Below the pieces are notes generated by a model, which was given only the letters and a program-made list of their open reading frames with translations, was not told the DNA's origin and did no database searches. From the IMG/VR virus record IMGVR_UViG_3300028025_001167, positions 1-31,812 of that record: a stretch of DNA of 31,812 nucleotides. One strand, given 5' to 3'. This DNA comes from a virus. Positions 1 to 31,812 of this stretch are shown here, piece after piece (position 1 is the first letter of the stretch; each line of letters opens with the position of its first letter). Both the position numbers and the translations under genes were made by a program.

Positions 1-347
1 GAGAATATTGATGTAGCCTCCCCCGTACTCGAAAAGCTAAATCTAGATGTATGACACAACAAGCCTATCTTGGTTGGAAGAAAGGGGTAATCAGTAAGGT
101 GTGTCTTTAAGTTTCATTGGGGCGCAAGGCGGCTACCCGATAGGTGATATAGGTAATTTTTTGTTTAGCAGAAAGCTGATTAGAGTGTCTGCCACAAGGA
201 GAGCCTACTTCTAGGCTTATTCTGGTTTATCTATGCGGCGTAGTCACTACGATGGCACACCAGCTTCCAAGCGGTCATGACAGGGGTTTTCAGGATTGCC
301 CTCTGTCGAGTCGGGTAGCATAACCGACACTCCTTGGTGACACTGTA
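1..347. other. Non-coding, hairpin-rich stretch
   Basis: I see no convincing gene in this stretch on either strand. The right part is rich in inverted repeats: AGCCTA-CTTC-TAGGCT at 202-217; an imperfect hairpin at 222-263 with CGTAG-TCA-CTACG at its tip; GACAG+GGG at 279-286 pairing with CCC+CTGTC at 299-307; and GTCGG at 310-314 pairing with CCGAC at 324-328. GAGTGTC at 183-189 is the exact complement of GACACTC at 326-332 and could close a multibranched fold around the first three hairpins; it competes with the fourth. This could be a structured RNA, a packaging or replication site, or regulatory DNA. If the genome is circular, the ATG that ends the window would read into bases 1-52 as an 18-codon ORF. 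Confidence 0.4.
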
Positions 348-572
348 CTAGAAGATCATTCCGTTATCAAGTGCTTTCAGAATCTTTCTTGCCTCCTGTT
401 TAGCACCCTTCTTGTAAACCTTGATTTTCCTTGGATTGGTGACGTTGCGCTTAGTTATTGTGTCTTGCGCTATCTTCTCTGCCAAACCCTTTTTCCAAGT
501 CTCTAGTGCTTGAGCCATCTCTTGCTTCTTGCGCTGATTAGCTCGTTCCTCTGGAGTCAATTCAATAGCCAT
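348..572 (-). CDS. Small basic, charged helical protein of unknown function
   Basis: This 74-residue protein is rich in Lys, Arg, Glu and Gln (starts MAIELTPEERANQRKK, ends ALDNGMIF), has no cysteines or membrane segment, and looks mostly helical. I do not recognise a family. It runs opposite to the neighbouring late genes and has its own promoter at 670-698. Its ATG follows directly on a T7 tract at the end of a predicted pseudoknot/terminator, and a possible Shine-Dalgarno AAAGGG (581-586, minus strand) sits inside the 3' arm of that structure. Expression would therefore be low unless the leader is opened or read through. A small nucleic-acid-binding or host-takeover protein is possible, but this is inference. 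Confidence 0.7.
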   Translation of the reverse strand: MAIELTPEERANQRKKQEMAQALETWKKGLAEKIAQDTITKRNVTNPRKIKVYKKGAKQEARKILKALDNGMIF

Positions 573-663
573 AAAAAAAGCCCTTTAGGAGTAGTACAGT
601 CGCACCCCCAAGAATCCTCAGGGCTGTACCACTTCTAAAAGACTTTCCTTGGTGCGATCAAGT
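573..663 (-). ncRNA. Pseudoknot/terminator leader RNA (left copy)
   Basis: On the minus strand, helix A pairs TCGCACC (657-651) with GGTGCGA (606-600). Helix B pairs 644-624 with 599-579, giving 21 positions with three G-U pairs and one central A-C mismatch. The order A5'-B5'-A3'-B3' is that of an H-type pseudoknot, with A3' directly abutting B3'. The loop after B5' starts CCCT and ends GGG, which could add a small third helix. Seven Ts (579-573) follow helix B, as in an intrinsic terminator, and the ATG of the 74-residue gene comes next. With the promoter at 670-698 the transcript would be about 90 nt. It could be a stand-alone small RNA, an attenuator, or simply a terminator whose helix A is accidental. 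Confidence 0.55.
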
Positions 664-669
664 GCCTCC

Positions 670-698
670 ACTATACAAGATTCCTTTTCTGATGTAAA
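670..698 (-). promoter_or_regulatory. Sigma70-type promoter for the left leader RNA
   Basis: On the minus strand, TTTACA (698-693) and TATAGT (675-670) are separated by exactly 17 bases. This is a good match to a host sigma70 promoter (5 of 6 at each box) and is expected to start transcription near 663, six bases before helix A of the pseudoknot leader. An inverted repeat TGATGT/ACATCA overlaps the -35 region and could bind a regulator. Confidence 0.65.
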
Positions 699-720
699 GT
701 GAGTACCAACATCAAGACGC

Positions 721-926
721 ATGGAGATTGGCTACTGTCATGACGGTAGTTCCCACAAACAGTCTCCAGCCGTGTTGGTGGAAAAGGGAAATCGCCAAGG
801 GACGCTTTGGCTATGTTGCATCGTGAGGGCTTTGCGGCTGATACAACCCACCCACTCTCCTGTCAGAGGGAAGCACCCTGCTGACGATTGGGACACCAAC
901 AACCTTCTTCCCACTTTGGACAAAAG
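721..926. other. Hairpin-rich leader before the terminase genes
   Basis: Two opposing ORFs of 60-70 codons cross this stretch, but neither looks like a protein. Instead there are strong inverted repeats. A near-perfect 18-bp palindrome at 732-749 centres on GTCATGAC and is enclosed by GGAGA (723-727)/TCTCC (763-767). GCCAA (794-798) pairs with TTGGC (807-811). GTCAG+AGGG (862-870) pairs with CCCT+CTGAC (876-885) across a five-base loop. This could be an untranslated leader RNA of the late operon, a packaging (pac/cos) region next to terS, or an operator region. The 8-bp palindrome GTCATGAC also occurs at 274-281. Confidence 0.35.
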
Positions 927-1379
927 ATGAATGCTATAGACGCTTTACCTGAACAACTGAAAAAGCCAAGAGGTCGTCCCCCGCAGGGACAAGACAACTT
1001 GGCAAAGCCAAGGGGTCGTCCTCCAAAGGCTGTCAAAGTGGCTATCCCTAAGCCAATGACTATGGCTCGTTATGCCGATAGTCCTCCTCCCATGCTTCCC
1101 AAGACTGAACTACAGAGAGTCAAAGAACTCAAAGAGTTGTTGATAAACAGTGCTGGTTCCAATGTTGTCCACAAGGCAGTTGAGATTGCCATGAATGACG
1201 AACACCCCGCACAGATGGCGGCAATCAAACTCTGTATGGACAGAATGCTCCCTGTCTCCTTGTTTGAGAAAGAAGGAAAACAGCGATCGGCAGTTAACAT
1301 AACTATTTCAGGTATTGGCGGTGTCTCCATTGGTGACAAGACAATTGACGCTGAAGACATAGAAAGCAAAGATGTCTGA
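927..1379 (+). CDS. Terminase small subunit-like protein with two AT-hooks
   Basis: The 150-residue product lies directly upstream of terL and overlaps it by 8 bases, the usual place for the DNA-recognition subunit of the packaging motor. Residues about 11-35 contain two KPRGRPP motifs, which are AT-hook minor-groove-binding elements. The middle (LKELLINSAGSNVVHKAVEI) and the following NDEHPAQMAAIKLCMDRMLP are helical, with a pattern I associate with small terminase-like proteins of environmental podoviruses. The tail is beta-prone and acidic. I chose ATG 927 because residues from there are coherent; an upstream ATG at 888 adds 13 low-quality residues. The ribosome site is weak (GGA at 918-920). 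Confidence 0.7.
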   Translation: MNAIDALPEQLKKPRGRPPQGQDNLAKPRGRPPKAVKVAIPKPMTMARYADSPPPMLPKTELQRVKELKELLINSAGSNVVHKAVEIAMNDEHPAQMAAIKLCMDRMLPVSLFEKEGKQRSAVNITISGIGGVSIGDKTIDAEDIESKDV

Positions 1380-2631
1380 TCTGAACTTCAGTCTCCTCCC
1401 TTGGCAACAAGAAGTCTTTGCTGACAAAACAAGGTTCAAAGTCATCGCTGCTGGTCGGCGCTGTGGCAAGTCCCGCCTATCTGCCGTTACCCTCCTGATT
1501 GAAGGACTGCAATGTAGTGCAGGGTCGGCAGTGCTTTATGTTGCACCGACCAATGGTCAGGCAAGGCAGATTATTTGGGACGTTTTGATGGAATTGGGTA
1601 GGGATGTTATCCAAGCCAGTCACATCAATAACATGGATATCACCCTGATAAATGGAGCCAAAATCTATGTTAGAGGTGCAGATCGCCCAGATACTTTGCG
1701 AGGAGTGTCACTCACCTATGCTGTGCTTGACGAGGTTGCCGACATCAAACCAGAAGCATGGGAACAGGTTATTCGAGCTTCGTTGTCAGACAAAAAGGGT
1801 CGGGCAATGTTCATCGGAACTCCCAAGGGTCGTAACTTTTTCTATGACGTATTTAAACTCGGAAACTCAGAAGAAGACCCAGACTGGAAATCTTGGCACT
1901 TCACAACCAAAGATAACCCCCTGATTGACCCAACTGAGATCGAATCTGCCAAGAAAACCCTATCTTCGTTTGCTTTCAAGCAGGAATACCTAGCCAGTTT
2001 TGACAATGCTGGTTCTGACGTTTTCAAGGAAGAATGGCTGAAATACGGGAAAGAGCCTGAGTATGGAAGCTACTACATTGCCTGTGACTTAGCGGGATTT
2101 GAGGAGGTTGCCAAGCAAGCAGCTAACTCCAAGAAGCGGCTAGACCAGACTGCCATTGCTGTGGTCAAGGTCACTGATGATGGCAAATGGTTCGTCAAAG
2201 AGATCGTTTTTGGGCGGTGGGACATCAGGGAGACTGCTGCTACCATTCTGCTCAAGATGCGGGAATACCGCCCACTTTCTGTAGGAATTGAGCGTGGAGC
2301 GTTAAAAAACGCAGTTTTGCCGTATTTGAGTGACTTGATGCGGAAGAATAATGTATATTCACACATAGTTGACTTGACCCACGGCAATCGCAAAAAAGCC
2401 GACCGTATCATTTGGTCACTTCAAGGACGGTTTGAGCATGGGCGTATTGTGCTGAACTCCGAGGAAGATTGGGATGAATTCAAAGATCAATTGCTTCTCT
2501 TTCCATCTCAAGGAGTACATGACGATCTGCCAGACGCATTGAGTTATATAGATCAACTTGCAGTAACAAGTTATTTTGAAGATGATGCAGATGATGAATG
2601 GGAGCCATTAGATGTTATCGCTGGTATCTGA
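1372..2631 (+). CDS. terL: Terminase large subunit (packaging ATPase/nuclease)
   Basis: The 419-residue protein is the DNA-translocating ATPase and headful/cos nuclease that docks on the portal. The ATPase domain shows Walker A AAGRRCGKS at residues 26-34, Walker B YAVLDE at 116-121, and the coupling motif GTPKG at 149-153. The C-terminal half is an RNase H-like nuclease domain: IACDLAG supplies an early acidic residue, SVGIERG the middle one and DDLPDAL the last. It overlaps terS at its start by 8 bases. The HNH gene starts 20 bases before its end, so the last codons (ending PLDVIAGI) share DNA with that gene and may have been altered by its arrival. Confidence 0.95.
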   Translation: MSDLNFSLLPWQQEVFADKTRFKVIAAGRRCGKSRLSAVTLLIEGLQCSAGSAVLYVAPTNGQARQIIWDVLMELGRDVIQASHINNMDITLINGAKIYVRGADRPDTLRGVSLTYAVLDEVADIKPEAWEQVIRASLSDKKGRAMFIGTPKGRNFFYDVFKLGNSEEDPDWKSWHFTTKDNPLIDPTEIESAKKTLSSFAFKQEYLASFDNAGSDVFKEEWLKYGKEPEYGSYYIACDLAGFEEVAKQAANSKKRLDQTAIAVVKVTDDGKWFVKEIVFGRWDIRETAATILLKMREYRPLSVGIERGALKNAVLPYLSDLMRKNNVYSHIVDLTHGNRKKADRIIWSLQGRFEHGRIVLNSEEDWDEFKDQLLLFPSQGVHDDLPDALSYIDQLAVTSYFEDDADDEWEPLDVIAGI

Positions 2632-3085
2632 AGCAACTAAAACTTGCCCAAAATGCGAGCAGGATAAGTATTTTTCAGAATTTGGAAAAGATAAATCTAA
2701 GAAAAGTGGCTTGTCTTCTTATTGTAAAAAATGCGCCTCAAATAATAGATTACAAAACTACAAGTCATCTACAGGTAAACACAAAGAAAAATTAAAAGAA
2801 TACTATAAAAACAATAAAGATAAGTCTCGTTCTTACAGCTTAAAAAACTTGTATGGCCTATCTGTAGAACAATACAACGAGATGAAGTTTATGCAAGGAG
2901 GCTCATGCAAAATTTGTAAAACGCATGAAAGCAATCTAAAACGTAAACTTTTTGTAGATCACTGTCATACAACAGGTTCTGTTAGAGGCCTTCTTTGCCA
3001 GTCCTGCAATACAATGATTGGAAATGCAAAAGACAATATTCTTGTCTTGCAAGCAGCAATAAATTACTTATCGAGTAAATCTTGA
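2612..3085 (+). CDS. HNH endonuclease, endonuclease VII-like (free-standing homing type)
   Basis: The 157-residue protein matches the recombination endonuclease VII family. An N-terminal CPKC...CKKC zinc pair is followed by a basic linker, then CKIC, the catalytic DHCHTTGSVRGLLC block, and CNTMIGNAKD. It is inserted between terL and portal, where many phages carry mobile free-standing HNH genes rather than a Holliday-junction resolvase. The DNA is clearly more A+T-rich than its neighbours, which supports separate ancestry. Its ATG lies 20 bases inside terL, and its stop is 14 bases before the portal ATG. It is related to the HNH protein at 31239-31694 (shared QYNEM, VDHCH, RGLLC, CN). Its target site is unknown. 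Confidence 0.9.
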   Translation: MLSLVSEATKTCPKCEQDKYFSEFGKDKSKKSGLSSYCKKCASNNRLQNYKSSTGKHKEKLKEYYKNNKDKSRSYSLKNLYGLSVEQYNEMKFMQGGSCKICKTHESNLKRKLFVDHCHTTGSVRGLLCQSCNTMIGNAKDNILVLQAAINYLSSKS

Positions 3086-3099
3086 TAGTTGGAGAACAC

Positions 3100-5175
3100 A
3101 TGGCAACAGACAAACAAGTGAAATTAGAGCAAAACGAGTTCTACGAGCCGACAGAGGCTGACAAAGAACTAACTGGATTTGTTGTTGACCATTGCCAACG
3201 GTGGCGTGATTACCGTGACGTTAACTTCCTCCCCGATTGGCTAGAGTACGAACGCATCTTCCGTGGTCAATGGGCGGCAGAAGACAAGACTCGTGAATCT
3301 GAGCGTAGCCGCATCGTCACCCCCGCTACCCAACAAGCCGTAGAAACCCGCCATGCTGAGATCATGGAAGCTATCTTCGGTCAAGGCGACTTCTTCGACA
3401 TTGAAGACAATATCCAAGACATTGGCGGTAATCCCATTGATGTTGAGCTAATCAAAGCTCAACTGATGGAAGACTTCAAGAAAGACAAAATCAGAAAATC
3501 TATCGACCAGATCGAGTTGATGGCTGAAATCTATGGAACAGGCATTGGCGAGATCATCGTCAAGACTGAAAAGGAATACATCCCCGCCACACAAGCAATC
3601 CCTGGACAAGTCGGGCAAGCAGCTATTGGTGTGATTGAGCGTGACCGTATTGGCGTGAAGATCATGCCTATCAATCCCAAGAACTTCTTGTTTGACCCTA
3701 ACGGTACATCCATTGATGACTGTATGGGCGTGGCTATTGAGAAGTATGTCTCAATTCACAAGATTGTGGCTGGTATCGAGAAGGGCATCTATCGCAAGGT
3801 AGACATCACCCCTACCTATGAAGACACTGATCTTGAGCCTACCCAAGAAGTCTCTCAGTACCAAGACGAGAAGGTGCTTTTGCTGACCTACTATGGTCTT
3901 GTGCCTCGTGAGTACTTGAACAATATGCAGGAAAACAAGGACATTGTTGAGTTGTTTCCTGAGAATTCAGCGGCTGAAGACTACACCGACATGGTGGAAG
4001 CCATTGTGGTCATTGCCAACGATGGTTTGCTTCTGAAAGCTGAAGAAAACCCATACATGATGAAAGATCGTCCTGTATTGAGTTACCAAGATGACACGAT
4101 TCCTAACCGTTTGTTGGGTCGTGGAACTGTGGAAAAAGCCTTCAATATGCAAAAAGCTATTGATGCCCAGACCCGCAGCCACTTGGATTCACTGGCGCTG
4201 ACTACTAGCCCCATGATTGCGATGGATGCAACACGTTTGCCTCGTGGTGCTAAGTTTGAAGTCAAGCCGGGCAAGGCGATGCTCACCAATGGCGCACCTT
4301 CTGAGATCATTTTCCCCTTTAAGTTTGGTGAAACCAGCCTGAACAACCTCAATACTGCCAAGGAATTTGAGCGTATGTTGTTGCAAGCTACTGGAACACT
4401 GGACTCCAATGGCATGGTCAGTAGTTCAGCTAGGGATGGTGGTGGTATGTCTACAGCAGTAGCCACTATCATCAAGAAATACAAGCGGACACTGGTCAAT
4501 TTCCAAGAAGACTTCCTGATTCCGTTCATCAAGAAGGCTGCTTTCCGCTATATGCAGTTTGACCCAGAGCGTTACCCCTCTGTGGACATGAACTTTGTGC
4601 CAACTGCCACCTTGGGCATCATTGCTCGTGAGTACGAACAACAGCAATTCATCGGTTTGTTGCAGACTCTTGGCCCAAATACCCCTGTTCTGCCATTGAT
4701 TCTCAAAGGAATCATGCAAAACTCTAGTCTGACCAACAGATTTGAGTTGATTGCGGCTTTGGATGAGATGATGAAGCCAAATCCTGAACAACAACAGATG
4801 GAACAGGCTCAACAACAGTTGGCATTGCAAGCGGCACAGGCTCAGATTGCAGTTAACACGACTCAAGCTGAACAAAATCGTGCAGAAGCTACAAAACTGG
4901 CTGTGGAAGCTCAATTAATGCCTCAAGAAGTGCAAGCCAAGAACATGGCGGCGGTTACAAAGAATCTTCCTAATGAAGATGAAGCCGCATCTCGTGAGTT
5001 TGACAAGAGGGTTAAGATTGCTGAGTTGATGTTGAAGGAAGCAGACATCAAAAACAAGTCTAAGATTGTTGAATTGCAGATGGCAGAGAAAAACAACAAA
5101 GTTGCTGGCATGGAACAAGACTTTCTTGAACAACTCTCAAAACAATTGAGTTCTGCTCAGACTGGAACTGAATAA
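3100..5175 (+). CDS. Portal protein
   Basis: The 691-residue protein follows terL, and its length and composition fit the portal ring of P22-like podoviruses, through which DNA enters and leaves the head. Residues WRDYRDVNFLPDWLEYERIF and SRIVTPATQQAVETRHAEIME near the N-terminus resemble the portal stem/clip regions of this group. The C-terminal 130 residues are Gln/Ala/Lys-rich and predicted coiled coil, like a barrel. I start at ATG 3100, which has GGAGA six bases upstream; a TTG at 3082 overlaps the HNH stop and is less likely. It ends in a TAATG overlap with the fibre gene. Confidence 0.88.
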   Translation: MATDKQVKLEQNEFYEPTEADKELTGFVVDHCQRWRDYRDVNFLPDWLEYERIFRGQWAAEDKTRESERSRIVTPATQQAVETRHAEIMEAIFGQGDFFDIEDNIQDIGGNPIDVELIKAQLMEDFKKDKIRKSIDQIELMAEIYGTGIGEIIVKTEKEYIPATQAIPGQVGQAAIGVIERDRIGVKIMPINPKNFLFDPNGTSIDDCMGVAIEKYVSIHKIVAGIEKGIYRKVDITPTYEDTDLEPTQEVSQYQDEKVLLLTYYGLVPREYLNNMQENKDIVELFPENSAAEDYTDMVEAIVVIANDGLLLKAEENPYMMKDRPVLSYQDDTIPNRLLGRGTVEKAFNMQKAIDAQTRSHLDSLALTTSPMIAMDATRLPRGAKFEVKPGKAMLTNGAPSEIIFPFKFGETSLNNLNTAKEFERMLLQATGTLDSNGMVSSSARDGGGMSTAVATIIKKYKRTLVNFQEDFLIPFIKKAAFRYMQFDPERYPSVDMNFVPTATLGIIAREYEQQQFIGLLQTLGPNTPVLPLILKGIMQNSSLTNRFELIAALDEMMKPNPEQQQMEQAQQQLALQAAQAQIAVNTTQAEQNRAEATKLAVEAQLMPQEVQAKNMAAVTKNLPNEDEAASREFDKRVKIAELMLKEADIKNKSKIVELQMAEKNNKVAGMEQDFLEQLSKQLSSAQTGTE

Positions 5176-7484
5176 TGGATGTCGAAAATCTTGCCAAGGA
5201 GCTAATCCTTAAGAATATGACTCCTGAACAGCAGATGGCTGTTCTAGATTCTGTTCGTGCATCTGTTGCTCAAGCCAAAGAAGTGCAAAAGCGCAAGATT
5301 GGTGAGAATGTTGACTTAGTTGTTCAGGCTCTAAAGAAGATTGAATCTGACATTCGCTCACGTTTTGATGATGTGGGCAATTCCATTGAAAAGCGTGTGG
5401 CATCCATCAAAGATGGTCGTGATGGTATCAACGGCAAGGATGGACGAGATGGAAAAGACGGAAGATCAGGCAAAGATGGAGTTAAAGGCGATAAAGGTGA
5501 CTCTGGTCGAGATGGGCGTGATGGAGTGGATGGTGTTGACGGTGTTTCTGTTACCGCTGCTCGCATTGATTTTGACGGTAGCCTTGTTATTACACTGTCT
5601 ACTGGTGTTGAACTCAATGTTGGTGAAGTTGTTGCTCCTGATCTTGCAGAACGTATCAAAGTCATTACTAATGGTGGCGGTACTTCTCAGTCTGTTCTTG
5701 ATACTCTAGCCTCCCTTCAAACCCAGATCAATAACCTGATTCCTAGTCAAACAGGAAACTCAGGAAAGTTTTTAACTACCAATGGAACTGATCTTTCATG
5801 GGCTTCTGTTGCTGGTGGATTGAGTTATCAGGGAACATGGAATGCGTCTACCAATACTCCAACTCTCACATCTAGTATTGGAACAAATGGTCACTACTAT
5901 GTTGTTGATGTTGCTGGTTCTACAAATCTGAATGGAATCACTGACTGGAAAGCGGGTGATTGGCTGATCTTCAATGGCTCTACTTGGCAGAAGATTGACC
6001 AAAGTTGGGCTATTGCTGGTGCTAACGACAACATTACTTCCATGACTGGCATCACAGGTGGTATTTCATCGCCTGATTTCATACAGTTTGACACTGCGGC
6101 AACTGTTACGAATGCAACTGGTAAGTTGTATTACAACGCTGACGATCAATTCCAAACATTGTCATTCCAGATGAATGGCAATCAGATTCAGCACATTGGT
6201 GAAGAACTGTATTACAGGGTTAAGTTGTCTTCTGGGGCAACCAAAGGCCAAGTGTTGATGTTCACTGGTACTCTTGGCGCTAGTGGTGGCTTGACAGCCG
6301 CACCAGCTACAGGGTTGCAACCAGAACAAGCAAGCTACATTCTTGGTGTTGCCGCTGAAACTGGCGCTACAAACGATTGGGTATTTGTTACGACTTTTGG
6401 TGAAGTCAAGTCAATCAATACGACTGGTGGAGCGGAGAGTTGGGCGCAAGGTGATGTCCTTTACTACAACCCATCTGTCACAGGTGGTTTGACCAAGACC
6501 AAGCCAGCAGTTCCTAATGCTATTTGCCTTGTGGCGGCTGTTGTCCATGTTGGCTCATCAAATGGTGTATTGTTTGTTCGTCCTACCTATGGTTCTGTCT
6601 TGGGTGGAACAGATGGAAATGTGAATTTCACATCATTAGCATCTGGCAACACCTTGATTTACGATGCGGTGGCTGGTGTTTGGGAAAATGCATTCCTAAC
6701 TGATGGCACAGGTATAACCATTACTGAGGGTGCTGGTTCTATCACTATTGCCAATAGCGGTGTGACTTCTGCTGTTGCTGGTACTGGAATTTCTGTGTCT
6801 AGCGGTACTGGTGCTGTAACTATCACCAATACTGCTCCTGACCAGACTGTTGCCTTGACTGGTGGCACTGGAATTAGTACAAGCGGAACTTACCCTAACT
6901 TCACAATTACCAATAGCGCACCAGATCAGACTGTTGCATTAACTGGTGCTGGCACTACCTCTATCAGTGGTACTTATCCCAATTTCACTGTTACCTCTAA
7001 TGATGCTTTCACAGGTACGGTTACATCTGTAATTGCTGGTACTGGTTTGACTGGTGGGACGATTACTACAAGTGGTACTGTTGCATTGGCAACTACTGCG
7101 GTTACTGCTGGTAGCTACACGGCTACCAATATCACTGTAGATGCTTATGGTCGCATCACTGCTGCGGCTAATGGTACTGCTGGTGCAAGTATCAGCAATG
7201 ACACAAGCACATCAACCAATCTGTATCCATTGTTTGCGGCGGCTACATCTGGTACACCAACGACTGTATATACAAGCAATGCCAAGTATTTGTACAAGCC
7301 TAGCACTGGTGAGTTGCAAGCAACTGCTCTTGTAGCAACGAATGGTATTGTGGTGAACTCGCAGACTGTCTCTGCTGATTACACGATTGCTTCTGGTAAT
7401 AACGGAATGAGTGCGGGTACTGTTTCTGTTGCATCTGGCATCACGGTGACGATTGCAAGTGGTTCTGTGTGGACTGTTGTCTAA
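5175..7484 (+). CDS. Collagen-like tail fibre
   Basis: The 769-residue protein starts with a helical region (residues 1-80), probably the virion-attachment coiled coil. Fourteen uninterrupted Gly-X-Y triplets follow at residues 81-122 (GRDGINGKDG and onward), forming a collagen-like rod. The rest is Gly/Thr/Ser-rich beta structure typical of trimeric fibre shafts and tips, including a 28-codon tandem duplication and a GTGLTGGTITTSGTVAL stretch common in phage fibres. Host binding is inferred. It overlaps the portal stop by one base, so it is translated with the portal, which is an unusual position for a fibre gene. No enzymatic domain is evident. Confidence 0.85.
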   Translation: MDVENLAKELILKNMTPEQQMAVLDSVRASVAQAKEVQKRKIGENVDLVVQALKKIESDIRSRFDDVGNSIEKRVASIKDGRDGINGKDGRDGKDGRSGKDGVKGDKGDSGRDGRDGVDGVDGVSVTAARIDFDGSLVITLSTGVELNVGEVVAPDLAERIKVITNGGGTSQSVLDTLASLQTQINNLIPSQTGNSGKFLTTNGTDLSWASVAGGLSYQGTWNASTNTPTLTSSIGTNGHYYVVDVAGSTNLNGITDWKAGDWLIFNGSTWQKIDQSWAIAGANDNITSMTGITGGISSPDFIQFDTAATVTNATGKLYYNADDQFQTLSFQMNGNQIQHIGEELYYRVKLSSGATKGQVLMFTGTLGASGGLTAAPATGLQPEQASYILGVAAETGATNDWVFVTTFGEVKSINTTGGAESWAQGDVLYYNPSVTGGLTKTKPAVPNAICLVAAVVHVGSSNGVLFVRPTYGSVLGGTDGNVNFTSLASGNTLIYDAVAGVWENAFLTDGTGITITEGAGSITIANSGVTSAVAGTGISVSSGTGAVTITNTAPDQTVALTGGTGISTSGTYPNFTITNSAPDQTVALTGAGTTSISGTYPNFTVTSNDAFTGTVTSVIAGTGLTGGTITTSGTVALATTAVTAGSYTATNITVDAYGRITAAANGTAGASISNDTSTSTNLYPLFAAATSGTPTTVYTSNAKYLYKPSTGELQATALVATNGIVVNSQTVSADYTIASGNNGMSAGTVSVASGITVTIASGSVWTVV
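6834..7001 (+). repeat. Tandem 84-bp duplication in the fibre gene
   Basis: Two adjacent 84-bp units (6834-6917 and 6918-7001) each encode 28 residues beginning APDQTVALTG and containing SGTYPNFT. They have diverged at many third positions, so this is an old in-frame duplication that lengthens the beta-rich fibre rather than an assembly artefact. Confidence 0.8.
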
Positions 7485-7493
7485 AGGAAAGAT

Positions 7494-7997
7494 ATGGGAG
7501 TCAAACTTCTTGCTTCTAGTAATGGTTCTGTAGAACTTGTTCCAGAGAACACTGCAAGCAATTTCACTGTTACTGTGCCTGCTGCTACAACCACTATGGT
7601 TGGTACTGATGCCACGCAGACGCTGACTAATAAGACGCTGACAACACCAAACATCAATTCTGCACAAATTGCAACTGTGTCAGGTACTGCACCTTTATAT
7701 ATGTGTCGTGCTTGGGTGAACTTCAATGGAACAGGCACTGTGGCAATTCGTGCAAGCGGTAATGTGACCAGCATTACAGATAACGGCACTGGCGACTATA
7801 CGGTGAACTTTACGACTGCTATGCCTGATGCGAATTATGCAATAAGCGCAATCGGAACCCAGACTACAGGTAACACCCTAGTGGATTGCTCTAAAAATAC
7901 TGTCAGGACCGATACCACGGCGCTAGTTAATGTGTGTACTCAGCAGGGGGCGACAAGATTAGACAATGCTAACGTTTATGTTGCCATCTTCCGCTAA
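7494..7997 (+). CDS. Short fibre-tip-like protein
   Basis: The 167-residue protein follows the large fibre by 9 bases. The N-terminal half (NFTVTVPAATTTMVGTDA, QTLTNKTLTTPNINSAQI) is a beta-repeat motif seen in many phage tail fibres. The second half (WVNFNGTGTVAIRASGNVTS ... YTVNFTTAMPDANYA) resembles the terminal receptor-binding or knob module frequently encoded at fibre ends. It may be an accessory tip that assembles on the collagen-like fibre. The ribosome site AAAGGAAAG lies just upstream of ATG 7494. Confidence 0.7.
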   Translation: MGVKLLASSNGSVELVPENTASNFTVTVPAATTTMVGTDATQTLTNKTLTTPNINSAQIATVSGTAPLYMCRAWVNFNGTGTVAIRASGNVTSITDNGTGDYTVNFTTAMPDANYAISAIGTQTTGNTLVDCSKNTVRTDTTALVNVCTQQGATRLDNANVYVAIFR

Positions 7998-8009
7998 TCA
8001 GGAGCAATC

Positions 8010-8204
8010 ATGAACGCAAGAATCATATATCCAACAGACAACGGCGGCGTGGCAATCATCATTCCAGCACCAGAAGCACTTGAAACAATGACCATTGAGG
8101 ACATTGCCGCCAAAGATGTTCCTGCTGGCAAAGAGTTCAAGATCATTGACACTGCTGATGTGCCAACAGACCGCACATTTCGTGACGCTTGGGAGTACTC
8201 ATGA
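8010..8204 (+). CDS. Small tail-fibre-associated protein
   Basis: The 64-residue protein starts MNARIIYPTDNGGVAIIIPA and ends DVPTDRTFRDAWEYS. The DRTFRDAW ending recurs in small proteins next to fibre genes in many proteobacterial phages and suggests a fibre-assembly helper, but the function is not established here. It sits between two fibre modules, has a good GGAG ribosome site (AGGAGCAATC before the ATG), and overlaps the next small gene by four bases (ATGA), so the two are probably translationally coupled. Confidence 0.72.
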   Translation: MNARIIYPTDNGGVAIIIPAPEALETMTIEDIAAKDVPAGKEFKIIDTADVPTDRTFRDAWEYS

Positions 8205-8422
8205 TTACTATAAACATCGACAAAGCCAAAACTATTGCACACGACAAACGCCGTGAAGCACGTTCTGCTGAATTTGCGCCTTTGGACATTAAGGCAACCA
8301 TTCCATCTGAGGCAACAGCGGCTGAGACAGCAAGGCAAGCTGTGAGAGACAAGTATGCGGCTATGCAAGTTGCTATTGATGCTGCTTCAACTACTGATGA
8401 AATTAAGGCGGTGATGCCATGA
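8201..8422 (+). CDS. Small helical fibre-assembly-like protein
   Basis: The 73-residue protein (MITINIDKAKTIAHDKRREA at the start) is helical and charged. Its layout of an N-terminal IDKAK..AHDKRR..R segment followed by ARQAVRDKYAAMQVAIDAA resembles small chaperone-like proteins encoded beside phage fibres. The start at 8201 overlaps the preceding stop (ATGA), and the end overlaps the next fibre gene the same way, so four fibre-region genes form one coupled chain. An upstream ATG at 8189 lacks a good ribosome site. Confidence 0.72.
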   Translation: MITINIDKAKTIAHDKRREARSAEFAPLDIKATIPSEATAAETARQAVRDKYAAMQVAIDAASTTDEIKAVMP

Positions 8423-9519
8423 CAGTCTCGCTGAACGGAACATCAGGAATTGTTTTCAACGATGCCTCTACGCAAAATACAAGTGCATTCACTGGTGGAT
8501 TTGCATTTCGTAATCGCTTGATAAATTCGGATATGCGAATAGACCAGAGGAATGCGGGGGCTAGTGTTAGCACATCTGGGTCATTCCCTGTGGATAGGTT
8601 TGCAGTTGGCTCAACAGGTTCTGTCACTTTTACTGCACAACGCTCTACAACTGCACCCGCTGGTTTTATAAATAGCGTTCTTTGGACAACAGGAACTGGT
8701 GCTGCACCTACTTCTACTCAGCAAAGCAATATTTCTCAAGGTGTTGAAGGTTTAAATGTTTCTGATTTTGGATGGGGTACTGCAAGTGCAGTAACAGTCA
8801 CTTTAAGTTTTTGGGTTCGCAGTTCTTTAACTGGGACTTTTTGTGTAGCCATTACAAATAACTCTCGTAGCTATCCAGCAACTTACACAATTTCTGCCGC
8901 AAACACTTGGGAACAGAAAACAATCACTATCGCTGGTGATACAAGCGGAACTTGGGTGACTACAAACGAAAGAGCATTTAGAGTTGTGTTTGACTACGGA
9001 ACAGGCTCTAACCGACTAGGTACGGCAAACATTTGGCAGTCAGGCGAATATATTTCAGTATCTGGTGCAACACAAGTTTGTGCCACATCTGGTGCTACGT
9101 TCTACATCACCGGAGTGCAACTGGAAAAAGGCTCAACAGCAACGAGCTTTGACTACAGGCCTTATTCCACCGAGCTTCAGCTTGCACAGCGGTATTACTG
9201 GAAAATCACGGCACAAACCATTGGCGACCAACTTGGCGTTGGACTAAACACAACAACAACTACTGGCACTTACTTTTTATCGTTTCCAGTTGCAATGAGG
9301 ACAAACCCAACGGCATTAGAGCAGACGGGAACGGCTGGAGATTATCGAATCTATCATAACGTTGTAACAACTTGTAGTTCTGTCCCAACTTTTTCAAGCG
9401 CCAGCACTTATGCAACAAGAACAACATTTACAGTTGCTTCAGGTTTGACAACAGGCCAAGCAAGTTTTCCTCAAGCACAGTCTACTAATGCTTACCTCGC
9501 ATGGAGTGCCGAACTATGA
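8419..9519 (+). CDS. Tail fibre/spike module with carbohydrate-binding-like fold
   Basis: The 366-residue protein begins MTVSLNGTSGIVFNDASTQN, a fibre N-terminus also echoed by the later fibre at 9677, then NRLINSDMRIDQRNAGASV. That second motif is common at the start of phage receptor-binding proteins with a jelly-roll-like middle domain. The middle (TLSFWVRSSLTGTFCVAITN ... TYTISAANTWEQKTITI) resembles a carbohydrate-binding beta-sandwich. The end (ELQLAQRYYWKI) is another frequent fibre segment. It is most likely an alternative or additional receptor-binding protein. It overlaps both neighbours by four bases. Confidence 0.75.
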   Translation: MTVSLNGTSGIVFNDASTQNTSAFTGGFAFRNRLINSDMRIDQRNAGASVSTSGSFPVDRFAVGSTGSVTFTAQRSTTAPAGFINSVLWTTGTGAAPTSTQQSNISQGVEGLNVSDFGWGTASAVTVTLSFWVRSSLTGTFCVAITNNSRSYPATYTISAANTWEQKTITIAGDTSGTWVTTNERAFRVVFDYGTGSNRLGTANIWQSGEYISVSGATQVCATSGATFYITGVQLEKGSTATSFDYRPYSTELQLAQRYYWKITAQTIGDQLGVGLNTTTTTGTYFLSFPVAMRTNPTALEQTGTAGDYRIYHNVVTTCSSVPTFSSASTYATRTTFTVASGLTTGQASFPQAQSTNAYLAWSAEL

Positions 9520-9680
9520 TTTACAAAATGCTTCCCGCCGTTGAAGGCGAACCACAAATCTACGCTCGTATTGATGATGATGGCAAATGCCGTCTGACTT
9601 GCACCGAAGACTACCCAGAATTCAAGGATTGGCTTGCTGAAGGCAACGTCCCAACCCCTGCTGATGAGGAGCAATCATGA
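9516..9680 (+). CDS. 54-residue acidic fibre-cassette protein
   Basis: This short gene fits exactly between two fibre genes, with an ATGA overlap at each end (start in the stop of 8419-9519, stop in the start of 9677-10468). The product begins MIYKMLPAVEGEPQIYARID and continues DDDGKCRLTCTEDYPEFKDW; it is acidic, with two cysteines. Its end DNA GAGGAGCAATCATGA provides the ribosome site for the next gene, repeating the AGGAGCAATCATGA block before 8010. It is probably another small fibre-assembly factor or regulator of fibre translation; I do not recognise a family. Confidence 0.72.
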   Translation: MIYKMLPAVEGEPQIYARIDDDGKCRLTCTEDYPEFKDWLAEGNVPTPADEEQS

Positions 9681-10468
9681 CATTAATCCTCAATGGGACG
9701 GACGGTTTATCCGATGTAGACGGTTCAGCAGCTACACCAGCCATCAGAGGCACAGACGCTAACACAGGCATCTTCTTCCCTGCGGCTGACACTATTGCCT
9801 TTGCTGAAGGTGGTGCTGAAATAGCTAGATTTGATAGCTCGGGGAATTTTGGGATTGGTACGAGTTCGCCGACAAATAAACTGCAAGTCTCTGGAAATGT
9901 TCGGGGCACTGCTTTTTATGTAGACGGTGGAGCTTACCTTGGTAGTGCTGGTTCTGATACCTTAACATTTATTGCGGGCTCTTCAGAACGCGCCCGTATC
10001 GACTCCCTTGGCAGTTTGTTGATTAATGCCACAAGTAACGGATACGGGGTAACAGGCGGGATTTACGCCCCAAGCGTCTACGGCTTTACAACTGCTTCCG
10101 CTGCCAACATGCATATTGAAAACGGCGGCTTCATGCGTAGGTCTACGTCTTCTTTGAAATACAAGACAGATGTTCAAGACGCAACGCACGGGCTTGCAAA
10201 AGTCATGCAGCTTCGCCCCGTCACCTACAAGGGAATTAATGACGGCGATAAAGTGTTTGGCGGTCTGATTGCTGAAGAAGTACACGAAGCTGGCCTGACT
10301 GAATTTGTGCAATACGCTGAAGATGGCTCACCAGATGCCTTGGCTTACGGCAACATGGTTTCTTTGTGCGTTAAAGCCTTCCAAGAGATGAAAGCAATCA
10401 TTGACACCCAAGCCAGCACAATCACCCAACTGCAAGCAGATGTCGAAGCATTGAAAGCCCAACCATGA
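9677..10468 (+). CDS. Tail fibre with C-terminal S74 intramolecular chaperone
   Basis: The 263-residue protein starts with a fibre N-terminus (MTLILNGTDGLSDVDGSAAT) and the repeats GIGTSSPTNKLQVSG and DTLTFIAGSSERARIDSLG typical of phage fibres. Its last 110 residues form a peptidase S74/intramolecular chaperone domain, which trimerises the fibre and then cuts itself off. S158 and K163 in TSSLKYKTD have the Ser-Lys spacing of the catalytic dyad. LRPVTYKGI, GGLIAEEVHE and a terminal coiled coil (AFQEMKAIIDTQASTITQLQ) follow as expected for the family. Self-cleavage would leave a short mature fibre of about 157 residues. Confidence 0.88.
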   Translation: MTLILNGTDGLSDVDGSAATPAIRGTDANTGIFFPAADTIAFAEGGAEIARFDSSGNFGIGTSSPTNKLQVSGNVRGTAFYVDGGAYLGSAGSDTLTFIAGSSERARIDSLGSLLINATSNGYGVTGGIYAPSVYGFTTASAANMHIENGGFMRRSTSSLKYKTDVQDATHGLAKVMQLRPVTYKGINDGDKVFGGLIAEEVHEAGLTEFVQYAEDGSPDALAYGNMVSLCVKAFQEMKAIIDTQASTITQLQADVEALKAQP

Positions 10469-10704
10469 CCCCAGAATTAGATAAATATTACTCAGAACGC
10501 TTTTCCATGATGGGAACAGAGGGTTGGAAGGACTTGACTATTGACATTGACAATATGATAGAGTCGCTAAATAATATAAGCGTTATTCCTGATGAAAAGA
10601 CCTTACAGTTTCGTAAAGGAGAACTTTCCATCTTGACTTGGCTGAAAACCTTGAAAGAGGTCAGCGAACGAGCCTACGAGGAATTGAATGAAAAGAATGT
10701 ATGA
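10465..10704 (+). CDS. Small helical phage protein, function unknown
   Basis: The 79-residue protein (MTPELDKYYSERFSMMGTEG at the start, then WKDLTIDIDNMIESLNN) is helical and acidic. Similar small proteins sit near head or tail genes in T7-like environmental podoviruses, to my recollection, but no role is known to me. It overlaps the S74 fibre stop by four bases and the following zinc-ribbon gene by 17 bases, so all three are likely made from one message. Confidence 0.7.
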   Translation: MTPELDKYYSERFSMMGTEGWKDLTIDIDNMIESLNNISVIPDEKTLQFRKGELSILTWLKTLKEVSERAYEELNEKNV

Positions 10705-10915
10705 ATTTGTCTGTGAAAACGGACACAAGATTGAACGGTATTGTGTTTATGAGATGCAATCTGTTCAGTGTGAGTGCGGTGGTTCAGCCAGTCGCACAAT
10801 CTCTGCGCCAAGCATTAACTTGGAAGGGTGGTCGGGGAGTTTCCCTGGCTCGGCAATGAAATTTGACCGAAAACACCGTGAAAAGTTGGCTGCTGAACGC
10901 AAAACCACTACATAA
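10688..10915 (+). CDS. Small zinc-ribbon (FmdB-like) protein
   Basis: The 75-residue protein begins MKRMYEFVCENGHKIERYC and continues with CECGGSASRTISAPSINLEG, a single zinc ribbon like the FmdB-type putative regulatory domain. Cys/His at C9 and H13 and the CEC pair are plausible metal ligands. Such proteins are frequent in phage head-gene clusters. I use ATG 10688, which has GAGGAA about five bases upstream; an internal ATG at 10697 would also give a full ribbon. The 57 bases after it hold only the ribosome site of the scaffold gene. Confidence 0.75.
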   Translation: MKRMYEFVCENGHKIERYCVYEMQSVQCECGGSASRTISAPSINLEGWSGSFPGSAMKFDRKHREKLAAERKTTT

Positions 10916-10972
10916 GCAATTTCGCCGTAGTGTCTCCTAGAACCCAAAAGTGGCAGGAAAAAGGAAAAAACA

Positions 10973-11734
10973 ATGTTGATTGATAACCCAGACGAGATGC
11001 AAAGTGAATTAGATATTGTCGAGTCGCAAAAACTTGAATCATCTATTGAGCCAATGTCTAATGACATTCCCGACAAATATCGGGGTAAAGAACTGTCAGA
11101 CATTATTAAGATGCACCAAGAGGCTGAGAAGCTGATTGGTAAGCAAGCTCAAGAGGTGGGTGAAGTACGCAAATTGGCAGACGAACTCATCAAGCAAAAC
11201 CTTGCTGGAAAGTCTCAAGTTGTTAAAGAGGAAGAGCCAGAAGTAGATTTCTTTGAAAATCCACAAGCGGCTGTTCGTAAGACTGTTGACAACCATCCTG
11301 ATGTTCTTGCGGGTCGCCAAGCGGCTCTAGAGTTCAAAAAGATGCAGATTCAGCAAAAGCTGGCGGCTGAACACCCTGATTTCGGTCAGATTGCTCAGGA
11401 TGCAGACTTTGTGAATTGGGTGAAATCTTCTCCTATTCGCATTGGTTTGTACGCAAAGGCTGATGGTGAGTATGATTACGACAGTGCTAACGAACTGCTC
11501 AGTACCTACAAGCAATTGAAGGGTGTTAAGGCTAAACAGACTAGCGATGCGGGTGAAACCCAACGCAAATCTAACCTTAAAGCCGCTACAGTTGATGTTG
11601 GCGGTACTGGTGAATCAGGAAAACGAGTCTATCGAAGGGCTGACCTTATTCGGCTGAAGATGCAAGACCCGAACCGATACGATGCTTTGAGTGACGAGAT
11701 CATGCAAGCGTATGCCGAAGGACGGGTCAAATAA
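10973..11734 (+). CDS. Capsid scaffolding protein
   Basis: The 253-residue, very acidic and helical protein lies directly before the major capsid gene, the standard place for scaffold. It contains NDIPDKYRGKELSDIIKMHQ early, a motif I associate with scaffold/capsid-assembly proteins of T7-like and pelagiphage-type podoviruses, then a long coiled coil (EAEKLIGKQAQEVGEVRKLA) and a basic C-terminus (KRVYRRADLIRLKMQDPNRY) of the kind that contacts coat protein. Its ribosome site is AGGAAAAA. It would direct procapsid assembly and be lost before DNA packaging ends. Confidence 0.82.
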   Translation: MLIDNPDEMQSELDIVESQKLESSIEPMSNDIPDKYRGKELSDIIKMHQEAEKLIGKQAQEVGEVRKLADELIKQNLAGKSQVVKEEEPEVDFFENPQAAVRKTVDNHPDVLAGRQAALEFKKMQIQQKLAAEHPDFGQIAQDADFVNWVKSSPIRIGLYAKADGEYDYDSANELLSTYKQLKGVKAKQTSDAGETQRKSNLKAATVDVGGTGESGKRVYRRADLIRLKMQDPNRYDALSDEIMQAYAEGRVK

Positions 11735-11765
11735 CCTTAACTTTTGATTTTTTGGAGATACAAAC

Positions 11766-12749
11766 ATGGCAACATCATTTTCCCCCACCAATTCAGTGAC
11801 CACAACCACTGGCGCAACGTTCATCCCTGAGATTTGGTCAGATGAAATCGTAGCCGCCTACAAGAAAAACTTGGTTCTTGCTAACCTTGTTATGAAGATG
11901 AACTTCAAGGGCAAGAAAGGTGACACCGTTCACATTCCTGCACCTACTCGTGGTTCTGCTTCTGCCAAGGCCGCTGAGACAGCAGTTACTTTGATTGCTG
12001 CTACTGAGTCTGAAGTCAACGTGTCTATCAACAAGCACTATGAATATAGCCGCTTGATCGAAGACATCGTGGAAGCCCAAGCCTTGAACTCCATGCGTCA
12101 GTTCTACACTGCTGATGCTGGTTACGCTTTGGCTCGTCAAGTTGATACCGACTTGATTCAGTTGGGTCGTTTGGCTAACGGTGGTTCTACTGGTGCTCGT
12201 TACGGTTCTGCCTTCATCGGCGGTGACGGTACAACCACCTTTGACTACACAGCCAATACCAACACTGGCAACGCCTCTGCTCTGACTGATTCGGCTATTC
12301 GCCGCACCATTCAGCGTTTGGATGACAACGATACTCCTATGGATGGTCGTTTCTTCGTCATTCCTCCATCAAGCCGCAACACCCTGATGGGTCTGGCTCG
12401 TTACACCGAACAAGCATTTATCGGTAATGGCGATGCTATCCGCAACGGTGAAATCGGTAACCTGTATGGTATCCCTGTGTTCACTTCCAGCAATGCTGAC
12501 TCTGCTTCTGCTACTGCCGCCTTCCCTGCAAGCGGTACTGCTATTGCTCGTGTCTGCTTGATGGGTCACAAGGACTCTATGGTTCTGGTTGAGCAAATTG
12601 GTGTCCGTTCACAAGTTCAGTACAAACAAGAGTATTTGGCTACTCTGTTCACTTCTGACACTTTGTACGGTGTTGCCGCTTTGCGTGATGCCGCTTCTGT
12701 GGGTGCAGCCAAGTCTTCATCCATGTTTGCTTTGGTTGTTCCTAGCTAA
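11766..12749 (+). CDS. Major capsid protein
   Basis: The 327-residue protein follows scaffold and is followed by a strong terminator, as expected for the most highly expressed virion gene. The start ATFIPEIWSDEIVAAYKKNL, then LANLVMKMNFKGKKGDTVHI and PAPTRGSASAKA, is characteristic of HK97-fold coat proteins in this group of environmental podoviruses. Later segments NTLMGLARYTEQAFIGNGD and GNLYGIPVFTSSN match the conserved C-terminal half. Codon use is strongly biased toward GGT, GCT, CGT and AAC, consistent with high expression. The ribosome site is GGAG at 11754-11757, with eight bases before the ATG. Confidence 0.93.
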   Translation: MATSFSPTNSVTTTTGATFIPEIWSDEIVAAYKKNLVLANLVMKMNFKGKKGDTVHIPAPTRGSASAKAAETAVTLIAATESEVNVSINKHYEYSRLIEDIVEAQALNSMRQFYTADAGYALARQVDTDLIQLGRLANGGSTGARYGSAFIGGDGTTTFDYTANTNTGNASALTDSAIRRTIQRLDDNDTPMDGRFFVIPPSSRNTLMGLARYTEQAFIGNGDAIRNGEIGNLYGIPVFTSSNADSASATAAFPASGTAIARVCLMGHKDSMVLVEQIGVRSQVQYKQEYLATLFTSDTLYGVAALRDAASVGAAKSSSMFALVVPS

Positions 12750-12760
12750 TTGCAGTTGCG

Positions 12761-12791
12761 CCCCTCGCCCTAGTGGTGGGGGGACTTTTTT
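12761..12791 (+). terminator. Intrinsic terminator after the capsid gene
   Basis: Nine paired positions (12761-12769 with 12775-12783, seven G-C and two G-U) close a five-base CTAGT loop, and six Ts follow at 12786-12791. It lies 11 bases after the capsid stop and probably sets the level of downstream tail transcripts. Confidence 0.85.
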
Positions 12792-12812
12792 AACTTAATT
12801 AGGAGAAATCAA

Positions 12813-13139
12813 ATGGCAGCAGCAACAGCAGTAGTTTCCCGCCGTGGAAACGATCAGTTCCGTGGTCTGTTTTCAGACACTTGGGACGTTTCATGTACTT
12901 TGGATAGCGCATCAGTTGCTACCACTGCTACAGCTACAGACACAGTAACCGTTCCAGGCGTTGCTTTGGGTGACATGGTTATTGGTATGTCAGTTGGTGT
13001 GAGCGAAGCTGGATTGGTTCGTAGAGCCTATATTTCAGCCGCCGACACCGTTACTGTCGTGACCTACAACCCAACAGCAGGTTCTGTTGATTTGGGTGGT
13101 ACTACATTGCAACTTATCATTGGTCGTGCTGTAGTTTAA
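12813..13139 (+). CDS. Putative capsid decoration or head-associated protein
   Basis: The 108-residue protein follows the capsid gene and terminator with its own AGGAG site. It is almost entirely beta-prone and rich in Val, Thr, Ala and Gly (MAAATAVVSRRGNDQFRGLF, then VSCTLDSASVATTATATD). No cysteine-based or enzymatic motif is seen except one Cys near residue 29. Position and composition suggest a capsid decoration or stabilising protein. The capsid-like codon bias (GGT, GTT, GCT) supports high expression. Function is inferred from context only. Confidence 0.65.
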   Translation: MAAATAVVSRRGNDQFRGLFSDTWDVSCTLDSASVATTATATDTVTVPGVALGDMVIGMSVGVSEAGLVRRAYISAADTVTVVTYNPTAGSVDLGGTTLQLIIGRAVV

Positions 13140-13144
13140 TGATG

Positions 13145-13167
13145 GGGGGACTTGTTCCCCCTTTCTC
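13145..13167 (+). terminator. G/C hairpin, possible weak terminator
   Basis: GGGGGA (13145-13150) pairs with TCCCCC (13156-13161) across a five-base loop, followed by TTTCTC. The T run is short, so this may be a partial terminator or an mRNA 3'-end stabiliser after the decoration-like gene. Confidence 0.55.
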
Positions 13168-13181
13168 ATTTAAGGGGTTTT

Positions 13182-13400
13182 ATGGCTACTTTTCGTTGTC
13201 TTCAGTCTGGTAATACCGTGACTTTCACTTTGCAACATGACATTGACTCTATGAAGGGTCATCAAGGTTATGTGAGGGTAGATGAGCCAGAAGTAACCAT
13301 AGAATCTGATGATTCTGTTCGTACAGATACCGCCTTTCGTGCGCCTGTCATCCCCACAATTAAGCGTATGGGTAGACCCCGAAAGGTAGCAAATGTCTGA
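13182..13400 (+). CDS. Small head-region protein, unknown
   Basis: The 72-residue protein (MATFRCLQSGNTVTFTLQHD at the start) has an N-terminal beta region and a basic end (IKRMGRPRKVANV) carrying one AT-hook-like MGRPRK motif. Such short proteins after the capsid gene occur in many podoviruses and have no known role. ATG 13182 is chosen because AAGGGG lies just upstream; a TTG at 13152 falls within the hairpin and is unlikely. It overlaps the next gene by 8 bases. Confidence 0.68.
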   Translation: MATFRCLQSGNTVTFTLQHDIDSMKGHQGYVRVDEPEVTIESDDSVRTDTAFRAPVIPTIKRMGRPRKVANV

Positions 13401-13596
13401 TATTGATGCCAGAGATTTCGGCAAATTAGAAGCTCAAGTCGAGGCTCTCCAGAAGGAGATGCACCAGTTGAGTGCTGACGTTAAATCCCTGTTGGAACTT
13501 GCCAACAAGGGTAAAGGTGGTTTTTGGGGCGGCATGATGGTCGCTTCTGCTGTTGGTGGCCTGTTTACATTCATTGTTGATCGTATCTGGAAATAA
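13393..13596 (+). CDS. Coiled-coil plus membrane-anchor protein (XhlA/holin-like)
   Basis: The 67-residue protein has an N-terminal heptad coiled coil (KLEAQVEALQKEMHQLSADV), a glycine-rich turn (NKGKGGFWGG), one membrane segment (MMVASAVGGLFTFIVDRIWK) and a basic end. This is the design of XhlA/haemolysin-type phage membrane proteins. A lysis role or a membrane link during assembly are both possible; the main holin candidate lies far away at 24708. It overlaps the previous gene by 8 bases. Confidence 0.68.
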   Translation: MSDIDARDFGKLEAQVEALQKEMHQLSADVKSLLELANKGKGGFWGGMMVASAVGGLFTFIVDRIWK

Positions 13597-13606
13597 GGAG
13601 AACGCT

Positions 13607-13795
13607 ATGCCTATGGTCGGAAAAAAGAAGTTTCCCTACTCTGAAAAAGGCGAGAAAGAAGCCAAAGAGTACGGCAAGAAAAAGGGTATCCCTGTAACTA
13701 TCATGGTTGCTATTGGTAAGCCAAAGAAGGCAATGCCTATGCGTGGTGGTCGTACCGCTACAAACATGATGAAGAAATCTTCAAGAGGTAAATAA
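13607..13795 (+). CDS. Tiny basic protein
   Basis: The 62-residue protein begins MPMVGKKKFPYSEKGEKEAK and ends with RGGRTATNMMKKSSRGK; it is rich in Lys, Gly and Met. AAGGAG precedes ATG 13607 at good spacing, so the longer frame from 13553 is not used. This is the first of several tiny basic proteins between capsid and tail genes, which may be packaged with DNA or stabilise the head; that is inference from charge and place. It ends with a one-base TAATG overlap. Confidence 0.7.
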   Translation: MPMVGKKKFPYSEKGEKEAKEYGKKKGIPVTIMVAIGKPKKAMPMRGGRTATNMMKKSSRGK

Positions 13796-14079
13796 TGTCA
13801 TCTTTAACTACTCCTGTCACCTTGTTGAGTGCTGTTGTCGCAACAGGTGCTTCTAAAGCAGTTCAGGCTGACGCTGGTCAACCAGCATTCTTGCAAGTTA
13901 GTGGCATTACTTCTGCCACTGTTGTTTTGCAAGGTAGCCTTGACGGTACAAATTGGTCAACTATTGGCACTGCTTTAACTGCTGATGGACTCGTTACAGT
14001 TGCTAATGCTCCCAAATATTTGAGAGCAAACTGCACAGTTTATGTAACTGGCACGATCACCGCCAAAATCATGTACTAA
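13795..14079 (+). CDS. Beta-rich head/tail-region protein, unknown
   Basis: The 94-residue protein (MSSLTTPVTLLSAVVATGAS, then LQGSLDGTNWSTIG) is beta-prone. The motif LQGSLDGTNW recurs in phage proteins encoded near capsid or tail-completion genes, where it may form an immunoglobulin-like or decoration domain. No enzymatic motif is present. It starts in a TAATG overlap with the tiny basic gene before it. Confidence 0.65.
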   Translation: MSSLTTPVTLLSAVVATGASKAVQADAGQPAFLQVSGITSATVVLQGSLDGTNWSTIGTALTADGLVTVANAPKYLRANCTVYVTGTITAKIMY

Positions 14080-14090
14080 GGAGAAACCCT

Positions 14091-14246
14091 ATGAAGATGA
14101 CTAAATCTCAAAAGAAGGTCAAGAAGGTCATGGGGGAGTTCAAAGAAGGCACTTTGCATTCTGGTAAGAATGGCAAGGTTGTCAAGTCCAAAGACCAAGC
14201 TATTGCGATTGCATTGTCAGTTGCGGGAAAGGCTAAGAAGAAATGA
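14091..14246 (+). CDS. Tiny basic DUF6496-like protein
   Basis: The 51-residue protein reads MKMTKSQKKVKKVMGEFKEG, then TLHSGKNGKVVKSKDQAIAI and ALSVAGKAKKK. This matches the DUF6496 pattern: a KKVxKVMxEFKxGxLxSG core followed by QAIAIALS and a basic tail. Family members occur in phages and in bacteria; their function is unknown. ATG 14091 has AGGAG nine bases upstream. The stop overlaps the start of the next gene by four bases (ATGA), indicating coupled translation. Confidence 0.78.
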   Translation: MKMTKSQKKVKKVMGEFKEGTLHSGKNGKVVKSKDQAIAIALSVAGKAKKK

Positions 14247-14401
14247 AAGCTGGACTCTACGCCAACATTAACGCTAAACAAGCTCGTATCAAGGCTGGTT
14301 CTGGTGAAAAGATGAACAAGGTGGGGTCTAAAGCCGCACCTACAGCCGCTGACTTCAAACAAGCGGCAAAGACCGCAAAGAAGCCTAAAAAGGTGAAGTG
14401 A
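14243..14401 (+). CDS. Tiny basic protein, unknown
   Basis: The 52-residue protein begins MKAGLYANINAKQARIKAGS and continues GEKMNKVGSKAAPTAADFKQ, ending in AAKTAKKPKKVK. Small proteins with the pattern GLYANI.AK..RI.AGSGEKM.K.GS..APTA..F..AAKTAK are frequent next to the two neighbouring families in phage genomes. They may bind DNA or help head completion, but nothing is established. The gene is joined to both neighbours by overlaps (ATGA before, TGATG after). Confidence 0.75.
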   Translation: MKAGLYANINAKQARIKAGSGEKMNKVGSKAAPTAADFKQAAKTAKKPKKVK

Positions 14402-14709
14402 TGAAATCTCCAACTTGGCAAACAAAAGCTGGTCAAAATCCAAAAGGCGGCTTGAATGCCAAGGGCAGAGCCTCTTATAATGCAGAAACTGGTGGCAATT
14501 TGAAGCCTCCAGTGAAATCAGGGGATAATCCCCGTAGAGCAAGTTTCTTGGCTCGCATGGGCAATATGGCTGGTGCTGAGTACAAGGATGGTGAACCGAC
14601 AAGACTGCTTCTTTCGCTAAAGGCTTGGGGTGCTAACTCCAAAGCTGACGCAAAGGCAAAAGCTCAAGCTATATCCGCAAGGAACAAAGCAAAGGCTAAA
14701 AGCAGATGA
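14401..14709 (+). CDS. DUF6321-like small protein
   Basis: The 102-residue protein (MKSPTWQTKAGQNPKGGLNA, then KGRASYNAETGGNLKPPVKS) contains RRASFLARMGNMAGAEYKDG and RLLLSLKAWGANSKADAKAK, the conserved blocks of the DUF6321 family of phage proteins, whose function is unknown to me. It is strongly basic. I use ATG 14401, which overlaps the preceding stop in TGATG; an immediately upstream GTG would add one residue. It overlaps the adaptor gene by four bases. Confidence 0.78.
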   Translation: MKSPTWQTKAGQNPKGGLNAKGRASYNAETGGNLKPPVKSGDNPRRASFLARMGNMAGAEYKDGEPTRLLLSLKAWGANSKADAKAKAQAISARNKAKAKSR

Positions 14710-15353
14710 CATACTTAGAACTTGTAAACGATGTCCTTGTAAGGTTGCGTGAAACAACTGTTTCTACCGTTACAGAAACATCTTATTCTTCCTTGATTGG
14801 CAAGTTTGTCAATGATGCAAAGCGTCAGATTGAAGATGCTTTTGCTTGGAATGTCCTTGGCACAACAATCACCTTGTCTACTGTTTCAGGAACATACTCC
14901 TACGCCTTAACTGGTGCTGGTCAAAAATTCCAAGTTCTTGATGTGCTGAACGTCACTAGCAACCTCCGCATGAGAAATGTGGACTTTGCTACGATGAATC
15001 GCTATCAGAACTTCTCAACTCCTGTTAACGGTATTCCTGCCTACTATGCCTTTGATGGTGTTGATGGTAGCTATGACACCAAGGTAACTATCTATCCTCG
15101 TCCTGATGGCGTGTATAGCATCCCATTTAGCCTGACAGTGCCACAAGCCACTTTGTCTAGTGACTCGACTGTTGTAGCCGTTCCTGACGTTTTGATTGTC
15201 CAGAATGCTTATGCTCGTGCCTTGGTTGAGCGTGGTGAAGATGGCGGTTTGTCATCCTCTGAGGCTTATTCCTTGTACAAAGCTATGTTGTCTGACTACA
15301 TTGCGTTGGAAGGCACTCGCTATCCTGAGAATCAGGAGTTCATTCCAGTATGA
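14706..15353 (+). CDS. Tail adaptor/head-completion protein (P22 gp4-like)
   Basis: The 215-residue protein starts MTYLELVNDVLVRLRETTVS, then FVNDAKRQIEDAFAWNVL, which is the helical signature of gp4-type adaptors that form the ring beneath the portal. A beta region (TTITLSTVSGTYSYALTGAG) follows, and VTIYPRPDGVYSIPFSLTVP and the helix NAYARALVERGEDGG complete the usual pattern. It directly precedes the gp10-like tail-hub gene with a four-base overlap, as expected for proteins that assemble one after the other on the portal. Confidence 0.82.
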   Translation: MTYLELVNDVLVRLRETTVSTVTETSYSSLIGKFVNDAKRQIEDAFAWNVLGTTITLSTVSGTYSYALTGAGQKFQVLDVLNVTSNLRMRNVDFATMNRYQNFSTPVNGIPAYYAFDGVDGSYDTKVTIYPRPDGVYSIPFSLTVPQATLSSDSTVVAVPDVLIVQNAYARALVERGEDGGLSSSEAYSLYKAMLSDYIALEGTRYPENQEFIPV

Positions 15354-17161
15354 GCCAAGCAATTCAAACATTCAGCATTTCAGCCCCAGGCTTTTATGGG
15401 TTGAATACGCAAGACTCGCCTCTTGATCTTGCGGCTGGATATGCTTTGGTTGCAACCAACTGCATCATTGACCAGTATGGACGTATTGGTTCACGCAAGG
15501 GTTGGGCTAGAGTTAATTCTTCTTCTGGAAACCTTGGCGCAAATGACGTTAAGGTTATCCATGAGTTAGTTGTTGCTGACGGTACATACACTGTATTGTT
15601 TGCTGGCAACAACAAGTTATTCAAGTTGGATGGCTCTAATGCTGTTGTTGAGCTGACCTATGGGGGGGGTGGTACTGCTCCTACCATTACTGCAAGCAAC
15701 TGGCAATGTGCTTCCTTGAATGGCATCACATACTTCTTCCAGTCTGGTCACAATCCTTTGATCTATGACCCTGCTGTAAGTACCACGACTTATCGTAGGG
15801 TGTCTGAGAAAACTGGTTATCAAGCCACTGTTCCTGATGCCAACATCTGCATTTCAGCCTTTGGTCGTTTATGGGCGGCAGATACAACTAGCAACAACGC
15901 TACTGTTTACTTTAGCGACTTGATTGCAGGCCATATTTGGTCTACAGGTACTGCTGGCTCGTTGAACGTCAACAATGTTTGGCCTAATGGAGCTGACCAG
16001 ATCACTGGTTTGGCTGCTCATAACGGCTTCTTGTTCATCTTTGGCAAGCGTCAAATCTTGGTTTATCAGGGTGCTACTTCTCCTTCTACTATGTCATTGA
16101 GTGACACTGTTGAGGGTATTGGTTGCATTGCTAGAGACAGTATCCAGACCACAAGTACTGATGTGTTGTTCTTGTCAAACTCTGGTGTCAGATCGTTGAT
16201 GAGGACTATTCAGGAGAAGTCTGCACCAGAACGTGACTTGTCTAAGAACATTCGCAATGACTTGATGGCGACTATTTCTGGCGAGACATTGGCAAATGTT
16301 AAGTCTGTTTACTCTGAGTACGAGGCTTTTTATCTGTTGACTACGCCTAGCATTGATGCTGTGTGGTGCTTTGATACCAAGGCTTATTTGCCTGATGGTG
16401 CGGCTAGAGTGACAACTTGGGACTCTATTGAGCCTACTGCTTTCCTTTCTAGACGCAACGGCAATCTGTTGATTGGCAAGAGTGGCTATATAGGTTTGTA
16501 TAGCACTCATCAAGATTACCAAACAGCATATCGTATGTTGTATTACACGAACCATGCTGACCTTGGCAACCAGAATCAGACTTCAATTCTGAAGAAGTTG
16601 TCCATTGTGGTGATTGGTGGTAGCAATCAGACAGTGACGTTCAAGTGGGGTTTTGACTTCAAGACAAACTACCTGTCTGACAACGACACTATTCCTACAC
16701 AAGGCGAGTCTTACTATGGAATTGCTTCTTATGACAATCCAGATGGACAAGTTGTAACTATCACAAATGCAAGTCCTGCTGTGATTACATCTGTTGATGG
16801 CTCTGCTTTTGTAAATGACAACAATGTAACTTTAACAACAACAGGTACTTTGCCATCTGGTTTAAGCACTGGAACTACTTATTACATTGTGAATGCATCT
16901 GGCGCTACTTGTAATTTGTCTGCATCATCTGGTGGCTCTGCAATCAATACTGGTAGTGCTGGTTCAGGTACACACACTCTTGAACACACATCTCCAACTG
17001 CTATATCTGAATACTCTGATGGTGTAGCTTTGCAAACACTGGTTGTTTCGGCAACAGGCACAGGTAAGGTTGTTCAAACAGGATATGAGTCTGACATTAA
17101 TGGAACACCATTGTCGATTCAGAAGATTGAGATTCAAGCCAAACAAGGCAAGATAAGTTAA
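15350..17161 (+). CDS. Tail hub/DNA-stabilisation protein (P22 gp10-like)
   Basis: The 603-residue protein opens with SAPGFYGLNTQDSPLDLAAG and CIIDQYGRIGSRKGWARV, a conserved start among podovirus tail-nozzle proteins, then repeated beta strands consistent with a propeller (for example LAAHNGFLFIFGKRQILVYQ and DVLFLSNSGVRSLM). It would close the portal/adaptor channel after packaging. Near the C-terminus (about residues 460-550) an inserted module with GLSTGTTYYIVNASG resembles a small beta domain found in many unrelated phage virion proteins. It ends 9 bases before a fibre gene. Confidence 0.8.
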   Translation: MSQAIQTFSISAPGFYGLNTQDSPLDLAAGYALVATNCIIDQYGRIGSRKGWARVNSSSGNLGANDVKVIHELVVADGTYTVLFAGNNKLFKLDGSNAVVELTYGGGGTAPTITASNWQCASLNGITYFFQSGHNPLIYDPAVSTTTYRRVSEKTGYQATVPDANICISAFGRLWAADTTSNNATVYFSDLIAGHIWSTGTAGSLNVNNVWPNGADQITGLAAHNGFLFIFGKRQILVYQGATSPSTMSLSDTVEGIGCIARDSIQTTSTDVLFLSNSGVRSLMRTIQEKSAPERDLSKNIRNDLMATISGETLANVKSVYSEYEAFYLLTTPSIDAVWCFDTKAYLPDGAARVTTWDSIEPTAFLSRRNGNLLIGKSGYIGLYSTHQDYQTAYRMLYYTNHADLGNQNQTSILKKLSIVVIGGSNQTVTFKWGFDFKTNYLSDNDTIPTQGESYYGIASYDNPDGQVVTITNASPAVITSVDGSAFVNDNNVTLTTTGTLPSGLSTGTTYYIVNASGATCNLSASSGGSAINTGSAGSGTHTLEHTSPTAISEYSDGVALQTLVVSATGTGKVVQTGYESDINGTPLSIQKIEIQAKQGKIS

Positions 17162-17170
17162 AGGAATATC

Positions 17171-17896
17171 ATGAGTAATTACACCAAGAGTACGAATTTC
17201 GCCACTAAAGACAATTTGTCTTCTGGCAATCCTTTGAAGATTGTCAAAGGTACTGAGCTTGATACTGAGTTCAACAATATTCATACTGCTATTGAGACTA
17301 AGGCAGATTTGGCAAGTCCAGCATTTACTGGTAGTCCATCCCTTCCTACAGGTACAACTGGCGTAACTCAATCTGCTGGAAATAATTCAACTGCTTTGGC
17401 AACTACCGCTTTTGTTCAGGCTGCTTTGTCTGCTCTGTATCCAGTTGGTTCTATTTATACCAATGCTACGAGTTCTACTAATCCAGGCACTTCACTTGGA
17501 TTTGGTACTTGGACTGCATTTGGTGCTGGTCGTGTCATGGTTGGCTTTGACTCAGGCAATGCTTTGTTTGACACAGCAGAAGAAACTGGCGGTAGTGCAG
17601 ACGCTATTACTGTTTCTCACACACATTCATTTAGCGCAACAACTGGCGCAATGAGTGCAAATGCAAGTCACTCACATGGTTCTAATAATTCTGGATTTTT
17701 GGATCATAAGCCAGGCTCTGGAGACACATTAGCTCGTGGCGGCTCACAAGGTTACACAATTTCTACGAGCACTACTACGGTAAACCTTGCCCACACCCAT
17801 GACGTTAGCGGAACAACTGGTTCAACAGGTTCTAGTGGAACAAATGCCAACTATCAGCCATTCATTACTGTGTATATGTGGAAAAGAACAGCATGA
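17171..17896 (+). CDS. Short tail fibre with gp10-C-terminal/collar-like domain
   Basis: The 241-residue protein has an N-terminal helical/attachment region (KGTELDTEFNNIHTAIETKA), a common fibre linker (PAFTGSPSLPTGTTGVTQSA then NNSTALATTAFVQ), and a C-terminal domain starting YPVGSIYTNATSSTNPGTSL and GFGTWTAFGAGRVMVGFD. The last part, with TGGSADAITVSHTHSF and further His-rich turns (AHTHDV, ASHSHG), matches the distal domain seen in T4 gp10/gp12-type fibres, where paired histidines can bind metal. It lies outside the main fibre cassette, beside the tail hub, so it may be the primary short fibre. Confidence 0.82.
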   Translation: MSNYTKSTNFATKDNLSSGNPLKIVKGTELDTEFNNIHTAIETKADLASPAFTGSPSLPTGTTGVTQSAGNNSTALATTAFVQAALSALYPVGSIYTNATSSTNPGTSLGFGTWTAFGAGRVMVGFDSGNALFDTAEETGGSADAITVSHTHSFSATTGAMSANASHSHGSNNSGFLDHKPGSGDTLARGGSQGYTISTSTTTVNLAHTHDVSGTTGSTGSSGTNANYQPFITVYMWKRTA

Positions 17897-18213
17897 TGAT
17901 GCAAGACCCAGAATTCCGCATTACTCATCACTTCAGTGATGGCCTATACGCCAAAGAGTCATTCTTTACGGCTGGTATGGCAATTATGAAGCACACACAC
18001 AGCTTCAGCCATCTGTCTATCTTGGCTCATGGGAAGGTTGCTGTATTGCGTGGTACTGAGATTGACATTGTTTCTGCGCCAGCTTGCATTGAGATTCAGG
18101 CTGGAGTTACTCATGGTGTAAAAGCCATTACTGATTGTGTTTGGTTTTGTATTCATGCCACAGACGAGAAAGACCCGTCTAAAGTGGATGAGATTTTGAT
18201 TAAGGGAGATTGA
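17893..18213 (+). CDS. Cupin-fold protein
   Basis: The 106-residue protein has a single cupin barrel. Motif 1 is MAIMKHTHSFSHLSILAHGK with His residues for metal binding, and motif 2 is IEIQAGVTHGVKAI. The start ATG 17893 overlaps the previous stop (ATGA); three ATGs in a row make the exact start uncertain by two residues, and a GTG at 17878 is less likely. Small cupins occur next to fibre and tail genes in many phages. No substrate is known; roles in modifying a virion sugar or as a structural metal protein are guesses. Confidence 0.78.
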   Translation: MMMQDPEFRITHHFSDGLYAKESFFTAGMAIMKHTHSFSHLSILAHGKVAVLRGTEIDIVSAPACIEIQAGVTHGVKAITDCVWFCIHATDEKDPSKVDEILIKGD

Positions 18214-18214
18214 T

Positions 18215-19237
18215 ATGCCATTTATTATTGCTGGCGCTGGTTTAATTGGTGGGTTGATGCAGGGCGAGTCTTCTAAAAGTGCTGCTCGTACTCAAGCAAA
18301 TGCTCAAATGGAAGCGGCTCGATTAGCGGCTGAAGAAGCTCGTTTTCGACCTGTAGGTGTCACCACACGTTTTGGTAGCTCTCAGTTCCAAACTGACCCT
18401 TCTGGCCGTGTTTCTGGCGCTTCCTACAACGTCAGTCCTGAACTGCAAGCCTATCAAGATAGGTTTAGAGGAATGGCTGGTGGTGCTTTAAGTCAAGCAG
18501 AAATGGCTGGTCAACAGTATGCTCCTTTGACTGGTGCGGCTAGTAATCTATATGGCCTTGGTCAGCAATATCTAGCTCAAAGTCCTGAACAGGTTGCGTC
18601 TCAATACATGGCTCGTCAACAAGATTTGTTGGCTCCTAGCCGTGAACGTCAAATGGCTCAGTTACAGAATCAGTTGTTCCAAACTGGTCGTGGTGGATTA
18701 TCTGTAGGCGCTACAGGTATGCGTCCAGGCGGTGGTGCTGGTTTGGGTGCTACTACTCCTGAGATGGAAGCCTACTACAACGCATTGGCGCAACAAGATT
18801 TGCAATTGGCTAATCAGGCTCAGACTGCGGGACAAGAGCAGTTGAAGTTTGGCGCTGGCTTGTTTGGTGTTGGCTCTAATTTGTTAGATCAGTATCAGCA
18901 AGGTCAAGTTGGTGCTTTGCGTCCATTTGAGGCTTACATGGGTCAAGAGAAATTTATTGAAGGACTTGGACAACAACCTTTGGATATTGGCATTAACTTG
19001 GGAGCTAAAGGTCAAAGCAATGCTGCTGCACAAGCAATGCTTACTGGTGGAACTAATGCGGCTGGAACAATGGCTCAAGCCAATGCTTACAACCCATATG
19101 CAGATGTATTGCTTGGAGCTTCACAAAATCCTCAACTAAGGAATGCATTTGCTGCTAATGATTTTGGTGTTGGCGCTGATTCTTACTTTGGAAAGAGTGG
19201 CGGGTTTGGATTTGATATTTCCAAGTTGTTTAGTTAA
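18215..19237 (+). CDS. DNA-ejection/internal virion protein 1
   Basis: The 340-residue protein starts with a glycine-rich hydrophobic segment (MPFIIAGAGLIGGLMQGESS), followed by an Ala/Gln/Glu helix (AARTQANAQMEAARLAAEEA) and long Gln/Gly-rich stretches (LAQSPEQVASQYMARQQDLL). This is the composition of podovirus ejection proteins, which leave the head before the DNA and cross the cell envelope. It is first in a three-gene set ending with a transglycosylase, parallel to P22 gp7-gp20-gp16 and the T7 core proteins. Sequence similarity to those is not claimed. Confidence 0.72.
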   Translation: MPFIIAGAGLIGGLMQGESSKSAARTQANAQMEAARLAAEEARFRPVGVTTRFGSSQFQTDPSGRVSGASYNVSPELQAYQDRFRGMAGGALSQAEMAGQQYAPLTGAASNLYGLGQQYLAQSPEQVASQYMARQQDLLAPSRERQMAQLQNQLFQTGRGGLSVGATGMRPGGGAGLGATTPEMEAYYNALAQQDLQLANQAQTAGQEQLKFGAGLFGVGSNLLDQYQQGQVGALRPFEAYMGQEKFIEGLGQQPLDIGINLGAKGQSNAAAQAMLTGGTNAAGTMAQANAYNPYADVLLGASQNPQLRNAFAANDFGVGADSYFGKSGGFGFDISKLFS

Positions 19238-19249
19238 GGGGAAAAAGTT

Positions 19250-20431
19250 ATGGCAACACCATCAGAAATCTTAGGCTTATTCACAAGCCCACAACAGTAT
19301 CAACAACAACAACAAGACGTTGCTCGTCAAAGAGCAATGGAGTACGCAAAGCTAGACCTTTTCCAAAAAGCAAGTACTGCTATTGGTCAAGGTGCTTACA
19401 ACTTGGGCGGCGCTATTGGTGGTGCTTTAGGCGGTGTTGACCCACAGTTGCAGAAGATTACTCAGCGTCAACAGTTGCTTACTCAGTTAGATCGAGGAAA
19501 CCCTGAGTCATACAAAAAGTTGGCTAAATTAGCTGCTCAAAATGGCGACCCTGAGTTTGCAATGGCTCTTTCTCAAGAATTAAGAAATTTTGAAAAAGAG
19601 ACAGCACAAACTGCTGAATTTAAAGGTGTTCAAGCCGAAAGAGATCGTAAAGCACTTGAATCTAAAACAACTTTTGATGCAAGAGTAAAAGCATTACAAG
19701 ATAATGGCGTTGCAAGCGAAAATGAAGCTAAAGCTATTGCATCTAATGATGCTGCGTTTGCAGAAGCAATGGGACTGACAAAACTTTCTCCAGAGAAAAA
19801 AGCCGAAAAAGCAATGTATGCAAAAGCTGCTCAGCTTTATCCAAATGACCCTATTGCACAATTTCAATATGTCGAACAAATAAAAGCTGGAACAAAACCA
19901 GCAACTGATGCCGAAGTTAAAGATGTTGCTGAAGCAAAACAGGCAAATATTATTCTTGAATCACGGCTTGATAAAAATGACGAGTATTTGAAATTGGTAA
20001 GTGGTAAAAATCCTAAAGTAACATTTGGGCCATTTAGCAATGTTAAAGCGGCAGTTGAAGCTACTGGATTTCTTGGTGAGCCATCAGAAAATACCAAGTT
20101 GCAAGATGACATCCGTTCATATATGACAGAAGGAGTTAATGCTGTACTCAATGCGGCAAAAGGTGTTCAGGCCAAAGATGATGCACTTAGGGCTCAAAAA
20201 CAAATTGAAGGATACTTAAAGTTAAACACAAATGCTGGTGCTGAACAAGCATTGAAGCGTCTTAAACAAGCTCAAGAAGATGTTTTGAAATCAAATCAAG
20301 TCTTTATTGAGTCTCGTGTAAGAGCTATGCCAAAACAACCAACAGCAAATGCAAATCCAAATCCAGTATCTAGAAGAGATGATTTGTTGAAGAAAGCAAG
20401 TCCAGAGCAATTGAAACTTCTTGGAAGGTAA
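19250..20431 (+). CDS. DNA-ejection/internal virion protein 2
   Basis: The 393-residue protein is helical and rich in Ala, Gln, Lys and Glu. It begins MATPSEILGLFTSPQQYQQQ and has a glycine-rich patch (GQGAYNLGGAIGGALGGVDP) that could insert in membrane. Two long charged helices fill the rest, including VAEAKQANIILESRLDKNDE. Its location between two other ejection-type proteins supports an internal virion role. DNA here is more A+T-rich with AAA/GAA codons than in the capsid region. It lies 12 bases after the previous gene and 8 before the next. Confidence 0.7.
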   Translation: MATPSEILGLFTSPQQYQQQQQDVARQRAMEYAKLDLFQKASTAIGQGAYNLGGAIGGALGGVDPQLQKITQRQQLLTQLDRGNPESYKKLAKLAAQNGDPEFAMALSQELRNFEKETAQTAEFKGVQAERDRKALESKTTFDARVKALQDNGVASENEAKAIASNDAAFAEAMGLTKLSPEKKAEKAMYAKAAQLYPNDPIAQFQYVEQIKAGTKPATDAEVKDVAEAKQANIILESRLDKNDEYLKLVSGKNPKVTFGPFSNVKAAVEATGFLGEPSENTKLQDDIRSYMTEGVNAVLNAAKGVQAKDDALRAQKQIEGYLKLNTNAGAEQALKRLKQAQEDVLKSNQVFIESRVRAMPKQPTANANPNPVSRRDDLLKKASPEQLKLLGR

Positions 20432-20439
20432 TTTACATC

Positions 20440-23400
20440 ATGGCACTGTCAGAACAAGAGTTTGAAGAACTTAAATCTTTACTTGGTGTAGATACCCAAC
20501 AGTCCAAACAACCAGTTTCTACTCAAAGAAGTGCTGGTGGTGGTCGAGGTTCTTATCTAACAGGAGTCACAAATCCGCTTCAATTTATTGCAGCACAAAG
20601 AGCCGCAGAGCAACAACAACAATTAGAAAAACAAAAGGCTCAGTTAGAGCAAGAAGGTTATGCTGGATATACAGGCCGTAGGGCATTAGAGACTCTCACT
20701 GGTCAAGGTGAAGGCAATATTGCATCTAATCTTATTACTGGTGGCATTACTCGTTTGGGTGCTTTGTTGGGTTCTGAGCAATCTCAAAGAGAACTTGATA
20801 TAGCCCAATCAAGGGCTGATCGTGAAAAAGATTTGGCAAATCAAATTGCACTTATGGAAGGAAGATCAACAGACTTTATTCCAAAAGTTGCTGAATCTGT
20901 TTACAACGTTGCTCAATATGCAGCACAAGAACCAAAGTTATTTAGTTCACAAATGCTTTCTGGTCTGGCAGACCCTACGGCACTAGCTTTAGGTGGTGTT
21001 GTTGCGCCAGTAAGAGGAGCTAGTTTGCTATCAAATGTTGGTAGAGCTACTGCTGGAGGCGCTTTGGCTGGTGGAGCAACTTCTGGTGCAAGAACATTTG
21101 GTCAAGGTAGCTTAGATGTAGAACAAGCCGCTGAAGAAGCCGCAGCAAGTGGTCTTATTAGTGGAGCAGTTCCTGTTGCTGGGGCAGTTGTTTCGGCTCC
21201 ATTTAAAGCAGTTGCAGCACCTTTTAAGATTGCTGGCGATATTTTGATGCCATCTAAAGAACCAGTTCCAAAGACTCTATCTGACTTGGTTTCTAGAGAT
21301 ACAGACATTGCACAAAAATTTCAAGATGCGGCTGAACTGAAGTCATTTCTTGGAAAAGATTACAACCCAAATCTTAGTGAAATCACAAAAGAATTAAGTA
21401 TTGCTCAGTTGGCGAAAGAAGCTGGTGCAAACAATATTGATGCAATTAACACTGTAAGAACAAATCGTATAGCCTCTGAAAATGCTCTTCAAGGAAAAAT
21501 TAACGAATTGTTCCCAACATCGAATAGCGTCTTGCAATCATTTGGTGCTGAAAATGTTCAAAAACTTAAAACATTGCAGGGTTTGAGTGCATACGCTGAT
21601 GATGCAATCAAAAATATGTCTGAAAAGTTCTTGTCTAGTTCTGGCAAGTTTCAAGATGTTCTTGGTGAAAACATAAGAAAAGCAATTGAGACACAAAAAA
21701 ATGTCAAGAAGGGATACTATCAGACTGCTTTTGAGTATTTGAACAAGGAAGCAGACATAAACAACATTGGACTTAGCCAAGATGGTGTTCAAAAGGTTTA
21801 TAACGCAACACAAGCCATTGACGACAATTTGTTTCAAACACTTCCACCTGTTTTGCAAAAGGCAATTGAAGGCTTTAGAACAAATGTAAACGAACAATCT
21901 GCATCACCATTCTCATTGATCGACCAGTATTCAAGAGAATTGAATAAAGAGGTTGGTATACGTTATCGTGCTGCAACTGCTGGAGATGCTAATGCTCGTA
22001 TTGGCCTGAGACAACTTGAGTCTGCCAAAGATGTTTTAGATAAACAAATCAAAGGCATTGGCGGTGATTTTGGTGACCGCTACATCCAATTGAAACAAGA
22101 GTACGGAAAAGAGTTCATGAATCCTTTCTATGAAGGGATTGGTGGTCAACTTTCTAGAAAAAATCGTTTTGGCGATGTCATCAAAAATGAAGATGTGTTT
22201 AAAAAGTTTGATAGCCCAGAGGTTGTCAATCAGTACATAAACATCAATGGAAGAACACCAGAGTCTATCAATGCACTGACAGATGCAATGACTCATATTT
22301 TCTTGAAAAAAGAAAGTTCTGTTAAGCCAGATGGCACGATTAATCCCACTGCTGTCAAAAACTTCATCCGTGGTAATCAAGACGTTTTTAGAATTGTTCC
22401 TGAGATCAAAAGCAAGTTTGAAAAGCTATCAATCAATCTTGAGGCATATGGAAAGACACGAGCCAATGCAGAACAAGCAGTTGCTGACTTAGCAGATGCT
22501 TCTACTAACACATTGATTCGTAAAACACGTTTAGAAGATGTGTTCAACACAAACGAGACAGGAGCTTTTGCCAAGCCTGAAATGCTTAACAAGTTGCTTT
22601 CTGTTGCCAAAAAAGACACGACTGGTGTTGAAATAAAAGGCGTACAAAGAGCAATGTTAGATGTTGCATTTAAGCAAGATGATTCTTTGGGATTTATTGA
22701 GAAGAATAAATCTTCTTTTGAAAAGGCTTTTGGAAAAACAGAGATAGCAAATGCTGAAAAGTTAATCAAAGCATCTGATCTTTTGGGTGACAAGATTGAT
22801 CTTGAGTTGTCCAAAAAAGCAAGGGGTTTTGGTGGCGTTGCTACTGATGTTGGGATAACAGCGGCTACAAGTTTTGTCTCTCCAATATTCTCAGCAACCT
22901 ATGCAACATTGTCTCTTGCTGCAAGATTCCTAAAAAACAGGAAAGAGCGTATTGACAATGCTTCATTTATGAATGCGTTTACAAATCCAGACACAGTTAA
23001 GGATTTGCTAACAAATGTAAATAAAACTCGTGCTGCATTGGCATCTGGAAAACAAGAATCAATTGATAAGGCGACTGGTTCTTTAAAGCAAGTAATGATT
23101 GCAAATGGAATTTTGGAAGCTCAAGAAATCCAAGACCAACAACTTCCTGAACAAGCCATTCAGCCAACTGAGGCTCCACAAACAGTTGAACCAACTCAAC
23201 CAACTCAACCAACAGAAGGCTTATCTGACGAAGAGTTTAAAGAATTGCAAAATTTAATAAACAAAGAACCTCAGAAAGAACGTGTTTCATCAATCATTGA
23301 AGATGAGGCAAACAAGTTAGGAGTTTCTGAACATATCCCACTTTTGATGAAACTTGCAAAACAAGAATCTGGATTTAAGCAAAGTGCTTTGTCAAAAAAG

Positions 23401-23646
23401 GGTGCTATTGGTGTGATGCAACTTATGCCAGCAACTGCCAAAGAATTGAATGTTGACCCCAATAACTTGGAGCAGAATGTTCGTGGTGGTGTTAGATACT
23501 GGGCAAAACAACTGAAATTCTTTAATGGAGACATAAAACTTGCAACTGCCGCTTATAACGCAGGAGCAGGAAATGTAATCAAAGCAGGAAATAAAGTCCC
23601 AAACTTTACTGAAACGCAAAAGTATGTTGCTGCAATTGTTGGATAG
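20440..23646 (+). CDS. Large ejection protein with C-terminal lytic transglycosylase
   Basis: This is the largest gene (1068 residues). The N-terminal and middle parts are helical with alternating small hydrophobic patches (SGLISGAVPVAGAVVSAPFK, GVATDVGITAATSFVSPIFS). The last 110 residues are an SLT-type transglycosylase: SEHIPLLMKLAKQESGFKQS carries the catalytic Glu in KQESGF, followed by KGAIGVMQLMPATAKELNVD and ATAAYNAGAGNVIKAG. This would cut peptidoglycan so that DNA can pass during entry. In P22 and T7 the enzyme domain is at other positions; the C-terminal placement here is less usual. A Pro/Thr/Gln-rich linker near residue 910 separates the parts. TAG (23644-23646) ends it. Confidence 0.85.
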   Translation: MALSEQEFEELKSLLGVDTQQSKQPVSTQRSAGGGRGSYLTGVTNPLQFIAAQRAAEQQQQLEKQKAQLEQEGYAGYTGRRALETLTGQGEGNIASNLITGGITRLGALLGSEQSQRELDIAQSRADREKDLANQIALMEGRSTDFIPKVAESVYNVAQYAAQEPKLFSSQMLSGLADPTALALGGVVAPVRGASLLSNVGRATAGGALAGGATSGARTFGQGSLDVEQAAEEAAASGLISGAVPVAGAVVSAPFKAVAAPFKIAGDILMPSKEPVPKTLSDLVSRDTDIAQKFQDAAELKSFLGKDYNPNLSEITKELSIAQLAKEAGANNIDAINTVRTNRIASENALQGKINELFPTSNSVLQSFGAENVQKLKTLQGLSAYADDAIKNMSEKFLSSSGKFQDVLGENIRKAIETQKNVKKGYYQTAFEYLNKEADINNIGLSQDGVQKVYNATQAIDDNLFQTLPPVLQKAIEGFRTNVNEQSASPFSLIDQYSRELNKEVGIRYRAATAGDANARIGLRQLESAKDVLDKQIKGIGGDFGDRYIQLKQEYGKEFMNPFYEGIGGQLSRKNRFGDVIKNEDVFKKFDSPEVVNQYININGRTPESINALTDAMTHIFLKKESSVKPDGTINPTAVKNFIRGNQDVFRIVPEIKSKFEKLSINLEAYGKTRANAEQAVADLADASTNTLIRKTRLEDVFNTNETGAFAKPEMLNKLLSVAKKDTTGVEIKGVQRAMLDVAFKQDDSLGFIEKNKSSFEKAFGKTEIANAEKLIKASDLLGDKIDLELSKKARGFGGVATDVGITAATSFVSPIFSATYATLSLAARFLKNRKERIDNASFMNAFTNPDTVKDLLTNVNKTRAALASGKQESIDKATGSLKQVMIANGILEAQEIQDQQLPEQAIQPTEAPQTVEPTQPTQPTEGLSDEEFKELQNLINKEPQKERVSSIIEDEANKLGVSEHIPLLMKLAKQESGFKQSALSKKGAIGVMQLMPATAKELNVDPNNLEQNVRGGVRYWAKQLKFFNGDIKLATAAYNAGAGNVIKAGNKVPNFTETQKYVAAIVG

Positions 23647-23655
23647 GAGTGCAAA

Positions 23656-24354
23656 ATTGACCCTATCAGCATCTGTTTACTTGCGGCTAGTCTTGTTAAG
23701 AACATCCAAGCTGGCTGTGAGCTATACAAACAAGCTAAAGAGTCTTTTGTGGAGATTAAAGCCACTGCGGATGAAGTTATCGCTATTGGTAGAGAGGTTA
23801 AAGGTTTCTGGTCAAAACTTAGCGGTTTCTTTGGCTCTAGTCCCAAGCCTAAAGCTGCTAAACCTGTTGCAAAGGCTAAAAAGTCTGCTTATGTCGCTGT
23901 TGACGAAACTCAAGTCAAAGTGGACATTGTTAAGAACCTCACTGAGTTCTTCAAACTTCAAGAACAACTGGCTGCACACATTCGAGAAGAAGAAGAAAAG
24001 TCTAGAACAGTCTACGACCCAAATCAAAACCACATGGAGGCGGCACTCAAAAGAGTGATGGCTCAACAAGAGATGGACAGGCTTGTTGTCCAGATCAGGG
24101 AAACAATGGTCTACCAGAGTCCACCTGAGATGGGTGCTTTGTACAGTTCAGTTTTTGACATGAAAGAGGTCATTCAGGAGGAGCAAGATCAAGCTAGGCT
24201 GAAACAAGAGGCGAAAAAGAGGCAAGAAGTATGGCAACGCAAGGAGGAAGAAAGAAACTTCCAGCTAAAACTAGCGTACCTAGCGGCAACTACTATATTC
24301 CTCCTCTACCTGTGGCTGTGGTTGTTCCTCGTGAGTCGTTGGGGGAAAGCATAA
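23656..24354 (+). CDS. Membrane-associated coiled-coil protein, probable ATT start
   Basis: The frame is open from just after the preceding TAG, and the coherent product starts at ATT 23656 with AGGAG (23645-23649) six bases upstream. It reads (M)DPISICLLAASLVKNIQA, then GCELYKQAKESFVEIKATAD. The DPIS...KNIQAGCELYK start is like that of other podovirus proteins in this position. The only standard start is GTG at 23749, which would remove this conserved-looking part. The product (about 232 residues) has a basic Ala/Lys/Pro linker (SSPKPKAAKPVAKAKKSAYV), a long charged coiled coil, and one C-terminal membrane segment (LAYLAATTIFLLYLWLWLFL). Function is unknown; a lysis-region or membrane-anchor role is likely. 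Confidence 0.7.
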   Translation: MDPISICLLAASLVKNIQAGCELYKQAKESFVEIKATADEVIAIGREVKGFWSKLSGFFGSSPKPKAAKPVAKAKKSAYVAVDETQVKVDIVKNLTEFFKLQEQLAAHIREEEEKSRTVYDPNQNHMEAALKRVMAQQEMDRLVVQIRETMVYQSPPEMGALYSSVFDMKEVIQEEQDQARLKQEAKKRQEVWQRKEEERNFQLKLAYLAATTIFLLYLWLWLFLVSRWGKA

Positions 24355-24521
24355 TGGGATGGATAGCTGCTTGTGTGTTGGTGGCCTTGCTCTTGCCTTT
24401 GGGTGCGATGCTGTACTTGGACATCTTGGAAGCCAAGCACGAGGTCAAGGAACAGGTTGAGAAGGTAGAGAAGTTAAGACGGCAAATTGAACAGGAGAAA
24501 CGCAAAAATGACAAAACATGA
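24354..24521 (+). CDS. Small membrane plus coiled-coil protein
   Basis: The 55-residue protein has one N-terminal membrane segment (MGWIAACVLVALLLPLGAML) and a charged coiled coil (KHEVKEQVEKVEKLRRQIEQ). ATG 24354 overlaps the previous stop by one base (TAATG), which I prefer to the in-frame ATG at 24231 buried in the preceding gene. It resembles a short Rz-like or membrane-tethering protein at the head of the lysis cassette; the true Rz/Rz1 pair lies further on. It overlaps the lipoprotein gene by 14 bases. Confidence 0.68.
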   Translation: MGWIAACVLVALLLPLGAMLYLDILEAKHEVKEQVEKVEKLRRQIEQEKRKNDKT

Positions 24522-24708
24522 ACTTAAACTGTTGGCGCTGACTGTTTGCGCTGGCATCCTTTGCGGGTTGTTAGCGGGTTGTTCAGATAGATTTCGTTAC
24601 CCTTGCCAAGACCCTATGAATTGGGAAAAAGATGAATGTAAACCGCCGATTTGTACCGCTACAGGTACTTGTCCTGATATGTTAGTCAAACCAGAGGAGA
24701 AAAAGTAA
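24508..24708 (+). CDS. Small lipoprotein
   Basis: The 66-residue protein has a lipoprotein signal: MTKHELKLLALTVCAGILCG is followed by LLAGC, with the lipidated cysteine at residue 25. The mature part is short and has four further cysteines (CQDP, CKPP, CTATGTC) that could form disulfides in the periplasm. AGGAG at 24493-24497 precedes ATG 24508. It could be an envelope factor such as a superinfection-exclusion protein or a lysis helper; neither is shown by sequence. It joins the holin gene through TAATG. Confidence 0.75.
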   Translation: MTKHELKLLALTVCAGILCGLLAGCSDRFRYPCQDPMNWEKDECKPPICTATGTCPDMLVKPEEKK

Positions 24709-25031
24709 TGGCAACCATTGGATACAAGCAAAACAACCGTTTGACCGCAGACGAGATCGAGGTCAGGGTATGGGCATTCGTTATCGTGGTCTTGGTGACT
24801 ATCCTGTTGGCTTCTATGGGTATGTTCCTGTACTCAGTCTCTTTTGTCACTCAGCCTATGAATGGCGCTATGGCGGCAATTGACAAGGTTTACACGCAAC
24901 AAATTAGCACCATCATGGTGTTTATCACTGGTGTGTTGGGTGGTGTAGCGGGTCGTTCTGGTGTCAAGGCTATTGCCAATGCCAGTGCCAAGGCAGAGGC
25001 CAATGACAATGATGAGCCACCCGCACCATGA
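24708..25031 (+). CDS. Putative holin (two membrane segments)
   Basis: The 107-residue protein has membrane segment 1 at about residues 22-45 (VWAFVIVVLVTILLASMGMF) and segment 2 at about 66-85 (STIMVFITGVLGGVAGRSG), with a charged C-terminal tail. Its position directly before the spanin pair and endolysin makes it the best holin candidate, opening the inner membrane at lysis time. Families of small holins vary too much to name one. Overlaps: TAATG at the start, ATGA at the end. Confidence 0.72.
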   Translation: MATIGYKQNNRLTADEIEVRVWAFVIVVLVTILLASMGMFLYSVSFVTQPMNGAMAAIDKVYTQQISTIMVFITGVLGGVAGRSGVKAIANASAKAEANDNDEPPAP

Positions 25032-25507
25032 GTATCTTTAACCCTTGGGTAATCTTAGGGTTTGTCTTGTCTGTAACCATGTCTTTTGGGGGTGGTTACT
25101 TCAAGGGCAAGCATGATGAGAATGTCTCTCAACAACTAGAGATTGCTCGTTTAAACGCTATTGCAAGGACAAAAGAGGTTGCTTTGGCAACAGCAGTGAC
25201 ATCAACAGCTACGGCACTAAGGACATCAAATGAGAAAGCAAGACAGATTTCAAAAGAGCGTGATTTGGCTATTGCCTCTGGTGCTTTGCGGTTGCGGCTC
25301 CCTGTCAAAACCAGTTGCCCCGTACAAACCACCTCAGATACCGCCGTTGCCAGCGGAGATAGCAGTCAAGAGGGAGGCGAACTTGACGCAACGACTGCTC
25401 AAACTCTTATCGCCATCACAGACGATGGAGACGAAGCAATCAGACAACTCACAGCCTGTCAACAAGCCTACGAATCCATCTACGAAACCTTAAAGGAGAA
25501 ACAATGA
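25028..25507 (+). CDS. Rz: Inner-membrane spanin subunit (Rz-like)
   Basis: The 159-residue protein has an N-terminal membrane anchor (MSIFNPWVILGFVLSVTMSF), a long periplasmic helix (QQLEIARLNAIARTKEVALA, then RTSNEKARQISKERDLAIA), and a C-terminal domain with two cysteines (CPVQ, CQQAYESIY). This is the i-spanin design that links with an outer-membrane lipoprotein to fuse the membranes after the endolysin has acted. The presence of a nested lipoprotein gene in another frame confirms it. It overlaps both neighbours by four bases. Confidence 0.88.
   Translation: MSIFNPWVILGFVLSVTMSFGGGYFKGKHDENVSQQLEIARLNAIARTKEVALATAVTSTATALRTSNEKARQISKERDLAIASGALRLRLPVKTSCPVQTTSDTAVASGDSSQEGGELDATTAQTLIAITDDGDEAIRQLTACQQAYESIYETLKEKQ
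25230..25493 (+). CDS. Rz1: Outer-membrane spanin lipoprotein (Rz1-like), nested in Rz
   Basis: The gene lies entirely inside Rz in the +1 frame. The 87-residue product has a signal ending LPLVLCGCGS, with the lipidated cysteine at residue 22, then a proline-rich segment (SKPVAPYKPPQIPPLPAEIA), the hallmark of Rz1 proteins. AAGGA at about 25218-25222 precedes ATG 25230. Fully embedded Rz1 genes are known (lambda type). The product would be tethered to the outer membrane and pair with the Rz C-terminus. Confidence 0.88.
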   Translation: MRKQDRFQKSVIWLLPLVLCGCGSLSKPVAPYKPPQIPPLPAEIAVKREANLTQRLLKLLSPSQTMETKQSDNSQPVNKPTNPSTKP

Positions 25508-25968
25508 ACCTGTCAGCAAACTTCACCCTGAAAGAACTCACAAAATCAGATACTGCCACCAGATTGGGATTGGACAATACCCCTGATGACGAGGCTTTGG
25601 AGAACTTGAAAACCCTTTGCGAGATGGTTTTGCAACCAGTTCGTGAACACTATGGCAAGTCTGTCTCTGTTAACTCTGCCTATCGCAGTCCTGAGTCCAA
25701 TGCTGCCGTTGGTGGCTCCAAGACTTCTGACCACTGCAAGGGCATGGCGGCAGACATTGAGATTGTTGGTGTTGCCAATGCTGATCTGGCTCAATGGATT
25801 ATGGATAACCTTGAGTACACACAGTTGATTCTGGAGTTTTACACCCCAGGCATTCCTGACAGTGGTTGGGTTCATGTGTCTTACGACCCAAATAACTTGA
25901 AGAAACAGGAATTGACTGCCACCAAGGTGGCGGGTAAGACCACCTACTTGAATGGTTTGGTGGCCTAA
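25504..25968 (+). CDS. Endolysin, peptidase M15-type (D-Ala-D-Ala/L-Ala-D-Glu peptidase fold)
   Basis: The 154-residue protein has the M15 zinc-peptidase motifs: VNSAYRSPESNAAVGGSKTS, then SDHCKGMAADI with zinc ligands H77 and D84, a catalytic Glu near E111 (LILEFY), and the third ligand H124 in GWVHVSYD. It would cut peptide cross-links of peptidoglycan after holin opening; no signal peptide is present. A Cys lies between H77 and the glycine. Overlap ATGA with the Rz stop. Its TAA overlaps the last bases of a leftward micro-ORF. Confidence 0.9.
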   Translation: MNLSANFTLKELTKSDTATRLGLDNTPDDEALENLKTLCEMVLQPVREHYGKSVSVNSAYRSPESNAAVGGSKTSDHCKGMAADIEIVGVANADLAQWIMDNLEYTQLILEFYTPGIPDSGWVHVSYDPNNLKKQELTATKVAGKTTYLNGLVA

Positions 25969-26063
25969 TCGTCTAGGAAAAAGAGCAGGGCGACTACAGC
26001 TAGTAGCGTCACTGCTCCTCCCAAGGCGAGTACAAGCAAGATGTTGATGACGTTACTCAGCAC
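25965..26063 (-). CDS. Possible 32-residue membrane protein (micro-ORF)
   Basis: On the minus strand a GTG at 26063 with GGAAGG six bases upstream opens a 32-codon frame: MLSNVINILLVLALGGAVTL, then LAVVALLFFLDD. It is one clean membrane helix with an acidic end. The start overlaps the stop of the winged-helix gene at 26053, and the stop overlaps the endolysin stop on the other strand. The doubt is that a hairpin plus T5 typical of an intrinsic terminator lies within its last third, so transcripts ending there would lack the stop codon. It is either real with partial termination or a chance frame over a terminator. Confidence 0.42.
   Translation of the reverse strand: MLSNVINILLVLALGGAVTLLAVVALLFFLDD
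25978..26017 (-). terminator. Terminator of the leftward early operon
   Basis: On the minus strand GAGCAG (26017-26012) pairs with CTGCTC (25988-25983), with a second inner stem (26008-26003 with 25997-25991, one bulge), followed by five Ts (25982-25978). It lies between the convergent late and early operons and overlaps the micro-ORF at 25965-26063. The plus-strand side has no T run, so it appears to work in the leftward direction. Confidence 0.6.
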
Positions 26064-26400
26064 CTTTTACCTTCCATTCACGTTCATTACGTCCTGATTT
26101 TGACTTGACTGTGCGTCCTGTCAACTCAATAAATCCCATGTTGGACAACTCGTTTAAACGTCTTGCAACCTGATTTGGGTCTAAGCCGCTATGTCTGGCT
26201 ATCCCATCTTTTCCAAGCGCACCATGAGCCTTTAAAGTGTCCACAATCATGGAGAAGTGCTTAGAAGCCAAGTCTTTTGCTGAATCTGCGGCTTCATAAC
26301 TGGTAATTGGGTCAGAGGTTCTCACCCGATTGAAGATTGGCAAGTCAAAGAACTTCTTCACGCTGCCACCAAAATGTATATCGTCTAGTTTTGTCATCAT
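26053..26400 (-). CDS. Winged-helix DNA-binding protein
   Basis: The 115-residue protein contains NRVRTSDPITSYEAADSAKD, a lead-in typical of small phage winged-helix proteins, then a helix-turn-helix (GKDGIARHSGLDPNQVARRL) and a wing (NELSNMGFIELTGRTVKSKS) with a basic end. It lies at the end of the early operon, next to the terminator, so it could control the early/late switch. The start is ATGATG; with AGGAG three or six bases upstream, the second ATG (26397) may be used. The leader block CAGGAGTGAATGATG recurs elsewhere in the operon. Confidence 0.8.
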   Translation of the reverse strand: MMTKLDDIHFGGSVKKFFDLPIFNRVRTSDPITSYEAADSAKDLASKHFSMIVDTLKAHGALGKDGIARHSGLDPNQVARRLNELSNMGFIELTGRTVKSKSGRNEREWKVKGAE

Positions 26401-26449
26401 TCACTCCTGTTAAGTTAGTGGGTACTCACTTACGCTTTCCCCTTCTGAT

Positions 26450-26695
26450 TTAGAACGGAATATCCGAATCCATATCTTCAATTTTCTTTGAAGACTTAGC
26501 TTGTGGTGCTTGGCCTTGTTCTTCTTTAGGGCTGAGAGCCAGACCCATGAACTTGCCGTTCTTTCCCTCTTTAATCCATGCTGACAGCCAGTATTCCTGA
26601 CCATTCACCCGCACGTTGCCTTTATAGTCTGGGTGGTTGCTTGTTTCCTTCTTGTCGTTCTTGAACAAAACACCACTGTTATCACGCTGTTCCAT
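26450..26695 (-). CDS. Small ssDNA-binding-like protein with SSB-type tail
   Basis: The 81-residue protein has [20 protein letters not shown] and [20 protein letters not shown], an OB-fold-like pattern common in small phage proteins. It ends [10 protein letters not shown], which closely resembles the acidic C-terminal tail of bacterial SSB (…DDDIPF) that recruits repair proteins. It is encoded just after the exonuclease gene in a recombination cassette, so a role as a mini-SSB or mimic of the SSB tail is plausible. Binding to ssDNA is inferred. It is separated from the preceding exonuclease gene by two bases. Confidence 0.75.
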
Positions 26696-26697
26696 AT

Positions 26698-27318
26698 TTA
26701 CACCTTAATTTCATTGAGTTTTTTAACTTTGTCGTCCACTTCCGCAAGGAACTGGATAACCTCTTTTTCGAGTTCTGCAATGTACAAGTCATTGCGCTCG
26801 ATTCTTTTGATGAACAACTGAAGATGGCTAGGCATTCGTGGGTCGAAACTCACAAAGTCGCACCAACTTCTGTCTGCACATCGCATTTGCCACTGCATCT
26901 GGTCATAGTATTTCTTAGCGGGTTCTTCACCCAAAACAGTATCAATGTGGGTTGCAGTGTTTGGGCATTTGATCTCCAAGCATCCATCGTCACCTACCAA
27001 GCCATCAGGAGAGGCGGCAGACATAGGAATAGTTGGATGGTCAATAGCACCTACCTGATCGACCATATTGCCTGTTTTAGCCTCGTATGCGGCTCTGGCA
27101 TATGTCTCGTTCTCAACACCCCATTCCATAGCAGCATTTGAGTAGGATTCAGCAACAGTCTGAGTCATGCGTTCGACTACTAGCTGTGCCATGTAGTTTG
27201 CTCTACTGGTGCTGTAGCCTGTCTTTGTCTTGGCAACAATGTCAGAGATACGAGAAGCAGTAGCTTTGCCACATCTTTGCTGAAGCCATGCTTCGCTTCC
27301 TTGGACAACTTCAGTCAT
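26698..27318 (-). CDS. YqaJ/lambda exonuclease-type nuclease
   Basis: The 206-residue protein starts [20 protein letters not shown], a YqaJ-family hallmark. The PD-(D/E)XK core is visible as [17 protein letters not shown] (Glu), [13 protein letters not shown] (Asp), and LEIKCP (Glu and Lys), with [20 protein letters not shown] after it. It would resect 5' strands of double-stranded DNA ends to feed the annealing protein encoded upstream in the same operon, giving Red-like recombination and repair. It overlaps the preceding small gene by four bases (ATGA). Confidence 0.92.
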
Positions 27319-27521
27319 GCTTCCCTCGCTTTCAGCATTGCGTCTGCTTGTGTATAAGCGGCAAATGCAGTATCAGTTGGTGTCATATCTTGTCGCCAAT
27401 CGGGGTCTGAGCAATATCCTTGCATAGCCTTTGCCGCAAAGTAGTCCCGCAATGTCATGCCTTTTTCTGGTTCACCCCATCCGTTGTGGTGTGTACTTGG
27501 AAATGCTGGTGGGTTGTTCAT
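27315..27521 (-). CDS. Small early protein, unknown
   Basis: The 68-residue protein has a proline-rich start (MNNPPAFPSTHHNGWGEPEK) and the motif GMTLRDYFAAKAMQGYCSDP, which recurs in many phage proteins of unknown function, often beside recombination genes. The end [20 protein letters not shown] is helical. It lies between the annealing protein and the exonuclease, with four-base overlaps to both, so it may be an accessory to that pair. No catalytic residues are evident. Confidence 0.8.
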   Translation of the reverse strand: MNNPPAFPSTHHNGWGEPEKGMTLRDYFAAKAMQGYCSDPDWRQDMTPTDTAFAAYTQADAMLKAREA

Positions 27522-28084
27522 TTCAACGCTCCTTTACGCTTTTCTTTGGCATCAATCACTTTTTTCTGCCAATTCTTATCAGAACCGCAAGCACCATAAG
27601 CATCTGTGTAAGCATTCTTCAGTTCTTCCATTGTTGAAGCAGCATCAATAGCCGCCAAGTGGTCAATCATTGCGCCCACATCTACATCTGAACCTGAGTC
27701 ACCTTCTGGCAAGTCTTCACCAGCATAGATATACAAGCCCAAGCCATGCAAAGACAAAGCCTTAGTCATGCACCGCATGATGGCAGTGTTGACAGCAAAT
27801 GCGTCAGGGTTGAGGATTGCTTTGTTGCGGAAGTCCATCACTGGTAACTGGCAAGTCATTGGTTTGCCAAACATAGTGACTGTGACAAACACCATTGCTG
27901 TGCCGTTGATGTCCATGAAGCACTTACCATCAAACATCTCGACTTTGTAGACCGCTTCTGGGTCTGCCTTTAGTGCTTCAGCCCATGCCCATGCCCACGA
28001 GAGGTAGGTAAGGTTGGCTTTCTTTTCTGTGTGGTCATTTACGTTCTTGTTGAGCAACATTAACACTTGTTCTTGATTCATCAT
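27518..28084 (-). CDS. Single-strand annealing protein, DUF1071/Sak-like
   Basis: The 188-residue protein has the DUF1071 signature: ANLTYLSWAWAWAEALKADP, FMDINGTAMVFVTVTMFGKP, and NTAIMRCMTKALSLHGLGLY followed by IYAGEDLP. The family belongs to Rad52/Sak-type single-strand annealing proteins. The C-terminal region (EELKNAYTDAYGACGSDKNW) is a helical tail as in related proteins. Together with the YqaJ exonuclease it forms a two-gene recombination module. The start is ATGATG with AGGAG upstream, again in the block AGGAGTGAATGATG. Confidence 0.88.
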   Translation of the reverse strand: MMNQEQVLMLLNKNVNDHTEKKANLTYLSWAWAWAEALKADPEAVYKVEMFDGKCFMDINGTAMVFVTVTMFGKPMTCQLPVMDFRNKAILNPDAFAVNTAIMRCMTKALSLHGLGLYIYAGEDLPEGDSGSDVDVGAMIDHLAAIDAASTMEELKNAYTDAYGACGSDKNWQKKVIDAKEKRKGALK

Positions 28085-28278
28085 TCACTCCTATATACGC
28101 CATCTAAAATATCTTTTGTTTCTTGAGCAACCATCCACATTGCTAGATGTGTCAGGTCGGCATGGATTTGGGCTATGTCGTTACTGTATCCTTCGTATTT
28201 TTTGTGAAGGCACTTGTCCGACAACTTCTTGGTGTTCTGCTCGATTCGTATCAGCAGAGGTGCATAGTCGATCATCAT
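28081..28278 (-). CDS. Small helical early protein, unknown
   Basis: The 65-residue protein begins MMIDYAPLLIRIEQNTKKLS and ends AQETKDILDGVYRSE; it is helical. I start at ATG 28278, which follows CAGGAGTTA, rather than at the longer frame upstream that lacks a ribosome site. It overlaps the annealing-protein gene by four bases and the 76-codon gene before it by about 100 bases, a long overlap for this operon. No family recognised. Confidence 0.68.
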   Translation of the reverse strand: MMIDYAPLLIRIEQNTKKLSDKCLHKKYEGYSNDIAQIHADLTHLAMWMVAQETKDILDGVYRSE

Positions 28279-28411
28279 TAACTCCTGTTTGTTGAAACTT
28301 CTTCCACGTTTGCGCCACATCTGTTTGTGCGGCATTCACATACCCAAATTCTGGGTCGGTGATCGGTTTAGATGGCACTGCAACACTTTGGTATTTGCCT
28401 ACGTATGCCAT
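28181..28411 (-). CDS. Small early protein with overprinted C-terminus
   Basis: ATG 28411 has GAAGG over the preceding stop. The 76-residue protein starts MAYVGKYQSVAVPSKPITDP, and EFGYVNAAQTDVAQTWKKFQ matches a pattern common at the ends of small phage proteins (YV.AA.TDVA.TW.KF). After this, about 30 residues (RLCTSADTNRAEHQEVVGQV) are read in another frame over the next gene, so the stop may have been lost and the tail gained later. It is encoded in the middle of the early operon; function unknown. Confidence 0.6.
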   Translation of the reverse strand: MAYVGKYQSVAVPSKPITDPEFGYVNAAQTDVAQTWKKFQQTGVNDDRLCTSADTNRAEHQEVVGQVPSQKIRRIQ

Positions 28412-28415
28412 CTTT

Positions 28416-28604
28416 TTAGCCTTCTTTTCTCGCAATTTCCGCTGCGATTTCATGTTGACTATCGGTGTCCAAATCTGAAAATAGGACAAAGTGGTTTTCA
28501 CCGCAACAAGACACGACTCCCATGCGTGGCTCAATGCAATAAGCACAGTATTCTTCATTTGAGTGTTCCTCAATTATTCGGTCTAGGTTGAGCTTGGTTT
28601 TCAT
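28416..28604 (-). CDS. Small cysteine-containing early protein
   Basis: The 62-residue protein starts MKTKLNLDRIIEEHSNEEYC and includes CAYC and SCCGENHF, which could bind one zinc ion. The end (DTDSQHEIAAEIARKEG) is helical. ATG 28604 overlaps the preceding stop (ATGA); the longer upstream frame is discarded. It is part of a string of tiny early genes whose products often act on host proteins, but no function can be assigned. Confidence 0.66.
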   Translation of the reverse strand: MKTKLNLDRIIEEHSNEEYCAYCIEPRMGVVSCCGENHFVLFSDLDTDSQHEIAAEIARKEG

Positions 28605-28936
28605 TGCTGGCCTTGCTTGTTGTAGGGATTGATTGTAGGTATTGCACCTTGTTCTCGTTTGAGTTGTTCTTGCAGTCGTTCCATGCGGTAGTAACGCCAC
28701 AAGTTAAGTTCTTCCTCGTCATCAACCCAAGGTGTTGTTGGCAGTTCTAGGGAGATTTCAGCCATACGCAAGGCTTTGAGTTCGACTCTGGCTCTCACCA
28801 TGTCGGCAACATCTGCCCATGCATTGCAAAGGATGGCTTCAAGGATAGCTTTGCTATCGCAAATAGCATCTGCTACATCATCTGGTGTGAAGTCTTGCAG
28901 TGCTGCCCATGTCTCGTGCTTAATATCAATCATCAT
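28601..28936 (-). CDS. Acidic helical early protein
   Basis: The 111-residue protein (MMIDIKHETWAALQDFTPDD at the start) is helical and acidic with two cysteines. The middle LPTTPWVDDEEELNLWRYYR is a notable Trp/Asp/Glu-rich patch. It starts at ATGATG behind the repeated CAGGAGTGAATGATG leader; the second ATG may be used. Upstream lies a TGTCAGACA operator-like site (28973-28981), so a new transcript could begin here. No family is recognised. Confidence 0.68.
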   Translation of the reverse strand: MMIDIKHETWAALQDFTPDDVADAICDSKAILEAILCNAWADVADMVRARVELKALRMAEISLELPTTPWVDDEEELNLWRYYRMERLQEQLKREQGAIPTINPYNKQGQQ

Positions 28937-28967
28937 TCACTCCTGTTAAAAAACCTATCAATGCGTG

Positions 28968-28981
28968 TATTCTGTCAGACA
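28968..28981. promoter_or_regulatory. Operator-like dyad inside the early operon
   Basis: The plus strand reads ATTCTGTCAGACAT with the palindromic core TGTCAGACA (28973-28981). The same nine bases occur in the divergent control region at 30499-30507. It overlaps the end of the gene at 28975 and precedes the one starting at 28936, so it may bind the same regulator to control the second half of the operon. Confidence 0.45.
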
Positions 28982-29160
28982 TTATTGTATCTTGCAATAG
29001 GGATTTCCCTGATGCAGTTGTGTATTTCAGACAGTCGTTTGTTAGTGAACACTTTCCCGCATTTCAAGCACAGCCATGCAATTCCTTGAGAGACAGTGGT
29101 TTTCTTGCTTCCATGAAGCCCATGTGTACGACCATAAAAAGTGCGGATTTGTTGAATCAT
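28975..29160 (-). CDS. Small zinc-finger protein
   Basis: The 61-residue protein (MIQQIRTFYGRTHGLHGSKK at the start) contains CLKCGKVFTNKRLSEIHNC, a compact finger with CxxC and a later His/Cys pair, similar to a classical C2H2/C2HC fold. Basic residues flank it, suggesting nucleic-acid binding. ATG 29160 overlaps the preceding stop (ATGA). Its stop overlaps the operator-like dyad. Confidence 0.72.
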   Translation of the reverse strand: MIQQIRTFYGRTHGLHGSKKTTVSQGIAWLCLKCGKVFTNKRLSEIHNCIREIPIARYNNV

Positions 29161-29351
29161 GCCTTTACTCTGTTCTTGTAAATGTTGTATCTCCATGCTG
29201 TTGCCTCTGCGTCAATGCGTGTCCAGATGTCTTGCTTTTCTTCGTCTGTCATAGCGTTCCACTGCGCTACCTCAACGTATGTCCGACCACATCCCTTGCA
29301 TACCTCGTCATACAAAGTCGTACAGACTGCTATACAGGGGCTGTCATTCAT
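29157..29351 (-). CDS. DUF1289-like protein
   Basis: The 64-residue protein reads MNDSPCIAVCTTLYDEVCKG and CGRTYVEVAQWNAMTDEEKQ, matching DUF1289 (SPCI..C......C.GC.RT..E...W..M...E). The four cysteines may hold a metal. The family is common in proteobacteria, where its function is not well defined, so this may be a gene taken from the host. I trimmed a longer frame to ATG 29351, which overlaps the preceding stop by 8 bases. Confidence 0.82.
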   Translation of the reverse strand: MNDSPCIAVCTTLYDEVCKGCGRTYVEVAQWNAMTDEEKQDIWTRIDAEATAWRYNIYKNRVKA

Positions 29352-29661
29352 ATGGCTGTGGTGGGGTGCAAGTGTGAATGTCTTTTGTGCGTTTTCCGCA
29401 TCGTTGGCAGAAGTTGCGTTCTTCTTGCTGTGCTTGGAAATCAGCAAGCAACGAGTCATAGTCACGTTGAAGCCCTTGTGCGTGTTCTTTCCAATACGCC
29501 ACAGGCTCTTGCTCAATCTCTTGCCCAAGCCTCTGCACTTCACGCATGGCGTGTTCTCGCAAGGCTTCAACCACATCGTCAACAAGCAAGCGCAGGGGGT
29601 CAATAGGGTCAAGTCCAAGGCAACTGATCTGAAGCCGTCTAACCAATGCTTTGTGTTTCAT
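29344..29661 (-). CDS. Coiled-coil protein with C-terminal zinc finger
   Basis: The 105-residue protein has a long helical part (LRLLVDDVVEALREHAMREV, then EPVAYWKEHAQGLQRDYDSL) and ends in CQRCGKRTKDIHTC, a likely zinc-binding knuckle. Similar 'coil plus CxxC..HxC' proteins are frequent in early operons of proteobacterial phages. Its role is unknown. It overlaps the gene before it by four bases and DUF1289 by 8. Confidence 0.74.
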   Translation of the reverse strand: MKHKALVRRLQISCLGLDPIDPLRLLVDDVVEALREHAMREVQRLGQEIEQEPVAYWKEHAQGLQRDYDSLLADFQAQQEERNFCQRCGKRTKDIHTCTPPQPYE

Positions 29662-29867
29662 GCTTCACCTCTGATTTCAGCTACCACTTCAGTTATGTGC
29701 GCCCATGTACCTAAACGCTCAACCACTTCAATAATGCGCTCTTGCTTCTTGGCGGCTACAAGTTGGGCAAAGGCTACAAGTGCTTCAGAATAAATGCCAT
29801 CAAGGTGTGGGCGCATCCCTATCAAGTTGCATTCTTGCGCCATCTCAATGATTTCATCTTCAGTCAT
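29658..29867 (-). CDS. Small helical early protein
   Basis: The 69-residue protein (MTEDEIIEMAQECNLIGMRP, then LVAFAQLVAAKKQERIIEVV) is helical and acidic. The start MT.DEIIEMAQE and the AFAQLVAAKK segment occur in many small phage proteins of unknown role. ATGA overlaps join it to both neighbours, consistent with strict translational coupling through this part of the operon. Confidence 0.77.
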   Translation of the reverse strand: MTEDEIIEMAQECNLIGMRPHLDGIYSEALVAFAQLVAAKKQERIIEVVERLGTWAHITEVVAEIRGEA

Positions 29868-30082
29868 TTCAATCCCCTGATGTAAATAGCAAAGCTGTGC
29901 AATGTGTCCTTGCCAAACCCTTCCATCTTCAGGATGGCATCAGCCACTTCATCAAGCACTGTGTCTCGGTAAGGGTTCAGAGATTCCACCCGCTGCTTCA
30001 ACTGGCCTACCTCTTGTTCAACAACTTCAACCCTAGATTCAATCTGACGTTTACGCCACAAACTTTGAGCAGAATCGTTCAT
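29864..30082 (-). CDS. Small coiled-coil early protein
   Basis: The 72-residue protein is a single coiled coil (RQIESRVEVVEQEVGQLKQR) with a helical end (DTVLDEVADAILKMEGFGKD). It overlaps the upstream signal-peptide gene by 32 bases in another frame. No catalytic or metal-binding residues are visible; an oligomeric adaptor role is a guess. Confidence 0.7.
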   Translation of the reverse strand: MNDSAQSLWRKRQIESRVEVVEQEVGQLKQRVESLNPYRDTVLDEVADAILKMEGFGKDTLHSFAIYIRGLK

Positions 30083-30260
30083 GCTTTTTCCTTTTGGCTT
30101 TCTTCATGTTTAAACAGGCTTTCTCTGCCGACCTAGCCTTACCCTTCTCTCGTATCTCTTGAGGGCTTAAAGGCTCTGTACGAGGCTCAGTATGGGCATA
30201 GATGCTAATGGACAAGCCCATCATTAGCACTATCCTGATAAAGGCTTGTGCATAGGTCAT
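30051..30260 (-). CDS. Small exported basic protein
   Basis: The 69-residue protein has an N-terminal signal-like segment (MTYAQAFIRIVLMMGLSISI followed by YAHTEP) and a very basic mature part (KACLNMKKAKRKKHERFCSK) with two cysteines that could form a disulfide. Secretion to the periplasm would suggest a superinfection or envelope function. It overlaps the preceding gene by four bases and the following by 32. Confidence 0.68.
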   Translation of the reverse strand: MTYAQAFIRIVLMMGLSISIYAHTEPRTEPLSPQEIREKGKARSAEKACLNMKKAKRKKHERFCSKFVA

Positions 30261-30466
30261 AGTGACTTGGCGTATCTACGAGCAATGCGTTCGCACTCGT
30301 CTTGTTCTTCGCCAGACAAATCGTCTTGAACGTCCTTGCCAGTCTCGTCTTGGACTTCCCATTCAAAGTCTAGGTAATGGGTGGCTACGTCATAGTCGTA
30401 CCAAGTCAGAACAACAGTGACTTCTTTCTCAAGTTCGTAGCTGTAATATTTTTCAATGATTTCCAT
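30257..30466 (-). CDS. First gene of the leftward operon, small acidic protein
   Basis: The 69-residue protein begins MEIIEKYYSYELEKEVTVVL and ends QDECERIARRYAKSL; DLSGEEQDE in between is very acidic. AGAGGTG lies just upstream of ATG 30466, and the longer frame from 30547 runs through the promoter and is discarded. As the first gene of the early operon it is likely to be made soon after infection. A DNA mimic or host-protein inhibitor is conceivable because of the charge, but nothing supports one choice. Confidence 0.75.
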   Translation of the reverse strand: MEIIEKYYSYELEKEVTVVLTWYDYDVATHYLDFEWEVQDETGKDVQDDLSGEEQDECERIARRYAKSL

Positions 30467-30495
30467 GTTTACACCTCTCAAGTTGTTGGAATCTG

Positions 30496-30567
30496 TATTG
30501 TCAGACAGAATGATTGTGATGGTATAGGGACTTTCCCTTATTGTCAAACTGTATGACAGAATATAAT
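30496..30567. promoter_or_regulatory. Divergent promoter/operator region
   Basis: Two related operator-like sites lie here. One is TATTGTCA then GACAGAAT with no spacer (30496-30511). The other has the same halves split by eight bases (30539-30562). For the leftward operon, TTGACA (minus, 30546-30541) is followed by TATACC 15 bases on. For the rightward genes, TTGTCA (30541-30546) and a perfect TATAAT (30562-30567) are 15 bases apart. The two -35 boxes are the same six base pairs read on opposite strands, so one bound regulator would block both promoters. Confidence 0.6.
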
Positions 30568-30576
30568 CCTAGCACT

Positions 30577-30780
30577 ATGCCAAGACCACCCTCAGAAATC
30601 ACAGGCTCAAGCATTCAAATTGCTGTCAGAGTCACCTCAAGCCTCAAAAACGAGTTCAAAAACCTTGGAGGAGCCGTTTGGTTACGCAAACTCTTGGCTC
30701 AGTCAATCAACAATCGGAAAAACAATGAAACTATCAATTCCACAGATGCAAACACTCAAGCGTCTGACAAACGGCCCTAG
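30577..30780 (+). CDS. Small DNA-binding protein (ribbon-helix-helix-like), likely leaderless
   Basis: The 67-residue protein begins MPRPPSEITGSSIQIAVRVT and continues SSLKNEFKNLGGAVWLRKLL. The pattern (beta strand IQIAVRVT then two helices) fits a ribbon-helix-helix or similar small repressor. TATAAT ends at 30567, only nine bases before ATG 30577, so transcription would start at or next to the ATG and there is no room for a ribosome site: a leaderless mRNA. It likely binds the nearby operator sites as an autoregulator. Its end overlaps the next gene by 56 bases. Confidence 0.74.
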   Translation: MPRPPSEITGSSIQIAVRVTSSLKNEFKNLGGAVWLRKLLAQSINNRKNNETINSTDANTQASDKRP

Positions 30781-31075
30781 AAGCTCTATTTCGTTCACAA
30801 CGACAGAGACTTATTCGCCTGGCTCGTACCACTCACCTACCCATCTGAAAAACCTTGAAATGAATGGTTTGGTGGTGGAGATTGGCGATATGTGGCATTT
30901 GACCAACGCTGGTCGGATGAAGTTGATAGAGACTAAATCAGAGAATTCACCTCGCCATGCCAATGGAACTACGCATGAAACCTATGTCCAAGGGAACTGG
31001 AAAGACCTTGTGCATCGTAGGGGTGCTTTGGACTTTTTGAAGTGTGAGAGTCGGTTCAGCAATTACTTTGTTTAA
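30725..31075 (+). CDS. Winged-helix-like regulator
   Basis: The 116-residue protein starts MKLSIPQMQTLKRLTNGPRS, where MQTLKRL.NGP is the opening helix of many small phage regulators, then SPTHLKNLEMNGLVVEIGDM and WHLTNAGRMKLIETK complete a winged-helix pattern. The C-terminal part (GTTHETYVQGNWKDLVHRRG, ALDFLKCESRF) is a tail seen in other phage early proteins. ATG 30725 lies inside the preceding gene. Both regulators read away from the divergent control region. Confidence 0.72.
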   Translation: MKLSIPQMQTLKRLTNGPRSSISFTTTETYSPGSYHSPTHLKNLEMNGLVVEIGDMWHLTNAGRMKLIETKSENSPRHANGTTHETYVQGNWKDLVHRRGALDFLKCESRFSNYFV

Positions 31076-31085
31076 AGGAGAAATC

Positions 31086-31238
31086 ATGAAAAAAGCCATT
31101 ATTGGTGCGTACTTAGCAGTTTCTAGCCTGACAGTTTGGGCGGCTTGTTCAACACATACCTACTATATAAATGGTAAATATGTGACTTGTACGACCTGCT
31201 GCTATAATAGCGGAAATTGTACCACTACCTGTTTTTAA
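31086..31238 (+). CDS. Secreted cysteine-rich mini-protein
   Basis: The 50-residue protein has a signal peptide (MKKAIIGAYLAVSSLTVWAA) and a mature part of about 30 residues with six cysteines (C21, C35, C38, C39, C45, C49), ending CCYNSGNCTTTCF. The even number suggests three disulfides in the periplasm. AAAGGAG precedes ATG 31086 at good spacing. It is not a lipoprotein, because the -3 residue is Trp. It may act on the envelope or block superinfection (inference). The last seven codons are nearly repeated at the end of the downstream HNH gene. Confidence 0.75.
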   Translation: MKKAIIGAYLAVSSLTVWAACSTHTYYINGKYVTCTTCCYNSGNCTTTCF

Positions 31239-31694
31239 ATGAATGATTACTTTGCAAAATTAAGAGCCAAAAGAAAGGCTCTTGGCATTTGTCTCTCTTG
31301 TGGAAAACATCCTTCTCCATGCGAACCATGCAAAGAAAGAAATCGTGAGTACATGAGGAAAAAACGTGCTGGAATTCCGATTGAAAAAAGGAAACTTGAG
31401 TGGAAATCAAAAAGACACTACTTCCTGAAACACAAATTTGGTATCACTGAGATTCAGTACAACGAAATGTTAAAAAATCAGAACAATGCTTGTGCAATTT
31501 GCAAATCCACAGAATCTGGAGATGCAAGAACAACAAAATTATCAGTCGATCATTGCCATGAAACAGGCGTTGTTCGTGGACTTTTGTGTTCAGCTTGCAA
31601 CAAAGCAATAGGCTTTTTTAAAGATTCAACTGCAAACTTAAAAAATGCAATTGAATACTTAAAAAAAAATAATTGCACCACCAATTGTTTTTGA
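31239..31694 (+). CDS. HNH endonuclease, endonuclease VII-like, with captured C-terminal tail
   Basis: The 151-residue protein has two N-terminal zinc pairs (CLSCGKHPSPCEPC), a basic helix, CAIC, the catalytic VDHCHETGVVRGLLC and CNKAIGFFKD, as in the copy at 2612. It starts directly at the base after the upstream stop. It ends NNCTTNCF, about six residues longer than the first HNH protein, and this tail matches the end of the cysteine-rich protein (NCTTTCF) at protein and DNA level. This suggests the gene inserted at the 3' end of that gene. The DNA is A+T-rich. A homing role is inferred. Confidence 0.88.
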   Translation: MNDYFAKLRAKRKALGICLSCGKHPSPCEPCKERNREYMRKKRAGIPIEKRKLEWKSKRHYFLKHKFGITEIQYNEMLKNQNNACAICKSTESGDARTTKLSVDHCHETGVVRGLLCSACNKAIGFFKDSTANLKNAIEYLKKNNCTTNCF

Positions 31695-31714
31695 TGTATC
31701 ATCAAGTCGTTGCC

Positions 31715-31809
31715 GTGGAAAGCAATGAAGTAAGGCCACTTAATTCTACTCTCGCCCTTGGTCTAATCCGTAGGGTTTCCACCGAGGGTAGAGCTAAGTG
31801 GCTTTTTTT
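31715..31809 (+). ncRNA. Pseudoknot/terminator element (right copy)
   Basis: Helix A pairs GTGGAAA (31715-31721) with TTTCCAC (31776-31782). Helix B pairs 31735-31754 with 31783-31802, giving 20 positions with two G-U and one central A-C mismatch. A3' abuts B3', and the loop begins CCCT and ends AGGG, as in the left copy. Seven Ts (31803-31809) and ATG (31810-31812) follow. No stem sequence is shared with the left copy, only the architecture. Upstream, TTGATG-TAT-CATCAA (31691-31705) is a perfect small hairpin. No strong promoter is evident, so this may also end transcripts of the HNH gene. Confidence 0.55.
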
Positions 31810-31812
31810 ATG

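Follow-up and report, generated by a model that had tools for sequence, protein, structure and literature searches.

The window analysed here, the whole 31,812-base IMG/VR virus record IMGVR_UViG_3300028025_001167, encodes a structured leader RNA of ~92 nt on its minus strand (573–664, counted from the predicted +1 through the U-run). Comparison with relatives indicates that this RNA belongs to a genuine, uncatalogued phage RNA family, and the evidence for its pseudoknot is very strong. Computation showed the fold (pseudoknot included), the conservation of the element, how exactly it fits between promoter and ATG, and how it is linked to the downstream gene. The original prediction of a candidate new RNA family is strongly supported, with a covarying pseudoknot that lies between a promoter and a gene and no Rfam match. 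Genes for a TerS-like protein, TerL, and a portal protein occupy positions 888–5175 on the plus strand, and the promoter–RNA–gene unit is divergent to them. In minus-strand order, the unit consists of the promoter (698–670), ~6 nt, the RNA (~664–573), and, without a gap, the ATG of a gene for a 74-aa protein.

Fold and covariation of the leader RNA

Folded alone, the leader RNA has a minimum free energy of −38.9 kcal/mol (z −5.8). None of 200 shuffled sequences was equally stable, and the opposite strand of the element folds less well. The small hairpin P1 (648–662; stem 662–659 with 651–648) was absent from the original prediction; it presents a 7-nt loop (658–652), and its stem is longer in most relatives than in the window. 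Helix A pairs UCGCAC in this loop (5' strand, 652–657) with GUGCGA (3' strand, 600–605), which forms a bulge between P3 and P2. Helix A had been described with seven base pairs (TCGCACC/GGTGCGA). That sequence is present and six of the pairs (657–652 with 605–600) are backed by comparison, but the seventh C is better placed as the closing pair of P1. The claimed 21-bp helix, P2, was borne out, with a 5' strand at 645–624, a 3' strand at 599–578, and one mismatch. The cap hairpin P3 (606–623) pairs 623–617 with 612–606. A U7 tract like that of an intrinsic terminator (579–573) directly precedes the ATG at 572, as had been stated. The claim that a Shine–Dalgarno sequence lies inside the helix holds in part: a weak AAAGGG (586–581) in the 3' strand of P2 is predicted to be fully paired, but it is not kept in all relatives. 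Since the P3–P2 bulge has almost no spare nucleotide and six of the seven P1-loop nucleotides are paired, the predicted topology is a hairpin-loop-to-bulge kissing pseudoknot and not a simple H-type pseudoknot. The mention of "both copies" in the original prediction did not stand, as the covariance model gave one copy in the window together with its own reverse complement. This second match, the reverse complement of the same helix, was rejected as a copy.

Viral contigs were searched with TerL, the 74-aa protein, and the sequence pattern, yielding ~170 loci. A first alignment of 48 distinct elements, with the structure defined as P1, P2, P3, and helix A, had 97.5% of its cells paired; helix A was paired in all 48, and five of its six pairs were changed on both sides. 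Most of the 48 had been found through the 5' strand of P2, and elements found through the HNH endonuclease described below, by protein alone, were therefore added. The second alignment comprised 47 diverse elements and was built with a covariance model that lacked helix A; no sequence was chosen on that helix. Compensatory changes were identified in 29 of 40 pairs (P1, 6/6 in alignment A3; helix A, 5/6; P2, 13/21; P3, 5/7), counts that can be inflated by relatedness of the sequences. The observed covariation was reached by none of 500 shuffles, and it collapsed when the pairing partners were slid against each other. Helix A was paired in 100% of cells in all 47 relatives, and sliding its partner strand by 1–3 columns lowered pairing to 59% or less. 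The P1 loop takes eight forms (UCGCAC, UUGCGC, UCGCGC, UCGCGU, UCUAGC, UCGUGC, UCUCGC, and UCGUG+U), and the bulge matches each. It is difficult to account for eight matched loop forms over several promoter backgrounds if helix A does not exist. The original prediction had proposed examining whether relatives keep helix A while changing its sequence; all 47 do, and random loss was not seen. The unpaired positions of the RNA are mostly variable, which favors a mechanical role over a ligand pocket and makes a classical riboswitch appear unlikely.

We compared the RNA with public databases. There was no Rfam match in window positions 1–3000 even at an E value of 5, none at the gathering score across the whole window, and nothing credible at loose thresholds for the window and the leaders of its relatives. 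The window's leader region had no nucleotide match among 50,697 phage records. Searches of bacterial genomes with the HNH profile returned no relative, and 35 exact-pattern matches for the RNA were found there, none of which passed the covariance model. Two weak covariance-model matches upstream of terS (L049 and L054; E 0.007 and 0.08) were rejected because they coincide with an unrelated inverted-repeat element. In the window, a long inverted-repeat element (CAAGACGCATGGAGATTG...CAGTCTCCAGCCGTGTTGG) lies between the promoter and terS (705–780, plus strand). It is present or absent among relatives, occurs twice in L052, and looks like a small mobile or structured element.

Promoter fit, downstream genes, and distribution

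The predicted sigma70-like promoter is present on the minus strand (670–698), with a −35 TTTACA at 698–693, a 17-nt spacer, and a −10 TATAGT at 675–670. A 10/12 match to consensus is by itself at chance level (4 promoter-like sites found versus 4.4 expected); a TTTACA/TATAGT promoter occurs at the matching place in 64 TerL relatives. A sigma70-like consensus scan of the same strand revealed no further promoter near the element besides this upstream one, and none adjoining or inside the helix that would give hairpin-free transcripts. In all 47 diverse relatives the −10 hexamer ends 6–8 nt before P1, the leader RNA is 90–96 nt long, and a U-run of 5–7 is followed by 0–2 nt and then the ATG. This fit holds for the TTTACA/TATAGT promoters of the window group, for a TTGACA-type promoter with GGGGTAAACCC in its spacer, and for several others, and it means that the leader has no sequence beyond the element. 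P2 is closed by GCC/GGC in nearly all relatives and U5–7 comes next in all 47, so that the GC-rich hairpin with a directly adjoining U-run of an intrinsic terminator is present. In a nested folding model, the probability of being unpaired is ~0 from −16 to −4 relative to the AUG, and the translation start region is accordingly predicted to be sequestered by an RNA helix. Dyad-like sequences occur in the promoter spacers, for example in L072 and L086 (GAATCAGATTC; GGGGTAAACCC). They are conserved within promoter groups and might serve as repressor operators.

The window's downstream gene (348–572, minus strand) encodes a 74-aa basic protein without a known family. It is under purifying selection (dN/dS of 0.13 to its nearest relative), and the family has 13 invariant positions. 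No match to the protein was found in Pfam, PHROG, or PADLOC, and AlphaFold predicts two helices only, which is too simple a structure to search for by fold. About half of the relatives carry downstream, in its place, the gene for a ~150-aa HNH endonuclease (151 aa; PF01844, E 6.5e-11), a replacement that supplies the main context missing from the original prediction. The HNH protein carries an HNH domain only, without RuvC or PLMP, and its nearest solved chain is 5h0m. Both proteins are strongly basic. The 74-aa protein was considered as a truncated HNH N-terminus, which was rejected, as there was no profile similarity (probability 1.2%). When loci were collected by protein alone, the RNA was found upstream in 20 of 20 74-aa loci and in 50 of 51 full-length HNH loci plus three more divergent ones, although many of these contigs are near-duplicates and the counts are not independent. 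L226 is the sole full-length HNH relative without the 5' RNA; it sits fused in an operon, and no 3' RNA was seen there either. A near-identical RNA precedes the 74-aa gene in the window and the HNH gene in L004 and L005, which indicates that the RNA works with both kinds of gene.

The HNH gene has another covarying RNA at its end; ~230 nt long and unrelated to the leader, it starts at or a few bases after the stop codon. It was aligned (alignment A5) from L031 (2660–2887, minus strand), L223 (1906–2147), L225 (1876–2109), and 11 more loci. Compensatory changes occur in 15 of 39 predicted pairs, and ~80 bases are invariant. This RNA was seen only with this HNH family and had no match in Rfam. 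Its first hairpin has a loop, GGCAGUC, that pairs with GACUGCC ~200 nt farther downstream. The leader-C pattern also gave four matches away from HNH loci; these fall in coding regions and were rejected as chance. A conserved noncoding region, here called leader B, also lies behind the 74-aa gene in relatives; its start occupies 1–347 of the window (minus strand), beginning at 347, and the record ends inside it. In leader B, the hairpin loop GCUACCC has its complement, GGGUAGC, ~170 nt downstream, an arrangement that matches the one in the RNA following the HNH gene.

Of the 64 TerL relatives whose site could be resolved, 17 carry the cassette of RNA and gene. In the other 47 the same promoter leads directly into a different conserved noncoding region (41 type A and 6 type D). 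No RNA was found in TerL relatives without the gene, and the RNA was never met without the gene. Because it is present or absent among close TerL relatives, the cassette is accessory and modular. A packaging RNA like that of phi29 was considered for its kissing loop and the nearby terminase genes and judged unlikely, as only 17 of 64 closely related TerL phages carry the element; it is not a packaging RNA of general importance. The type A region is a conserved noncoding stretch of ~700 nt ("ACGGGGGCATCACCCACCCCTCTATGCGG...") before the first early ORF, for example on the minus strand of L044, L062, and L049, and type D was identified at six loci (L034, L036, L037, L063, L074, and L007). The site behind the promoter is possibly a locus of interchangeable large RNAs. 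A sigma54-like motif (TGGCAYG-N4-nTGCA, with GG and GC 10 nt apart) lies ~40–60 nt before the first early ORF and is conserved in L044, L018, L051, L052, L072, and others; this suggests that the early genes have a promoter of their own. In two relatives, L034 (3311–3418) and L037 (2250–2357), the same intergenic region holds a tRNA-like gene (Rfam tRNA, 44 bits, 108 nt).

Proposed mechanism and alternatives

A regulatory role of the leader RNA is likely. The original prediction had left the choice between a regulated leader and an independent RNA of ~90 nt, and of these the regulated leader is favored since RNA and gene are found together and the RNA occupies exactly the interval from +1 to the ATG. 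The leading proposal, to which we give an even chance, is that the element is a cis-acting attenuator of a mobile accessory gene, combining a terminator with sequestration of the ribosome site. We infer the start site, termination, repression, and role of the pseudoknot in this proposal. A small accessory transcription unit would have the element as its complete 5' untranslated leader, with transcription starting at P1. P1, P3, and the kissing helix A could form before RNA polymerase leaves the element, and P2 would then zip, setting a GC-closed 21-bp helix directly before U7. P2 would release the polymerase at the U-run by intrinsic termination and, in read-through transcripts, would bury the whole region upstream of the AUG. 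The HNH or 74-aa gene would be off by default and made only if both termination and P2 are bypassed, and the pseudoknot would tune this bypass through kinetics or a bound factor. By established rules, a GC-closed hairpin followed by U7 is an intrinsic terminator. Repression at two levels is proposed because of this hairpin and because the start codon abuts it without a free ribosome site. Prefix folding of one sequence indicates that helix A can form before the 3' strand of P2 appears, which suggests, for this sequence, that it could slow or favor P2 closure. In that same folding of one sequence, no conserved antiterminator or similar alternative pairing was recognized. Since a simple hairpin would be enough for both termination and sequestration, the strict retention of helix A suggests something beyond them, and conservation beyond the needs of a mere terminator makes a further role of the leader RNA likely. 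The conserved structured RNA downstream of the gene must be transcribed as well, which implies that termination is incomplete unless another promoter exists.

Other readings place the function of the RNA elsewhere. The terminated ~92-nt RNA might be a stable trans-acting small RNA, such as an antidote that restrains the downstream protein as in type III toxin–antitoxin systems, with read-through setting the RNA:protein ratio. Its compact form, structured throughout between +1 and the U-run and bounded by a 5' hairpin and a 3' terminator, would suit that role, as would the type III order of promoter, pseudoknot RNA, terminator, and gene and the strongly basic nature of both proteins. However, there is a single unit without tandem repeats, the protein is an HNH nuclease or a two-helix protein and not a ToxN-like ribonuclease, a near-identical RNA serves two unrelated proteins, and the RNA is never found apart from its gene. 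We therefore regard a trans-acting RNA as unlikely. Processive antitermination is a very doubtful reading. The HK022 put site and the EAR element are processive-antitermination RNAs, and the leader could similarly let RNA polymerase read the downstream structured region and operon, being a pseudoknot, the first RNA of the transcript, and ahead of a structured noncoding region and an early-type operon. It nevertheless keeps a U-run at the ATG strictly, a feature lacking in put- and EAR-type elements, and relatives lacking the cassette do without it when reading a region of this kind from the same promoter.

Another reading is that the leader, together with the HNH protein and the ~230-nt RNA, belongs to a single RNA–protein mobile element whose nuclease uses one RNA or both as a cofactor (guide, scaffold, or recognition). 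The leader would then be half of a new mobile phage element, an HNH gene framed by a kissing-loop RNA and a ~230-nt RNA that serve nuclease targeting or mobility in addition to expression, with the 74-aa gene and leader B as a sister element. Covarying RNAs do frame the HNH ORF at its start and stop, the full-length HNH locus that lacks the 5' RNA also shows no 3' RNA, the cassette comes and goes among close relatives, and HEARO/omegaRNA in the 5' UTR of an HNH nuclease sets a precedent (PMC9755519). Against this stand the lack of RuvC, PLMP, a HEARO match in Rfam, and room for a 5' guide, and the occurrence of the same 5' RNA with a non-nuclease gene, which leave it rather improbable. The remaining alternative, an ordinary intrinsic terminator with a fortuitous 7-nt complementarity, agrees with the GC-closed hairpin and U7. 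It has a negligible probability given helix A in 47 of 47 relatives, eight loop sequences each matched by the bulge, and the loss of pairing when the register slides, and as an account of the pseudoknot it is already refuted by covariation.

Relation to known systems and significance

The attenuator reading is closest in kind to the leader hairpins that sequester ribosome-binding sites of T4-type phage homing endonucleases (I-TevI, I-TevII, I-TevIII, segB, and mobE; PMC2988022). In both, a helix in a phage leader covers the start of translation of a mobile endonuclease gene, here by prediction and with the HNH gene carried by about half of the relatives. The T4 hairpins, however, are not known to form a single conserved RNA family; they lack both a pseudoknot and a U-run at the ATG, and a late promoter adjoining the gene bypasses them. 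No such promoter was found inside this element, and the window itself carries a non-nuclease ORF. HEARO/omegaRNA of IscB is likewise a structured RNA, conserved and located in the 5' UTR of an HNH nuclease gene (PMC9755519). In contrast to it, the RNA and protein described here are much smaller and have no Rfam match, RuvC, PLMP, or 5' guide. The Rfam HEARO model did not match in the window or in 12 relatives, and a 5' guide segment has no room, with P1 starting 6–8 nt after the −10 box in all 47.

Kinship to type III toxin–antitoxin RNAs or known riboswitches, as suggested in the original prediction, did not hold up, given a single unit, no ToxN-type gene, and no Rfam match. The type III RNAs (ToxI, TenpI, and CptI) share the order of promoter, pseudoknot RNA, terminator, and gene, but here the pseudoknot lies within the terminator helix, no tandem repeats of the pseudoknot unit occur in the window, and the search for a ToxN/TenpN/CptN-type ribonuclease downstream found HNH (PF01844) or the orphan two-helix protein instead. 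Riboswitch and attenuator leaders with intrinsic terminators also have a structured 5' leader whose last helix is the terminator before the gene, but the present RNA has no known aptamer, mostly variable unpaired positions, and no recognized alternative pairing.

The leader adds a new, well-supported phage RNA family outside Rfam, whose terminator incorporates a pseudoknot and takes up the entire leader. The family is a tractable model for studying what a phage gains by preserving a tertiary contact within its terminator hairpin. The locus is also one at which structured RNAs are exchanged between phages along with small genes, one of them coding for an HNH nuclease.

Follow-up and report, generated by a model that had tools for sequence, protein, structure and literature searches.

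A probable overlooked class of phage control RNA in which a hairpin loop is predicted to kiss the loop of its own terminator

The virus record that forms the window, the whole stretch of DNA that we analysed, is 31,812 bases long and comes from a tailed phage; it encodes terminase, portal and head proteins. At the right end of this phage fragment, 3' of an endonuclease VII-like gene, the plus strand carries an element at 31707-31809, and on the minus strand at 573-662 we saw a second element of the same design written in different letters (Table 1). An initial annotation had described, in both copies, the order A5'-B5'-A3'-B3' with A3' abutting B3', a loop starting CCCT and ending GGG, one A-C mismatch in the middle of helix B, and T7; the coordinates bear this out, the 20-bp P2 stem of the right element having a single central mismatch (A31743.C31794) and the left P2 carrying an A.C mismatch too. 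It had also taken the helices for a plain interlocked pair, which they are not: an additional hairpin, P1, which had gone unreported, carries A5' in its loop. The A5'-B5'-A3'-B3' order is that of an H-type pseudoknot, but since relatives show A5' in a hairpin loop we dropped the plain H-type reading and regard kissing complex as the better term. Mimicry of a tRNA anticodon loop (a 7-nt loop with a U-turn) was dropped as well, as right-type loops have 8 nt and no anticodon layout. Both elements fold far better than shuffled sequences even without the tertiary pairing (z-scores of -5.6 for 31695-31812 and -4.4 for the left element), and both end as intrinsic terminators do, with a GC-containing stem and then a T-run.

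Table 1. Features of the two elements and their neighbouring genes, in window coordinates
Feature	Position	Strand	Remarks
Endonuclease VII-like HNH gene	31239-31694	+	Pfam PF02945, E = 1.8e-25; just upstream of right element
Right element, sigma70-like promoter	31673-31702	+	TTGCAC (31673-31678), 18-nt spacer, TATCAT (31697-31702); read from sequence
Right P1 hairpin TCGTTGC-CGTGGAAA-GCAATGA	31707-31728	+	Predicted RNA 5' end; arms 31707-31713 and 31722-31728; sequence and covariation
Right A5' GTGGAAA	31715-31721	+	Within P1 loop
Right P2 5' arm (B5') GCCACTTAATTCTACTCTCG	31735-31754	+	Pairs with 31783-31802; covaries
Right P3 hairpin CCCT..AGGG	31755-31775	+	In P2 apical loop; CCCT from 31755, AGGG ends at 31775
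Right A3' TTTCCAC	31776-31782	+	Perfect 7-bp complement of P1-loop 31715-31721; adjoins P2 3' arm directly
Right P2 3' arm (B3') CGAGGGTAGAGCTAAGTGGC	31783-31802	+	Intrinsic terminator together with T7
Right U-tract T7	31803-31809	+	Stem and T-run kept in all right-type copies
Terminal ATG	31810-31812	+	Probably no start codon
Left promoter TTTACA, 17-nt spacer, TATAGT	670-698	-	10/12 matches
Left P1 hairpin CTTG-ATCGCAC-CAAG	648-662	-	Sequence; covariation
Left A5' TCGCACC	657-651	-	P1 loop
Left P2	580-643	-	5' arm 643-624, P3 loop, A3' GGTGCGA 606-600, 3' arm 599-580
Left U-tract T7	573-579	-	Abuts next start codon (ATG 572-570)
74-aa basic ORF	348-572	-	Starts right behind left element

The putative right promoter was absent from our consensus promoter-scan list; its -35 hexamer is contained in the final codons of the endonuclease gene, whereas its -10 box begins 3 nt past the stop codon. 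Judging by the open reading frames of relatives, that gene is an optional insertion, present in locus L309 and missing upstream of the element in L181. The left promoter is near-invariant in relatives, where it precedes the left-type element or other structured RNAs. Behind the left element, the 74-aa ORF had no Pfam match, and other phages have a 151-aa HNH nuclease in its slot. Past this ORF, window positions 1-347 are noncoding and 87-92% identical in L009, L072, L027, L070 and L039; this stretch probably belongs to the packaging region or to a long structured RNA.

T7 followed by ATG had been reported at both ends, and while the letters are indeed present at both, only in the left type is the ATG a real start codon. 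L309, which has an element identical to the right one, allowed us to read past the window's final ATG, and instead of a gene we found ATGTCTCCACAGTTGCCGTACTCCACACGATAG after the T-run, that is, 10 codons and a stop. Elsewhere in the right type, copies read ATT, CAT or CTA at this place. With the 10-codon frame and an unconserved ATG, we rejected the terminal ATG as a probable gene start on the evidence of L309 and L181. Endonuclease genes lie beside some elements, namely the endonuclease VII/HNH gene of the window (31239-31694), a GIY-YIG gene at L185:4641-4994, whose start codon stands at about the usual distance behind the terminator, and an HNH gene on the minus strand at L023:8299-8754. 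We considered a homing-endonuclease-associated element and rejected it, as such genes adjoin these copies and are missing from others and so do not define the element.

We searched the window with a descriptor of the design (P1 hairpin, kissing helix of at least 6 bp, P2 stem and T-run), which matched at these two elements and nowhere else, the scores being 40 and 38. The best score among 400 dinucleotide-shuffled versions of the window was 35, and 289 of them had no match at all; an earlier version of the descriptor, applied to all terminase-relative loci then fetched, reached at most 31 in 4.35 Mb of shuffled sequence. The two window elements share one architecture far beyond chance, in keeping with the annotation's view that two 7-bp matches in register were unlikely, and equally good elements were not produced by shuffling. 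Because the descriptor was written after the element had been seen, compensatory changes in relatives weigh more than these scores.

The phage is one member of a large group of uncultivated phages: searching viral contigs by terminase found at least 595 related stretches, and named phages match the window terminase only at <60% identity. More copies were found in these relatives, which the annotation had proposed to scan, and they fall into three classes. Class I (the window's left type) lies on the minus strand just outside the small terminase gene, class II (the window's right type) ahead of the replication-initiator gene, and class III occupies the class II place in other phages. A pattern scan matched at least 120 stretches, and the fetched contigs contain at least 84 distinct class III sequences, and over all classes the design recurs ahead of replication and other early genes in >100 uncultivated phage contigs. 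Class III was also seen in two phage records from Manatee Spring and in one Betaproteobacteria MAG contig.

Supporting the predicted fold, the class II alignment has 92.7% of cells paired, versus 38-46% for slid versions, and ten pairs changed on both sides. There are five perfect 7-bp versions of its kissing helix (GTGGAAA/TTTCCAC, GTGAGAA/TTCTCAC, GTGGTAG/CTACCAC, GTTGCAC/GTGCAAC and GTGGTAA/TTACCAC), with double changes at three pairs of the alignment, in which the helix reads 89.8% paired as MAFFT shifts the kissing pair of L069 and L314 by one column. In P1 both partners changed at three pairs (C-G to U-A at column 10-19, for instance), and P3 (helix 4) has 94.6% of cells paired and no double changes. 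The 14 class I sequences are 100% paired (38-44% when slid), with five pairs changed on both sides; all cells of P1 keep standard pairs, two of them with changes on both sides, and the kissing helix, found as TCGCACC/GGTGCGA and TTGCGCC/GGCGCAA, is likewise 100% paired, with double changes at two pairs in four of the 14. In class III the P1 loop and its partner read TTGGCGG/CCGCCAA in 84 of 85 sequences (L135 has TGGGGAG/CTCCCCA), an invariance partly built in, as most of the sequences were fetched by a pattern that required a TTGGCGG loop; the invariance may instead reflect a protein partner. A second covarying kissing helix in class III, between the P1-P2 linker and the P3 loop, comes in ~20 matched versions. 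Judged from the alignments, the helices of each type, the kissing helix included, are kept by compensatory change.

The annotation's reading of the two window copies as compensatory change within one structural family holds as far as the architecture is shared and compensation operates within each type, but the comparison does not support the two copies being one element that diverged. Their helices differ completely in sequence, as had been noted, and between classes I and II we found no common sequence and detected no shared ancestry; only the right type and class III share a P2 motif and a promoter. For the left type the likeness may be convergence. Classes II and III look related in sequence, because class II subtypes are combined in the chimeric copies L315 and L321 and because a P2 core, CACATG..CAG, is common to class III and some class II copies; the promoter region at the class III locus (TTGCAA..TATGAT) also resembles that of the right element.

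The spacing of promoter and gene around the elements is regular. All 16 left-type copies have a -10-like hexamer 7 nt ahead of P1, and in all 21 right-type copies one ends 4-7 nt before P1. A -10 box directly precedes P1, and a U-tract directly follows P2. An ORF of at least 40 codons starts 0-14 nt past the T-run in 101 of 101 class III copies (8-11 nt in 91), and in the left type the start codon comes 0-1 nt past it (16/16 copies); at random positions such a start is found within 15 nt in 20%. Relatives that span the gap have two converging operons, the rightward one headed by II or III and the leftward one by I. The rightward operon encodes a replication initiator or primosomal protein and a RuvC-like resolvase, and for the genes that follow class III and right-type elements we found matches to replication initiator/primosomal PHROGs. 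In the right type, however, the next real gene, the initiator, is ~230 nt away, mostly with another conserved structured RNA in between.

This intervening region, which lies beyond the window's right end, comprises ~190 nt of extreme conservation between element II and the replication gene (L309:3885-4094, L028:4079-4302, 20 relatives), and its several hairpins vary mainly by compensatory changes (CACATGG/CCATGTG, ACACAG/CTGTGT) alongside frame-breaking indels; on this pattern it is a second structured RNA, and it had no Rfam match. The slots have other occupants. Behind the element I promoter, on the minus strand from ~440 nt upstream of the large terminase start, most sister phages (L044, L028, L049, L059 etc.) have another conserved structured noncoding RNA beginning AAACGGGGGCATCACCCACCCCTCTATGCGGTTGAGCCGACC, also without an Rfam match, and others have a third RNA beginning CACACTTCGGTGTCTTTGTCAGAGTC; both RNAs are long. 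In the replication slot L061 has int-alpA RNA (RF02996) at 2054-2122 with 38.6 bits against a gathering threshold of 35.8; this RNA or a seemingly divergent relative replaces II or III, just before the next start codon, in L061, L009 (3690-3763), L005, L051, L062 and L071. Variants in the same slot include a long terminator hairpin with the 9-bp pairing GAATCGACA/TGTCGATTC (L049, L305, L317, L327) and an 8-bp loop pairing, GCTGACCC/GGGTCAGC (GCCGACAC/GTGTCGGC in L316), with a short T-run (L302, L313, L316, L319, L320). The contents of the slots combine freely, e.g., I with II in the window, I with III in L023 and I with an int-alpA-like RNA in L009. We also noted a tRNA-like match (44 bits, 108-nt span) at L061:8197-8304, in the interval that separates the terminase genes from the class I promoter.

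The elements had no match in Rfam 15 at gathering, and permissive matches were chance hits to microRNA-type models; they gave no match to int-alpA RNA at its 35.8-bit threshold, and C4 antisense RNA (RF01695) was absent both from the gathering-level matches of the window and eight loci and from the permissive matches near the elements. Blastn against phages found no right-type or left-type element, one search matching the downstream RNA only, and blastn against plasmids found no class III. The elements, which may be called kissing-loop terminator RNAs of freshwater phages, are probably an overlooked class of phage control RNA that matches no described RNA family.

By comparison of the copies, the -10-like box, P1, kissing helix, long mismatched P2, inner P3 and U-tract would delimit an RNA of ~100 nt. 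We put at about even the chance that the element, as its sequence and placement suggest, is a phage RNA gene that doubles as a conditional terminator leader of the next operon. Most transcripts would end at the U-tract and yield a compact, stable small RNA, while expression of the gene behind it (HNH or 74-aa ORF; replication initiator) would depend on readthrough of the terminator or on a promoter concealed within the element. In the left type and class III the start codon follows the U-tract by only 0-14 nt, too short a distance to fit a separate promoter, which argues for readthrough, and the element would then be a built-in attenuator of the operon behind it. As A3' adjoins the 3' arm of P2, the kissing contact could form just before the stem closes and is placed to set its closure. 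In addition, since the P1 loop is complementary to A3', accumulated short RNA could pair in trans with nascent RNA and shift the choice between termination and readthrough, and would then restrain replication and early genes in a dose-dependent way. This action in trans is the least certain step. We found no anti-terminator pairing in the elements, and the terminator stem looks unconditional. Given the ~230-nt gap, a direct leader role appears weaker for the window's right copy, and for the right type generally, than for class I or III. It is unlikely, though worth stating, that these are members of a widespread, hitherto undescribed RNA superfamily in which a small RNA stores its own trans-pairing partner and kisses either itself or another copy, so that termination ahead of the replication and early operons senses the number of phage genomes in the cell and the interchangeable slot modules define superinfection groups in freshwater phages.

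A possible though doubtful alternative is that the elements act solely as structural small RNAs in trans, the kissing fold binding and titrating a protein of the host or of the phage, in the service of host takeover or counter-defence, with a terminator that merely ends the RNA and a readthrough that is incidental to compact genome packing. A promoter of its own at fixed spacing to P1, loops that are all paired internally and so leave little free sequence for antisense, class III loop letters that hardly vary, and a right-type element that stands apart from the next gene would all suit such an RNA, as would slots that are swapped for unrelated structured RNAs and mix freely between phages. Against it, the tight start-codon distances of class III and the left type point to a role for the next gene.

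Quite improbable is an antisense or immunity RNA of the P4 CI or P1 C4 kind, which would pair with early transcripts of its own phage and shut them off, the internal kissing being a stored inactive form. That int-alpA RNA fills the same slot in sister phages fits this idea, and in L135 alone a further copy of the P1-loop sequence TGGGGAG immediately precedes the next start codon, where A3' (CTCCCCA) could cover the repeat. However, in the main classes we found no consistent excess of A5' or A3' loop 6-mers in the 400 nt downstream, and the elements match neither of the Rfam models for C4 and int-alpA. It is very unlikely that the element is just a strong terminator that insulates neighbouring operons, with loop pairing that only aids terminator efficiency or blocks 3' exonucleases: the terminator features are good and lie at operon borders, but a dedicated promoter, P1, the second kissing helix of class III and long-term covariation would go unexplained. 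Chance complementarity around two terminators is hardly credible, for although 7-bp matches are short and the descriptor was made after the fact, none of 400 shuffled windows reaches 38 and compensatory changes in three classes refute it.

The elements add an RNA architecture backed by strong covariation, in which a hairpin loop kisses the terminator loop of the same RNA (with two kissing helices in class III), which is found in >100 environmental phage contigs with no Rfam 15 match and located where replication switches on. Easy to build, they lend themselves to testing if intrinsic termination is tuned by tertiary RNA contacts, and they raise the question of whether exchangeable RNA modules serve uncultivated phages in controlling replication or in superinfection immunity.

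Compared with a classical intrinsic terminator, the elements have the same GC-containing stem and U-tract but differ in their long stem, large structured loop and 3' side that is predicted to pair with an upstream hairpin loop. Int-alpA RNA takes the same genomic slot before the replication gene in sister phages, and the elements do not match its model. In phage P4, as outlined in PMC4825925, replication genes are controlled by premature termination through CI RNA, so that an RNA heading a replication operon and control via transcription termination are points of likeness; CI RNA in that outline arises by processing of a longer transcript, and its pairing partners are seqA/seqC, whereas the elements have a promoter and terminator of their own. 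Paired target sites of the CI kind were not evident, as no consistent 6-mer excess was seen 400 nt downstream and only L135 had an evident P1-loop repeat. The likeness to IsrK of the Gifsy-1 prophage is closer in arrangement: its promoter gives a short terminated RNA, and some transcripts read through into the next genes, making it both a small RNA and an mRNA leader (PMC4825925). Like IsrK, the elements are phage RNAs potentially both terminated and readthrough leaders, linked to regulatory phage genes, and the IsrK arrangement is compatible with a start codon 0-14 nt past the T-run (class III and the left type). IsrK differs in host group and sequence, neither 'kissing' nor 'pseudoknot' is found in the text of its paper, and its trans pairing was demonstrated experimentally (PMC4825925), while trans pairing of the elements is conjectural. 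In ColIb-P9 (IncI), by the title of a paper cited in PMC10724649, a 5'-UUGGCG-3' loop motif and a pseudoknot lie upstream of the replication initiator gene repZ. Going by that title, the class III P1 loop UUGGCGG contains the repZ motif, and both pair downstream, ahead of a replication initiator gene. In the repZ system competition between the pseudoknot and an antisense RNA sets copy number; the pairing partner is close to the ribosome site of repZ, and a leader peptide and an antisense RNA of separate origin take part. Class III differs in having its partner in the terminator loop, with no antisense gene seen and no plasmid match. By these analogies the resemblance to IsrK, P4 CI and repZ is one of working, not of membership: the elements appear to be of a known kind, the phage small RNA or leader, and what seems new is an unusual tertiary contact, well supported by covariation.
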